Assembly: GCA_007695115.1 (NCBI GenBank)
Contig: REEK01000175.1
Coordinates: 1 to 44,637, forward strand
Origin: Sphaerobacteraceae bacterium
Lineage (GTDB): Bacteria > Chloroflexota > Chloroflexia > Thermomicrobiales > Thermomicrobiaceae
Direction: 5' to 3'
Length of the DNA: 44,637 nt
Numbering within the stretch: the first letter of the stretch is position 1; each line of letters begins with the position of its first letter. The position numbers and the translations under genes were made by a program. This document shows, one piece after another, positions 1 to 44,637 of the stretch. The notes beneath the pieces were generated by a model. That model saw only the letters and a program-made list of their open reading frames with translations, had not been told where the DNA came from and did not search any database.

Positions 1-52
1 AATCAAAACCACTCGGGATTCATACAGACGTCTGTTCGCCAGCACACACAAA

Positions 53-78
53 GGCGGGCCAGCGAATGCTGGCCCGCC
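53..78 (-). terminator. Hairpin terminator downstream of the NlpC/P60 gene
   Basis: A perfect 11-bp inverted repeat (53-63 with 68-78) encloses a 4-nt loop. On the minus strand it is followed by TTTGTGTGTG, a weak T-rich tail. It lies about 30 bp past the stop of the NlpC/P60 gene, so it is the likely end of that transcript. Confidence 0.7.
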
Positions 79-110
79 TGGTCTGGTTCATGGTTCTGCG
101 GCGATCTGGC

Positions 111-1607
111 CTACTGAACTCGGCGAGCCGTGTAGTATCGCTGTCCCCAGTAGGAATCCCACAGGTTGCTGATGATCACACCGCTACCCGGTGTCGATGC
201 GTGAATGAACTGTCCGTTGCCAATGTAGATGCCGGCGTGAGACAGACCCCACTGGTAAGTGTTCTGCTGGAACACCATGTCGCCTGGCTGCAACTGATCT
301 GATGGGACATGCGTGCCCCGATTCACCTGAGCTTCGAGCGACCGTGGGTAATTGCTACCCGTCACCTGGTTGACAACATAGTAGAGGAAACCAGAGCAAT
401 CGAAGCCGGCCGGCGTCGTGCCACCCCAGACATACGGATAGCCGAGGAAGCGCATCGCCTGATTGACAATCTGCTGGCCTACTGGCGACGTTGCCGGAGC
501 TGGCGAAGAAGACGAGTCAGAGTTGGAGTTGCCGGAGCTTGACTGACCTGATCCGGACCCGGGGTCAGTTGGCTCGGAATCAGTGCCGCGGAGATAATCC
601 CCGTGGACCCATCCAGTGTGACCACGATAGTCAACTTTCCACCAGTTAGAACCGTCGCCCTCGACATGCGGACCATCGAGCACCTGCAGTACATGACCTT
701 CTGCGGCAACTGTCACCACGCTGCGACCGTAGCCGGCGCCGTGTCGAACATTCAAGCCATGCCCGCCGGTGTTGAAGATCTCAGCGTTACCACCGACCAC
801 AACACCATTCGAGTTGGATGGGGCTTCTTCCGGCTCATCCGCCGGAGCAGGATCTTCGACAACAGGCGCTTCTGGCTCTGCGGTAGCATCATCGTCACCA
901 CCGGACGCGTCATCATTACCAGGTTCCGGTGTTTCATCCGGGACTGGATCATCGCCCTGGGCTGGATCTGCTGGTTCACTGGAACCTGAATCCTGGTCAT
1001 CGGCCGGCTCAGCAACGTCAGTTGGATCGTCCTGCGCTTCATCAGCAGGCTGACCAGCGATCGTTACAACCGCGAGGTATCCGCGATGCGCATAGCCCTC
1101 GGTGCCGCGATATTCAACGTGCGCCCATGATGTTTCGCTTTCGTCGATCTGCTCGTCACCAAGGACATTCAGCTTTGAACCCTCGGGAATGACAGTCAGC
1201 GTGTCACTATCAGAACCTGCACCAGATCGAAGCCGCAAGCCGTGCCCATTGGTGCGGGCGACCTTGACTTGATCACCGGCCTGAGAGGCGAGCCCGTCGA
1301 TGTAATCGGCCATCAAATAAGCTTCGACGCCGTCAATCAGCACACCGTACCAGGAGATGCCGTCGGCTTCTTCCGGTCCACTGATGATGTCGACGACGGT
1401 GCCTTCGGGGGCAACGAAATGCACATCTGAACTTGTCGTTGGTGCAGTGCGAATGTTGACACCATATCCGTTGGTATTGGATATGGCGGCTTTCTCTCCC
1501 CCCACGAGGAAATCCGACGCGGCCGCCGGAACAGAGAAGACCATCAAAGCTGCGCAGGCAATAAGTGCGATGCGAAGCCGACGGCTCCGCAGACTTGATA
1601 CGCCCAA
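111..1607 (-). CDS. Secreted NlpC/P60 peptidoglycan hydrolase with three SH3b domains
   Basis: This 498-residue protein is an exported cell-wall endopeptidase. A signal peptide (basic RSRRLR, hydrophobic core, cleavage near PAAA-SD) is followed by two bacterial SH3 domains (about 39-105 and 112-180), an acidic Pro/Glu/Asp linker (about 185-265), a third SH3 domain (about 270-345), a Ser/Gly-rich spacer and an NlpC/P60 domain (about 380-498). The catalytic set is visible: Cys in FDCSG, His in LSHAGIYIG and His in FIHAS. Family members cleave D-Glu to diamino-acid bonds in peptidoglycan stem peptides. The chosen start is TTG at 1607, preceded by GAAGGGA; it gives a complete signal peptide and no better start is seen. 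The gene is monocistronic, with its own promoter, long leader and terminator. The domain assignment is secure; the exact bond cleaved is inferred from the family. Confidence 0.93.
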   Translation of the reverse strand: MGVSSLRSRRLRIALIACAALMVFSVPAAASDFLVGGEKAAISNTNGYGVNIRTAPTTSSDVHFVAPEGTVVDIISGPEEADGISWYGVLIDGVEAYLMADYIDGLASQAGDQVKVARTNGHGLRLRSGAGSDSDTLTVIPEGSKLNVLGDEQIDESETSWAHVEYRGTEGYAHRGYLAVVTIAGQPADEAQDDPTDVAEPADDQDSGSSEPADPAQGDDPVPDETPEPGNDDASGGDDDATAEPEAPVVEDPAPADEPEEAPSNSNGVVVGGNAEIFNTGGHGLNVRHGAGYGRSVVTVAAEGHVLQVLDGPHVEGDGSNWWKVDYRGHTGWVHGDYLRGTDSEPTDPGSGSGQSSSGNSNSDSSSSPAPATSPVGQQIVNQAMRFLGYPYVWGGTTPAGFDCSGFLYYVVNQVTGSNYPRSLEAQVNRGTHVPSDQLQPGDMVFQQNTYQWGLSHAGIYIGNGQFIHASTPGSGVIISNLWDSYWGQRYYTARRVQ

Positions 1608-1836
1608 ACCACGTTCCCTTCACAAACCCGAACCGGTTGATGCCACGTTCAAAGACGTCGATCGGTGTGGCATCGAACCTGCATAGACAAACTCAGCGAG
1701 CAGCCAGCTGCCTGGTATTCGCTGCGTTACAGATCAGTGTGGATCACTAGTCCCCCGAAATTTTCGCGAATTGCCCACAATTCGGCGAAAATGGCACGCG
1801 CCTGTAACCTAACAGACTCGTCCCCCACACTAACCC
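1608..1836 (-). promoter_or_regulatory. Long structured 5' leader of the NlpC/P60 gene
   Basis: The predicted transcript start (about 1836) leaves roughly 230 nt before the TTG codon. Three inverted repeats are visible: 1761-1791 (TTTTCGC plus GAATTG pairing across a 4-nt loop with one bulged base), TCGCTG/CAGCGA around the 1680-1725 stretch, and GATGCCAC/GTGGCATC (1639-1646 with 1667-1674) just above the ribosome binding site. Read as RNA, the order GCCGAAU, CGGGGGA, then a GAAUACC..CAGCU stretch loosely recalls the c-di-AMP (ydaO) riboswitch. It is not a clear match: the usual GGGUGAAUC-type block is missing. No protein-coding gene is seen in 1608-2014. Confidence 0.45.
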
Positions 1837-1841
1837 AGCGA

Positions 1842-1870
1842 AAATTAGCACACTCCACGTCTGCTGTCAA
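1842..1870 (-). promoter_or_regulatory. Sigma-70-type promoter of the NlpC/P60 gene
   Basis: On the minus strand TTGACA (1865-1870) is separated by exactly 17 bp from TAATTT (1842-1847). This is a consensus -35 and a good -10, pointing at the NlpC/P60 gene with a start near 1836. Confidence 0.65.
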
Positions 1871-1873
1871 CTG

Positions 1874-1898
1874 TTGGCAATGGGGCAAATTTTGCCAA
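1874..1898. promoter_or_regulatory. Nested dyad upstream of the NlpC/P60 promoter
   Basis: TTGGCAA (1874-1880) and TTGCCAA (1892-1898) form a dyad with an 11-bp spacer. Nested within it is GGCAAA-T-TTTGCC (1884-1896). It lies directly upstream of the -35 box, where an activator or repressor could bind. No regulator is identified. Confidence 0.4.
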
Positions 1899-2014
1899 AC
1901 GCCGAACCCGTACTGTCCTGCCTCTGTCAAAACGCGCAATCCGGATGGTGTGCGACATCGATACACTCAGATAAAGTCGTGTCGAGATCACGCGGACGTA
2001 CACTTTTTTTTAGG

Positions 2015-2788
2015 TCAATTCCGCGGCGTGTCTACCCGCATCGGAAGGCCCAGATCGCTCAAATAACTCTTCGCTTCGGCAATTGTGTATTCGCCGTAGT
2101 GAAAGATCGACGCAGCCAGAACGGCATGCGCTTTCCCTCTCTCGAACGCTTGATAAAGATGATCCAGGTTGCCGGCGCCACCAGACGCGATTACTGGAAC
2201 GTCCACCCGTTCGACCATCGCCGATGTCAGCTCCAGATCGTAGCCATCCTTCATTCCATCGGTGTTCATGGATGTGAGAAGAATCTCTCCGGCACCCATA
2301 CGAACCCCGGTCTCCGCCCACTCGAGGGCATCGATACCAGTTCCCTTGCGTCCACCATGCGTATAGACCTCCCAGCCGCCCTCGTCCCGGCGCCGGGCAT
2401 CGATCGCCAGCACTACACACTGGTTTCCGAATCGTTCGGCACACTCTCGCAAGAGCTCTGGTCTGGCCACGGCTGCGCTGTTGAGGCTTACCTTGTCGGC
2501 TCCTGCCCGGAGCAACCGGTGGGCATCATCGCTACTGCGTACCCCACCGCCGACCGTAAGTGGAATAAAGACCTGCTTTGCGGTCTGCCGGACAACATCG
2601 AGCATCGTATCGCGGTTGTCGCTGCTTGCGGTAATGTCCAGGAAAACCAGTTCATCGGCGCCAGCTTCATCATAGCGGGCAGCCAGTTCAACAGGGTCAC
2701 CGGCATCCCGGAGCTGTTGAAACTGAATACCTTTCACCACGCGACCTTCGGTTACGTCGAGACACGGGATAATGCGGCGCGTCAACAT
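2015..2788 (-). CDS. hisF: Imidazole glycerol phosphate synthase cyclase subunit HisF
   Basis: This 257-residue (beta/alpha)8 barrel is the cyclase subunit of IGP synthase. With ammonia from HisH it converts PRFAR to imidazole glycerol phosphate and AICAR, linking histidine and purine synthesis in the cytosol. The N-terminal phosphate barrel motif [14 protein letters not shown] carries the first catalytic Asp. The second catalytic position, in [12 protein letters not shown], is Asn rather than the Asp of Thermotoga maritima HisF, a substitution also found in E. coli HisF. The C-terminal phosphate site is VIASGGAGN. The start ATG lies 2 nt after the stop of the coiled-coil gene, with GGAATAA upstream, so translation is probably coupled. 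It is the last gene of the long minus-strand block; hisH and hisA lie in the same block but are separated from it by the coiled-coil gene. Confidence 0.97.
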
Positions 2789-2790
2789 AG

Positions 2791-3927
2791 TTATTCCTTG
2801 TCCGATTCATCTTCCTGTTCGTCTGCGCTAATCGTCCAGCGCCGCTCGGCTTCTCGCCGGGCTTCCCGCACCTGCTCCAGCTCTTCCTGGATCTGCTCCA
2901 TCCGTGTTCGCACTCGCTGCTCATGCAGATACCAGAGATCTCGCCGTACCCGGGAATCATCCTGACGCAGTTCATCCAGCGTCATTTCCAGCATATTTAC
3001 CCGGTAGCTGATCTCACGATCGAGCTGTTCGAGATCATCGATCCGGGTGTCAATCCGGGCATGTCGTTGTTCGTCGCTATCCCGCAGTTCCTGTACGTCA
3101 CTGTCGAGCCGCTGACGCACTTCCTCGATCCGCTGGGAGTTCATGTCGTCTCGCTCGCGGGTCTGTGTGGTGATTCGTCCGATCTCGCCGGCAACCTGCT
3201 CGATATCAGACTCGATACCTTCGAATCGGCCAAATTCAGCCTCAGCGCGCTCCCTGACTGTGTCGATCTGCACCTGCAATGTCTGCCAGACCGAGCTGTA
3301 ATCACGGAACTTGGTGTCGTACGCCAGAATTTCCTGGTGTAACTCCTGAAGCCGGCGCTTGAACTCATGCTCCACGATTTTGACTGAATCGTTGGTCTGA
3401 TGCTGGTCTCGCTGCGTACGGTCGATCTCACCTCGCAACGTCTCGATCTGGTCCCGAAGTGCCTGAATATTCACGGAGTGGCGCTCATGATGCGCTGTCA
3501 GGTGCTCCGCATGTGACCGGAGATCGTCGATCCGTTTGTCAACGTCCGTATCTTCATCCCGGAACCGTCGCACCGCCTCGATCAGTTCGCTGACATGCGC
3601 CTGGAGCGTTCTGATCGGTCGGGTCGAATCATCGATTCTGTTCGACAGCTCCCCCAGTTGCTCGCGCACACGCGCTTCTTCGAGCTGGCGTGCCTGCCCA
3701 GCCTGTGAGACTTCATGCTGATGCTGTTCCAGAGCAAGTCGGTCCTGCGCTGCGGCGCTCAGGCTCGTCTTGAGCTGATCTTCGAGGCGGGCGCAACGCG
3801 TCGACAGCTCACGAATAGTCTGCCGCAGCTCATCGATCTGCTGCTGCATTCCATACTGTTGCGAATCTTCACGCCGTCGCTGTTCTTCATCTCGCACGTA
3901 TTCCGGATACCCCTTTGTTGCGCTCAT
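2791..3927 (-). CDS. Coiled-coil protein of unknown function inside the his operon
   Basis: I do not recognise this 378-residue protein. It is almost wholly alpha-helical coiled coil: long runs rich in Glu, Arg, Gln and Leu with heptad-like spacing (for example [17 protein letters not shown]) run from about residue 20 to 360. No signal peptide, membrane segment or catalytic motif is seen. The N-terminus ([20 protein letters not shown]) is charged and the C-terminus is acidic. Its ATG overlaps the hisA stop by one base (TGATG) and its stop lies 2 nt before hisF, so it is translationally embedded in the histidine genes. Structural scaffolding, cell-shape or DNA-associated roles are all possible; nothing in the sequence selects one. 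The coding call is firm because of its length, coupling and fit between neighbours. Confidence 0.85.
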
Positions 3928-4670
3928 CAGGATCCGCCGGTCTCAACCGTGTCCTGCCCGAGATACCATCCGTTTGCACTGTTGATCGAAATCGTACCAT
4001 CGTAGAGTGCCCGTCCAACGATTGCACCCTCTACGTTCCGGATCCTCGAGAGATGCCACAGATCATCCATCCGGGCCACACCGCCCGAGGCGATGATCGC
4101 CGGCCCGATTCGGGCAACGCGGGCAGTCTCTTCGAAGTTCGGGGAGGTCAACGTGCCGTCTCGATCGATGTCGGTGTAGATGACGCGCTCGATACCTGCC
4201 GAAAGTGCATCTTCGATAATCTCCACTGCCGAGACCGTGGAGACTTCCTCCCAGCCGCGGACGGCAACGTAACCATCCCGGGCATCAACGCCGAGTACGA
4301 TGCGCTCGGATCCAAAGCGATCAACCGATTCCTGCAGCAATTCCGGGTTGTCGATCGCCGCCGTCCCCAGAATCACGCGATCGACTCCGGCATCGATAGC
4401 CTCTTGGATGTGTTCGATCGATCGCAGCCCGCCTCCGAGTTGAACCGGCATACCGAGCTCACAGAGTGCCCGAACGATGTCGGTCTGAACCGGGTGCCCC
4501 GCCCGGGCGCCATCCAGATCCACCACGTGGAGTCGCCTGGCGCCGGACGATTTCCAGCGCTCGCCCACTTCACGAGGATCGGCGGAATACGACGTTTCCT
4601 GGTCGAAATCGCCCTGAAAGAGGCGAACACATCGACCTTCGCGAAGATCAATCGCGGGAATGACGAGCAT
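3927..4670 (-). CDS. hisA: Phosphoribosyl-formimino-AICAR ribotide isomerase HisA
   Basis: This 247-residue (beta/alpha)8 barrel is the HisA isomerase, which converts ProFAR to PRFAR by an Amadori rearrangement in histidine synthesis. The first catalytic Asp is in IPAIDLREGRCVRL, the second in YTDIDRDGTL, and phosphate-binding Gly motifs occur in QLGGGLRS and IIASGGVA. Length is typical. The ATG overlaps the 3' end of hisH by 23 nt, and its stop overlaps the start of the coiled-coil gene by one base, both signs of coupled translation. Some actinobacterial homologues (PriA) also carry TrpF activity. That bifunctionality cannot be excluded here, but nothing in the window argues for it. Confidence 0.95.
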   Translation of the reverse strand: MLVIPAIDLREGRCVRLFQGDFDQETSYSADPREVGERWKSSGARRLHVVDLDGARAGHPVQTDIVRALCELGMPVQLGGGLRSIEHIQEAIDAGVDRVILGTAAIDNPELLQESVDRFGSERIVLGVDARDGYVAVRGWEEVSTVSAVEIIEDALSAGIERVIYTDIDRDGTLTSPNFEETARVARIGPAIIASGGVARMDDLWHLSRIRNVEGAIVGRALYDGTISINSANGWYLGQDTVETGGS

Positions 4671-5304
4671 CGACAGCCACCGTTCGTTGATCCAGTCCTT
4701 CGTGAACGATTGCCACGAAGTTCTCCAGCAATTTCAGTCCCCAGTGACCACTCTTCTCCGGGTGAAACTGGGTTCCCATGACGGTTCCGTTGCAGACCGC
4801 CGATGTAAACCGGACACCGTAATCGGTTTCACTACCAATCCACTCGCGATCTTCAGGGTCAGCGTAATATGAATGCACGAAATAGAAATCAGTGCCGTCC
4901 GGGATGCCCGCGAACAGCGGGTGTTTTCCGTTCTGATGCACCTGGTTCCATCCCATATGCGGAATCGGTTGCCCGCTGGGCAAACGCTTCACCGAGCCCG
5001 GGATAACGTCCAGGCAGGGATGCTCGCCGCCCTCATAACTGCGGGATAGCAGCACCTGCATCCCCATACAGATGCCGAGGTACGGCGTCTGACTGGCAAT
5101 CACCGCTCGCACCACGTCGGTGAGCTGCAGTGAAGTCAGATGCTTCATCGTATCTGCGGCCGCCCCGACACCGGGAACCACAACTCCTTGAGCAGTCCGA
5201 ATGACCTCGGGATCGTGCGTTACTTCCACTGGCGCCCCGATGCGGTCAAGCGCGTTGGCAACACTGGCCAGGTTGCCAGCACCGTAGTCCACCACAGCGA
5301 TCAT
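4648..5304 (-). CDS. hisH: Imidazole glycerol phosphate synthase glutamine amidotransferase HisH
   Basis: HisH is the glutaminase subunit that feeds ammonia to HisF. The 218-residue protein shows a class I amidotransferase fold: VVDYGAGNLASV at the N-terminus, the nucleophilic Cys in YLGICMGMQVL, the oxyanion-loop-like stretch PGVGAAADTM, and the His-Glu pair of the catalytic triad in GTQFHPEKSG. The C-terminus runs about 20 residues past the usual end because the frame reads through into the start of hisA. The ATG overlaps the stop of the upstream HDAC-like gene by 4 nt (ATGA). Together with hisA, the coiled-coil gene and hisF it forms a compact minus-strand cluster. Confidence 0.95.
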   Translation of the reverse strand: MIAVVDYGAGNLASVANALDRIGAPVEVTHDPEVIRTAQGVVVPGVGAAADTMKHLTSLQLTDVVRAVIASQTPYLGICMGMQVLLSRSYEGGEHPCLDVIPGSVKRLPSGQPIPHMGWNQVHQNGKHPLFAGIPDGTDFYFVHSYYADPEDREWIGSETDYGVRFTSAVCNGTVMGTQFHPEKSGHWGLKLLENFVAIVHEGLDQRTVAVDARHSRD

Positions 5305-6269
5305 TCACTGCCCCTCTCTGTCCGGGTTGAGGAATCGAGCCCATCGAGGACCGACAGCACGCTTTCGCTCAACGCCTGACGATTGTACCCGCCTTCAAGG
5401 ATCAGAACGAGTTGTCCATCTGTCAATTCTTCCGCCCACCCCTTCACGCGTTCCGCCATCATCCGGAATCCTGCGTCCGAAACGGCCATCGAGGCGAGCG
5501 GGTCGCTCTGGTGAGCATCGAATCCAGCCGACACCAGAATCAGCTGCGGCTGGAACTCGGCAACCGCTGGACCAATTATGTCATCCATCACCCGCAGATA
5601 GTCGTCGTCATTGGAACCCGCAGGCAGTGGCACATTCAGCGTTGAGCCCAGACCATCCCCGGCGCCACGCTCGTGCTCCAGTCCACTGCCAGGAAAGTGC
5701 GGCCACTGATGAACTGAACAGAACAACACGTCGGGGGATTCATAGAATATGTCCTGCGTCCCGTTTCCGTGGTGGACATCCCAGTCGATAATTGCGACCC
5801 GGGAGCGGCCATGGACGGACTGCGCGTGGTGGGCGGCGATGGCGATACTGTTGAAAAGACAGAATCCCATGCAGCGATTGCGCTCGGCGTGGTGTCCGGG
5901 AGGGCGGGCGATAGCAAATGCTCGCTGATGCGTGCCGAGACAAACAAGATCGACCGCCGTGCAGGCTGCGCCGATCGCGTTGAGCGCAGCATCCCACGAG
6001 CCAGCAGCCACCAGCGTATCGGCGTCGATCATCCCGCCACCGGTATCAGCGATTCCCCGGACGAGTTCCACCAGTTCAGGAGAATGCACGCTGAGCGGTG
6101 CCGAATCATCAGCCAGCCCCGCGTGAACGACGGCGCGCTCATCGAGCCTTCCGTGCTGCAGCAGATGCCGCTCGATCGCCTCGAGCCGTGCCTGATTTTC
6201 CGGATGCGAGCCGGTATCGTGACCAGATGAGTGGTCAGAAACGACGAGTGCGGTCAGATCAGCCATCAC
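5301..6269 (-). CDS. Histone-deacetylase-family zinc amidohydrolase
   Basis: This 322-residue protein belongs to the arginase/deacetylase superfamily (class II HDAC, AcuC, acetylpolyamine amidohydrolase). Recognisable elements in order are HPENQARLEAIERHL, the His-His dyad in RPPGHHAERNRCMGFC, zinc ligands in IDWDVHHGNGTQD, the loop CSVHQWPHFPGSG, the third zinc ligand in SAGFDAHQSDPLA, and the transition-state Tyr in LEGGYN. All catalytic residues are intact, so it is probably active. Substrates in the family include acetyl-lysine on proteins such as acetyl-CoA synthetase, acetylpolyamines and other acylamides; the sequence does not decide between them. Its stop overlaps the hisH start by 4 nt. 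Placement upstream of histidine genes is unusual and may be only an operon convenience. Confidence 0.92.
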   Translation of the reverse strand: MMADLTALVVSDHSSGHDTGSHPENQARLEAIERHLLQHGRLDERAVVHAGLADDSAPLSVHSPELVELVRGIADTGGGMIDADTLVAAGSWDAALNAIGAACTAVDLVCLGTHQRAFAIARPPGHHAERNRCMGFCLFNSIAIAAHHAQSVHGRSRVAIIDWDVHHGNGTQDIFYESPDVLFCSVHQWPHFPGSGLEHERGAGDGLGSTLNVPLPAGSNDDDYLRVMDDIIGPAVAEFQPQLILVSAGFDAHQSDPLASMAVSDAGFRMMAERVKGWAEELTDGQLVLILEGGYNRQALSESVLSVLDGLDSSTRTERGSE

Positions 6270-6316
6270 GTCCCCTTATGCAGCATGGCGACAGCACTCG
6301 CTGGTGGAGTCAGCGT

Positions 6317-6547
6317 TTAGCGAATCGCCATCAATGTAACCGTGCTCATCACGCCGTCGATTCGTTGCAGGCGATCCATCACGATACGTCCGATGTCTCG
6401 CGCTGATTGAGACTCAACGATCGCCACGATGTCGTAGGTGCCAGCAACGATGTTTACCTCGCGCACGTCTTCCATATCACCGAGCGTCTTGTAGACGTCG
6501 TCACCCCGGCCGATCTCAGTCGTAATCAGCACATACGCCCTGGTCAT
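6317..6547 (-). CDS. Stand-alone Lrp/AsnC ligand-binding (RAM) domain protein
   Basis: At 76 residues this is a single RAM domain: the alternating pattern AYVLITTEIGRGDDVYKTL, VNIVAGTYDIVAIVE and a final VTLMAIR strand matches the C-terminal ligand-binding and oligomerisation domain of Lrp/AsnC regulators. The helix-turn-helix is absent, and upstream sequence does not encode one in frame. Such stand-alone RAM proteins form decamer-like rings and bind amino acids. Whether this one has a regulatory partner is unknown. It sits between the inositol monophosphatase (15 nt upstream) and the HDAC-like gene (47 nt downstream) on the same strand. Confidence 0.88.
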   Translation of the reverse strand: MTRAYVLITTEIGRGDDVYKTLGDMEDVREVNIVAGTYDIVAIVESQSARDIGRIVMDRLQRIDGVMSTVTLMAIR

Positions 6548-6562
6548 ACTTCCCCGCTCTCG

Positions 6563-7342
6563 TTAGCTACCCGGCCGCAGACCAGCCAGGAGATCGTTGT
6601 GAACGTGTCCATTCGTGGCGATCAATCCCGGCGAATCGATCCAGTACTCTTCGCCGTAGTAGTCGGTGACCCTTCCACCGGCTTCCAGCACCATCAGCGA
6701 GCCCGCCGCAGAATCCCACGGCTTCAATCCGGACTCCCAGAAGCCATCGTACCGGCCGTTCGCCACAAAGCAGAGATCGAGCGCCGCAGCGCCAACGCGT
6801 CGTACCGCTCTCGTCAGGTGCGTGAAGTGCTGGAATCGCTCCAGATTCTCCGCCCGCTTTTCCAGGTCATACGGGAAGCCGGTCGCCAGCATCGACTGCA
6901 GAAAGACGGATGTGTCCGTGACATGAATCCGCTTGCCGTTGCAGGTTGCACCACTGCCACGCTCGGCAATGAACAATTCGTCGCGCATCGGGTCATAGAC
7001 CACTCCGAGCGTGACCCGGCCGTCCTGTTCGAGCCCGATCGAGACGCAGATATGCGGGTTGGCATTGGCAAAGTTCGTCGTTCCATCGAGCGGATCAACG
7101 ACCCACCGGCTACTGGAGCCACCGTTTCCGTCTCTCGTGCCCGATTCCTCAGCCAGAACGCCGAAATCGGGAAACGCGCCAGTCAGACGCTCGAGAACCG
7201 CCGCCTCGGCTTCGTGGTCGGCAACCGTCACCACGTCGATCTCGCCTTTGTACTCAACTCCATCGAGTTTGCCAAAATGTTTGCGGATAATCCTGCCGGC
7301 TTCCAGTGCGGCGTCAATGGCGATCGAACGTGGAGTGTGCAA
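6563..7342 (-). CDS. suhB: Inositol monophosphatase family protein
   Basis: This 259-residue Mg-dependent phosphatase has the family signature in order: GEIDVVTVADHEAE, metal-binding LAEESGT, WVVDPLDGTTNFA with the catalytic DPLDGT motif, and KPWDSAAGSLMVLEAGG near the C-terminus. Members hydrolyse myo-inositol-1-phosphate and related sugar phosphates, and some act on histidinol phosphate (HisN type). The neighbouring histidine genes make a histidinol phosphatase role worth testing. The motifs fit a general IMPase equally well, so the suhB symbol is a family label. It lies 27 nt downstream of tsaD. Confidence 0.9.
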   Translation of the reverse strand: MHTPRSIAIDAALEAGRIIRKHFGKLDGVEYKGEIDVVTVADHEAEAAVLERLTGAFPDFGVLAEESGTRDGNGGSSSRWVVDPLDGTTNFANANPHICVSIGLEQDGRVTLGVVYDPMRDELFIAERGSGATCNGKRIHVTDTSVFLQSMLATGFPYDLEKRAENLERFQHFTHLTRAVRRVGAAALDLCFVANGRYDGFWESGLKPWDSAAGSLMVLEAGGRVTDYYGEEYWIDSPGLIATNGHVHNDLLAGLRPGS

Positions 7343-7369
7343 ACCGTCTCCTTACACAGACATCGATTT

Positions 7370-8470
7370 TCAGCTTGGTTCCAGCGCGGTGTCGCTTACC
7401 AGGGGCAATTGCGGAGATATATCGAGGTCGAATGTTGCCATGATGCCTCGTTGATAAAGATAGTAGCCTGCTCCGGCGATCATTGCCCCATTGTCCGTAC
7501 AGAGTCGCAGGCTCGGGCTCCGAAGCGGCACTGAGAGCGCGTTCTCCAGTCGCTTCCGAAGCAACGAGTTCGCCGCCACCCCACCAGCCAGCACAACCAT
7601 CGAAGCTCGATGCTCTTGTGCGGCTCGTTCCGTCTTCTTCACCAGTACATCGACGATGGCATCCTGAAAGTCTGCAGCGATATCTGATGCCGGCATATTT
7701 GGCGAATATTCAGGCGGCTCATGAACCGGGAATGGCTCAGTGGAAACGACCTTCTTCGCGCGAGTCGGCTCGCGCTTGTATTTCTCGACTTCACGAAGCA
7801 GCGCTGTCTTGAGTCCGCTGAAGCTGAAGTCGTAGCTATCGCCGAGCCAGGCACGGGGGAACGTGTGGCGACCCATCTTGCCCTCGGCAGAGGCTCGCTG
7901 GATAGCCGGTCCGCCCGGAAAACCGAGCCGGAGGATTCGCGCACCCTTGTCGAACGCCTCCCCGGCAGCATCGTCAATCGTTCTGCCGAGCACCTCGAAG
8001 TGTCCGTGATCCCGAATCAGTACCAGCTCAGTGTGGCCCCCCGAGACGATCAGACAGACGCACGGGAAGCGCGGCGGTTGAAACGTGGAATCGGATTGAT
8101 CCTCGGTGAGCCAGTTGGAATAGATGTGGCCTTCGAGGTGATTCACCGGAATCAGCGGGACGCCCCAGGCCATGCTCAACGCTTTGGCCGTGTTCATCCC
8201 GACGAGCAGAGATCCAGCCAGCCCGGGACCCTCAGTCACGGCGATCGCGTCGATCTCATCTTTCGAGACACCCGCATCCCGCAGCGCCAGATCGATGACC
8301 GGGATGATCGCGGTCACATGCCGACGTGAGGCAAGTTCCGGAACCACCCCACCGTAGCGCTCGTGCAGATCCTCTTGCGATCGGATGACGTTCGACAGAA
8401 TCACCTGACCGTCAGATACGACCGCGGCAGACGTCTCGTCACATGATGTTTCAATTCCGAGAATCAGCAT
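7370..8470 (-). CDS. tsaD: tRNA N6-threonylcarbamoyladenosine transferase TsaD
   Basis: TsaD transfers threonylcarbamoyl from its AMP adduct to A37 of ANN-decoding tRNAs, working with TsaB and TsaE. The 366-residue ASKHA-fold protein shows the N-terminal ETSCDETSAAVV, the metal-binding HxxxH in VNHLEGHIYSNW, the glycine loops VSGGHTEL and FPGGPAI, SFSGLKTALL, and the C-terminal nucleotide loop LAGGVAANSLLRKRL and CTDNGAMIA. I chose ATG at 8470 over GTG at 8476 because AGAGGTG stands at better spacing. It overlaps the 3' end of rimI by 20 nt. An insert of about 30 residues rich in Pro and Glu (around KYKREPTRAKKVVSTEPF) is longer than in E. coli TsaD. Confidence 0.96.
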   Translation of the reverse strand: MLILGIETSCDETSAAVVSDGQVILSNVIRSQEDLHERYGGVVPELASRRHVTAIIPVIDLALRDAGVSKDEIDAIAVTEGPGLAGSLLVGMNTAKALSMAWGVPLIPVNHLEGHIYSNWLTEDQSDSTFQPPRFPCVCLIVSGGHTELVLIRDHGHFEVLGRTIDDAAGEAFDKGARILRLGFPGGPAIQRASAEGKMGRHTFPRAWLGDSYDFSFSGLKTALLREVEKYKREPTRAKKVVSTEPFPVHEPPEYSPNMPASDIAADFQDAIVDVLVKKTERAAQEHRASMVVLAGGVAANSLLRKRLENALSVPLRSPSLRLCTDNGAMIAGAGYYLYQRGIMATFDLDISPQLPLVSDTALEPS

Positions 8471-9128
8471 GGTCACCTCTCGGTCGAATCAGCCCCTGCT
8501 CCAACAGTCGATCGGCCAGTCGATCGCGCATCGCTTCAACTTGCTCAACGTACTGCGGATCACTGAGTGATTGCGACCACATGATGTCAGCATCCTCGCC
8601 GTTGTCGCTATAGTATCGCCGTCTGACCCCGTACTTGGACATCCCGTACTTCTCGTAAAGACGCTGCGCCTGCGTGTTGGATACCCGGACCTCGAGCGTC
8701 AGCCAGTCGGCACCACGGGCGATCGATTCCTCAAAGAGCGACACGAACAGGAGTTCACCGAATCCCCGTCCCCGCAGCTCCGGGGCAACACCGATCGTCG
8801 TCACGTGCGCTTCACCGGCCCGAATCCACATCCCGGCGTAGCCGACGATCGGATCCTGCTCATCTTCAGCCCAGAACCATCGGGAAACCCGTGAAATCGG
8901 GTTGTCTCCGGCTTCCGCCGCACGAGCCTGCGCGCCGGGTAAACGCTGGCGAAGAACGATATAGAAGTTGCCTTCCGGGTTAGCAAGTTCCCGCCGGTAT
9001 GCCGATTGAGGCCACGGGTTCGTAAAACACCGATGATCGAGCTGGGAGACTTCGTGGACATCCTCGGGCTCCATCGGCTCCAGATAGACGTATGGGGTGA
9101 ATCGTGTTCGTTGTTTTTCGAGTGTCAC
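8451..9128 (-). CDS. rimI: Ribosomal-protein-alanine N-acetyltransferase RimI-like
   Basis: This GNAT acetyltransferase has 225 residues against about 150 for typical RimI. The N-terminal part (MEPEDVHEVSQLDHRCFTNP) and the acetyl-CoA loop (TTIGVAPELRGRGFGELL), then LEVRVSNTQAQRLYEKYGM, are characteristic of RimI. Extra length comes from an insert of about 25 residues after FYIVLRQRLPG and a charged C-terminal tail of about 45 residues. RimI acetylates the N-terminal alanine of ribosomal protein S18. Its position between tsaB and tsaD is a common bacterial arrangement and supports the call. It could have broader N-terminal acetylation specificity. Confidence 0.88.
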   Translation of the reverse strand: MTLEKQRTRFTPYVYLEPMEPEDVHEVSQLDHRCFTNPWPQSAYRRELANPEGNFYIVLRQRLPGAQARAAEAGDNPISRVSRWFWAEDEQDPIVGYAGMWIRAGEAHVTTIGVAPELRGRGFGELLFVSLFEESIARGADWLTLEVRVSNTQAQRLYEKYGMSKYGVRRRYYSDNGEDADIMWSQSLSDPQYVEQVEAMRDRLADRLLEQGLIRPRGDHADSRN

Positions 9129-9198
9129 TGGCTCGAGACCCTGCTCTCCTGCTCAGCTCGGTATTCGACAGTAAATCCGGATCTGCAATTGTTCCACG

Positions 9199-9876
9199 TT
9201 ATGTCGCACGGCGAGTACCGTGAACGTAAAGTGGTTCGATCGTCGCCGATTCGTCCGGCTCTCCAGCCTTCCAGCGTCTCCAGCCAAGCTCTGCCAGATT
9301 TCCGGGTCGGCGTGCCCGCAGAGACAGCAGCGGAAGCAGTTCTGAGCCATTCTCGAGCAAATCCGGGTCAACAGCGGATGGGATCTCCCCGATGATCACC
9401 GTGTTGGCGCCCGCACCGGCCGCAATCTCACTGAAATCGCGATTCTGTGGATCGCCGGAGCGTGTCCAGCGACCGCTTCGCTTGCGATAATCGCCCGAAA
9501 CAACCCGTCCTCGCCCTGCCGGAACGAACGCGCGAATCGACTCCGCCGACGTGCGATGCGGATACGCAGTTACATCGAGCGTATCGATCCCGTAGACCGG
9601 AACGGACCGACCGAATCCCAGTCCTTTTGCCGTGCTGAGACCAACACGCAGTCCGTTGAACATCCCCGGACCAACGGTGACGGCAACGGCACCGATGTGT
9701 TCCAGCGTCAATCGATTCAGGGTGAGGAGATGCTCGATCTGCACCAGCAGTGTCTGTGTCTGATTCCGCCCAGCGTGCCAGGAAAGCTCGGAGAGATGAG
9801 ACGCGGAGTAGAGCGCAATGCTGGATGTATCGGTAGACGTATCGATTGCGAGCATGACTGTGCCGGGATCAGCCAC
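9199..9876 (-). CDS. tsaB: t6A biosynthesis protein TsaB
   Basis: TsaB is the catalytically inactive paralogue of TsaD that scaffolds the TsaB-TsaD-TsaE complex for t6A formation. The 225-residue product contains the ASKHA start LAIDTSTDTSSIALY, the signature VGPGMFNGLRVGLSTAKGL, and a degenerate C-terminal half. The start is GTG at 9876, chosen because AAGGAGG lies 6 nt before it; the ATG at 9855 lacks such a site. The GTG overlaps the tsaE stop by 8 nt, so TsaE and TsaB are translationally coupled. The C-terminus ends with LEPLYVHG-like sequence (IEPLYVHGTRRAT), typical of bacterial TsaB. Confidence 0.94.
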   Translation of the reverse strand: MADPGTVMLAIDTSTDTSSIALYSASHLSELSWHAGRNQTQTLLVQIEHLLTLNRLTLEHIGAVAVTVGPGMFNGLRVGLSTAKGLGFGRSVPVYGIDTLDVTAYPHRTSAESIRAFVPAGRGRVVSGDYRKRSGRWTRSGDPQNRDFSEIAAGAGANTVIIGEIPSAVDPDLLENGSELLPLLSLRARRPGNLAELGWRRWKAGEPDESATIEPLYVHGTRRAT

Positions 9877-10378
9877 CGAAGACCTCCTTGCGGAACGCCT
9901 GTATTCTCTCCTCGTAGCGATCCCCGCGTGAGAAGAACCTGAGTTTGCGCTTTGTATCGGCAAGGTAGTCGATCGCCATCAACAAATGTTCCTGTGGCAC
10001 CAGCACTCCGAGTCGTTCCGGCCATTCGATCACGACGATACCGGACGGGTCATCGAGATACTCTTCATGCCCGAACGTATCGATCTCGCCAGCATCCTCG
10101 ATTCGATACAGATCGAGGTGATAGAGGGTAACAGGGTTTCCGTCTCCATCAACACCTTCGTGCTCCACCACCAGCGTAAACGTCGGACTCTGAACGTAGG
10201 TCGACACCTGCAAGCCCTGGGCTATTCCCTGTGTCAGCGCGGTCTTGCCCGAACCAACCTCTCCAAACAGCAGCACCACATCGCCCGGTCGAAGGACCTG
10301 CCCGAGGTGCAGTCCAACGTTCCGGGTCTGCTGGGGACTATGGCTGATGAGATCAAGTGTCGGCCGCTCTGCGTTCAT
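9869..10378 (-). CDS. tsaE: t6A biosynthesis ATPase TsaE
   Basis: TsaE is the small P-loop ATPase that drives turnover of the TsaB-TsaD complex. The 169-residue product shows Walker A FGEVGSGKTALTQG, SPTFTLVVEHEG, the metal-binding LYHLDLYRIED, and VVIEWPERLG, the standard TsaE series. ATG at 10378 was chosen over an upstream in-frame start at 10438 because homology begins there and GAGAG precedes it. Together with tsaB, rimI and tsaD it gives a nearly complete t6A set; tsaC (threonylcarbamoyl-AMP synthase) is not in this window. Confidence 0.93.
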   Translation of the reverse strand: MNAERPTLDLISHSPQQTRNVGLHLGQVLRPGDVVLLFGEVGSGKTALTQGIAQGLQVSTYVQSPTFTLVVEHEGVDGDGNPVTLYHLDLYRIEDAGEIDTFGHEEYLDDPSGIVVIEWPERLGVLVPQEHLLMAIDYLADTKRKLRFFSRGDRYEERIQAFRKEVFGG

Positions 10379-10452
10379 GACTCTCAATACGTTGATTCCG
10401 AGCCGATTCCGTTGCGTCCATCTTATCCCTGCCAGCAAACGTCAGGCAATGA

Positions 10453-11067
10453 TCAGGCCGGTGAACCAGCCCTGTCTCGTTCGGGCTCATGAAAACGCAG
10501 TCCGTCCCGAAGATCCTCGATCATGACGTCTGCCGGGCGGCGAAGCAGCATTCCAGCCATCCAGAGATCGCCAATTCCGCCACCGAGATTGATCGCCAGC
10601 GGGATCACCATCCAGGCCGCCAGATCGCCGATCGGCATAAGGGCCACACCAACGACCGAAATAAGGACGACCGGGGCCAGCGCAACGACGAAGAATTGTC
10701 CGCGGGTAAACCAGTGACCTGGTGACGTGCAATAGGCAACCGGCAGAATACGCTGGATCAACGCGAAGCCGAACTGCGGCCTGGCACCGAATAGCAGCAT
10801 GGCTGCGCCGTGCACCAGTTCGTGAATTACCAGCGTGGCGATCAGCATCAGCCCAAGGATGGGGAACGAGCCGAGCCCCATCTCGAGCGTCGTCTCGCCC
10901 GATAGCACAACCGCCAGAATCCCAAACCCGATAAACCCGGCAATGACTAGCAGCAGCCCCAGAATATTCCAGACCACAGAGTTAGCGAAGGTTGGTTTCC
11001 ACTCCTCCGTAGTCCATCCCGGCGGTGAGATCACTTCAGAATCTGTTGACTGGTCTTCTTCACTCAT
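10453..11067 (-). CDS. DUF3267 putative membrane zinc metalloprotease (intact HExxH)
   Basis: This 204-residue membrane protein has four to five hydrophobic segments and an HELVH zinc motif (residues 82-86) within a membrane helix, followed by a shared block reading roughly PVAYCTSPGHWFTRGQF, then LAPVVLIS. This matches the DUF3267 family, described as putative zincin peptidases. An intramembrane or membrane-proximal protease is therefore likely, substrate unknown. The ATG at 11067 overlaps the stop of the upstream paralogue by 4 nt (ATGA), so the two are coupled. A longer in-frame extension to 11340 is antisense-like overlap with the upstream gene and was rejected. Its paralogue next door lacks the catalytic Glu. 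Confidence 0.87.
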   Translation of the reverse strand: MSEEDQSTDSEVISPPGWTTEEWKPTFANSVVWNILGLLLVIAGFIGFGILAVVLSGETTLEMGLGSFPILGLMLIATLVIHELVHGAAMLLFGARPQFGFALIQRILPVAYCTSPGHWFTRGQFFVVALAPVVLISVVGVALMPIGDLAAWMVIPLAINLGGGIGDLWMAGMLLRRPADVMIEDLRDGLRFHEPERDRAGSPA

Positions 11068-11633
11068 GAGGGCAGAAACAATCGCAATCCATCGCGCTCG
11101 ACGCGTATCAGGGAATCCGTCGGGAGTTTCAGGGCAAGCCAGGCCGTCCATACGTCCCGAGTGGAAAGGCTGGAATTCAGCGCCAGCGGAACGATCAACC
11201 AGACCGACCGTGAGTCCAGTGGCAACAACAGAATGCCGATGAATGTGAGGATACCGAGTGGTGCAAGTGTGTAGAGAAGGAACTGACTCCGCGTGAAGAG
11301 GTGATCTCCCGGTCGACAGTACATTACCGGAATCATCCATTGAAGGACATCGACATCGAGCTGGGGGTTCGCGCCAGTCAGACGGGCTACCAGTGCGTGA
11401 ATCAGTTGATGTGCGGCGAGGATAAGCGGTGTCAGCACCACCATCGCGATCCAGCTGAACGTCAGTTCCTGGCTAGCTGTCGCGGCTCCAAACAGCGAAT
11501 AGAGCATCCCCAGGGTCATCACGGTCAGCAGGGCAAGCAAAATCGCCAGCGTGACCCACATTGTCGTGAGAACTCCGCCCGGCTCCCACCAGAGGATTCG
11601 GCCGTCGGCACTATCCACTCGGTCGCTGGTCAT
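11064..11633 (-). CDS. DUF3267 paralogue with altered HQxxH motif
   Basis: This 189-residue membrane protein is clearly paralogous to its downstream neighbour: both share a hydrophobic segment with a histidine pair followed by P(V)xYC..PG..FTR.QF and LAP. Here the motif is HQLIH (residues 75-79), so the Glu that polarises water in HExxH zincins is replaced by Gln. The two zinc-binding His remain. A catalytically dead or non-proteolytic partner is the simplest reading. The ATG at 11633 is preceded by TGGAGAG at proper spacing, preferred over TTG at 11645. It lies 27 nt downstream of thiL and overlaps the active paralogue by 4 nt. Confidence 0.85.
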   Translation of the reverse strand: MTSDRVDSADGRILWWEPGGVLTTMWVTLAILLALLTVMTLGMLYSLFGAATASQELTFSWIAMVVLTPLILAAHQLIHALVARLTGANPQLDVDVLQWMIPVMYCRPGDHLFTRSQFLLYTLAPLGILTFIGILLLPLDSRSVWLIVPLALNSSLSTRDVWTAWLALKLPTDSLIRVERDGLRLFLPS

Positions 11634-11660
11634 GGCTCTCCACAAGTCTGAGCGAGGTAC

Positions 11661-12695
11661 TTATCCCCAGTGAGCGTAGGCGCCGGGCTCGAGCTTCTCA
11701 ATCTTCCCGGACGGCATGCGCAGACGAACTTCTGGTTCTGCTTCACCAGGATCGACCATTCGTCCGATGACAGTCGGCAGGCGAAGTCCCGCTCGGCGGA
11801 AATTCCGATTGATCCGGGCAAGGACCGATGGCGACGCAGTAAAGAGCAGTTCGTAGTCCTCACCACCACGCAACGCAACCTCGATCCAGTCCTGAAACGC
11901 CCATTTGATGGACAGCGGCACCGGGATCTTCAATTCGTCGATCTCTGCCGACAGGCCACTCTGGGAACAGACCTTCGGCAGATCACCCAGGAGACCATCG
12001 CTGAGATCGATCGCGCAGCGAACTCCCGAACGGGCCAGAATTCGTCCCTCGCGAACGCGTGGCTTTGGCCGGAGAAATGCTTCCTCCATCGCCGGGCCAC
12101 CATCCAGCGTCCGAAGCTCCTGATCCAGCACTTCGAGTCCGCCGGCTGCCAGTCCAAGCGGACCGGTCACCGCAATCAGATCACCTTCGCGTGCCGAGGA
12201 ACGCTTCATCACAGAATCCGGGCCAGAGGTTGCCTCTCCGAGGACCGTGATGGAGATCATCACCGCAGTCTCCGACGTGGTGGTATCCCCACCCACGACG
12301 GCGGTTTTGAACTGATCCCCGAGCGCCACCATGCCCCGGTAGAGATCGGCAATTTCCCGATCACGCTCACTACCAGTCAGGCCAATGCTTACCAGCGCAA
12401 GTCTCGGCCGTGCGCCCATCGCGGCGAGATCGCTGAGATTCACGGCCAGCGCTTTGTGGCCAAGGCTCTTCCAGTCGCCCCATTCGAGACGGAAATGCTC
12501 TTCCTCGATCATCGTGTCAGTGGACATGACAATGTGACGACCCGGACTGGGTCGCCAGACGGCCGCGTCATCACCGATCCCGAGCGAGAGTCGCCCTGGC
12601 TGTGATCCGGCGACGACCGCCGTAAGGACATCGATCAGCTTGAATTCGCCGATGTCCCGAATACGCTTGCCGGATGTCGGCACTCGTTTTGACAC
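11661..12695 (-). CDS. thiL: Thiamine-monophosphate kinase ThiL
   Basis: ThiL phosphorylates thiamine monophosphate to thiamine diphosphate with ATP, the last step in cofactor synthesis. The 344-residue protein has the PurM-like architecture: IGEFKLIDVL, the metal and nucleotide loop LGIGDDAAVW, STDTMIEEEHF, HKALAVNLSDLAAMGARP, and VVGGDTTTS, then IDLSDGLLGDL and RGGEDYELLFT in the C-terminal domain. Length is typical. It is followed after 27 nt by the DUF3267 pair and preceded after 36 nt by the glycosyltransferase gene. No sign of a TPP riboswitch is seen in the short upstream gap. Confidence 0.96.
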   Translation of the reverse strand: MSKRVPTSGKRIRDIGEFKLIDVLTAVVAGSQPGRLSLGIGDDAAVWRPSPGRHIVMSTDTMIEEEHFRLEWGDWKSLGHKALAVNLSDLAAMGARPRLALVSIGLTGSERDREIADLYRGMVALGDQFKTAVVGGDTTTSETAVMISITVLGEATSGPDSVMKRSSAREGDLIAVTGPLGLAAGGLEVLDQELRTLDGGPAMEEAFLRPKPRVREGRILARSGVRCAIDLSDGLLGDLPKVCSQSGLSAEIDELKIPVPLSIKWAFQDWIEVALRGGEDYELLFTASPSVLARINRNFRRAGLRLPTVIGRMVDPGEAEPEVRLRMPSGKIEKLEPGAYAHWG

Positions 12696-12731
12696 CTGAC
12701 ACTCCCCCCGAAAACCCGGACCCCTGAACGA

Positions 12732-13880
12732 CTAACTGTCACCAAGTACGTCTCGATAAACAGCGACCGTCTCGCGCGCCGTTCGCTGCCACGTGTAATT
12801 TGCTGCCTGACTGGTCCCGGCAGCCTGCATCCATTGACGCCGCTCCAGGCTGGCCAGTACGGTCGAAATACCTTGCGCGATATCGTCCGGATCATCAGGA
12901 TCGACGAGAATCGCCGCGTCTCCGGCAACTTCTGGCAATGAGGTGCGGTTCGACGTCACAACCGGCACTCCACAGGCCATCGCTTCCAGTACCGGCAACC
13001 CGAACCCTTCATAGTAAGAAGGGTAGATACAGGCCGTTGCCGCACTATACCAAAGCGGCAACGTTTCCGACGCAGCATACCCGGCAAAGACAACGTTCCG
13101 CTCGATGTCCAGTCGCTTCACTTCATCGAATATGGCCGCGTACATCCAGCCCTCACCACCCACAATATAGAGCGGTACTCGCAGATCAGGCTCCAGTCTG
13201 GCATAGGCCCGGAGCAATCCAATCAGGTTCTTTCGTGGCTGGAGCGTTCCTACAAACAACAGGAAGTCGTCTGGCAGTGAGTTCTTCCAGCGGAAGCGGT
13301 GCAGTTCATCTGATCCCTGACGCGGGGTGAACGAGGCATCGACCCCGTTCGGGACCGCAGTGATCCGGTCCGGATCGACATCGAGCCGTTCGGCGACATC
13401 CTGTCCGGTGAACTGCGACACGGTGATGACCCGGTCAGCCTGGCGAGTCGACGCCCGCGTCATCGCCGTCAGGTAGCGACGCTGCATCGCCGGATACTGG
13501 TCCGGGTACTCGAGGAACGCAAGGTCGTGGATCGTCACCACGCTCGGCCTGCCGCTCATCAAGGGAACGATGTTCACCGGCCCGTGAATCAGATCGATCT
13601 CCATGTTCCGGGCTTGAAATGGCGCGGCAATCTGCTCCCAGAGGATCCGTACCGGTACCTTCCCGGTCGGCCAGCCCGTCCAGCGCCAGTCGATCGACCG
13701 ATCGAACGTCGCCAGCTTGCCCGGATGCCGGGCTGCTGCGCCGGCGAAAACGGACAGCGAATCGCTGGAATCGAGTTCTGCTGGCATGTAGCGAAGCAGA
13801 TTCTCGATATACCGACTGACGCCTGCCTGCCGGTAGCCTTCTTGAAACGAGAGCAACTGACCCAGAAGACCGATTCGCAT
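12732..13880 (-). CDS. GT4-family glycosyltransferase
   Basis: This 382-residue GT-B retaining glycosyltransferase transfers a sugar from a nucleotide donor. The N-terminal acceptor domain has RQAGVSRYIENLLRYMP; the C-terminal donor domain has LFVGTLQPRKNLIGLLRAY and the EX7E-type motif YPSYYEGFGLPVLEAMACGVPVV (cited in part: EGFGLPVLEAMACG). The start ATG at 13880 begins the conserved MRIGLLGQ strand; an in-frame extension to 13931 does not fit the fold. No polysaccharide cluster surrounds it, so acceptor and sugar are unknown. It is the first gene of the long minus-strand block and has a candidate extended -10 promoter just upstream. Confidence 0.92.
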   Translation of the reverse strand: MRIGLLGQLLSFQEGYRQAGVSRYIENLLRYMPAELDSSDSLSVFAGAAARHPGKLATFDRSIDWRWTGWPTGKVPVRILWEQIAAPFQARNMEIDLIHGPVNIVPLMSGRPSVVTIHDLAFLEYPDQYPAMQRRYLTAMTRASTRQADRVITVSQFTGQDVAERLDVDPDRITAVPNGVDASFTPRQGSDELHRFRWKNSLPDDFLLFVGTLQPRKNLIGLLRAYARLEPDLRVPLYIVGGEGWMYAAIFDEVKRLDIERNVVFAGYAASETLPLWYSAATACIYPSYYEGFGLPVLEAMACGVPVVTSNRTSLPEVAGDAAILVDPDDPDDIAQGISTVLASLERRQWMQAAGTSQAANYTWQRTARETVAVYRDVLGDS

Positions 13881-13921
13881 ACACACCCATGCCCGATAAC
13901 CAGTGATCGAATCGCCGGCAA

Positions 13922-13930
13922 ATCGTAGCA
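13922..13930 (-). promoter_or_regulatory. Candidate extended -10 promoter for the glycosyltransferase-led block
   Basis: TGCTACGAT on the minus strand is an extended -10 element, about 40 nt upstream of the glycosyltransferase ATG. A poor -35 (TGAGAC) stands 16 bp upstream. It is oriented to drive the minus-strand genes down to hisF. Confidence 0.4.
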
Positions 13931-13978
13931 CAGGCGTGAGGGCGTCTCATCGTCGAAGCGGTCCCCTCAACAGCCTGA

Positions 13979-13987
13979 TGCTATAAT
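13979..13987 (+). promoter_or_regulatory. Extended -10 promoter of the helicase gene
   Basis: TGCTATAAT is a perfect extended -10 box (TATAAT at 13982-13987). No -35 consensus is seen, as is common for extended -10 promoters. The predicted start near 13994 gives a leader of about 64 nt before the TTG codon. Confidence 0.6.
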
Positions 13988-14057
13988 CGCGAAGACGCGA
14001 TTCCGGGAACTATTTCTACGCACAAGCCTTGCGCGGGCCGCCGGGGAGTTACTGCTT

Positions 14058-16973
14058 TTGGCACTTACAAACGATCAGTTAGACGCAGCGATCGATCAAT
14101 TCTCGGTCCTCTATCCTTTTGGTCTCGACACGTTTCAGCGCGAAGCGATCGAGATCTTTCTCAACGGCGATTCTGTCATGGTCGCCGCACCCACCGGGAC
14201 TGGCAAGACCGTCGTGGCCGAATTCGGCGTCTACGAATCGTTCCGGCGCGGCGGCAAGGTCATGTACACCACGCCGATCAAGGCGCTCTCCAATCAGAAG
14301 TTTCGTGATCTCCGCCGGGTTTACGGTGACAACGTTGGTCTCCTCACTGGAGACATCACTGAGAATCCGGACGCGCCGATTGTGGTGATGACCACCGAGG
14401 TCATCCGGAACATGCTGATTCAATCCCCCTGGGATCTCGATGATGTTGACTGCATCGTCTTCGACGAAGTCCACTACATTGCTGACACTGAACGAGGAAC
14501 CACCTGGGAAGAAGCGATCATCCTCTGCCCGGCGCACATTCAGCTAATCTGTCTCTCGGCGACCGTGTCCAACGCGCAGGAGATCGCCGACTGGATAAGC
14601 CGGACGCATCGGCCGATCGAACTGATCACCCATTACGAGCGGGCTGTACCGCTGGCGCTCTACTATTTCTTCAAGCGCAAGCTTCGCCTGGTGATCGACC
14701 ATGATGGCAACAAGATCGCTGACTATGACGACACTGGCGGCGAGGTCGCCAAATCGCTTCAGCGCGGTGGAATGAACCGGGAACAGCGCATGCGACTGGA
14801 GCAGGAAGAGCCCCAGCCGTGGGAGATCGTTCAGGCACTGCGCAAGCAGGAGCTTCTCCCGGCGATCTATTTTCTCTTCAGTCGACGTGACTGCCAGGAT
14901 TTTGCTCAGCGCATGGCGCTGATGCGACCGAACCTGGTGACTGACGATGAGACGGCCGAGCAGATCGAGGAGATCGTTCAGACCTACCTGCAAAGCATGC
15001 GTCCGGAAGATCGCGAACTCGATCAGGTTCAGATCATCACCACGCTCGCGAGGCAGGGAATCGGATTCCATCACGCCGGATTGCTTCCGATTCTGAAACA
15101 GTTCGTCGAAGCGCTGTTCTCCCGCAGCCTCATGCAGGTTGTCTTTGCCACGGACACGCTCGCGCTCGGCGTCAATATGCCAGCCAGAACCGTGGTGATC
15201 GGCCGGATGAGCAAATGGGATGGCACGCGCCGGCGTCCACTGATCCCCAACGAGTTTCAGCAGATGGCCGGGCGCGCGGGACGACGCGGCATGGACGAGA
15301 AGGGCAGCGTTGTTGTCCCCTACACCCCATGGATGAACTTCGGCTCGGCGCTGGAGATCGCCACTGGCGATCTGCTCCCCGTCCGCAGCGCCTTCGCAAT
15401 CCGCTATAACACGGTGCTCAATCTGTGGGATCCACCTCGCGGCGATCGAGTGCGTCACATGCTCCATCAGAGCCTGGCACAGTTCCAGAGTGCCCGCCGG
15501 ATGCGCGAGCTCGAAGACGAGATCATCGAGCAGACGAACAAGATCGATGAAGTAACCCAGGGTTGCCTGATCGGGTACGAAGCCGGAGATGATCTGCTCC
15601 GGGACTATCGTGGGGTGAACTCATCGCTAACCACGCTCAAGAACCGCGAGCGCCGAATCGTCCGGGAACTCAGCAACATCCAGATGGATTCTGAAGAGCG
15701 TCCCTGGAAAGAGCCTGGGCGACAAGCACTGCGGAAGCTGTTCAAGTCACTGCCACCGGGGCAACCGGTACACGCGCGGGATCACGGCTGGGTGATCTAC
15801 CTTGGCCGGGGGAACCAGGGTGGAGTCGGACTCTTTCTGACCCCGGGCGGGGTAGAGCTGCTAACCGAGTATCGGCAGATCGACTACATGCCTTCTCCGG
15901 CGCTGAGCGTGACTTTGCCTGAATCACTGGTCGCAATTGATGAGCCGGTCGAAGACCTCGATCAGGTTCTCTCGTCATCGGAGCAGACCGATCTCTGGAA
16001 TGAACTCGCCGAGATGGACCTGCCGGATCTCGATGAACAGATGGAAACGCACCGGGAAAAACTCCAGGAACGATTCGCCGAAGAGCGAAGCCGCCTTCAG
16101 GAGGACCTCGATGACGTCCGGCGAAGCCTCGCTGAGCTCGAAGAGCATCGAAAAGGGCATCCGTGCCACTCGTGCGACCGGCGCAAAGAGCATCAGCGCA
16201 ACCTGAAGCGCGTGTCGCAAATCAAGCGCTCCCGTGTTCAGCTGGAGAATCGGCTGGAGCGTGAGCGGCAAGAGGAGGAAGCGCGCATTGCCAGTTTGAT
16301 TCAGGGCATCCGTGACGTGCTTCATCGCTTCGATTATCTCCATCGTGGGCAGCCGACATCGAAGTCGGATACACTGGCAAATGTGTTCGACACGAACGGG
16401 CTAATCATCTGTGAGATGCTCGATCGCGGAATGCTCAACAAGATGGAGCCGGCAGATCTCGCCGAGGTCTTCAGCTGGTACGCCTACGATCGGGATTTCC
16501 GGTTCACCAACAAATTCAGCCTGCCAAAACGACTGATTCTGCTTCGACGTCGCCTGGAAGAGCTCGAACGGGAAGTGCTCGGAACCGAGCGCCGGAACGG
16601 ACTGCTGATCTCCACGGGGCATAGCGAGGGCTTCTATGGCGCTATGCGTGCCTGGTGCCACGGCGAGCCGATGGTACAGGTGCTGGAGAAGATCGAGCTC
16701 AGCGAGGGGGATCTGGTTCTGGCGTTCAACAAGACGATAGATCTCATGCGCCAGATCCGCGAGATGCTGGGCCAGGTTATGCCGGATCATCCAGTGCGCA
16801 GCGCGCTGGAACAGGCAGAACAGATTGTTCGAAGGGATATTGTCGAACAATCTCTGACGGCTGGATTCATGCCACTCGTTGCGGAGAAAGCGCCAGATCA
16901 CGTCTCGGCTCCGGTGACCGAAGATGGTCAGGATCCGGAACATGATACGGTGGAAGTAAAGGACGGGATGTAG
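14058..16973 (+). CDS. Ski2/HelY-like DExH-box RNA helicase
   Basis: This 971-residue superfamily 2 helicase probably unwinds RNA in an ATP-dependent way. Motifs in order are Q-motif region FGLDTFQREAIE, Walker A VAAPTGTGKT, TTPIKALSNQK (motif Ia), DEVH in IVFDEVHYIAD, SAT in CLSATVSN, and motif VI QMAGRAGRRGMDEKG. A long coiled coil (about 650-760) contains a Cys pair in HPCHSCDRRKEH (about residue 700), as in actinobacterial HelY, and the C-terminal part (about 790-950) resembles the DSHCT domain. The start is TTG at 14058 with GGGGAG 9 nt upstream. Eukaryotic relatives Ski2 and Mtr4 feed the exosome; the bacterial role is not well defined. It is transcribed on its own or with the cyanophycin genes that follow after about 75 nt. 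Confidence 0.93.
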   Translation: MALTNDQLDAAIDQFSVLYPFGLDTFQREAIEIFLNGDSVMVAAPTGTGKTVVAEFGVYESFRRGGKVMYTTPIKALSNQKFRDLRRVYGDNVGLLTGDITENPDAPIVVMTTEVIRNMLIQSPWDLDDVDCIVFDEVHYIADTERGTTWEEAIILCPAHIQLICLSATVSNAQEIADWISRTHRPIELITHYERAVPLALYYFFKRKLRLVIDHDGNKIADYDDTGGEVAKSLQRGGMNREQRMRLEQEEPQPWEIVQALRKQELLPAIYFLFSRRDCQDFAQRMALMRPNLVTDDETAEQIEEIVQTYLQSMRPEDRELDQVQIITTLARQGIGFHHAGLLPILKQFVEALFSRSLMQVVFATDTLALGVNMPARTVVIGRMSKWDGTRRRPLIPNEFQQMAGRAGRRGMDEKGSVVVPYTPWMNFGSALEIATGDLLPVRSAFAIRYNTVLNLWDPPRGDRVRHMLHQSLAQFQSARRMRELEDEIIEQTNKIDEVTQGCLIGYEAGDDLLRDYRGVNSSLTTLKNRERRIVRELSNIQMDSEERPWKEPGRQALRKLFKSLPPGQPVHARDHGWVIYLGRGNQGGVGLFLTPGGVELLTEYRQIDYMPSPALSVTLPESLVAIDEPVEDLDQVLSSSEQTDLWNELAEMDLPDLDEQMETHREKLQERFAEERSRLQEDLDDVRRSLAELEEHRKGHPCHSCDRRKEHQRNLKRVSQIKRSRVQLENRLERERQEEEARIASLIQGIRDVLHRFDYLHRGQPTSKSDTLANVFDTNGLIICEMLDRGMLNKMEPADLAEVFSWYAYDRDFRFTNKFSLPKRLILLRRRLEELEREVLGTERRNGLLISTGHSEGFYGAMRAWCHGEPMVQVLEKIELSEGDLVLAFNKTIDLMRQIREMLGQVMPDHPVRSALEQAEQIVRRDIVEQSLTAGFMPLVAEKAPDHVSAPVTEDGQDPEHDTVEVKDGM

Positions 16974-17047
16974 CGCCTCGCTCCTGACCCGCGCTCAGGG
17001 GGTATCAACGGCGATACAAGGTCAATGTGTGGGGGATTGGAGCGGAG

Positions 17048-18685
17048 ATGAAGCTGGTCGAGATTCGTGATCTTGATGGTCCCAACCTGTTTGTGCTGGA
17101 ACCGGTCATCAAGCTCGAGGTCACCGTAGAACCCGAGGAATCGTTGGGGATCGCTCGCCAGCAGTACATCGCTGAACTCGCCAACCGTTATGTCACGTCA
17201 GATCCTGTGCTGGCTCTGACCACTGTTATCGGTGCGTTGCACGAGCAGCTCAGAATCCCCCCACCGCAAATCTCGACGCATACAATGGACTACGAATCCC
17301 ACGTTAGCGTCTGTTTTCCATGGACGCATCGGAGCCGGGCACGCGGGATCGCCCGTGCTGCATTCGATGTGGTGGCAGGGGAGAATCGGATCGACCGCAT
17401 GTCGACCCATCTCATCAATTGCATCGAGCAGGAATTCGATGAGGATGAGCCTGAAGCTCCGACCTGGGTACAGGATAGTGAGCGAGCTATACCGTCGGTG
17501 GCCGTCACCGGCACCAACGGCAAGACGACGACGACCCGCTTTCTGGCGCACATGTTGAAGGCCGCTGGATATCGTGTTGGCTGGAGCAGCTCGAGCGGGG
17601 TCTACATCGACGGCGAGATGGTCATGCAAGGCGATTACACCGGCCACGGTGGAGCTCGTCGGGTACTGACCGACTCCTCGATCGATTGCGCCGTGCTGGA
17701 GACTGCCCGCGGCGGTATTCTCCTGCGTGGACTCGGCTATCAATCCAACAATGTCGGCGTCTTCGTCAACGTCAGTGAAGATCACCTCGATCTCCACGGA
17801 ATTCGCACGGTTGAGACACTCGCAAGCGTCAAGGCAACCGTCATTCGGACGACCAGCGCAGATGGACTCATCGTCCTCAATGCCGACGATGAGCTCGTCC
17901 TGGCTCAACGGGAGCACGTCAGCGCCCCAGTGCTACTTATTTCGCAGCATCCGGATAATCCAGCGCTGGCTGAGCATCTCGCTCAGGGTGGAACCTGTCT
18001 GGTGCTCGACTCCGGATTCGTGGCGCGTATTTCGCCGGAAGGCCGGGAGAACATCATCCCGATTGCTGATGTGCCCTTGACGTACGGCGGAATGGCCCGT
18101 CATATGGTGGAGAATACGCTAGCGGCCTGTGGAGCGGCAATCGGGATGGGGCTCGACACCAGAGACATCGCCCGTGCGATGCGAACATTCCAGCCAGACC
18201 GTGATCACAATGCCGGGCGGCTCAACGTGTATTCGCTCGAGAATCGCACGGTTGTCATAGATTTCGCTCATAATGAGAGCGGCCTGTCCTTTCTGCTCGA
18301 TTTCGCCCGGGCGCTCAAGCCGGATGCCAGTCGATTGACTGCCGTGATCGGCACCGCCGGCGACCGGCAGGACTCGGTGTTCGTCGGACTGGGTCGCCTG
18401 GCAGGTGCGTCCGCCGACCGCGTCGTGATCAAAGCGAATCCGGGGTATCTCAGAGGCCGCACTGCCGACGAGATCGTCGAACTGATAGCGAGCGGCCTTG
18501 AGGAGTCCAATGCAACGAGCAAACTCGATGGCGTCTACCACAGTGAATATGAAGGCGTCTTCGGAGCGATCGAGACATCATCGCCTGGTGAGGTAATCGT
18601 GACGATGTGTGTCGAAGACTATCTGGCGATTATGGACGAACTCACCCGACGAGGCGCGACCGAGCGAGGAGCGGCAGACGAATAA
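17048..18685 (+). CDS. CphA-like Mur ligase lacking the ATP-grasp domain
   Basis: This 545-residue protein resembles the two ends of cyanophycin synthetase. Residues 1-145 look like a reduced CphA N-terminal domain: the opening IRDLDGPNLFVLEPVIKLEV parallels the opening of the CphA encoded downstream (shared GPN, PVI, L, V, E positions). Then comes directly a Mur ligase domain with P-loop VTGTNGKTTTT (153-163), YIDG, VLETARGGI, NVSEDHLDLHG, VLNADDE, VIDFAHNESG and LRGRTADEI. The central ATP-grasp domain, which adds Asp in CphA, is absent. In CphA the Mur-like domain adds Arg to the Asp side chain, so an amino-acid ligase acting on a related substrate is likely. ATG 17048 is preceded by GGAG with 5-nt spacing. 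Cyanophycinase follows after 70 nt. Confidence 0.88.
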   Translation: MKLVEIRDLDGPNLFVLEPVIKLEVTVEPEESLGIARQQYIAELANRYVTSDPVLALTTVIGALHEQLRIPPPQISTHTMDYESHVSVCFPWTHRSRARGIARAAFDVVAGENRIDRMSTHLINCIEQEFDEDEPEAPTWVQDSERAIPSVAVTGTNGKTTTTRFLAHMLKAAGYRVGWSSSSGVYIDGEMVMQGDYTGHGGARRVLTDSSIDCAVLETARGGILLRGLGYQSNNVGVFVNVSEDHLDLHGIRTVETLASVKATVIRTTSADGLIVLNADDELVLAQREHVSAPVLLISQHPDNPALAEHLAQGGTCLVLDSGFVARISPEGRENIIPIADVPLTYGGMARHMVENTLAACGAAIGMGLDTRDIARAMRTFQPDRDHNAGRLNVYSLENRTVVIDFAHNESGLSFLLDFARALKPDASRLTAVIGTAGDRQDSVFVGLGRLAGASADRVVIKANPGYLRGRTADEIVELIASGLEESNATSKLDGVYHSEYEGVFGAIETSSPGEVIVTMCVEDYLAIMDELTRRGATERGAADE

Positions 18686-18755
18686 TGCCTCTGAACAAGG
18701 GGCTGTATACTTATTTTCAGAATGGTGTAACGGGTTGATCCCTGAAACTGACACG

Positions 18756-19574
18756 ATGTTCGGTGATAATGTGACACGAGGAATCTCTGGCCCCCTTCTG
18801 GCGATCGGTGGCGCAGAAGACAAAACGCGCGACCGGATCATTTTGCGGAGGTTTGTCGAACTGAGCGGCGGCTCAGACGCCAACATCGCCGTAATTCCGA
18901 CGGCATCCCGAATTCAGGATGCTGGCGAGCAATATCGCGGTATTTTCGGCGATCTCGGGGTAGACAACGTCAATGTCCTCGACATTCGTGATCGAGCCGA
19001 CGCCAATGAGGACGGGATCGTCTCGAAACTCGAAAACGCAACCGGGGTGTTCATGACCGGAGGCAATCAGGTAAGGCTTGCCAGAATACTGGGCCGAACC
19101 CGCACCGGCGAATTGATCAACCAGCGCAACCAGCACGGCGTGCCAGTTGCGGGAACCAGTGCCGGAGCATCGGTAATGAGTACCGTGATGGTGGCGGGAG
19201 GGCAAAGTGGTCCGACGCCTCGCCAGCGAATGGCGAAGCTGTCGCGTGGACTCGGGTTGATCGACTCGGTGATTATTGATCAGCATTTTACCGAGCGTAA
19301 TCGGGTTAGCCGGCTGGTGGCAATGGTGAGCTACAACCCGGGCCTGCTGGGGGTCGGAATCGATGAAGACACGGCCGCCCTGTTCAGCCCGGAAGGGGTG
19401 ATAGAGGTGATTGGACGTGGCTCGGTGCTGATCGTCGACGGCTCGCGAATGGAATCCGACATCGAGTCCGTCAACGGCGCCACACCACCCACAATTTCCA
19501 ACGCGCTGATCCATTTTGTGGCCGAAGGCGGACGCTACAGCCTTGACGACCGCAACGTTGTTACTCAAGACTAG
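18756..19574 (+). CDS. cphB: Cyanophycinase
   Basis: This 272-residue serine exopeptidase of the S51-like family releases beta-Asp-Arg dipeptides from cyanophycin. The nucleophile is Ser135 in GTSAGAS; other family landmarks are LLAIGGAEDK, IPTASR, FMTGGNQVRLARIL, IDSVIIDQHFTERNRVSRL and GIGIDEDTA-like GVGIDEDTAALF. No signal peptide is seen, so it is cytosolic. I chose ATG 18756, where homology begins; an open frame reaching back to 18609 overlaps the preceding gene in another frame and does not look like protein. The ribosome binding site is weak. It lies between the accessory Mur ligase and CphA on the same strand, which strongly supports a cyanophycin function. Confidence 0.94.
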   Translation: MFGDNVTRGISGPLLAIGGAEDKTRDRIILRRFVELSGGSDANIAVIPTASRIQDAGEQYRGIFGDLGVDNVNVLDIRDRADANEDGIVSKLENATGVFMTGGNQVRLARILGRTRTGELINQRNQHGVPVAGTSAGASVMSTVMVAGGQSGPTPRQRMAKLSRGLGLIDSVIIDQHFTERNRVSRLVAMVSYNPGLLGVGIDEDTAALFSPEGVIEVIGRGSVLIVDGSRMESDIESVNGATPPTISNALIHFVAEGGRYSLDDRNVVTQD

Positions 19575-19673
19575 CGCAGACACGTAAACGAAATCGATCG
19601 GCGGGTTGGCCCTGACGCCAGTACACGGCACTGGACTCCCGTATGACTCATTGGAGAGGCTGGGTGGAATACC

Positions 19674-22319
19674 ATGCCATTGAAGATCCTCGAATCCCAG
19701 ATCTATCGCGGCCCGAATGTCTGGGCGCGCGTGCCAGTTATCCGGCTCAAAGTGGATCTGGAAGACCTGGAGGAGCGCCCATCGAACACGGTCGACGGGT
19801 TTTACGATGAGCTCAACCACTACATGCCCAGCCTTTACGATCACTACTGCTCGATGGGGCGTCGTGGCGGATTCCTGGAGCGCATTCAGGAAGGCACCTG
19901 GATGGGCCATATTGCCGAGCATATTGCGCTGGAGCTCCAGACGATCGCTGGCTCGGAGGTCGGCCGTGGCCTGACCCGCTCCACCGGCGAGTACGGCATC
20001 TACAACGTGGTCTACCAGTACATCCAGCCAGATCTGGGGATGGAAGCTGGCAAGCTGGCCATTCGATTCGTCAACTGGCTCGTCTACAAGGACGATCCCG
20101 AGTTCAATTTTGAAGAAGAGCTCGAAGAGCTGATTCTTCTCGCCGAGCGACTCGCCTACGGACCAAGCACCAAGGCACTCGTTGAAGAAGCCGAGCGACG
20201 TGGCATTCCGGTCATCCGGCTCGATCCGAGTCGATCTCTGGTACAGATGGGATACGGGGTCTATCAGCAGCGTATCTGGGCAACCGTAACATCTGAGACA
20301 AGCGATATCGCGGTCGACATCGCCGGAAACAAACGACTCACCAACCAGCTACTTCAGGGTGTCGGTATTCCCGTCCCGCTGGGCGGCCCAGTGCGAACCT
20401 TCGAGGAAGCGTTGAGCGTGGCGCGCCGGATCGGCTACCCCATCGTGATGAAACCGATGGATGGCAATCACGGTCGTGGTGTGCAGATCAACCTGCAAAA
20501 CGATGAAGATGTCGCCAAATCCTTCCGTCTGGCGCAGGATGAGAGCCGCTCCGGATACGTGATGGTGGAATCGTTCGTCGTCGGACGTGATTACCGGATT
20601 CTCGTAGTGGGTGGTCAGATGATTGCCTGTTCCGAACGGGTTCCCGCGCACGTGATCGGGGATGGCAGCCACACGATCGCGGAACTGATAGAAATCACCA
20701 ACAGCGATCCACGTCGCGGTATCGGTCATGAGAAGGTGCTGACCCGGATTCCGGTGAATCAGTCCGTGATCAACGTACTGGAGCGCAACGATCAGACGCT
20801 GGAGACCATTCCCGAAAACGGCGAATTCGTCCAGCTCCAGTTGACTGGCAACATGTCGACAGGCGGGATCTCGCGAGATCGAACCAACGAAATTCACCCG
20901 GACAACATCGAAATTGCCGAGCAGGCTGCGAGGATCATCGGCCTGGACGTTGCCGGTATCGACATCATTGCGAATGACATCGCCACACCGCTGAAGGATC
21001 AGGCTGGTGCGATCTGCGAAGTGAACGCCGGACCCGGATTCCGTATGCACACCCACCCGACTGAAGGCGACCCGCAAGACGTCGCCCGGCCGGTGCTCGA
21101 TACGTTGTTCCCGGAAGGTGCGCGCTCCCGTATCCCGATCACTGCGGTGACTGGCACCAACGGCAAGACGACAACCTGCCGAATGATCGCCCACATCGTC
21201 AAGATGTCCGGAAGACGCGTCGGACTGACCACCACGGATGGCATCTACATCGATGGCACGCAGATCCTCAAAGGGGATATGAGTGGCCCGCAGAGTGCCC
21301 AGATGGTGTTGCAGAACCCGACTGTCGAGCACGCCGTCCTGGAAACGGCCCGTGGCGGGATCGTCCGGTCCGGTCTCGGCTTCGATCGGTGTGATGTCTC
21401 GGTCGTAACCAACGTCACCGGTGATCATCTCGGTATTGGCGGAGTCGACACGATCGATCAACTTGCCGACATCAAGGCGGTGGTTCCAGCGGCCACGTGG
21501 AACGACGGTTACTCAGTCCTCAACGCGGACGACGAGTGGTGCCGCAAGATGGAGCGCCGGGCCCGCGGAGAGATCATCTATTTCTCGATGGACGAAAACA
21601 ACGAGACGGTTCGGAGTCATCTCCGGTCACGAGGCATTGCGGTATTCCTTCGCAAGCGAGGCGACTCAGAGACGATCTGCCTCGCCGAAGGAAAGCGCGA
21701 GACAACCATTCTCGACGTGCTCGACATCCCGGCGACCTTCGAAGGTCGTGCCCGTGTCAACGTCAAGAACGCTCTGGCAGCCACTGCCGCTGCCTACGCA
21801 TCCAACATCTCACTGCCGACAATTCGAACGGGACTCCGCTCGTTCTCGACATCCTTCTTCCACTCGCCAGGGCGTCTGAATCTGCTGGAAGCGGGTGGCT
21901 ATCGCGTAATCGTCGATTACTGCCACAATGTTGCTGGTATGCGGGAGTTAACCGACTTCGTCCACCGGCTCAAGCCGTCTCGATCGATCGCCATGATTTC
22001 GATGCCTGGAGACCGCAGGGATGAGGATATTCTCAAATTCGGCGCACTGGCGGCCGACGCGTTCGACGAACTCGTCATTCGCGAAGATCATCATCTCCGT
22101 GGACGTGACGTGGGCGAGGTCGCCAAGTTGCTGTCGAAAGCTGTTCTGGAAAACGGCTACTCGGAAGACCAGATCACGATCGTGCTCGATGAACTGGAAG
22201 CGACGAACTCCGTCATGGACCGTGCCTCACAGGACGATTTGATCGTTCTGCTGGCAGACCGTCCAGAAGAGGTCTGGAACGCCGTGGTCCAGCGAGCTCA
22301 GAGTCGAAAAGGTGACTGA
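19674..22319 (+). CDS. cphA: Cyanophycin synthetase CphA
   Basis: CphA polymerises Asp and Arg into multi-L-arginyl-poly-L-aspartate without ribosomes, using two ATP per building block. At 881 residues it has the full three-part layout: N domain (about 1-160, with RGPNVWA, GHIAEHIALELQ), ATP-grasp domain (about 220-475, with YPIVMKPMDGNHGRGV and ICEVNAGPGFRMHTHPTEG) that extends the Asp backbone, and Mur-ligase-like domain (from about 488, P-loop VTGTNGKTTT at 492-501, VLETARGGI, NVTGDHLG, VDYCHNVAGM, MPGDRRDEDI, DHHLRGRD) that attaches Arg. All signature motifs look intact. GGTGGAA precedes the ATG. It follows the cyanophycinase by 100 nt and ends at a hairpin shared with the convergent GNAT gene. 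Confidence 0.97.
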   Translation: MPLKILESQIYRGPNVWARVPVIRLKVDLEDLEERPSNTVDGFYDELNHYMPSLYDHYCSMGRRGGFLERIQEGTWMGHIAEHIALELQTIAGSEVGRGLTRSTGEYGIYNVVYQYIQPDLGMEAGKLAIRFVNWLVYKDDPEFNFEEELEELILLAERLAYGPSTKALVEEAERRGIPVIRLDPSRSLVQMGYGVYQQRIWATVTSETSDIAVDIAGNKRLTNQLLQGVGIPVPLGGPVRTFEEALSVARRIGYPIVMKPMDGNHGRGVQINLQNDEDVAKSFRLAQDESRSGYVMVESFVVGRDYRILVVGGQMIACSERVPAHVIGDGSHTIAELIEITNSDPRRGIGHEKVLTRIPVNQSVINVLERNDQTLETIPENGEFVQLQLTGNMSTGGISRDRTNEIHPDNIEIAEQAARIIGLDVAGIDIIANDIATPLKDQAGAICEVNAGPGFRMHTHPTEGDPQDVARPVLDTLFPEGARSRIPITAVTGTNGKTTTCRMIAHIVKMSGRRVGLTTTDGIYIDGTQILKGDMSGPQSAQMVLQNPTVEHAVLETARGGIVRSGLGFDRCDVSVVTNVTGDHLGIGGVDTIDQLADIKAVVPAATWNDGYSVLNADDEWCRKMERRARGEIIYFSMDENNETVRSHLRSRGIAVFLRKRGDSETICLAEGKRETTILDVLDIPATFEGRARVNVKNALAATAAAYASNISLPTIRTGLRSFSTSFFHSPGRLNLLEAGGYRVIVDYCHNVAGMRELTDFVHRLKPSRSIAMISMPGDRRDEDILKFGALAADAFDELVIREDHHLRGRDVGEVAKLLSKAVLENGYSEDQITIVLDELEATNSVMDRASQDDLIVLLADRPEEVWNAVVQRAQSRKGD

Positions 22320-22350
22320 TCGATAGATTGACGCAAATTACCTGGGGGAA

Positions 22351-22377
22351 CGGCCGGGATCGACTGGATCCCGGCCG
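22351..22377. terminator. Bidirectional hairpin between cphA and the GNAT gene
   Basis: An 11-bp perfect inverted repeat (22351-22361 with 22367-22377) with a 5-nt loop sits in the 63-bp gap between convergent genes. T-tracts are weak on both sides, so its efficiency is uncertain. Confidence 0.6.
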
Positions 22378-22382
22378 TACTG

Positions 22383-22880
22383 TTATGTGGCGGGATTCCT
22401 GGAGTTCAGCTGACGCACCATGAACTGGTGTTCGATCTGGCTCATGTGGAAACGGCGCCCGATCGATTCGAAGCCGAACCGGTGATAGAAGCCAAGCGCG
22501 TGTGTCTGCGCGTTCAGCGTCACATACTGAACCGGATGCGCGATAGCGATCGCCATGAGGTGATCCATGATCGCTTTGCCGGCCCCTGTACCCCGAGCTG
22601 GCTCGAGGATGGCCACCCAGGCAATCTGGCCCTCATCCTGGATGTAGGTCAGACGTCCGCAGCCGACGACGCGACCGCCAGAATACGCGACAATGTGTAC
22701 GCTGTGCCGGTCGTCCGGTTCGTCATAGACAGAGCGAGTCAGGCCCTGTTCGCGAACGAACACTTCCCGGCGAATCTGGTAGACCGCTTCCATTTCTGAA
22801 TCGCTACCGACGACTCTGGTGATGATCTCCGGGTTATCCGGACCATTCTGATGATGCTGTGCCTGATCGATTGCCGTCAT
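22383..22880 (-). CDS. GNAT-family N-acetyltransferase (ElaA/YjcF-like)
   Basis: This 165-residue protein is a GNAT acetyltransferase. The first half has YQIRREVFVREQGLTRSVYDEPDD, cited here as its hallmark RREVFVREQG, and the acetyl-CoA loop is AILEPARGTGAGKAIMDHL followed by LNAQTHALGFYHRFGFESIG. This is the pattern of the ElaA/YjcF group, whose substrates are poorly known. It begins 7 nt after the argH stop, so it is almost surely co-transcribed with argH. Some bacteria fuse or pair argH with a short GNAT N-acetylglutamate synthase; this gene could be such an enzyme, but the residues I can see favour ElaA/YjcF. Acceptor substrate is unassigned. Confidence 0.85.
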   Translation of the reverse strand: MTAIDQAQHHQNGPDNPEIITRVVGSDSEMEAVYQIRREVFVREQGLTRSVYDEPDDRHSVHIVAYSGGRVVGCGRLTYIQDEGQIAWVAILEPARGTGAGKAIMDHLMAIAIAHPVQYVTLNAQTHALGFYHRFGFESIGRRFHMSQIEHQFMVRQLNSRNPAT

Positions 22881-22887
22881 GGCCTGA

Positions 22888-24351
22888 TTACTCCGAGTTC
22901 AACAGCGCGTCCAGCGCCGCAATCTGCATTGACTTCTGGTCGATCCAGTCCCGAATTGTTCCGAGTCGATCCTCGAACAATGCTCTGGCAGCCGAAACTA
23001 CCTCATCTCCGGTGCCACCGAGCACGTTACGCGCCCGAATCGCATCTCTGGGGGTCAGTGGTGGCCGCGTTTCCGCAAGCATCGGACTGAAGGTTCGCCA
23101 TTCATCTGAGGTCAGATCAGGAAAATCCTTGCCTTCCCGCGCACAGTAGCCGACCACCGAACCAACAACCTCATGGGCCTCCCGGAACGGCATTCCCTGC
23201 TTGACCAGGTAGTCCGCAATATCCGTCGCCAGAGCGAAACCACCACCAGCTGCCCGCTCCATCGCCTCTGGATGGAAGGTCGTTGAACGCAACATCGGCG
23301 GAAGCACGCGAAGGATCATTCCGAGTGTGTCGACCGTATCGAACACTCCCTCTTTATCCTCCTGCAGATCCTTGTTGTAGGTCAGGGGCAAGCCCTTGTT
23401 GACCGTGAGCATAGCGATCAGATGACCGTAGACACGGCCAGTCTTGCCACGAATCAGTTCAGCAACGTCGGGATTTTTCTTCTGGGGCATGATGCTCGAG
23501 CCTGTGGCAAATGCGTCGTCGAGCTCGATGAACCCGAACTCAGGTGTCGACCAGATCACGAGCTCTTCTGCCAGTCGTGACAGGTGCATCGAGATCTGGC
23601 TGCAGGCCGACAGGGTATCGATCACAAAATCTCGATCGGCCACCGCATCCAGGCTGTTCTGACAGACACCATCGAAACCGAGCAGGTGTGCCGTCATCTC
23701 TCGATCGACCGGATAGGTCACCCCAGCGAGCGCACCGGCGCCCAGTGGTGATTGATTCGTGCGTCTGAAAGCGTCCTGCAGCCGATCGAGGTCCCTGAGC
23801 AGCATTTCTCCGTAAGCGAGCATATGGTGGCGCAGAAGCACGGGCTGGGCCCGCTGGAGATGTGTATAGCCCGGCATGATCGCTTCGGGATAACGATCAC
23901 CAACCGCTAGCAAGGCGTCGATGGTATCGATGATCCCGGCGGAGAGCATCAGAATCGCTTCCCGGGACCACATCCGGAAGTCCGTCGCGACCTGATCGTT
24001 CCGGCTCCGACCTGTGTGAAGCCGACCAGCCGGTGAGCCGATAATCTCCCGGAGTCTGCCTTCAACGCTCAGATGGATGTCTTCGTCGGAGAGTCGGAAC
24101 TCATGCGTGCCAGCCTGGATCTCGCCCCAGACCTGGCGAAGGCCTCTCTCGATCTCGGCGAGATCATCTCTGGCGATGATGCCCTGCTGCGCCAGCATCC
24201 GGGCATGAGCGATGGATCCAGCGATATCGTGCCGGGCGAAGCGCTGATCGAACCCGATCGATGCGTTTAGCTCGTCCACGAGAGCGTCGGTAGGGCGGCT
24301 GAAACGCCCACCCCACAGCTTTCCCGATGCCGGCGATTCGGCGTCAGTCAC
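22888..24351 (-). CDS. argH: Argininosuccinate lyase ArgH
   Basis: ArgH cleaves argininosuccinate to arginine and fumarate, the last step of arginine synthesis. The 487-residue member of the fumarase/aspartase superfamily starts with KLWGGRFSRPTD and contains HTGRSRNDQVATDFRMW, the catalytic-loop signature TGSSIMPQKKNPDVAEL, and YNKDLQEDKEGVFD. The GTG at 24351 was chosen because it opens a normal-length N-terminus and AAAGGGACAG precedes it; an extension to 24402 adds unlikely residues. It lies 72 nt after the DUF1385 gene and 7 nt before the GNAT gene. Arginine is one of the two cyanophycin monomers, and argH is convergent with the cyanophycin genes. Confidence 0.96.
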   Translation of the reverse strand: MTDAESPASGKLWGGRFSRPTDALVDELNASIGFDQRFARHDIAGSIAHARMLAQQGIIARDDLAEIERGLRQVWGEIQAGTHEFRLSDEDIHLSVEGRLREIIGSPAGRLHTGRSRNDQVATDFRMWSREAILMLSAGIIDTIDALLAVGDRYPEAIMPGYTHLQRAQPVLLRHHMLAYGEMLLRDLDRLQDAFRRTNQSPLGAGALAGVTYPVDREMTAHLLGFDGVCQNSLDAVADRDFVIDTLSACSQISMHLSRLAEELVIWSTPEFGFIELDDAFATGSSIMPQKKNPDVAELIRGKTGRVYGHLIAMLTVNKGLPLTYNKDLQEDKEGVFDTVDTLGMILRVLPPMLRSTTFHPEAMERAAGGGFALATDIADYLVKQGMPFREAHEVVGSVVGYCAREGKDFPDLTSDEWRTFSPMLAETRPPLTPRDAIRARNVLGGTGDEVVSAARALFEDRLGTIRDWIDQKSMQIAALDALLNSE

Positions 24352-24423
24352 AGGCTGTCCCTTTCCGCAATACACCAGGTCGCGGCAATCCACCCGCAAC
24401 ATGCAAGGCCAACATCAGAGTCA

Positions 24424-25449
24424 TCAGGATGCGGTAGATGTCGCCGGCTCTGGAGTCCGGGCAGGTGCTTCTTCCTCAACAGCCGGTTCAAGAGGCAGTC
24501 CGCTCTCGTCAACGTAGACGACATCGTCATGCTCGGATTCGGACTCAGCGATCTCACCTTCGGACGCCTGAACTCGCTTGAACGAGACGATTGCCACTTC
24601 CAGCATGCTGTCGTCTGGCGGACGAGTCGTCAGGCGCTGGAGCGCCATGCTCGGTGCCACCAGAATCTTGATCAGGGTGTTCTCGTAGTACTGCGCAGTG
24701 AGCTTGATGAATTCGTAGGCAATGGCCGCGATAACCGGAACCAGGAAGATCCGCGATGAGATTCGCCAGAACCAGTCGGGGCGTCCCAGTAATGCAAACA
24801 CGAAGATCGACAGCAACACAACAACCAGCAGGAAGCCCGTACCGCACCGCGGGTGGCTGATGCTGTGCTTCCGAACGTTGTCTACGGTCAGGGAATCGCC
24901 AGCTTCATAGGCATTGATCGTCTTGTGTTCGGCACCGTGATAGGAGAATACGCGTTTGATGTCGTTCATCCGGCCAATCAACAGCATATAGCCAACCAGG
25001 ATGATCAGACGGATGGCGCCTTCGACGACGTTGCTCAGCGTGTCGCTTGCGATATAGCGGTCGAGAAAGCCGGTGATCGCCAGTGGCAGGACGAAGAAGA
25101 GTGCGATCGAGAAGAGGATCGAGATGGCAACCGTCACCCAGAGTGCGGTGCCAGTGATGTCGTCCTCGGGCGCTTCCTTGTTCTCTTTGACGTTGCCTTC
25201 GATCAGCCCGACGTTCGCGGAGAACACCAGTGAGCGCATTCCCAGCACCATGGTGTCCCAGAGCATGAACACACCCCGGATGAAAGGAAGTGGGCGGGCG
25301 CGCTCGGTCCATTTGCCCATCTTGAGCGGCTCATGATAGACAGCGATCTCACCGTTTGGCGCGCGCACAGCCACGGCCATATGCCGGCGGCCGCGCATCA
25401 TCACGCCTTCCATCACTGCCTGACCGCCATAGATTCTGGTTTCGGACAT
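24424..25449 (-). CDS. DUF1385 integral membrane protein
   Basis: This 341-residue protein matches DUF1385 (B. subtilis YqhQ-like): the N-terminus YGGQAVMEGVMMRGRRHMAVAVR is diagnostic. Four or so membrane segments lie between about residues 100 and 255, with the conserved stretch YHGAEHKTINAYEAGD and HPRCGTGFLL between them. Function is not established. The C-terminal 60 residues are acidic and low complexity, and probably cytosolic. An extended -10 promoter candidate lies about 55 nt upstream of the ATG. argH follows after 72 nt, so the two may share a transcript. Confidence 0.9.
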   Translation of the reverse strand: MSETRIYGGQAVMEGVMMRGRRHMAVAVRAPNGEIAVYHEPLKMGKWTERARPLPFIRGVFMLWDTMVLGMRSLVFSANVGLIEGNVKENKEAPEDDITGTALWVTVAISILFSIALFFVLPLAITGFLDRYIASDTLSNVVEGAIRLIILVGYMLLIGRMNDIKRVFSYHGAEHKTINAYEAGDSLTVDNVRKHSISHPRCGTGFLLVVVLLSIFVFALLGRPDWFWRISSRIFLVPVIAAIAYEFIKLTAQYYENTLIKILVAPSMALQRLTTRPPDDSMLEVAIVSFKRVQASEGEIAESESEHDDVVYVDESGLPLEPAVEEEAPARTPEPATSTAS

Positions 25450-25505
25450 TTATGCTCCAGGAAACGAAGATTACTGCAACTGCATCGATGTGTTTACAAC
25501 CGTTG

Positions 25506-25514
25506 ATTGTACCA
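25506..25514 (-). promoter_or_regulatory. Candidate extended -10 promoter of the DUF1385-argH transcript
   Basis: TGGTACAAT on the minus strand is an extended -10 element placed between the preceding lipoprotein gene and the DUF1385 ATG. A leader of about 50 nt with GGAG before the ATG follows. Confidence 0.45.
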
Positions 25515-25536
25515 GAGCAGCGCGCTGAACCCGCTT

Positions 25537-27339
25537 CTACGCATCACTGTCGAACAGCCAGCATTCGTTCAATTTCTGAAGCAGCCGAGGTCCCCATCTG
25601 ACCGACTCCGGCAGTCCCTGAACCCGGATGGTTGCGTGGTACCAGCTCTGAGGAAACACCAGGAAGAGAAACGGCGACTGCTCGATAATCCGCTCCTGCA
25701 GATTCCGGTACATCGTCCGACGTCCTTCCGGGTCGGTCTCGGCAACGCCCTGATACAGCACGTTGTCGACCTGAATACTGGAGAACTGGCTGAAATTGTT
25801 GAATGCACCGGTCAACAGTGTGGTGCGGCCGTCCGGTTCACCAAGCCAGCCGCCATACGTCCAGTTGAACAGCGCAGCGTCCAGTTCTCCGGCACGCATC
25901 TCATTCACCGTCTCGTTCAACGGCGCCGTCTCTACCACCATTTCGATGCCTGCCGCGGCCAGCATATCGGCCACAGCTTCGGCTCCATCCGCCCGTGGAT
26001 CCTGGCCGTCCGGTGCGATACAGGTGAACGTCAGGCGCTCACCATCCTTCTCGCGAATGTCGTCATCATCGTCTCTGATCCATCCAGCCGCATCGAGAAG
26101 CTCATCTGTCCGGCTCGTATCGGCTTCGAACAGATCGAGGTGCCAGTAGAAGAGCGCAGGTGAGAGATGCGACTGCGCCTCGGTGGCGGCACCCTGATAG
26201 ACGATGTCCACAAGCGCTGATCGATCGATGGCGTGCTGCATGGCGAGACGAACCCGCTGATCGGACAGAATCGGATGTTCATTGTTCAGCGCGATGTGCA
26301 TGCAGTCGAGGTTGGTCGTCTCAAAGGATTGAACATCCTCCGATTCAGCTAGCTCCAGATCATCATCGAGCGGAAGCCCCCAGGCGACATCGATCTGGCC
26401 GTTCTCCAGCGCCGATCGCCGTCCGGAATCGGATTCGACTACCTCGAACTCGATCCGGTCCAGGTACGAACTCGATCCGTGGTAATCGAGAAACCGCACC
26501 AGTGACACCGACTGCCCCCGGTTCCACCCGTCAAGTGCAAACGGCCCGGTGCCGACCGGCTCGGAACTCTGGCGCTCCGAACCAAACTCTTCGTGGTATT
26601 CCTCGCTGACGATGAACGTCGACGCCGCACGTCGCAGCAGCGTTCCGTCTGGACCGCTCATCCGGAAGATCACCGTGGTGGCATCCTCCGCCTCGATTGC
26701 TTCAACCCGCTCGTAGTAGAACGACCGTGCCCCGCCGTTTTCCGGTACTCGCATCCACTCGTGGGTGTAGGCAACATCACTGGCCGACAGCAAATCACCG
26801 TTGTGAAACTCGACGTCGTCGGGAATGGTGAAGACATACTCGCTACCGTCTTCAGAAATCTCGTATCGCTCTGCCAGTACCGGAACTGGCTCGAACTGAT
26901 CATCAACTTCAATCAGGGCGTCGTAGAGTTGATTCATGACGGTCCAGTTGACCACCGATTCATCAGCATTCGGGTGCAGGCTGAATGGATCTGCCGGAAT
27001 GGCAATCCGTAGCGTCCCACCTATTTGCGGTTCATCGGGAACTGGCTCTGGTGTCGGCGTGGCAGTCGGCGCCGGGGTGGGCGTTGGCTCCGGCGTCGGG
27101 GTTGGCTCGGGATCCGGCTCTGGCTCGACCTCTTCAGCGTCGTCACCAGGGGTCGGCGTTGACTCAACGTCATCATCGTCTTCGTCATCGTCGTCATCTC
27201 CGAACGGCCAGCAGGCTGACAAGAGGCTCGCGCCGGCCACTGAACCACTGAACAACATCAGGGATCGACGCAGGAATGCTCGGCGGGAAATCGTCGACTG
27301 GAACGGCTCTCGGGGTTCAGTAAGAGTCGATTTGTTCAT
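25537..27339 (-). CDS. ABC-transporter peptide/oligosaccharide-type solute-binding lipoprotein
   Basis: This 600-residue family 5 (OppA/DppA-like) binding protein captures a peptide-like or other solute outside the membrane. The N-terminus combines a twin-arginine-like stretch (SRRAFLRRS), a hydrophobic core and a lipobox LLSAC with the lipidated Cys near residue 43. Next comes a very low-complexity linker (about 48-105): a poly-Asp/Glu run, then repeats of Pro-Glu-Thr-Pro. The binding domain begins at GGTLRIAIPADPFSLHPN, with YEISEDGSEYVFTIPDDVEFHNGD characteristic (short core: FHNGD). No permease or ATPase gene is adjacent, so its partners must be elsewhere. The gene diverges from gcvPB. 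Confidence 0.93.
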   Translation of the reverse strand: MNKSTLTEPREPFQSTISRRAFLRRSLMLFSGSVAGASLLSACWPFGDDDDDEDDDDVESTPTPGDDAEEVEPEPDPEPTPTPEPTPTPAPTATPTPEPVPDEPQIGGTLRIAIPADPFSLHPNADESVVNWTVMNQLYDALIEVDDQFEPVPVLAERYEISEDGSEYVFTIPDDVEFHNGDLLSASDVAYTHEWMRVPENGGARSFYYERVEAIEAEDATTVIFRMSGPDGTLLRRAASTFIVSEEYHEEFGSERQSSEPVGTGPFALDGWNRGQSVSLVRFLDYHGSSSYLDRIEFEVVESDSGRRSALENGQIDVAWGLPLDDDLELAESEDVQSFETTNLDCMHIALNNEHPILSDQRVRLAMQHAIDRSALVDIVYQGAATEAQSHLSPALFYWHLDLFEADTSRTDELLDAAGWIRDDDDDIREKDGERLTFTCIAPDGQDPRADGAEAVADMLAAAGIEMVVETAPLNETVNEMRAGELDAALFNWTYGGWLGEPDGRTTLLTGAFNNFSQFSSIQVDNVLYQGVAETDPEGRRTMYRNLQERIIEQSPFLFLVFPQSWYHATIRVQGLPESVRWGPRLLQKLNECWLFDSDA

Positions 27340-27615
27340 TGCAGGCTTCTTCCCATTGAGGCTTGGTTGATTTGTTCGTAAGCGAGGACGTCGATAGAGA
27401 AACCATCGAATGACGGTTCATCGATCGAGCCGGGTTGTGCTGTCTCAGACAATGTACCCCGATTTGTACCTGCTTGTCACAGGTCTGTCTACCGCATGCC
27501 CGTCGGTATGGGCAGGTATTGTTGCGATGCCAATAGCCACAGTAGTATCCTCAAACCAGCGTGTAATGCGGCCCAGGTTGTTTCGCACGCTTCATTAGAA
27601 TTGTGGAGGATCTGA
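27340..27615. other. Divergent intergenic region between lipoprotein gene and gcvPB
   Basis: This stretch holds regulatory DNA for two diverging genes. A direct repeat of TGTACC occurs near 27453-27470. A weak promoter for gcvPB may be TTGTTG (27519-27524) and TAGTAT (27543-27548) with 18-bp spacing. GGAGGA stands 5 nt before the gcvPB ATG. I see no glycine riboswitch and no small gene. Confidence 0.35.
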
Positions 27616-29088
27616 ATGCGAACAGAGCCGCTGATTTATGAGTTGAGCAAGCCCGGTCGCCGGGGTATTTCAGTGCCGGAACCAGACGTACCGGTGCAGG
27701 AAATCCCAGCGAATCTGCAGAGGGACTCGCTCGGACTCCCCGAAGTGAGCGAGATCGATGTCATTCGCCACTTCACTCGATTGTCGCACCTGAACCATGC
27801 AATCGACATCGACTTCTACCCGCTTGGTTCGTGCACCATGAAGTACAACCCGAAGATCAACGAGCTGATGTCCAAGCTGCCCGGGTACGGATCGATCCAC
27901 CCCGAGCAGGACCCGGCAACCATCCAGGGTGCAATGGAGCTGATGTACGAGCTGCAGGAAATGCTCGGCGAGATCAGCGGGTTCCATCAGGTCTCCCTTC
28001 AGCCAGCAGCTGGCGCACATGGGGAGTTGACTGGTGTACTGATGGCGCGTGCCTACTTCGAAAAACGTGGTGAGCACCAGCGTCGCACCGTACTGGTGCC
28101 AGACTCTGCACACGGCACCAACCCGGCAACTGCTGCCATGGCTGGCTTCGATGTTGTCACCGTTCCCTCAGATGACCGCGGTAACGCGGATGTCGAGAAG
28201 CTTCGCGAGCTGGTTGGACCAGATACGGCAGCGTTGATGATCACCAACCCGAATACGCTCGGCCTCTGGGACGAGAGCATCATGGAAGTGGTCGACATCG
28301 TTCACGAAGCGGGTGGCCTCGTCTATAACGATGGCGCCAACTTCAACGCGATTCTTGGAATCGCCCGACCGGGTGATCTCGGGATCGATATCATGCACTA
28401 CAACCTGCACAAGACCTTCTCCACCCCGCATGGTGGTGGTGGACCGGGATCAGGACCGGTCGGTGTTGCCGAACACCTGGCCGAGTACCTTCCAGGGCCA
28501 CGCGTCGCCAAGGTGGACAACGGCGATGTGACCTACGACTGGTACCAGCCGAAGCACACGATCGGCCGTATCCACGGTTTCCACGGAAACTTCGGAATGC
28601 ACGTCCGGGCATACACGTACATCCGGATGAACGGTGCCGAGGGGCTGCGACAGATCAGTGAAGATGCTGTTCTGGCCGCTAACTACATGATGAACAAGCT
28701 CAAGGATCGGTACACCCTCCGGTACGACCGAACCTGTATGCACGAGTTCGTTCTCTCGGCAAACCAGCAGAAGAAGAACGGCGTACGAGCACTCGATATC
28801 GCCAAGCGACTGCTCGACTTCGGCATGCACCCGCCGACGGTCTACTTCCCGCTCGTCGTCGACGAAGCGATGATGATCGAGCCGACGGAGACCGAGAGCA
28901 TCGAATCTCTGGACAAGTTCATCGCGGCGATGATCCAGATCGACGAGGAAACGAAGACCAATCCGGACTACGTGAACTCGGCGCCGCACGACACCTTCTA
29001 CAAGCGTCTGGACGAGGTCGGAGCCAACCGAAACCTCAACCTTCGCTGGACCGAAGAGAAGGCCGAAGAGCTGGTCGCGGCAGACTAG
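27616..29088 (+). CDS. gcvPB: Glycine dehydrogenase (decarboxylating) subunit 2, GcvPB
   Basis: GcvPB is the PLP-binding C-terminal half of the split glycine cleavage P-protein; with GcvPA it decarboxylates glycine and loads aminomethyl onto the lipoyl H-protein. The 490-residue protein shows [13 protein letters not shown] near the N-terminus, [18 protein letters not shown], and the PLP lysine (about Lys266) in [19 protein letters not shown]. Length is typical for the split form. gcvPA, gcvH and gcvT are not adjacent, although glycine-system genes commonly cluster. GGAGGA precedes the ATG. A strong hairpin terminator follows the stop. Confidence 0.96.
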
Positions 29089-29118
29089 CGCCGGGGCAAC
29101 ATTCAAAGATCGCAAACA

Positions 29119-29146
29119 CCGGGGTGAGCAATGCTCACCCCGGTTT
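29119..29146 (+). terminator. Rho-independent terminator of gcvPB
   Basis: An 11-bp perfect stem (29119-29129 with 29133-29143) with a 3-nt loop is followed by TTTCTGTGTG. The stop codon of the convergent MFS gene lies inside the hairpin, so it may serve both strands. Confidence 0.75.
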
Positions 29147-30367
29147 CTGTGTGGGAACTCCAGGTTGCCGGATCTCGACCTGGGTGGCCATCGCGATCGA
29201 GGCCCCGACGATCAGCAGGCCGAACATCGTCCCCAACAGGGCATACCCACCAGCCGCCAGGAATGCACCACCGACGATTCCACCCAGCACGTAGCCCATC
29301 TGAACCACTGACGCCCGAAATCCCATCATCGCCCCCTGGTGTTCCGGCGACTGCATCAGACCGAGCACACTGGCAGCAGCACCACGTATCCCCTGCATGA
29401 AGCCGAACAACATCAGCAACGTCATACTGACCCAGACCCCCGGTATCAGAATTAGCGCCAGCGCAAGTCCAAACGATGAAACCGTGGCCGCCCACACCAT
29501 CGTCTGGCGAATTCCGAAACGAATTACGATTCGATTAGAGAAGAGGCTCCCGACGACGAACGCCAGCGCAATGACCGATAGCAGCACGCCGGTCAGCGCC
29601 GTCGATCGTCCATGTTCGGATATGTAGAAGGCTCCGAGGAACACGAGCGACCCGGCCCAGCCAGAGTACGCAGCAAGCTCGGCCAGAATCCAGGATCGGG
29701 GCGATCGCTCACGCAGGATAGTCCCGAGACTTGCCAGCGGCCGTGAACCAGCGGCACCCGAAGGTGCACCACCCGACGCCGGAACGTAGCGAAGCGCCAC
29801 GATCCCGACAAGGCTGAACAACACCGGCACGGCAAGAAAGCTCCATCTCCATCCGAACTCGTCAGCGACAAGCCCGATCAATGGCAATCCGACAACCCAG
29901 GCCATCGGCTGCCCGATGGTAATGATGCCGACCGCCCAGGCACGTCTCTCCGCGGGAAAGTTGTCCGCGATAACCGCATAGCCACTGGAGAGCAACGACG
30001 CGATTCCGAAACCGGCGATTGTCTGTGCAGCCATCAAAAGGGCAAAGGTCGGGGCGACCGTACTGGCCAGTCCACAGGTGAGGATCGACAGTAGTCCGAG
30101 AAACATCACCGGCCGTCTGCCGAGGCGATCCGACATCAATCCCACGAAAGGTGCGAGCAGCGCAGATAGCAGCGCCGAAACAGTTCGAAGCTGACCACTC
30201 AGCGAGACGGATACGTCGAAATCCCGGGCAATCTCCACCGCCAGCGGGCTGATGATGACGACCGCAGTCTGGTTCACCATCATCGTAATAATGACCGCGA
30301 AGAGGATCGTGTACTCTCTTCGCGTCGCGACTCCCGAAGGTTCCGTTGTCTGTGCTGACTGGCTCAT
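29135..30367 (-). CDS. Major facilitator superfamily transporter
   Basis: This 410-residue membrane protein with about 12 hydrophobic segments is an MFS transporter. The cytoplasmic loop motif A is GLMSDRLGRRPVMFLG, and a motif resembling drug:H+ antiporters occurs around helix 5 (ITIGQPMAWVVGLPLIG). A multidrug or metabolite efflux role is possible, but substrate cannot be read from the sequence. The ATG at 30367 was preferred since homology starts soon after it; ATG at 30412 would add 15 residues. The gene diverges from the M14 peptidase gene, with the short gap holding both promoters. Confidence 0.9.
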   Translation of the reverse strand: MSQSAQTTEPSGVATRREYTILFAVIITMMVNQTAVVIISPLAVEIARDFDVSVSLSGQLRTVSALLSALLAPFVGLMSDRLGRRPVMFLGLLSILTCGLASTVAPTFALLMAAQTIAGFGIASLLSSGYAVIADNFPAERRAWAVGIITIGQPMAWVVGLPLIGLVADEFGWRWSFLAVPVLFSLVGIVALRYVPASGGAPSGAAGSRPLASLGTILRERSPRSWILAELAAYSGWAGSLVFLGAFYISEHGRSTALTGVLLSVIALAFVVGSLFSNRIVIRFGIRQTMVWAATVSSFGLALALILIPGVWVSMTLLMLFGFMQGIRGAAASVLGLMQSPEHQGAMMGFRASVVQMGYVLGGIVGGAFLAAGGYALLGTMFGLLIVGASIAMATQVEIRQPGVPTQKPG

Positions 30368-30447
30368 GCCCGACCTATTGTTGTCCCGCGTTGCTGCGTA
30401 GGCGGCGCTCATCCGCACTTCAACGCGGCGACCGCCGGGCAAGTGTA

Positions 30448-30456
30448 TGCGATAAT
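30448..30456 (+). promoter_or_regulatory. Candidate extended -10 promoter of the M14 peptidase gene
   Basis: TGCGATAAT is an extended -10 element located 43 nt upstream of the GTG start. No good -35 is seen. Confidence 0.4.
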
Positions 30457-30499
30457 CTGCCGCGTTGGGAACTTTCAATGATTGTTAGGGGGCCACTTC

Positions 30500-32182
30500 G
30501 TGTCAGCCGCACCAATTGCGTTCGACGTGACGAAATTCTTGCGATTCGACGAGATGACAGACCTTCTTCAGGGGTACGTTTCGGCGCATCCTGAACTCGC
30601 ATCGCTATCATCCGCCGGACGAAGTTTCGAAGAGCGTGAAATCTGGGTCATGACGCTGACCAGCCAGAAGACTGGTGATGCCAGCACCAAGCCAGCAATG
30701 TACATCGACGGAAACATTCACGCTGGCGAAGTAACGGGGGGGAACGTCTGCCTCTATACCATCGATCATCTACTCAGTAACTATGGGAGCGACGAGCGCG
30801 TCACCCACCTGATGGACACCACGACCTTCTATATCGTGCCCCGGCAACAGCCGGATGGCGTCGAGAAGTATCTCACCACTCCATATACGCTGCGCTCCAG
30901 TGTCCGGCATTGGCCGACACAGGAGGAAGATCACGGACTCTACGAGGAAGATATAGATGGCAACGGCATCATCCTCCAGATGCGGGTCCCGGATCCAAAT
31001 GGAGAGTGGAAGATCTCCGACAAGGATCCTCGCCTGATGATCAAGCGAGAGCCAGACGATGTCACCGGCACGTTCTACCGGATCTATACCGAAGGAATGC
31101 TTCGCGATCCCCGACCAGAACCGCTCAAGTTCGCCACCAGTCCATACGGCATCGATCAGAACCGGAACTGGCCAGCCAACTGGAGTCCATGGCAAAAGGG
31201 TGGCGGAGCCTACCCGCTCTCCGAGCCGGAGACCGCCGCAGTGGCCCGGTTCATCGAAGATCACCCAAACATCGTCATCGTGCAGAACTACCACACCACA
31301 GGTGGAGTGATTCTCCGGTCGCCATGCGCAGAAGGTGATCAGACGTTACCCAAGGCCGACGTGGAGATTTACAAGGCTATGGGCGAAATCGGGGAACGAC
31401 TAACGGGCTATCCCTGCACACCGGTGTATGACGCATTCCCGATGACCGATGATCAGGGTCGCCGGGCCACATCGGGTGGATTTATCGAGTGGACCTATGG
31501 ACACAAGGGCATTCTGAGTTTCGCCACCGAACTCTGGGACATCAAATCACGGGCCGGGATCGAGCGGGACGCGAACGACACCATGCGTGTTGTCAAAGAG
31601 GAGACCGAAGACGATGGCCTGAAACTGCTGGAGTGGAACGACCGCGAGATGGGTGAGCGCGGCTTCGTTCCGTGGACGCCGTTCGATCATCCGCAACTCG
31701 GCAAGGTGGAGATCGGCGGGTGGAACAGCAAACTCGTCCGACAGAACGCCCCGCCACAGTTCCTGGAAGACGAATGCGAGCGCAACCTTCAGTTCTCGCT
31801 GAGCCAGGCAGCCATGATGCCCCAGTTATCGTTCAAGTCGATCGAGACCGAATCACTCGGCAACGAGCTCCATATCGTGCGAGCAACACTGGAAAACCGG
31901 GGCTTCCTGCCAACAACTGGCAGCGCACTGGGAACCCGGCTGAACCTGCCACCCCTGTCGGTCAAGGTTGAGGGCGCAGAGGTGCTGATCGGCCGCCCGA
32001 AGATCGAGACCGGCCACCTCCCCGGGCGATCGTCGGCACTCACAGGCCGGAACCGACCAGGGCAGTTCCGGGTTGAGAACGAGCGACTGATCGAAGTGCT
32101 TGTCCGGGGCAGTGGCGAGATGACGATTACCGCGGAGTCCGATCGAGCCGGTACAACCACAGAGACGGTGACGCTCGCCTAG
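30500..32182 (+). CDS. M14-family zinc carboxypeptidase
   Basis: This 560-residue peptidase removes C-terminal residues or trims peptides through a zinc centre. First zinc ligands are His74 and Glu77 in GNIHAGEVTGG, the substrate-binding Asn-Arg lies in DQNRNW (about 219-224), the third zinc ligand is His265 in QNYHTTGG, and the catalytic Glu is Glu344 in SFATELWD. The span between the first zinc pair and the NRNW motif is unusually long (about 140 residues), indicating an insert. No signal peptide is evident, so a cytosolic location is likely. After about residue 440 a beta-rich C-terminal domain follows. GTG at 30500 follows AGGGGGCC at suitable spacing; a TTG at 30482 is less likely. Confidence 0.92.
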   Translation: MSAAPIAFDVTKFLRFDEMTDLLQGYVSAHPELASLSSAGRSFEEREIWVMTLTSQKTGDASTKPAMYIDGNIHAGEVTGGNVCLYTIDHLLSNYGSDERVTHLMDTTTFYIVPRQQPDGVEKYLTTPYTLRSSVRHWPTQEEDHGLYEEDIDGNGIILQMRVPDPNGEWKISDKDPRLMIKREPDDVTGTFYRIYTEGMLRDPRPEPLKFATSPYGIDQNRNWPANWSPWQKGGGAYPLSEPETAAVARFIEDHPNIVIVQNYHTTGGVILRSPCAEGDQTLPKADVEIYKAMGEIGERLTGYPCTPVYDAFPMTDDQGRRATSGGFIEWTYGHKGILSFATELWDIKSRAGIERDANDTMRVVKEETEDDGLKLLEWNDREMGERGFVPWTPFDHPQLGKVEIGGWNSKLVRQNAPPQFLEDECERNLQFSLSQAAMMPQLSFKSIETESLGNELHIVRATLENRGFLPTTGSALGTRLNLPPLSVKVEGAEVLIGRPKIETGHLPGRSSALTGRNRPGQFRVENERLIEVLVRGSGEMTITAESDRAGTTTETVTLA

Positions 32183-32197
32183 ACAGCAAACACAAGT

Positions 32198-32234
32198 CGA
32201 GTCCGGCAGCACATCTCAATCGCTGCCGGACTCG
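32198..32234. terminator. Hairpin between M14 peptidase and translin-like genes
   Basis: A 13-bp perfect inverted repeat (32198-32210 with 32222-32234) with an 11-nt loop fills the gap between convergent stops. It has no T-tract on the plus strand, so it may terminate weakly or be Rho-assisted. Confidence 0.55.
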
Positions 32235-32236
32235 CG

Positions 32237-32887
32237 TCAGGACTGCTTCAACACAGATTCAGCTCGCTCCAGTGCCTCGGTCAGCTCCCGTTGCTGCCGC
32301 GACATCGTCAGATCCCCACGAGTGCGCTCCAGCACGCCACGAACCATATCGGTTGAGCGTCGCAGACCGCTGGTCACCGCATCCGGATAGTCAACTGTCA
32401 CCAGCAGGCCGTAGATATCGTCCATCATACTGAGCGTTCGCTCAGCACGCGAAAGGTCACCATTGCGGATCGTATCCAGCGTATGGCGGCGAAGCTCCCC
32501 GGCAGCCTCGGCCAGGCCGTTCAGGAAAACGGCATCGTCAACCCGGAGCGAGTCCGGATCTGGCAACTCGGTGCCTTCGATAATCGCCAGCGTGATCCAC
32601 GCTTCGGCAAACTCCTTCTGCGAGTCCTGAACATAGCCTGACCAGTAGATCTTCGGCTGAGTCTTCAACTCGTCGATCAGCGCATCCAGAATGGTCTGCG
32701 CCTGGGACAGCAACTCACGTGCGGTATCGAACTCCGCCCGGTGAATCGCACGGATCGCATTTGCACAGAGTCGCACGACTTGACGAGTCTCAGCCAGGGC
32801 ACGTTCCCGGGCGGTATTGACCGCCTCCAGTCTGCCGATCGCTGCTTCGCCGATTTCCTGCAATCCGCGTGGAGTCTTATCTGTCAC
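32237..32887 (-). CDS. Translin-family protein
   Basis: This 216-residue all-helical protein resembles translin, a nucleic-acid-binding family best known in eukaryotes, with prokaryotic homologues grouped in COG2178. The diagnostic C-terminal pattern YPDAVTSGLRRSTDMVRGVLERTRGDLTM (core YPDAVTSGLRR, ERTRGDLT) and the central GLAEAAGELRRHTLDT match the family well. Eukaryotic translin forms octameric rings with TRAX that act as an endoribonuclease; the catalytic Glu residues of TRAX are not readily assigned here. An RNA-binding or RNA-processing role is inferred. Length and helix pattern are normal for the family. It is monocistronic, convergent with the M14 gene and divergent from tRNA-Arg. 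Confidence 0.88.
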   Translation of the reverse strand: MTDKTPRGLQEIGEAAIGRLEAVNTARERALAETRQVVRLCANAIRAIHRAEFDTARELLSQAQTILDALIDELKTQPKIYWSGYVQDSQKEFAEAWITLAIIEGTELPDPDSLRVDDAVFLNGLAEAAGELRRHTLDTIRNGDLSRAERTLSMMDDIYGLLVTVDYPDAVTSGLRRSTDMVRGVLERTRGDLTMSRQQRELTEALERAESVLKQS

Positions 32888-32968
32888 AGTATCCCCTTTC
32901 GGGCATTCACGGTCACGTCAGGTTGTCAGTTCGCGTCGTTCTGTACTCACGGTCTACGGCCTATGCTA

Positions 32969-32977
32969 TGGTATACT
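32969..32977 (+). promoter_or_regulatory. Extended -10 promoter of tRNA-Arg
   Basis: TGGTATACT is an extended -10 box placed about 55 nt upstream of the tRNA, with no consensus -35. cinA starts about 80 nt after the tRNA and may share this promoter. Confidence 0.5.
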
Positions 32978-33032
32978 ACGCAGTGCTGACGGGCAGCCTC
33001 ACGCATAATCGTTGTACCGTCGCAAACACGAC

Positions 33033-33105
33033 GCCCTCGTAGCTCAACGGATAGAGCACTTGGCTTCGGACCAAGGGGTTGGGGGTTCGAGTCCCTCCGA
33101 GGGTA
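33033..33105 (+). tRNA. tRNA-Arg (anticodon TCG)
   Basis: A full cloverleaf is visible: acceptor GCCCTCG pairs with 33098-33104, D-arm GCTC/GAGC, anticodon arm CTTGG-CTTCGGA-CCAAG with anticodon TCG at 33066-33068, and a T-arm with loop TTCGAGT. The discriminator base is A, and CCA is not encoded. It decodes CGA and probably other CGN codons. Confidence 0.96.
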
Positions 33106-33186
33106 TTGATTCTGAACGCCGGGTGCCGCATAGTGCATCCGGCGTTCGTCTATGTAATGACCATGTTCGAGATGTATGGAGGTCGC

Positions 33187-34401
33187 ATGAAGGCAGTCGT
33201 TATGTCGATTGGGTCTGAGCTACTTGGCGGGTTCCTGACCGATACCAACGCGACCTTTCTCGCTCAGGATATGTCCGCGGCCGGAATCGATCTCGTCGGA
33301 GTCATGCAGGTCGGCGACGATCGCGACCGGATCGCCCAGGTGATCGGCCGGGCCGCAGACGATGCCGAACTGGTGGTCATTACCGGTGGCGTTGGACCGA
33401 CTGAAGATGATCTGACACGCGAGGCGATCGCCCACTATGTCGGCGAAGAAGTCATTGTGGATCCAGAGCAACTTGAGATCGTCAAACGTTTTTTCTCGGG
33501 GCGAGGCATCAGCATGCCAGAACGAAACGCCAAGCAAGCCTGGTTGATCCCGTCCTCCGAGGCGCTTCCCAACCCGGTTGGAACCGCGCCCGGCTGGTTT
33601 GTGCGCCACCACGACACCATCATCGTCTCTATGCCCGGGGTTCCGCGAGAGATGCGCCGCATGTGGCGAGATCAGGTTCTCCCCCGACTCGAGGATCGGC
33701 TCGACTCCACCGCGATCGTATCCACCACCATCAAAACGATCGGTATCGGCGAATCCGCCGCCGAGGATATGGTCAAAGACATCATTCATCGGGGCAACCC
33801 GATTGTCGCCACCTACGCCAAGAACGACGGCGTTCACATCCGGGTCACGGCTTCAGACGCAGACCGGGCCAGAGCGCAGGATCTGGTGGATCGCACCGAA
33901 GCAGAGATCCGGGAGCTTTTCGGCGCTCACGCCTACGGCAACCTCGACACCCGACTCGGGCACGCGATTCTCGCTCAGTGCCAGCGTCGAGGAACGGCTA
34001 TCCGGGTTCATGAAGCCGGATCAGCCGGGCGAATTGTCAACCTTCTGGCTGAGGAGTCTGAGCTCGCCGGATGGTTCGCTGGCGGAGTTACCGATCAATT
34101 CGCTGATGCGGCGATGAAAGCCGGGATAGCGCTCGACGCTGAGGATGCGCCGATCGAACTGGCACGCCATTTGGCGCGGGCCGGTGGAAACAGTCCGCAG
34201 TCTGCGCTTATCGCTGTGGTCGCCCGGGCTGGCGAACCGATCGACGAAGAGCGCTTCGCGGGCGACATCGCATTCTGCCTGAATCTCGATGGGAACCTGC
34301 GCGAGCGCACTCATCGTGTCGAAGCGAACCACTCGGAGCTTCGCCGACGGGCTGCACTCTGGGCTAGCGAGTTTCTCCACGTCACGCTGGCAACAGCCTG
34401 A
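33187..34401 (+). CDS. cinA: CinA family protein with degenerate C-terminal domain
   Basis: This 404-residue protein has the CinA two-domain layout. The N-terminal MoaB/MogA-like domain is well conserved (IGSELLGGFLTDTNATFLA, VVITGGVGPTEDDLTREA, IVSMPGVPREMRRMW); in relatives this domain hydrolyses ADP-ribose pyrophosphates. The C-terminal domain, normally an NMN deamidase with an ESCTGG-type motif, here reads HEAGSAGRIVNLL (about 275-287), so the catalytic Ser position is altered. Deamidase activity is therefore doubtful. ATG 33187 is preceded by GGAGG with 4-nt spacing. It lies just downstream of tRNA-Arg and converges on the GT2 gene. Confidence 0.92.
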   Translation: MKAVVMSIGSELLGGFLTDTNATFLAQDMSAAGIDLVGVMQVGDDRDRIAQVIGRAADDAELVVITGGVGPTEDDLTREAIAHYVGEEVIVDPEQLEIVKRFFSGRGISMPERNAKQAWLIPSSEALPNPVGTAPGWFVRHHDTIIVSMPGVPREMRRMWRDQVLPRLEDRLDSTAIVSTTIKTIGIGESAAEDMVKDIIHRGNPIVATYAKNDGVHIRVTASDADRARAQDLVDRTEAEIRELFGAHAYGNLDTRLGHAILAQCQRRGTAIRVHEAGSAGRIVNLLAEESELAGWFAGGVTDQFADAAMKAGIALDAEDAPIELARHLARAGGNSPQSALIAVVARAGEPIDEERFAGDIAFCLNLDGNLRERTHRVEANHSELRRRAALWASEFLHVTLATA

Positions 34402-34424
34402 CCCGACCCGGGACAACTGCACCG

Positions 34425-35429
34425 CTATTCTTCCGGAATGGATCGCCAGTCCCGGCGCAGGCCGTATATTCGTGCGCGCCAGATCAATCCAGCCGGATAG
34501 CCCACCATCTTGGCGACATCGCCAGCAGCTCGCAGAAACGCAGTGAGCGGCGTCAGTCGGACCGTTCTGGCCAGGCTGCGATCTGAGCGCACCCAGAGAC
34601 GCTGTACCGGTCGTCGAAGATAGGCGATCGAGCCAGCCAGGACCAGCAGTCGCCATAAAGGGGAGCGGACCAGCACGAGTGACGGAAGCACAATCAGATA
34701 GGTCAGATATCTGATCAGGTGCCGCTTCCAGAACAATCCGGCCTTCCCGTCACCACGTGCATAGCGATAGTACTGCTTCCAGAAGCCGCCGATATCAGGG
34801 CGAGGCCGGAACGAGACCGTCGCCTCTGGAACGAAACTGAACCGCGCTCCCGCCCGTTTCATCCGCAGATCGAACACCACATCCTCACAGTAGTCGAGCC
34901 ATTCCGGATACTGCATCCCGGCACCGAACCAGCTCCGCCGAAAAGCCACCGATCTACTCGATGGGAGAAAGGTCTCCGGGTCGATCTCAACGGCGTCCGG
35001 CAGCGTGGTTGCGGCCAGGGCCGCCTCGAAATCGGTCTGCGTATCGGGCACGAAAAACCCGGCAGCGACATCGATTCCTTGAGATCGATCCTCGAACGGC
35101 CTGATCAGATGTTCCAGCCAGCGATCGTCCAGCACGGTTCCCGCATCAGTGACCGCGACAATCTCACCGTTAGCGCGCTCGAGCGCGATGTTTCTCCCAC
35201 GGGAGATATTGGCACCCTTCGCGATGATCGTCATCAGCGGAAGCCTCACCTGCCACTCCTGCAGGATTCTCAAGCTGTCGTCCGTTGAGCCACCATCGAC
35301 AACGATGATCTCATCGGGTGGTCGGGTTTGACGCGAAATGGAGGCAAGCAAACCCGGCAAGGAAGCCGCTTCGTTGAAAATGGTGGTGATGAGGCTGACG
35401 TTCACCGAATTCGGCGACCTACCACTCAT
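34425..35429 (-). CDS. GT2-family glycosyltransferase
   Basis: This 334-residue GT-A glycosyltransferase has the inverting family 2 fold: VSLITTIFNEAASLPGLL, DEIIVVDGGSTDDSL and the DxD-region VAVTDAGTVLD in the first half, then acceptor-domain motifs including YCEDVVFDLRMKRAG. Two hydrophobic segments near residues 235-270 suggest membrane attachment. Sugar and acceptor are unknown. Its ATG overlaps the 3' end of ybeY by 11 nt, making it the last gene of the yqeY, 7TM-HD, ybeY set. The product may act on lipid or cell-envelope glycans. Confidence 0.91.
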   Translation of the reverse strand: MSGRSPNSVNVSLITTIFNEAASLPGLLASISRQTRPPDEIIVVDGGSTDDSLRILQEWQVRLPLMTIIAKGANISRGRNIALERANGEIVAVTDAGTVLDDRWLEHLIRPFEDRSQGIDVAAGFFVPDTQTDFEAALAATTLPDAVEIDPETFLPSSRSVAFRRSWFGAGMQYPEWLDYCEDVVFDLRMKRAGARFSFVPEATVSFRPRPDIGGFWKQYYRYARGDGKAGLFWKRHLIRYLTYLIVLPSLVLVRSPLWRLLVLAGSIAYLRRPVQRLWVRSDRSLARTVRLTPLTAFLRAAGDVAKMVGYPAGLIWRARIYGLRRDWRSIPEE

Positions 35430-35868
35430 CGGGATACTCCCGCTCGAACGCTTCGAGAATCACATCCTGTCGCGCGATCATCTCGCGTCGGGAGTCCGGA
35501 TCGAGATCATCATACCCGGCGATATGCAGCAAGCCGTGCAGGCACAGATAAGCCACTTCTCGAGCCGTCGAATGGCCTGCATCGCTTGCCTGAACGGCCG
35601 CGGTATCTACCGAAACGGCGATGTCACCGATATACCCACCAGGCTCTTCATCTGAAGGAAACGTGATCACATCTGTGGCACCCGGGATGTTCATGTACTG
35701 CAGATGGAGACCGGCAATCTCATCGTCAGTGCAGAGCCAGATCCCGAGTTCGCCCCGGATCTGTTCACGGTCGGCGGCGAAACTCATCAGATCGGACAGG
35801 CGCTTCAGATCTGGAATTGCCCCGCTCGCCGTTACATTGATTCCCGTGAAGAAAGGCGTTCCCGGCAT
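35419..35868 (-). CDS. ybeY: rRNA maturation RNase YbeY
   Basis: YbeY is a zinc-dependent endoribonuclease needed for 16S rRNA 3' end maturation and ribosome quality control. The 149-residue protein has the expected TDVITFPSDE and GYIGDIAVSVDTA strands and the metal motif HGLLHIAGYDDLDPDSR. In the usual HGxLHLxGYDH motif the third zinc ligand is His; here that position (residue 121) is Asp. The ATG overlaps the stop of the upstream 7TM-HD gene by one base (ATGA-type junction). The gene order HD phosphodiesterase then ybeY is common in bacteria and supports the assignment. Confidence 0.95.
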   Translation of the reverse strand: MPGTPFFTGINVTASGAIPDLKRLSDLMSFAADREQIRGELGIWLCTDDEIAGLHLQYMNIPGATDVITFPSDEEPGGYIGDIAVSVDTAAVQASDAGHSTAREVAYLCLHGLLHIAGYDDLDPDSRREMIARQDVILEAFEREYPDEW

Positions 35869-38063
35869 CAGTTCGACTCAGCAGTGGCGACGTCAGATGC
35901 GGTCTGGCCCCGGGCCGTTCGAGTCGACTCCGGGTACTCGATGCGCGGATGGTAGACACCTTCGAGAATCGAGATGAAGATCCCCTTGATGTCCTCGATC
36001 TGCTTGATCGTAAGGTCGCATTCGTCCAGTTGTCCATCGTCGATACGATCCCGAATGATTCCGTCGACGATACGGTCCAGTTGAGAGCGCTTTACCGTCT
36101 CTCCAGCGGCCTCATCGACGGTCTCCTCATAAAGGGACCCACTCTGCGACATCGAACGCACGGCGGCTTCGACACTGTCAGCCAGGAGAATAATCCCTGC
36201 TTCCTTCGTCTGAGGTTTCGGACCCTCATACCGGAAGTCCGCTTCTTCCACATCCTCACCAGATTTGACGGCCTGGTTGTAGAAATACTTCACCAGTGTC
36301 GTTCCGTGGTGTTGCTCGATGACATCCACGATCGGCTTCGGCACCCGTGCCTTTCTCGCCATGCGGACCCCGTCTGCAACGTGGTCCAGAATGATCTGGG
36401 CACTGCTTCGCGGGTCGAGCGAATCATGAATATTGGAGCGGTTAGCCTGATTTTCAATAAAGAACGTTGGGCGCATCAGCTTACCGATGTCGTGATACAT
36501 CACCGCGACACGGGCGAAGAGTGGATCACCACCGACGCGCTCGGCAGCACTTTCCGCCAGATTGCTGACGACGATGCTGTGATGATAGGTTCCCGGCGCC
36601 TCACGGGTGAGTCGGTAGAGCAATGGCTGATTTGGATGAGCGAGTTCCAGCAGCTGGAGGTGAGTCGTAATGCCGAACATCGTCCCCAGCAAGCTGAAGA
36701 ACAGGAACGTCAGACTGGCGGAGAGCGCGCCATTGACCGCCGAACTGACCAGCAACGAGCCGGCATTCGGCATGTCCAGGTTGCCTTCCATCAGGTGGAA
36801 GAGTGAGGCAGCCACGAACGTGGTAGCTCCGACTGACAGGCCCGCAAAGAGGAATGTCACCGTTCGCTCCGCACGCCAGATAACGGCGGCACCGGCAACG
36901 GCAGCCAGAATGGTTACGAACGCGATCTCGAACATGGATCCGCTGACGATACCCAGATACAGGCCCACAAATCCGCCGACAACGACGGCAAAGTGGAAAT
37001 CGATGAGGATCGCCAATAGCATGATTGCTGCGGCTGCCGGGAACATATAGAGCAAGTCTTCATTCACCAGCACAAAACGACCGGCGACGAGCGGCACTGC
37101 GACGACCAGCGCCACCAGCAGCAACTGACGGGAGCGACAGACGTCCGGCGCAAACTTGCCCAGATACAACACCATCGCCAGCGTCACCAGGCTCAGCAAT
37201 CCGACCACGCCGGCGAACTGATCCCACGTTTGCTCAGGACTCAACAGGCCGAAATACTCCAACTGCTCGATGTGATAGCGAGTAACCGGATCGCCTTCTC
37301 GAACAATGATCTGCCCGGCCTGCACCGTCATCATCACCGGCTCGACGTCGGCGGCAGCCTCTTCACGAGCTTCGATCGTCGCCTCTTCGTCGACTTCGAC
37401 GTTGGCGCGCACGTAGGGCCTGGCAAGCGCAACTGCCAGATTACGTTCGCTCGCCGACATCTGAGGATCGGAGCGCTGAGGCATCGCATCTCGAACACCA
37501 GCGACATCTTCAGCTGAAATCTCTTCTTCAAAAACTTCGTCGAGGAGTCGGACAGCCTCGGTGCGTACGCGCTCCCAGGCGACCTCATTCAGTTCCAGCA
37601 GGGAATCCGCTTGTGAGTCGGACAAGCCTTCTGCCAGGGAGTGAATCTGCTCGATCTCATCATCATCGATCTCACCAGCCCGGATCTCGTCGATTCCTTC
37701 GAGCGCGCTGTTGAGATCACTGATCTGGTCTGGGGCGACCGATGGATCATCGCGCAGCACAATATTACGGGAGTCGTTATACGCTTCTTCCCGGCGCTCT
37801 TCGGTTCTCAGTTCACTGATGAATGTTTCGGTACGAGGGGCCCGGTAGGATCGATCCGCGATCTCACCTTCCTGAAGAACGACGCTGTCAGTCGCCCAGG
37901 TGACATAGACACTGGCAGTGCCGAGCGCAACGATCACCATGCCGAAGACTGCCAGAATCAGCGTCATCCGCATCAGATCGGAACCACGCTGATACCAGGA
38001 CAGCCAGCCACGGTCCCGCGGACTCCGGTTTCGTTGATGATTCGAGCGAGATGGAGTGCTCAT
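35868..38063 (-). CDS. 7TM-HD family cyclic-di-AMP phosphodiesterase (PgpH-like)
   Basis: This 731-residue membrane enzyme resembles PgpH, which hydrolyses c-di-AMP to pApA. Layout: a short basic cytoplasmic N-terminus, one membrane helix (about 30-50), an extracytoplasmic 7TMR-HDED sensor region (about 55-290, rich in Glu/Asp), six or seven membrane helices (about 290-480), and a cytosolic HD domain with the metal motif VMYHDIGKLMRP (about residue 521), then DSLDPRSSAQIILDHV and HHGTTLVKYFY. The HD and other metal ligands look intact. Substrate assignment comes from family knowledge. The gene lies between yqeY and ybeY. c-di-AMP often regulates cell-wall hydrolases and K+ uptake. Confidence 0.93.
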   Translation of the reverse strand: MSTPSRSNHQRNRSPRDRGWLSWYQRGSDLMRMTLILAVFGMVIVALGTASVYVTWATDSVVLQEGEIADRSYRAPRTETFISELRTEERREEAYNDSRNIVLRDDPSVAPDQISDLNSALEGIDEIRAGEIDDDEIEQIHSLAEGLSDSQADSLLELNEVAWERVRTEAVRLLDEVFEEEISAEDVAGVRDAMPQRSDPQMSASERNLAVALARPYVRANVEVDEEATIEAREEAAADVEPVMMTVQAGQIIVREGDPVTRYHIEQLEYFGLLSPEQTWDQFAGVVGLLSLVTLAMVLYLGKFAPDVCRSRQLLLVALVVAVPLVAGRFVLVNEDLLYMFPAAAAIMLLAILIDFHFAVVVGGFVGLYLGIVSGSMFEIAFVTILAAVAGAAVIWRAERTVTFLFAGLSVGATTFVAASLFHLMEGNLDMPNAGSLLVSSAVNGALSASLTFLFFSLLGTMFGITTHLQLLELAHPNQPLLYRLTREAPGTYHHSIVVSNLAESAAERVGGDPLFARVAVMYHDIGKLMRPTFFIENQANRSNIHDSLDPRSSAQIILDHVADGVRMARKARVPKPIVDVIEQHHGTTLVKYFYNQAVKSGEDVEEADFRYEGPKPQTKEAGIILLADSVEAAVRSMSQSGSLYEETVDEAAGETVKRSQLDRIVDGIIRDRIDDGQLDECDLTIKQIEDIKGIFISILEGVYHPRIEYPESTRTARGQTASDVATAESN

Positions 38064-38146
38064 ATAATCACTCGAGGTGCCAGGTGGACTGGGGCTCGAA
38101 TTCGATCAACCGCGCCAACACAGGAGCAGTGCCGATCTGACCCGAT

Positions 38147-38620
38147 CTACGAGGTAGCCTCGCCATTTGCTCGCTGTTCCAGAACGTTCCGGGCTGCTTC
38201 AGAAATCGCTCGACCCTCAGCTCGAGTACCGACTCGCTCACGAAGCGGTCCCATGAGCTTGCCCATATCTCTGGCGCCAGCCAGATCCAGCTCCTCAGCC
38301 AGACTGGCCGCGATCTGTTCGATCTCAGCCTGATCCATTTGAGGCGGTAAGTATGTCTCCAGGATAACGATCTGTGCTGCCTCGGCGTCGACCAGATCCT
38401 GGCGATTGCCCTTCTGAAACTGTTCGATCGATTCCCGACGCTGCTTGATCTGGCGCTGGATAACGCCCAGAACCTCATCGTCGGTCAGTTCCCGACCTTT
38501 TTCGATCTCGGCGTTCTTCACCTCTGAGCGAAGATACCTTAGCACGTCGCGGCGTTCTGCGTCCTTCTGCCGCATGGCCGTGCCGAGATCCGAGACCAGT
38601 CGCTCTGCAATTGACGTCAT
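38147..38620 (-). CDS. yqeY: GatB/YqeY domain protein
   Basis: This 157-residue protein is a YqeY-type stand-alone tail domain of the GatB/Aspartyl-tRNA amidotransferase family. Characteristic sequence includes AMRQKDAERRDVLRYLRSEVKNAEIEKG, RQIKQRRESIEQF (short core) and the C-terminal DMGKLMGPLRERVGTRAEGRAI, which matches the GatB-tail consensus KxMGxVMxxLKxxxxGxxDG. Function is unclear; a tRNA-related role is suspected from the homology. ATG 38620 is supported by GGAAGG upstream; an in-frame extension to 38659 is less likely. It leads the minus-strand set with the 7TM-HD gene and ybeY. Confidence 0.92.
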   Translation of the reverse strand: MTSIAERLVSDLGTAMRQKDAERRDVLRYLRSEVKNAEIEKGRELTDDEVLGVIQRQIKQRRESIEQFQKGNRQDLVDAEAAQIVILETYLPPQMDQAEIEQIAASLAEELDLAGARDMGKLMGPLRERVGTRAEGRAISEAARNVLEQRANGEATS

Positions 38621-38752
38621 ATCGCCTTCCAACCTCTGGCTTCCCCGCATCCGAATCACGCGAGTAGCAATTACATGGGGATCGGATTCGGTGAGAGGAA
38701 CGTAGCTGGGCGACTACACACCCAGGAGGAAACATCGACGCGAAACTGCGAC

Positions 38753-38782
38753 ATTATAGCCCGTGCAGCGAGAGGCAGTCAA
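38753..38782 (-). promoter_or_regulatory. Promoter of the yqeY operon
   Basis: On the minus strand TTGACT (38777-38782) and a perfect TATAAT (38753-38758) are 18 bp apart. Transcription should start near 38746. Confidence 0.65.
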
Positions 38783-38861
38783 CGCGAAGCGATGCGAGTT
38801 ATGTCTTGTTGCTTCATATCTCGTTGGCGCTCTGGTGGCAGTTCCGTTGGAGAGATTCGAT

Positions 38862-38890
38862 TTGACAGGCTCCCACGGCTGGAGTAAAAT
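38862..38890 (+). promoter_or_regulatory. Promoter of tRNA-Gly
   Basis: Consensus TTGACA (38862-38867) is 17 bp from TAAAAT (38885-38890), giving a start near 38897, about 28 nt before the tRNA. Confidence 0.75.
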
Positions 38891-38924
38891 CGTGACTGTT
38901 ACGCCAAGCGCGTGCATCGACAAT

Positions 38925-38999
38925 GCGGAAGTGGCTCAGTGGTAGAGCATCTCCTTGCCAAGGAGAAGGTCGTGGGTTCGAATCCCATCTTCCGCTCCA
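38925..38999 (+). tRNA. tRNA-Gly (anticodon GCC)
   Basis: Acceptor GCGGAAG pairs with 38989-38995; anticodon arm TCTCC-TTGCCAA-GGAGA carries GCC. T-arm has loop TTCGAAT. The discriminator is T and the terminal CCA (38997-38999) is encoded. Confidence 0.96.
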
Positions 39000-39010
39000 G
39001 ACGATCCGGA

Positions 39011-39038
39011 ACGGACCCTCACAAAAAGGGTCCGTTTT
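39011..39038 (+). terminator. Terminator after tRNA-Gly
   Basis: A 9-bp perfect stem (39011-39019 with 39027-39035), 7-nt loop and a TTT tail follow tRNA-Gly directly. It separates tRNA-Gly from tRNA-Leu. Confidence 0.75.
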
Positions 39039-39069
39039 GTGTTCCGGTCGCTGTGCTCGCAACCATCGT

Positions 39070-39152
39070 GCGGAAATGGCGGAATGGCAGACGCTGCGGT
39101 CTTAAAAACCGTTGGGGGTAACCCCGTCCGGGTTCGAGTCCCGGTTTCCGCA
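39070..39152 (+). tRNA. tRNA-Leu (anticodon TAA)
   Basis: Class II tRNA of 83 nt: acceptor GCGGAAA pairs with 39145-39151, anticodon loop CTTAAAA carries TAA, and a long variable arm (TTGGGGGTAACCCCGT) precedes the T-arm with loop TTCGAGT. CCA is not encoded. Confidence 0.95.
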
Positions 39153-39219
39153 CTCATTTTGAACTCAGAGTCTCCAACGCTCCTGACCGGTGCGAGGCCG
39201 GTGCCGGGCGCGCGGGGTG

Positions 39220-40788
39220 CTAGTGCCCCGGTTCGCTGGCCGCAGCAGGGGTTTTCCCGTTTCCGGCGTGGTCAGAAACGACTTTTGGGAATGTGAGGCG
39301 CATGGTTGTTCCACGTTCGTCGCTCTCAGCGATCCAGCATCGACCACCGTTCATCTCGAGAATCCGCCGTACGATCGCCAGCCCCATTCCCGTGCCACTT
39401 GGATTGAGCGTTCTGCCGCTGGGCAGCCGCTGAAGCATCACGAAAGCCTTATCCCTGGCATCAGGCGGAATTCCACCGCCGTTATCGCCTACGGTGATCT
39501 CCCAGGTCTTGACCATATCTCTGGCAGTAATCCAGATTCGCGGTTCACGGGAGTGCGGGGTGTACTGCACAGCATTGTCGATCAGATTGGTGAATACTCG
39601 CACCAGGTGCACGCGGTTCACTGCTACCGACGGCAGGGAACCGTCTACGGTCACTGTAGCTGATCGAGCATCAAGTTGATGGCGCAGCTGATCTCTCACG
39701 TCAGTTACGACGCTGTCGAGATCGGTCGGCTCGGAGCGCGCCTCATCACTGCCTACTCGCGAGAGTTCAAGAATATCCTCAAGAAGCTGGCGCATTTTGG
39801 CGGCGTTCGCCACGATACGATCCAGGTATGTGCGTGGGTCACCATCGAGCGATCCGCGCAAGTCTTGCTGGAGCAGCGTAGCCATACCCATAATCGAGAC
39901 CAGTGGGGCTTTCAGATCATGAGATGCCACATACACAAACTCCTGAAGCGCTCGATTGCTCCGTTCCAGCGCATCGTTAGAGTTCTTCAGCTCCGCTTTG
40001 CTTTCATAAAGTTGCGCTTCAGCCCGTTTCTGTGCCGTGATGTCATAGATCACCCCGTGCCAGTGAACAGGATCACCGGATTCATTGCGCACGAGCACCG
40101 CTTCTTCGTGAACCCATGCCAGACTGTCATCTCGCTTGTGCAACTGATAGCTGATCGAGGGAGACGCTCCAGTCAAGTCACTATGAGCGATTTGCGCAGC
40201 AACCGCTTCACGATGCTCAATGTGGATGTGATCGAGCCACGGGGTCTCGTCATTGTCGTCGATGTCGAGCAACGACACCATCTGCGGGCTCACGTAGGAT
40301 TTGCGCGCGTAGTTGGACGCATCCGAAATAAAGAATGCGGCCGGTATGTGCTCGACCAGTGAGCGATACAGGTAGTTCGCCTCGCGTTCGCTCGTCTGCA
40401 GCCGGGCACGCTCCACGGCATAACGGATGAAACGCTCGAGAACAAGGCTTGTCAGCCCGTCCTTATCAAGGAAGTCGACTGCGCCTCCCTCCATAGCCTC
40501 TATGTCGATTGCCCGGTTCGCCACACCAGTCAGCAACACGAACGGGATTTCTGAACCTGCTTCCATCAACTCTTGAATCAGGTCCACTCCGTTTTCAGCC
40601 CCAAGATGGTAGTCCATCAGGATAACGTCTACTCGTTTCCTGGAGATGTGCTCGAGCATTTCATCGCGATCAGCCGCCCAGCTCAATCTCAACCTGGCCG
40701 GAGCGCAGGATTCGAGCAACGGTCTGGTCAGAAGATACTCATCATGATCATCATCAACCAGGAGTACTTCCACAGTCCGGTCGTTCAT
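39220..40788 (-). CDS. Hybrid histidine kinase with N-terminal receiver and PAS domains
   Basis: This 522-residue protein has a receiver domain (about 5-125; phospho-acceptor Asp59 in ILMDYHLG), a PAS domain (about 140-260) and a HisKA-HATPase module with His290 in VASHDLKAPL, then NLIDNAVQYTPHS (N box) and TVGDNGGGIPP and GTGMGLAIVRRI (G boxes). It is soluble, so the stimulus is cytosolic or arrives as phosphate through its receiver. The ATG at 40788 lies 1 nt after the stop of the upstream response regulator gene, suggesting coupling; GTG 40812 would overlap it. It probably takes part in a phosphorelay with its two neighbours. Confidence 0.92.
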   Translation of the reverse strand: MNDRTVEVLLVDDDHDEYLLTRPLLESCAPARLRLSWAADRDEMLEHISRKRVDVILMDYHLGAENGVDLIQELMEAGSEIPFVLLTGVANRAIDIEAMEGGAVDFLDKDGLTSLVLERFIRYAVERARLQTSEREANYLYRSLVEHIPAAFFISDASNYARKSYVSPQMVSLLDIDDNDETPWLDHIHIEHREAVAAQIAHSDLTGASPSISYQLHKRDDSLAWVHEEAVLVRNESGDPVHWHGVIYDITAQKRAEAQLYESKAELKNSNDALERSNRALQEFVYVASHDLKAPLVSIMGMATLLQQDLRGSLDGDPRTYLDRIVANAAKMRQLLEDILELSRVGSDEARSEPTDLDSVVTDVRDQLRHQLDARSATVTVDGSLPSVAVNRVHLVRVFTNLIDNAVQYTPHSREPRIWITARDMVKTWEITVGDNGGGIPPDARDKAFVMLQRLPSGRTLNPSGTGMGLAIVRRILEMNGGRCWIAESDERGTTMRLTFPKVVSDHAGNGKTPAAASEPGH

Positions 40789-40789
40789 A

Positions 40790-41260
40790 TTAGGTTCCGC
40801 TCGATTCGCCACCCGGCAGATCGACGATTTCGAACCAGTACTGACCGAGCTGTCTCATGGCATTCACGAGACCATCAAACGTCACCGGCTTGGTGATGTA
40901 GGAACTCGCCCCAAGATCGTAGCTGGCGAAGATATCGGCTTCAGCTGTCGACGTTGTCAGAACCACCACAGGTATCTGTCGCAAACCTGGCTCGGCTTTG
41001 ATGGCTTCCAGCGCCTCACGACCATCCATGTTCGGCATATTCAGATCAAGGAGTATCAGCCGGGGACGCGGCGATGTTGCTGGGTCTGCGTAGTTACCCT
41101 GGTGGAGAAGGTAGTCCATCAACTCCTCCCCATCACCGACAAAATGAAGATCGTTCGCAAGGCGGTTCTCGCTGAGCGCTTCGCGGGCGAACATGCGATC
41201 ATCATCGTCGTCGTCGGCCATGAGGATCGTAATGTTTCGGCTCTTGGTTGCGGTACTCAC
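40790..41260 (-). CDS. Single-domain response regulator (Rcp1/CheY-like)
   Basis: This 156-residue receiver domain has acidic-pocket residues in LMADDDDDDR, phospho-acceptor Asp72 in LLDLNMPNMDG, switch Thr/Ser in VVLTTS and Lys in ITKPV. There is no output domain. The sequence is of the Rcp1 type that partners with phytochrome-like kinases of the DHD(L)QEPL group. It lies between two histidine kinases: 18 nt after the GAF kinase and 1 nt before the REC-PAS kinase, so it likely shuttles phosphate between them. Confidence 0.94.
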   Translation of the reverse strand: MSTATKSRNITILMADDDDDDRMFAREALSENRLANDLHFVGDGEELMDYLLHQGNYADPATSPRPRLILLDLNMPNMDGREALEAIKAEPGLRQIPVVVLTTSTAEADIFASYDLGASSYITKPVTFDGLVNAMRQLGQYWFEIVDLPGGESSGT

Positions 41261-41278
41261 TAAACATGTCCTTCTACG

Positions 41279-42712
41279 TTACCGTCCTGGCAACGTGATC
41301 GTGAAAATGGTTCCCTGATCGGGGACACCAGAGGCGGTGATTGTTCCGCCGTGTCGCTCGACTATCTTCCGACAGATCGAAAGGCCGATTCCGGTTCCCT
41401 CGTATCCTCCACGGCCATGAAGGCGCTCGAACATCTTGAAAATTCTGTCGGCCTGCTTTTCCTTGAATCCAATCCCGTTATCACTCACCGTGATCCGCCA
41501 TTGCGGGTCTGGGCGGCTGAAACAATCTGACGCTTCCGAGGTAGTCAATTCGGCGGAAATGTGAACCTCGGGAGCGACATCTGGGCGATGGAATTTGAGC
41601 GCGTTGCTCACCAGATTTTGAAAGAGCTGGTTCATTTGCAACGGATCCGCGGTAATAGTCGGTAAAGACTCTGCGTGGATCTGACCATTGGTTCTGCCGA
41701 TCTGGTCACCGAGTTCTCGTGTTACATGGGCGACGGTTTCTTGAAGGTTGACTTGCTCAAACTGCTTTGGTTTTGCGGCGATCCGGGAATAAGCCAGGAG
41801 GTCATTAATCAGCGTTTGCATGCGGGCGGCACTTTCGATCATGCGTCCCAAGTACATCTGCCCTTCGTCAGGAAGAAGCTGGCCATGTTTTTCATTCAGC
41901 CGATTGCCAAACGATTGGATCTTTCGCAGTGGCTCTTGCAGGTCATGAGATGCAATGGATGCAAACTCCTCGAGTTCATGGTTACTGCGCGACAACTCCA
42001 CAGCAATCACTTCGAGAGCACTCCGGACGCGGAATCGCTCCGCAACAAGCCCAACCTGAACACCTACCTGCTCCATCAGAGTCAGAAGCTCCTGGTTCAC
42101 CGGGAGAAGCTCATGATTGAACAACTCCAGGATAGCGACGATCTCAACGTTGGCGATCACCGGGAAAGCAAACCCGGTGGCCAGAGGCGGATCAATGATT
42201 ACTTCTCGACGCGGACAGGTTGGATCGTCGGCAATGTCGAACATCCAGGACGGTTTGCCAGTCGCCAGTACTCGCCCGGCGAGACCAGTTCCTGAGTGCA
42301 GCTGCATGCGAGACGTCGCTGACGTGAACGGTTCATACCGCTGCGGGTGCTCGAGATACCAGATATCTGTAGGTACCAGGTTGCCATTTGCGTTGGCGAC
42401 ATAGGCATGGCCAACCGGCCAGCCCAGCTCAGTGCAGAGGTATCTGAGTACTGTGGTAATCGCCTGATCGAGCGATGCAGCCTCGTTCGCCTCGACTGCA
42501 CTTCCTTGAAAGAGTCGCAGATAAAGGTGATGGTGCGCCGACCCGGTGAGTTCGTACTTATCTCTCTTGGAGTATTCCCGACCCGAATCCATGTCACTTG
42601 GTTCCATCGCTGGACCAACAATTGGCAGTTCGAGCGGATCGGCCTCACTAGAACTGTCTCCAGCCCGCGTGGTGGTCATCGACTGGTCGTTCGTTTTTGC
42701 TGAGGAGTTCAA
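41279..42712 (-). CDS. GAF-domain sensor histidine kinase
   Basis: This 477-residue soluble kinase has an N-terminal low-complexity stretch, a GAF domain (about 75-225, with GTGLAGRVLATGKPSWMFDI), and a HisKA-HATPase module: phospho-acceptor His256 in ASHDLQEPLRKIQSF, N box NLVSNALKFH, G boxes ITVSDNGIGF and YEGTGIGLSICRKI. The kinase core resembles that of phytochrome-type kinases, but I cannot see a bilin-binding Cys assignment, so a light role is only speculative. The start is uncertain: TTG 42712 has AGGAA upstream, whereas ATG 42679 has no visible ribosome binding site. The gene heads the three-gene signalling cassette. Confidence 0.92.
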   Translation of the reverse strand: MNSSAKTNDQSMTTTRAGDSSSEADPLELPIVGPAMEPSDMDSGREYSKRDKYELTGSAHHHLYLRLFQGSAVEANEAASLDQAITTVLRYLCTELGWPVGHAYVANANGNLVPTDIWYLEHPQRYEPFTSATSRMQLHSGTGLAGRVLATGKPSWMFDIADDPTCPRREVIIDPPLATGFAFPVIANVEIVAILELFNHELLPVNQELLTLMEQVGVQVGLVAERFRVRSALEVIAVELSRSNHELEEFASIASHDLQEPLRKIQSFGNRLNEKHGQLLPDEGQMYLGRMIESAARMQTLINDLLAYSRIAAKPKQFEQVNLQETVAHVTRELGDQIGRTNGQIHAESLPTITADPLQMNQLFQNLVSNALKFHRPDVAPEVHISAELTTSEASDCFSRPDPQWRITVSDNGIGFKEKQADRIFKMFERLHGRGGYEGTGIGLSICRKIVERHGGTITASGVPDQGTIFTITLPGR

Positions 42713-43063
42713 GATCGATTCCTATCCGGGAAAGCTTGTCGGGAAAATGGAAAACCTGGCGGACTGACCGATGTGCGGGACTTCGAAGACTGCGCAATGC
42801 CAAGGGAAATCCGAGGGCTCGAGTGAGAGCCAATGATTGCTTGTATATAGATACGTTCGACGCTATGGTACATATTGTACTGTTGTGAAAACTTTTTTTA
42901 ATGATACAAGAGTCCTGATTAGCCTCACCCTGCCGAACGCTCGCCAGCCGCATCAGCTATCGGAGAGCCCCAATCGGCCATTCCCTATTGACTGATTGCC
43001 TGAGTTTGTCGACCATAGAGGCACGACACCGAATCTGCATCAACAATCGAACCAGGAGGCGCC
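42713..43063. other. AT-rich divergent region between kinase cassette and hyi
   Basis: This 350-bp gap is markedly AT-rich around 42841-42905. It contains the perfect dyad GTACA-TAT-TGTAC (42868-42880) and a T-run at 42894-42899 or so. No clear promoter or small gene is identified. AGGAGG lies just before the hyi ATG. Confidence 0.4.
42868..42880. promoter_or_regulatory. Operator-like palindrome
   Basis: GTACATATTGTAC has 5-bp perfect arms around TAT, within an AT-rich divergent region. It may bind a dimeric regulator for one or both transcripts; no factor is identified. Confidence 0.3.
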
Positions 43064-43849
43064 ATGCCGCGATTCGCCGCAAACCTGACGATGCTGTTCA
43101 ATGACTCCCCGTTCCCTGAACGGATCGACCGTGCCGCTCGAGCGGGGTTTAGCGGAATCGAGTTCCTCTTCCCCTACTCGGAAGATGTCGATGCAATCAG
43201 AGACGCACTCAGGCGAAACAACATCACCCAGGTGCTCTTCAATCTGCCAGCTGGCGATTTCGCAGGCGGTGAACGAGGCATCGCCAACGACCCGACCAGA
43301 ACTGAGGAGTTCAGGGAAGGTGTCAAGCAGGCGCTGGATATCGCCGACACGCTCGACTGCTCCATGCTGAATTGTCTGTCCGGGTTGGCCGTGGATGGCG
43401 TCGACCACGACACACAGTGGAAAACCCTGGTTGAAAACTTCCGCTACGCCGCGGAGCAGGCCGAATCGGCCGGAGTCCTTCAGCTGGTCGAACCGATCAA
43501 CACCTTCGATATGCCGGGATTCATGGTTTCCAGCACCAGTGAGGGCCTGAAGCTGATCAACGACGTCGGCCATTCCAACCTGAAGCTTCAGTACGACGTC
43601 TACCATATGCAGCGGATGGAAGGTGAGCTGATCGGCACGATGAAGGCGAATCTGGAGATGATCGAGCACATCCAGATCGCTGACAATCCAGGTCGACACC
43701 AACCCGGTACCGGCGAGATCAACTATCCATTCGTGTTGAGTCAGATCGATCAGATGGGCTACAAGGGCTGGGTCAGTCTCGAATACGTGCCAGATGGGAA
43801 AACCGAAGCCACCCTCGGATGGCTACGAGACTGGGGCTACTGGTCATGA
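43064..43849 (+). CDS. hyi: Hydroxypyruvate isomerase family protein
   Basis: Hyi interconverts hydroxypyruvate and tartronate semialdehyde in glyoxylate metabolism. The 261-residue (beta/alpha)8 barrel has FAANLTMLFNDSPFPERI at its start, GFSGIEFLFPY, ALDIADTLDCSMLNCLSG, metal-binding EPINTFDMPGF and LQYDVYHMQRMEG, IQIADNPGRHQPGTGEINY and a C-terminal SLEYVPDG. These match Hyi rather than other AP-endonuclease-2 family sugar isomerases. AGGAGG is 7 nt before the ATG. The stop overlaps the next gene's start by 4 nt (ATGA). The neighbour is the reductase that would use its product. Confidence 0.95.
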   Translation: MPRFAANLTMLFNDSPFPERIDRAARAGFSGIEFLFPYSEDVDAIRDALRRNNITQVLFNLPAGDFAGGERGIANDPTRTEEFREGVKQALDIADTLDCSMLNCLSGLAVDGVDHDTQWKTLVENFRYAAEQAESAGVLQLVEPINTFDMPGFMVSSTSEGLKLINDVGHSNLKLQYDVYHMQRMEGELIGTMKANLEMIEHIQIADNPGRHQPGTGEINYPFVLSQIDQMGYKGWVSLEYVPDGKTEATLGWLRDWGYWS

Positions 43850-44637
43850 GCAATACCGTTGGCGTAATCGGGCTGGGCCTCATGGGCTGGCCCATGGCCC
43901 ACAATCTCATTGAAGCCGGATTCGATGTGGTGGTCCACAATCGCAGTCCAGAGCGGGTCGAGCGATTCCTCGCGGAACACCCATCCGCTACCGGAGCCAG
44001 CAGCCCGGCCGATGTCGCTCGCCAGGCGACGATCATCGTGACCATGCTCCCTGCCTCTGCCGATGTCGAACTGGTCGTCCTCGGCGATGACGGGATTATC
44101 GAGTCGATTCAACCCGGCCATCTGGTCATCGACATGAGCACGATCGCTCCAGCCACGTCGATCATGGTCCACGAAACACTGTCCGCCCGTGGCGCCAGCT
44201 CGCTCGATGCACCGGTTAGCGGTGGAGATCGGGGAGCAATCGCCGGAACACTCAGCATCATGGTTGGTGGCAACCCGGACGATGTCGAACGTGCCAGGCC
44301 GGTGTTCGAGGCGCTCGGCAAGACGATCACCCATTGTGGCGGCCCCGGGGCCGGACAGACGGTGAAATCGTGCAATCAGATCGTTGTCGGCATCGCCTAC
44401 CAGGCGGTCAGCGAAGCGCTGGTTCTCGGTTCGAAAGCTGGTGTCGATCCGCGGAAGATCATGCAGGTCCTCGATGGCGGACTGGCGTCGACCGCTGTGC
44501 TTCGGCTGCGTGGCGATGCTATGTGCAAAGGTGATTTCGAGCCCGGTGGCAGGGCTTCGTTGCACTTGAAGGACCTGGGCATTGCGCTCGATACCGCCAA
44601 ATCGTTGAACGTTTCACTACCAGTCGCCTCTATTCTT
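43846..44637 (+). CDS. garR: 2-hydroxy-3-oxopropionate (tartronate semialdehyde) reductase, partial
   Basis: This frame is open to the window edge: 264 codons are seen, without stop. The N-terminal dinucleotide fold starts with VGVIGLGLMGWPMAHNL, then VHNRSPERVERF, VTMLPASADVE, the substrate motif DAPVSGGDRGAIAGTLSIMVGG and the catalytic-Lys motif GPGAGQTVKSCNQIVVG. This is the beta-hydroxyacid dehydrogenase pattern; placement next to hyi points to GarR/GlxR, reducing tartronate semialdehyde to D-glycerate with NAD(P)H. About 30 C-terminal residues are missing. The ATG overlaps the hyi stop by 4 nt. No glyoxylate carboligase is present in the window. Confidence 0.92.
   Translation, partial: MSNTVGVIGLGLMGWPMAHNLIEAGFDVVVHNRSPERVERFLAEHPSATGASSPADVARQATIIVTMLPASADVELVVLGDDGIIESIQPGHLVIDMSTIAPATSIMVHETLSARGASSLDAPVSGGDRGAIAGTLSIMVGGNPDDVERARPVFEALGKTITHCGGPGAGQTVKSCNQIVVGIAYQAVSEALVLGSKAGVDPRKIMQVLDGGLASTAVLRLRGDAMCKGDFEPGGRASLHLKDLGIALDTAKSLNVSLPVASIL

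Follow-up and report, generated by a model that had tools for sequence, protein, structure and literature searches.

Introduction

Work on C3PO has been almost confined to eukaryotes and two archaea, in which it has been tied to removal of the siRNA passenger strand, to trimming of pre-tRNA leaders, or to no known role. The nuclease activity of human TRAX requires E126, E129, D193, and E197 (PMC9753400), and human translin retains only one of these four acidic positions (PMC9246224). The closest described prokaryotic systems are AfTrax, which builds AfC3PO in Archaeoglobus fulgidus (PDB 3zc0, 3zc1; Parizotto et al. 2013), and NEQ131, which builds NeC3PO in Nanoarchaeum equitans (PDB 5jr9, 5jrc, 5jre). 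The Nanoarchaeum Trax degrades RNA on its own (PMC9051087), and archaeal TRAX genes have been described by Mukai et al. in operons with SepRS (PMC5424206). As later papers citing Gupta et al. 2012 indicate, bacterial members of the translin superfamily are already in the literature (PMC5424206, PMC8762117, PMC3834833).

Here, we analyzed a stretch of 44,637 nucleotides (hereafter, the window) containing a gene that probably encodes a bacterial TRAX, i.e., the subunit of a prokaryotic C3PO that would act as a homo-oligomeric endoribonuclease with a housekeeping role in RNA metabolism.

The gene and its product

The open reading frame had been placed exactly by the initial annotation and is a complete minus-strand frame of 216 codons (Table 1). 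Upstream of its GTG codon, the minus strand reads AAAGGGG-atact-GTG, a good ribosome-binding site; no match to a sigma-70 promoter or a terminator was found around the gene. The copy in a congener is 85% identical, the gene is widely present in relatives and across the phylum (see below), and the C-terminal block that the initial annotation had quoted is strongly conserved. On these grounds, the frame is a real, conserved gene and not a chance one.

Table 1. Features of the locus, in window coordinates. Motif coordinates were derived from codon numbers, residue n starting at 32887-3(n-1).
Feature	Position	Strand	Remarks
Putative TRAX-type translin-superfamily gene	32237..32887	-	216 aa, GTG start
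E92-F-A-E95 codons (ExxE)	32603..32614	-	Aligns with AfTrax ExxE and, by motif, with human TRAX E126/E129
E127-A-A-G-E131 codons	32495..32509	-	Aligned with human TRAX D193-L-T-G-E197 and fly Trax D204; Glu for Asp at 127
C-terminal block YPDAVTSGLRRSTDMVRGVLERTRGDLT	32306..32389	-	Translation, residues 167-194; strongly conserved in 178 distinct homologues
tRNA-Arg(TCG) gene	33033-33105	divergent from TRAX	145 bp away
CinA homologue	33160-34398	+	
M14 zinc carboxypeptidase gene	30482-32182	+	

Family assignment and predicted structure

When the protein was compared as a single sequence with solved structures (phmmer), it matched AfTrax at E 4e-24 and NEQ131 at E 6e-10. A profile search also reached human TRAX (E 5e-7) and fly Trax (E 6e-5), whereas translins scored only ~0.3-1. 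In Pfam, the top match is Translin (PF01997), at 17.8 bits and thus below the curated cut-off of 25.9, which AfTrax itself clears with 47 bits. Among 71 diverse relatives of the protein, Translin is the commonest family match (53 of 71, best E 7e-8).

An AlphaFold2 model built with the 71 relatives consists entirely of helices (pLDDT 96.8, pTM 0.90), and the monomer is confidently predicted to adopt the all-helical translin fold over its whole chain. Foldseek returned C3PO, TRAX, or translin chains in its first 49 rows, and every one of the 47 PDB chains at E <= 0.001 belongs to one of these. Structural alignment with VIA-align ranked AfC3PO first (Z 24.8, 1.4 A over 190 residues, 34% identity), followed by NeC3PO (Z 21.5), human TRAX (Z 20.7, 2.4 A), and fly Trax (Z 19.1). 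Translins scored Z 12.9-17.9, and the first unrelated fold followed after a clear gap at Z 10.5.

The initial annotation had named the product a translin-family protein. Sequence and predicted fold together place it in the translin superfamily, but on the TRAX (catalytic) side and not among translins proper: both the profile and the structural scores lie closer to TRAX, and all four TRAX acidic positions are kept, against a single one in human translin. The C-terminal block had likewise been taken as distinctive for translin. It is instead typical of bacterial and Archaeoglobus TRAX, and NEQ131 lacks most of it.

Active site

The initial annotation had suggested mapping the TRAX-like acidic residues as a check; all four positions are acidic in the window protein (E92, E95, E127, and E131). 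In the PDB sequences, human TRAX carries D193 and E197 within 'ADLTGE', and fly Trax carries D204 within 'SDLTGE'. Both AfTrax and NEQ131 have Asp at the position equivalent to 127.

We examined these positions in 178 distinct bacterial sequences, i.e., a first set of 118 and 60 further regions from lower-scoring matches down to, but short of, the very weakest. E92, E95, and E131 are Glu in all 178. At position 127, every one of the first 118 has Glu, as do 176 of the full set, so that the four positions are acidic throughout (178/178) but the strict Asp of human D193 is not the rule. The archaeal-type Asp was seen in two sequences only, both from the phylum of Chthonomonas. In our reading, the carboxylate at position 127 has been conserved while its side chain changed in length in the bacterial set.

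A Glu at the site of the catalytic Asp might reduce activity or even abolish it. In that case, the protein might be a TRAX relative without catalysis that, like eukaryotic translin, does no more than bind RNA (or single-stranded DNA), and the Asp-to-Glu change would mark the loss of cutting. Metal nucleases are often weakened by such changes, and this is also the position at which AfTrax has Ala instead of Asp in its RNA-bound C3PO complex (chain 3zc0 vs 3zc1). However, drift would be expected of a site that had died, and translins show it (PMC9246224), whereas position 127 is acidic without exception (178/178 sequences) and the remaining three catalytic Glu residues are invariant. We therefore regard loss of catalysis as unlikely. 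The interchange of Asp and Glu at 127, combined with strict acidity, fits a preserved carboxylate function, and a TRAX that still cuts RNA is the reading we carry forward.

Distribution and phylogeny

The gene was found in 33 of 41 close relatives and in 27 of the 28 good-quality genomes among them. Across the phylum of the window (Chloroflexota), 221 of the 400 sampled genomes carry relatives. In addition, they were detected in 174 of 201 genomes from the phylum of Chthonomonas (Armatimonadota) and in 26 of 148 from the phylum of an Eremiobacterota locus, genome quality being unspecified for both sets. A scan of named genomes yielded 518 relatives among the candidate stretches, and the best 80 of these are all bacterial, from Chloroflexota, Armatimonadota (including Chthonomonas), Eremiobacterota, and UBP9. 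In almost every genome that carries it, TRAX is a single-copy gene. Sphaerobacter itself stands under Thermomicrobiota in NCBI's ranks. No paper that brings together translin and Armatimonadetes was found in the open literature; a single TRAX-like protein in Chloroflexi is reportedly mentioned in the abstract of Gupta, Kale and Kumar from 2012.

In a tree obtained by a short search, the window TRAX groups with its own genus, family, and order. Armatimonadota come out as a single group, though weakly supported (72), and so do Eremiobacterota, with strong support (98). The archaeal homologues included, AfTrax and NEQ131 only, both sit on very long branches.

Copies in three metagenome-assembled genomes (MAGs) were considered as candidates for transfer and rejected. 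That of a Burkholderiales MAG clusters with UBP9, and this MAG is also one of the genomes in the phylum set of the Eremiobacterota locus; that of a Proteobacteria MAG is identical to one in the window's phylum; and that of an Acidimicrobiia MAG sits among Chloroflexota on a long branch. None of them is safe evidence for transfer. No viral relatives of TRAX were found in the IMG/VR scans, and no plasmid relatives of AfTrax were found. Separately, two loci (in genomes G193 and G383) match the C-terminal part of TRAX and contain in-frame stops; they look like decayed remnants of the gene, the match in G193 being weak.

Gene neighborhood and possible pathways

As the initial annotation had noted, a tRNA gene adjoins TRAX. 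Its proposed bearing on the role of the protein did not hold up, since the arrangement is limited to a few related genera and involves different tRNAs: Arg(TCG) in the Sphaerobacter group and Ala(GGC) in sister families, with none in most others. Nor did we observe any enrichment of tRNAs near TRAX (2 within 1 kb, covering 152 kb, vs 8 in the 591 kb beyond). The tRNA neighbor is thus a matter of local synteny. Within the Sphaerobacter group this synteny is stable, with gcvPB on one side of TRAX and tRNA-Arg, cinA, a glycosyltransferase gene, ybeY, and pgpH, in this order, on the other.

Across the phylum, no conserved operon was found among 80 loci. A ThiE-like gene precedes TRAX in 17 of the 80 and a membrane-pyrophosphatase-like gene follows it in 12, mainly in Dehalococcoidia, where TRAX is often preceded by RNase HII-, YraN-, and ThiE-like genes and followed by the membrane-pyrophosphatase-like one, all on one strand (these names were assigned by eye). 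The neighborhoods revealed no tie of TRAX to any RNA pathway.

Two neighbors of the window gene have features of their own. The CinA homologue matches only the MoCF and CinA KH domains in Pfam; the usual C-terminal CinA domain has no Pfam match, although ~150 C-terminal residues remain. The M14 zinc carboxypeptidase gene that adjoins TRAX occupies the same place in another locus of the genus and was undetected there in four Sphaerobacter-group loci, which looks like a genus-level difference within the conserved synteny.

Given that eukaryotic C3PO takes part in RISC activation, the bacterial protein might be a subunit in a defence pathway, whether Argonaute-based or of another kind. Indeed, all eight phylum genomes with a Piwi domain carry TRAX, against ~4.4 expected (Fisher p ~0.008, uncorrected for kinship). 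These co-occurrences may reflect kinship only; four of the eight genomes come from one family and few are independent, so we judge the overlap weak. The Piwi domain of Argonaute is absent from 213 of the 221 TRAX-bearing genomes, the window's own among them, which is evidence that TRAX normally works outside any RISC. PADLOC gave no match for TRAX or the two scanned neighbors, PHROGs gave none, and both the absence of relatives on viral contigs and the core-genome synteny speak against a defence role, which we hold to be highly improbable.

Finally, the name of the best NCBIfam match (NF011160, 'haloacid dehalogenase superfamily protein', E 5e-81) would make the product a haloacid dehalogenase, but no HAD family matched in Pfam and the very-high-confidence model is all-helical with the translin fold and not Rossmann-like, which leaves this reading, like that of an unrelated helical protein, with next to no probability. 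The best model with this name scores 271 bits, just below its cut-off of 291, and six NCBIfam 'equivalog' models so named (NF011156-NF011161) match the TRAX protein. The name is apparently a misnomer that was carried over, an error of annotation that conceals the family. A single TRAX is present in hundreds of bacterial genomes, cultured genera among them, and the curated name it matches is wrong.

Proposed role

For the bacterial TRAX, the homo-oligomer, the metal-dependent cutting, the RNA substrate, and the cellular role are inferred by analogy with the known C3PO complexes. Since the gene is single-copy in almost all genomes that carry it and no translin partner was found, identical subunits would be expected to assemble with each other, and they probably close into a hollow barrel as AfTrax does in AfC3PO. 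The carboxylates of E92, E95, E127, and E131 would line an inner active site, bind a divalent metal, and cut RNA, whose strands may be held by the conserved basic side chains R27, R35, H49, R50, K91, R134, and R183. The likeliest job would be general RNA processing or decay. One could imagine, as a guess, that it clears short RNA fragments, e.g., the 5' leaders of pre-tRNAs; removal of such leaders has been reported for the C3PO of Neurospora.

On a broader view, which we put forward tentatively and at somewhat less than even likelihood, bacterial TRAX may be an old, vertically kept housekeeping RNase of Chloroflexota, Armatimonadota, and Eremiobacterota that has an all-glutamate site, operates with neither translin nor Argonaute, and represents a surviving form of C3PO predating RNA interference. 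In a bacterium that has a single copy and lacks Argonaute, knocking out the gene and sequencing the RNA would be a simple way to probe what C3PO did ancestrally.

Comparison with known systems

Eukaryotic TRAX in C3PO (human 3pja_J, fly 3axj_B) resembles the window protein in fold and in the four catalytic positions. It differs in its low identity (15-17%), in the Asp at 193/204, in its longer chain, and in its partnership with translin subunits in a hetero-oligomer. NEQ131 has the same fold (rmsd 1.9) and shares the ExxE and DxxxE active-site positions, but its identity is 18%, it keeps Asp at 127, and the ERTRGDLT part of the C terminus is unaligned. AfTrax comes closest: it has in common with the window protein the ExxE motif, E131, and the C-terminal GLR..D..RG..ERT block, and it differs by the Asp at the fourth acidic position and by having other residues at four positions that the bacterial set conserves (R46, R50, K91, and D166). 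The Chloroflexi translin-superfamily proteins of Gupta, Kale and Kumar (2012), to judge by the title and the citing papers, are of the same type as the protein described here. Two observations go beyond the literature that we found, namely, the relatives in Armatimonadota and Eremiobacterota and the Glu at the catalytic Asp position.
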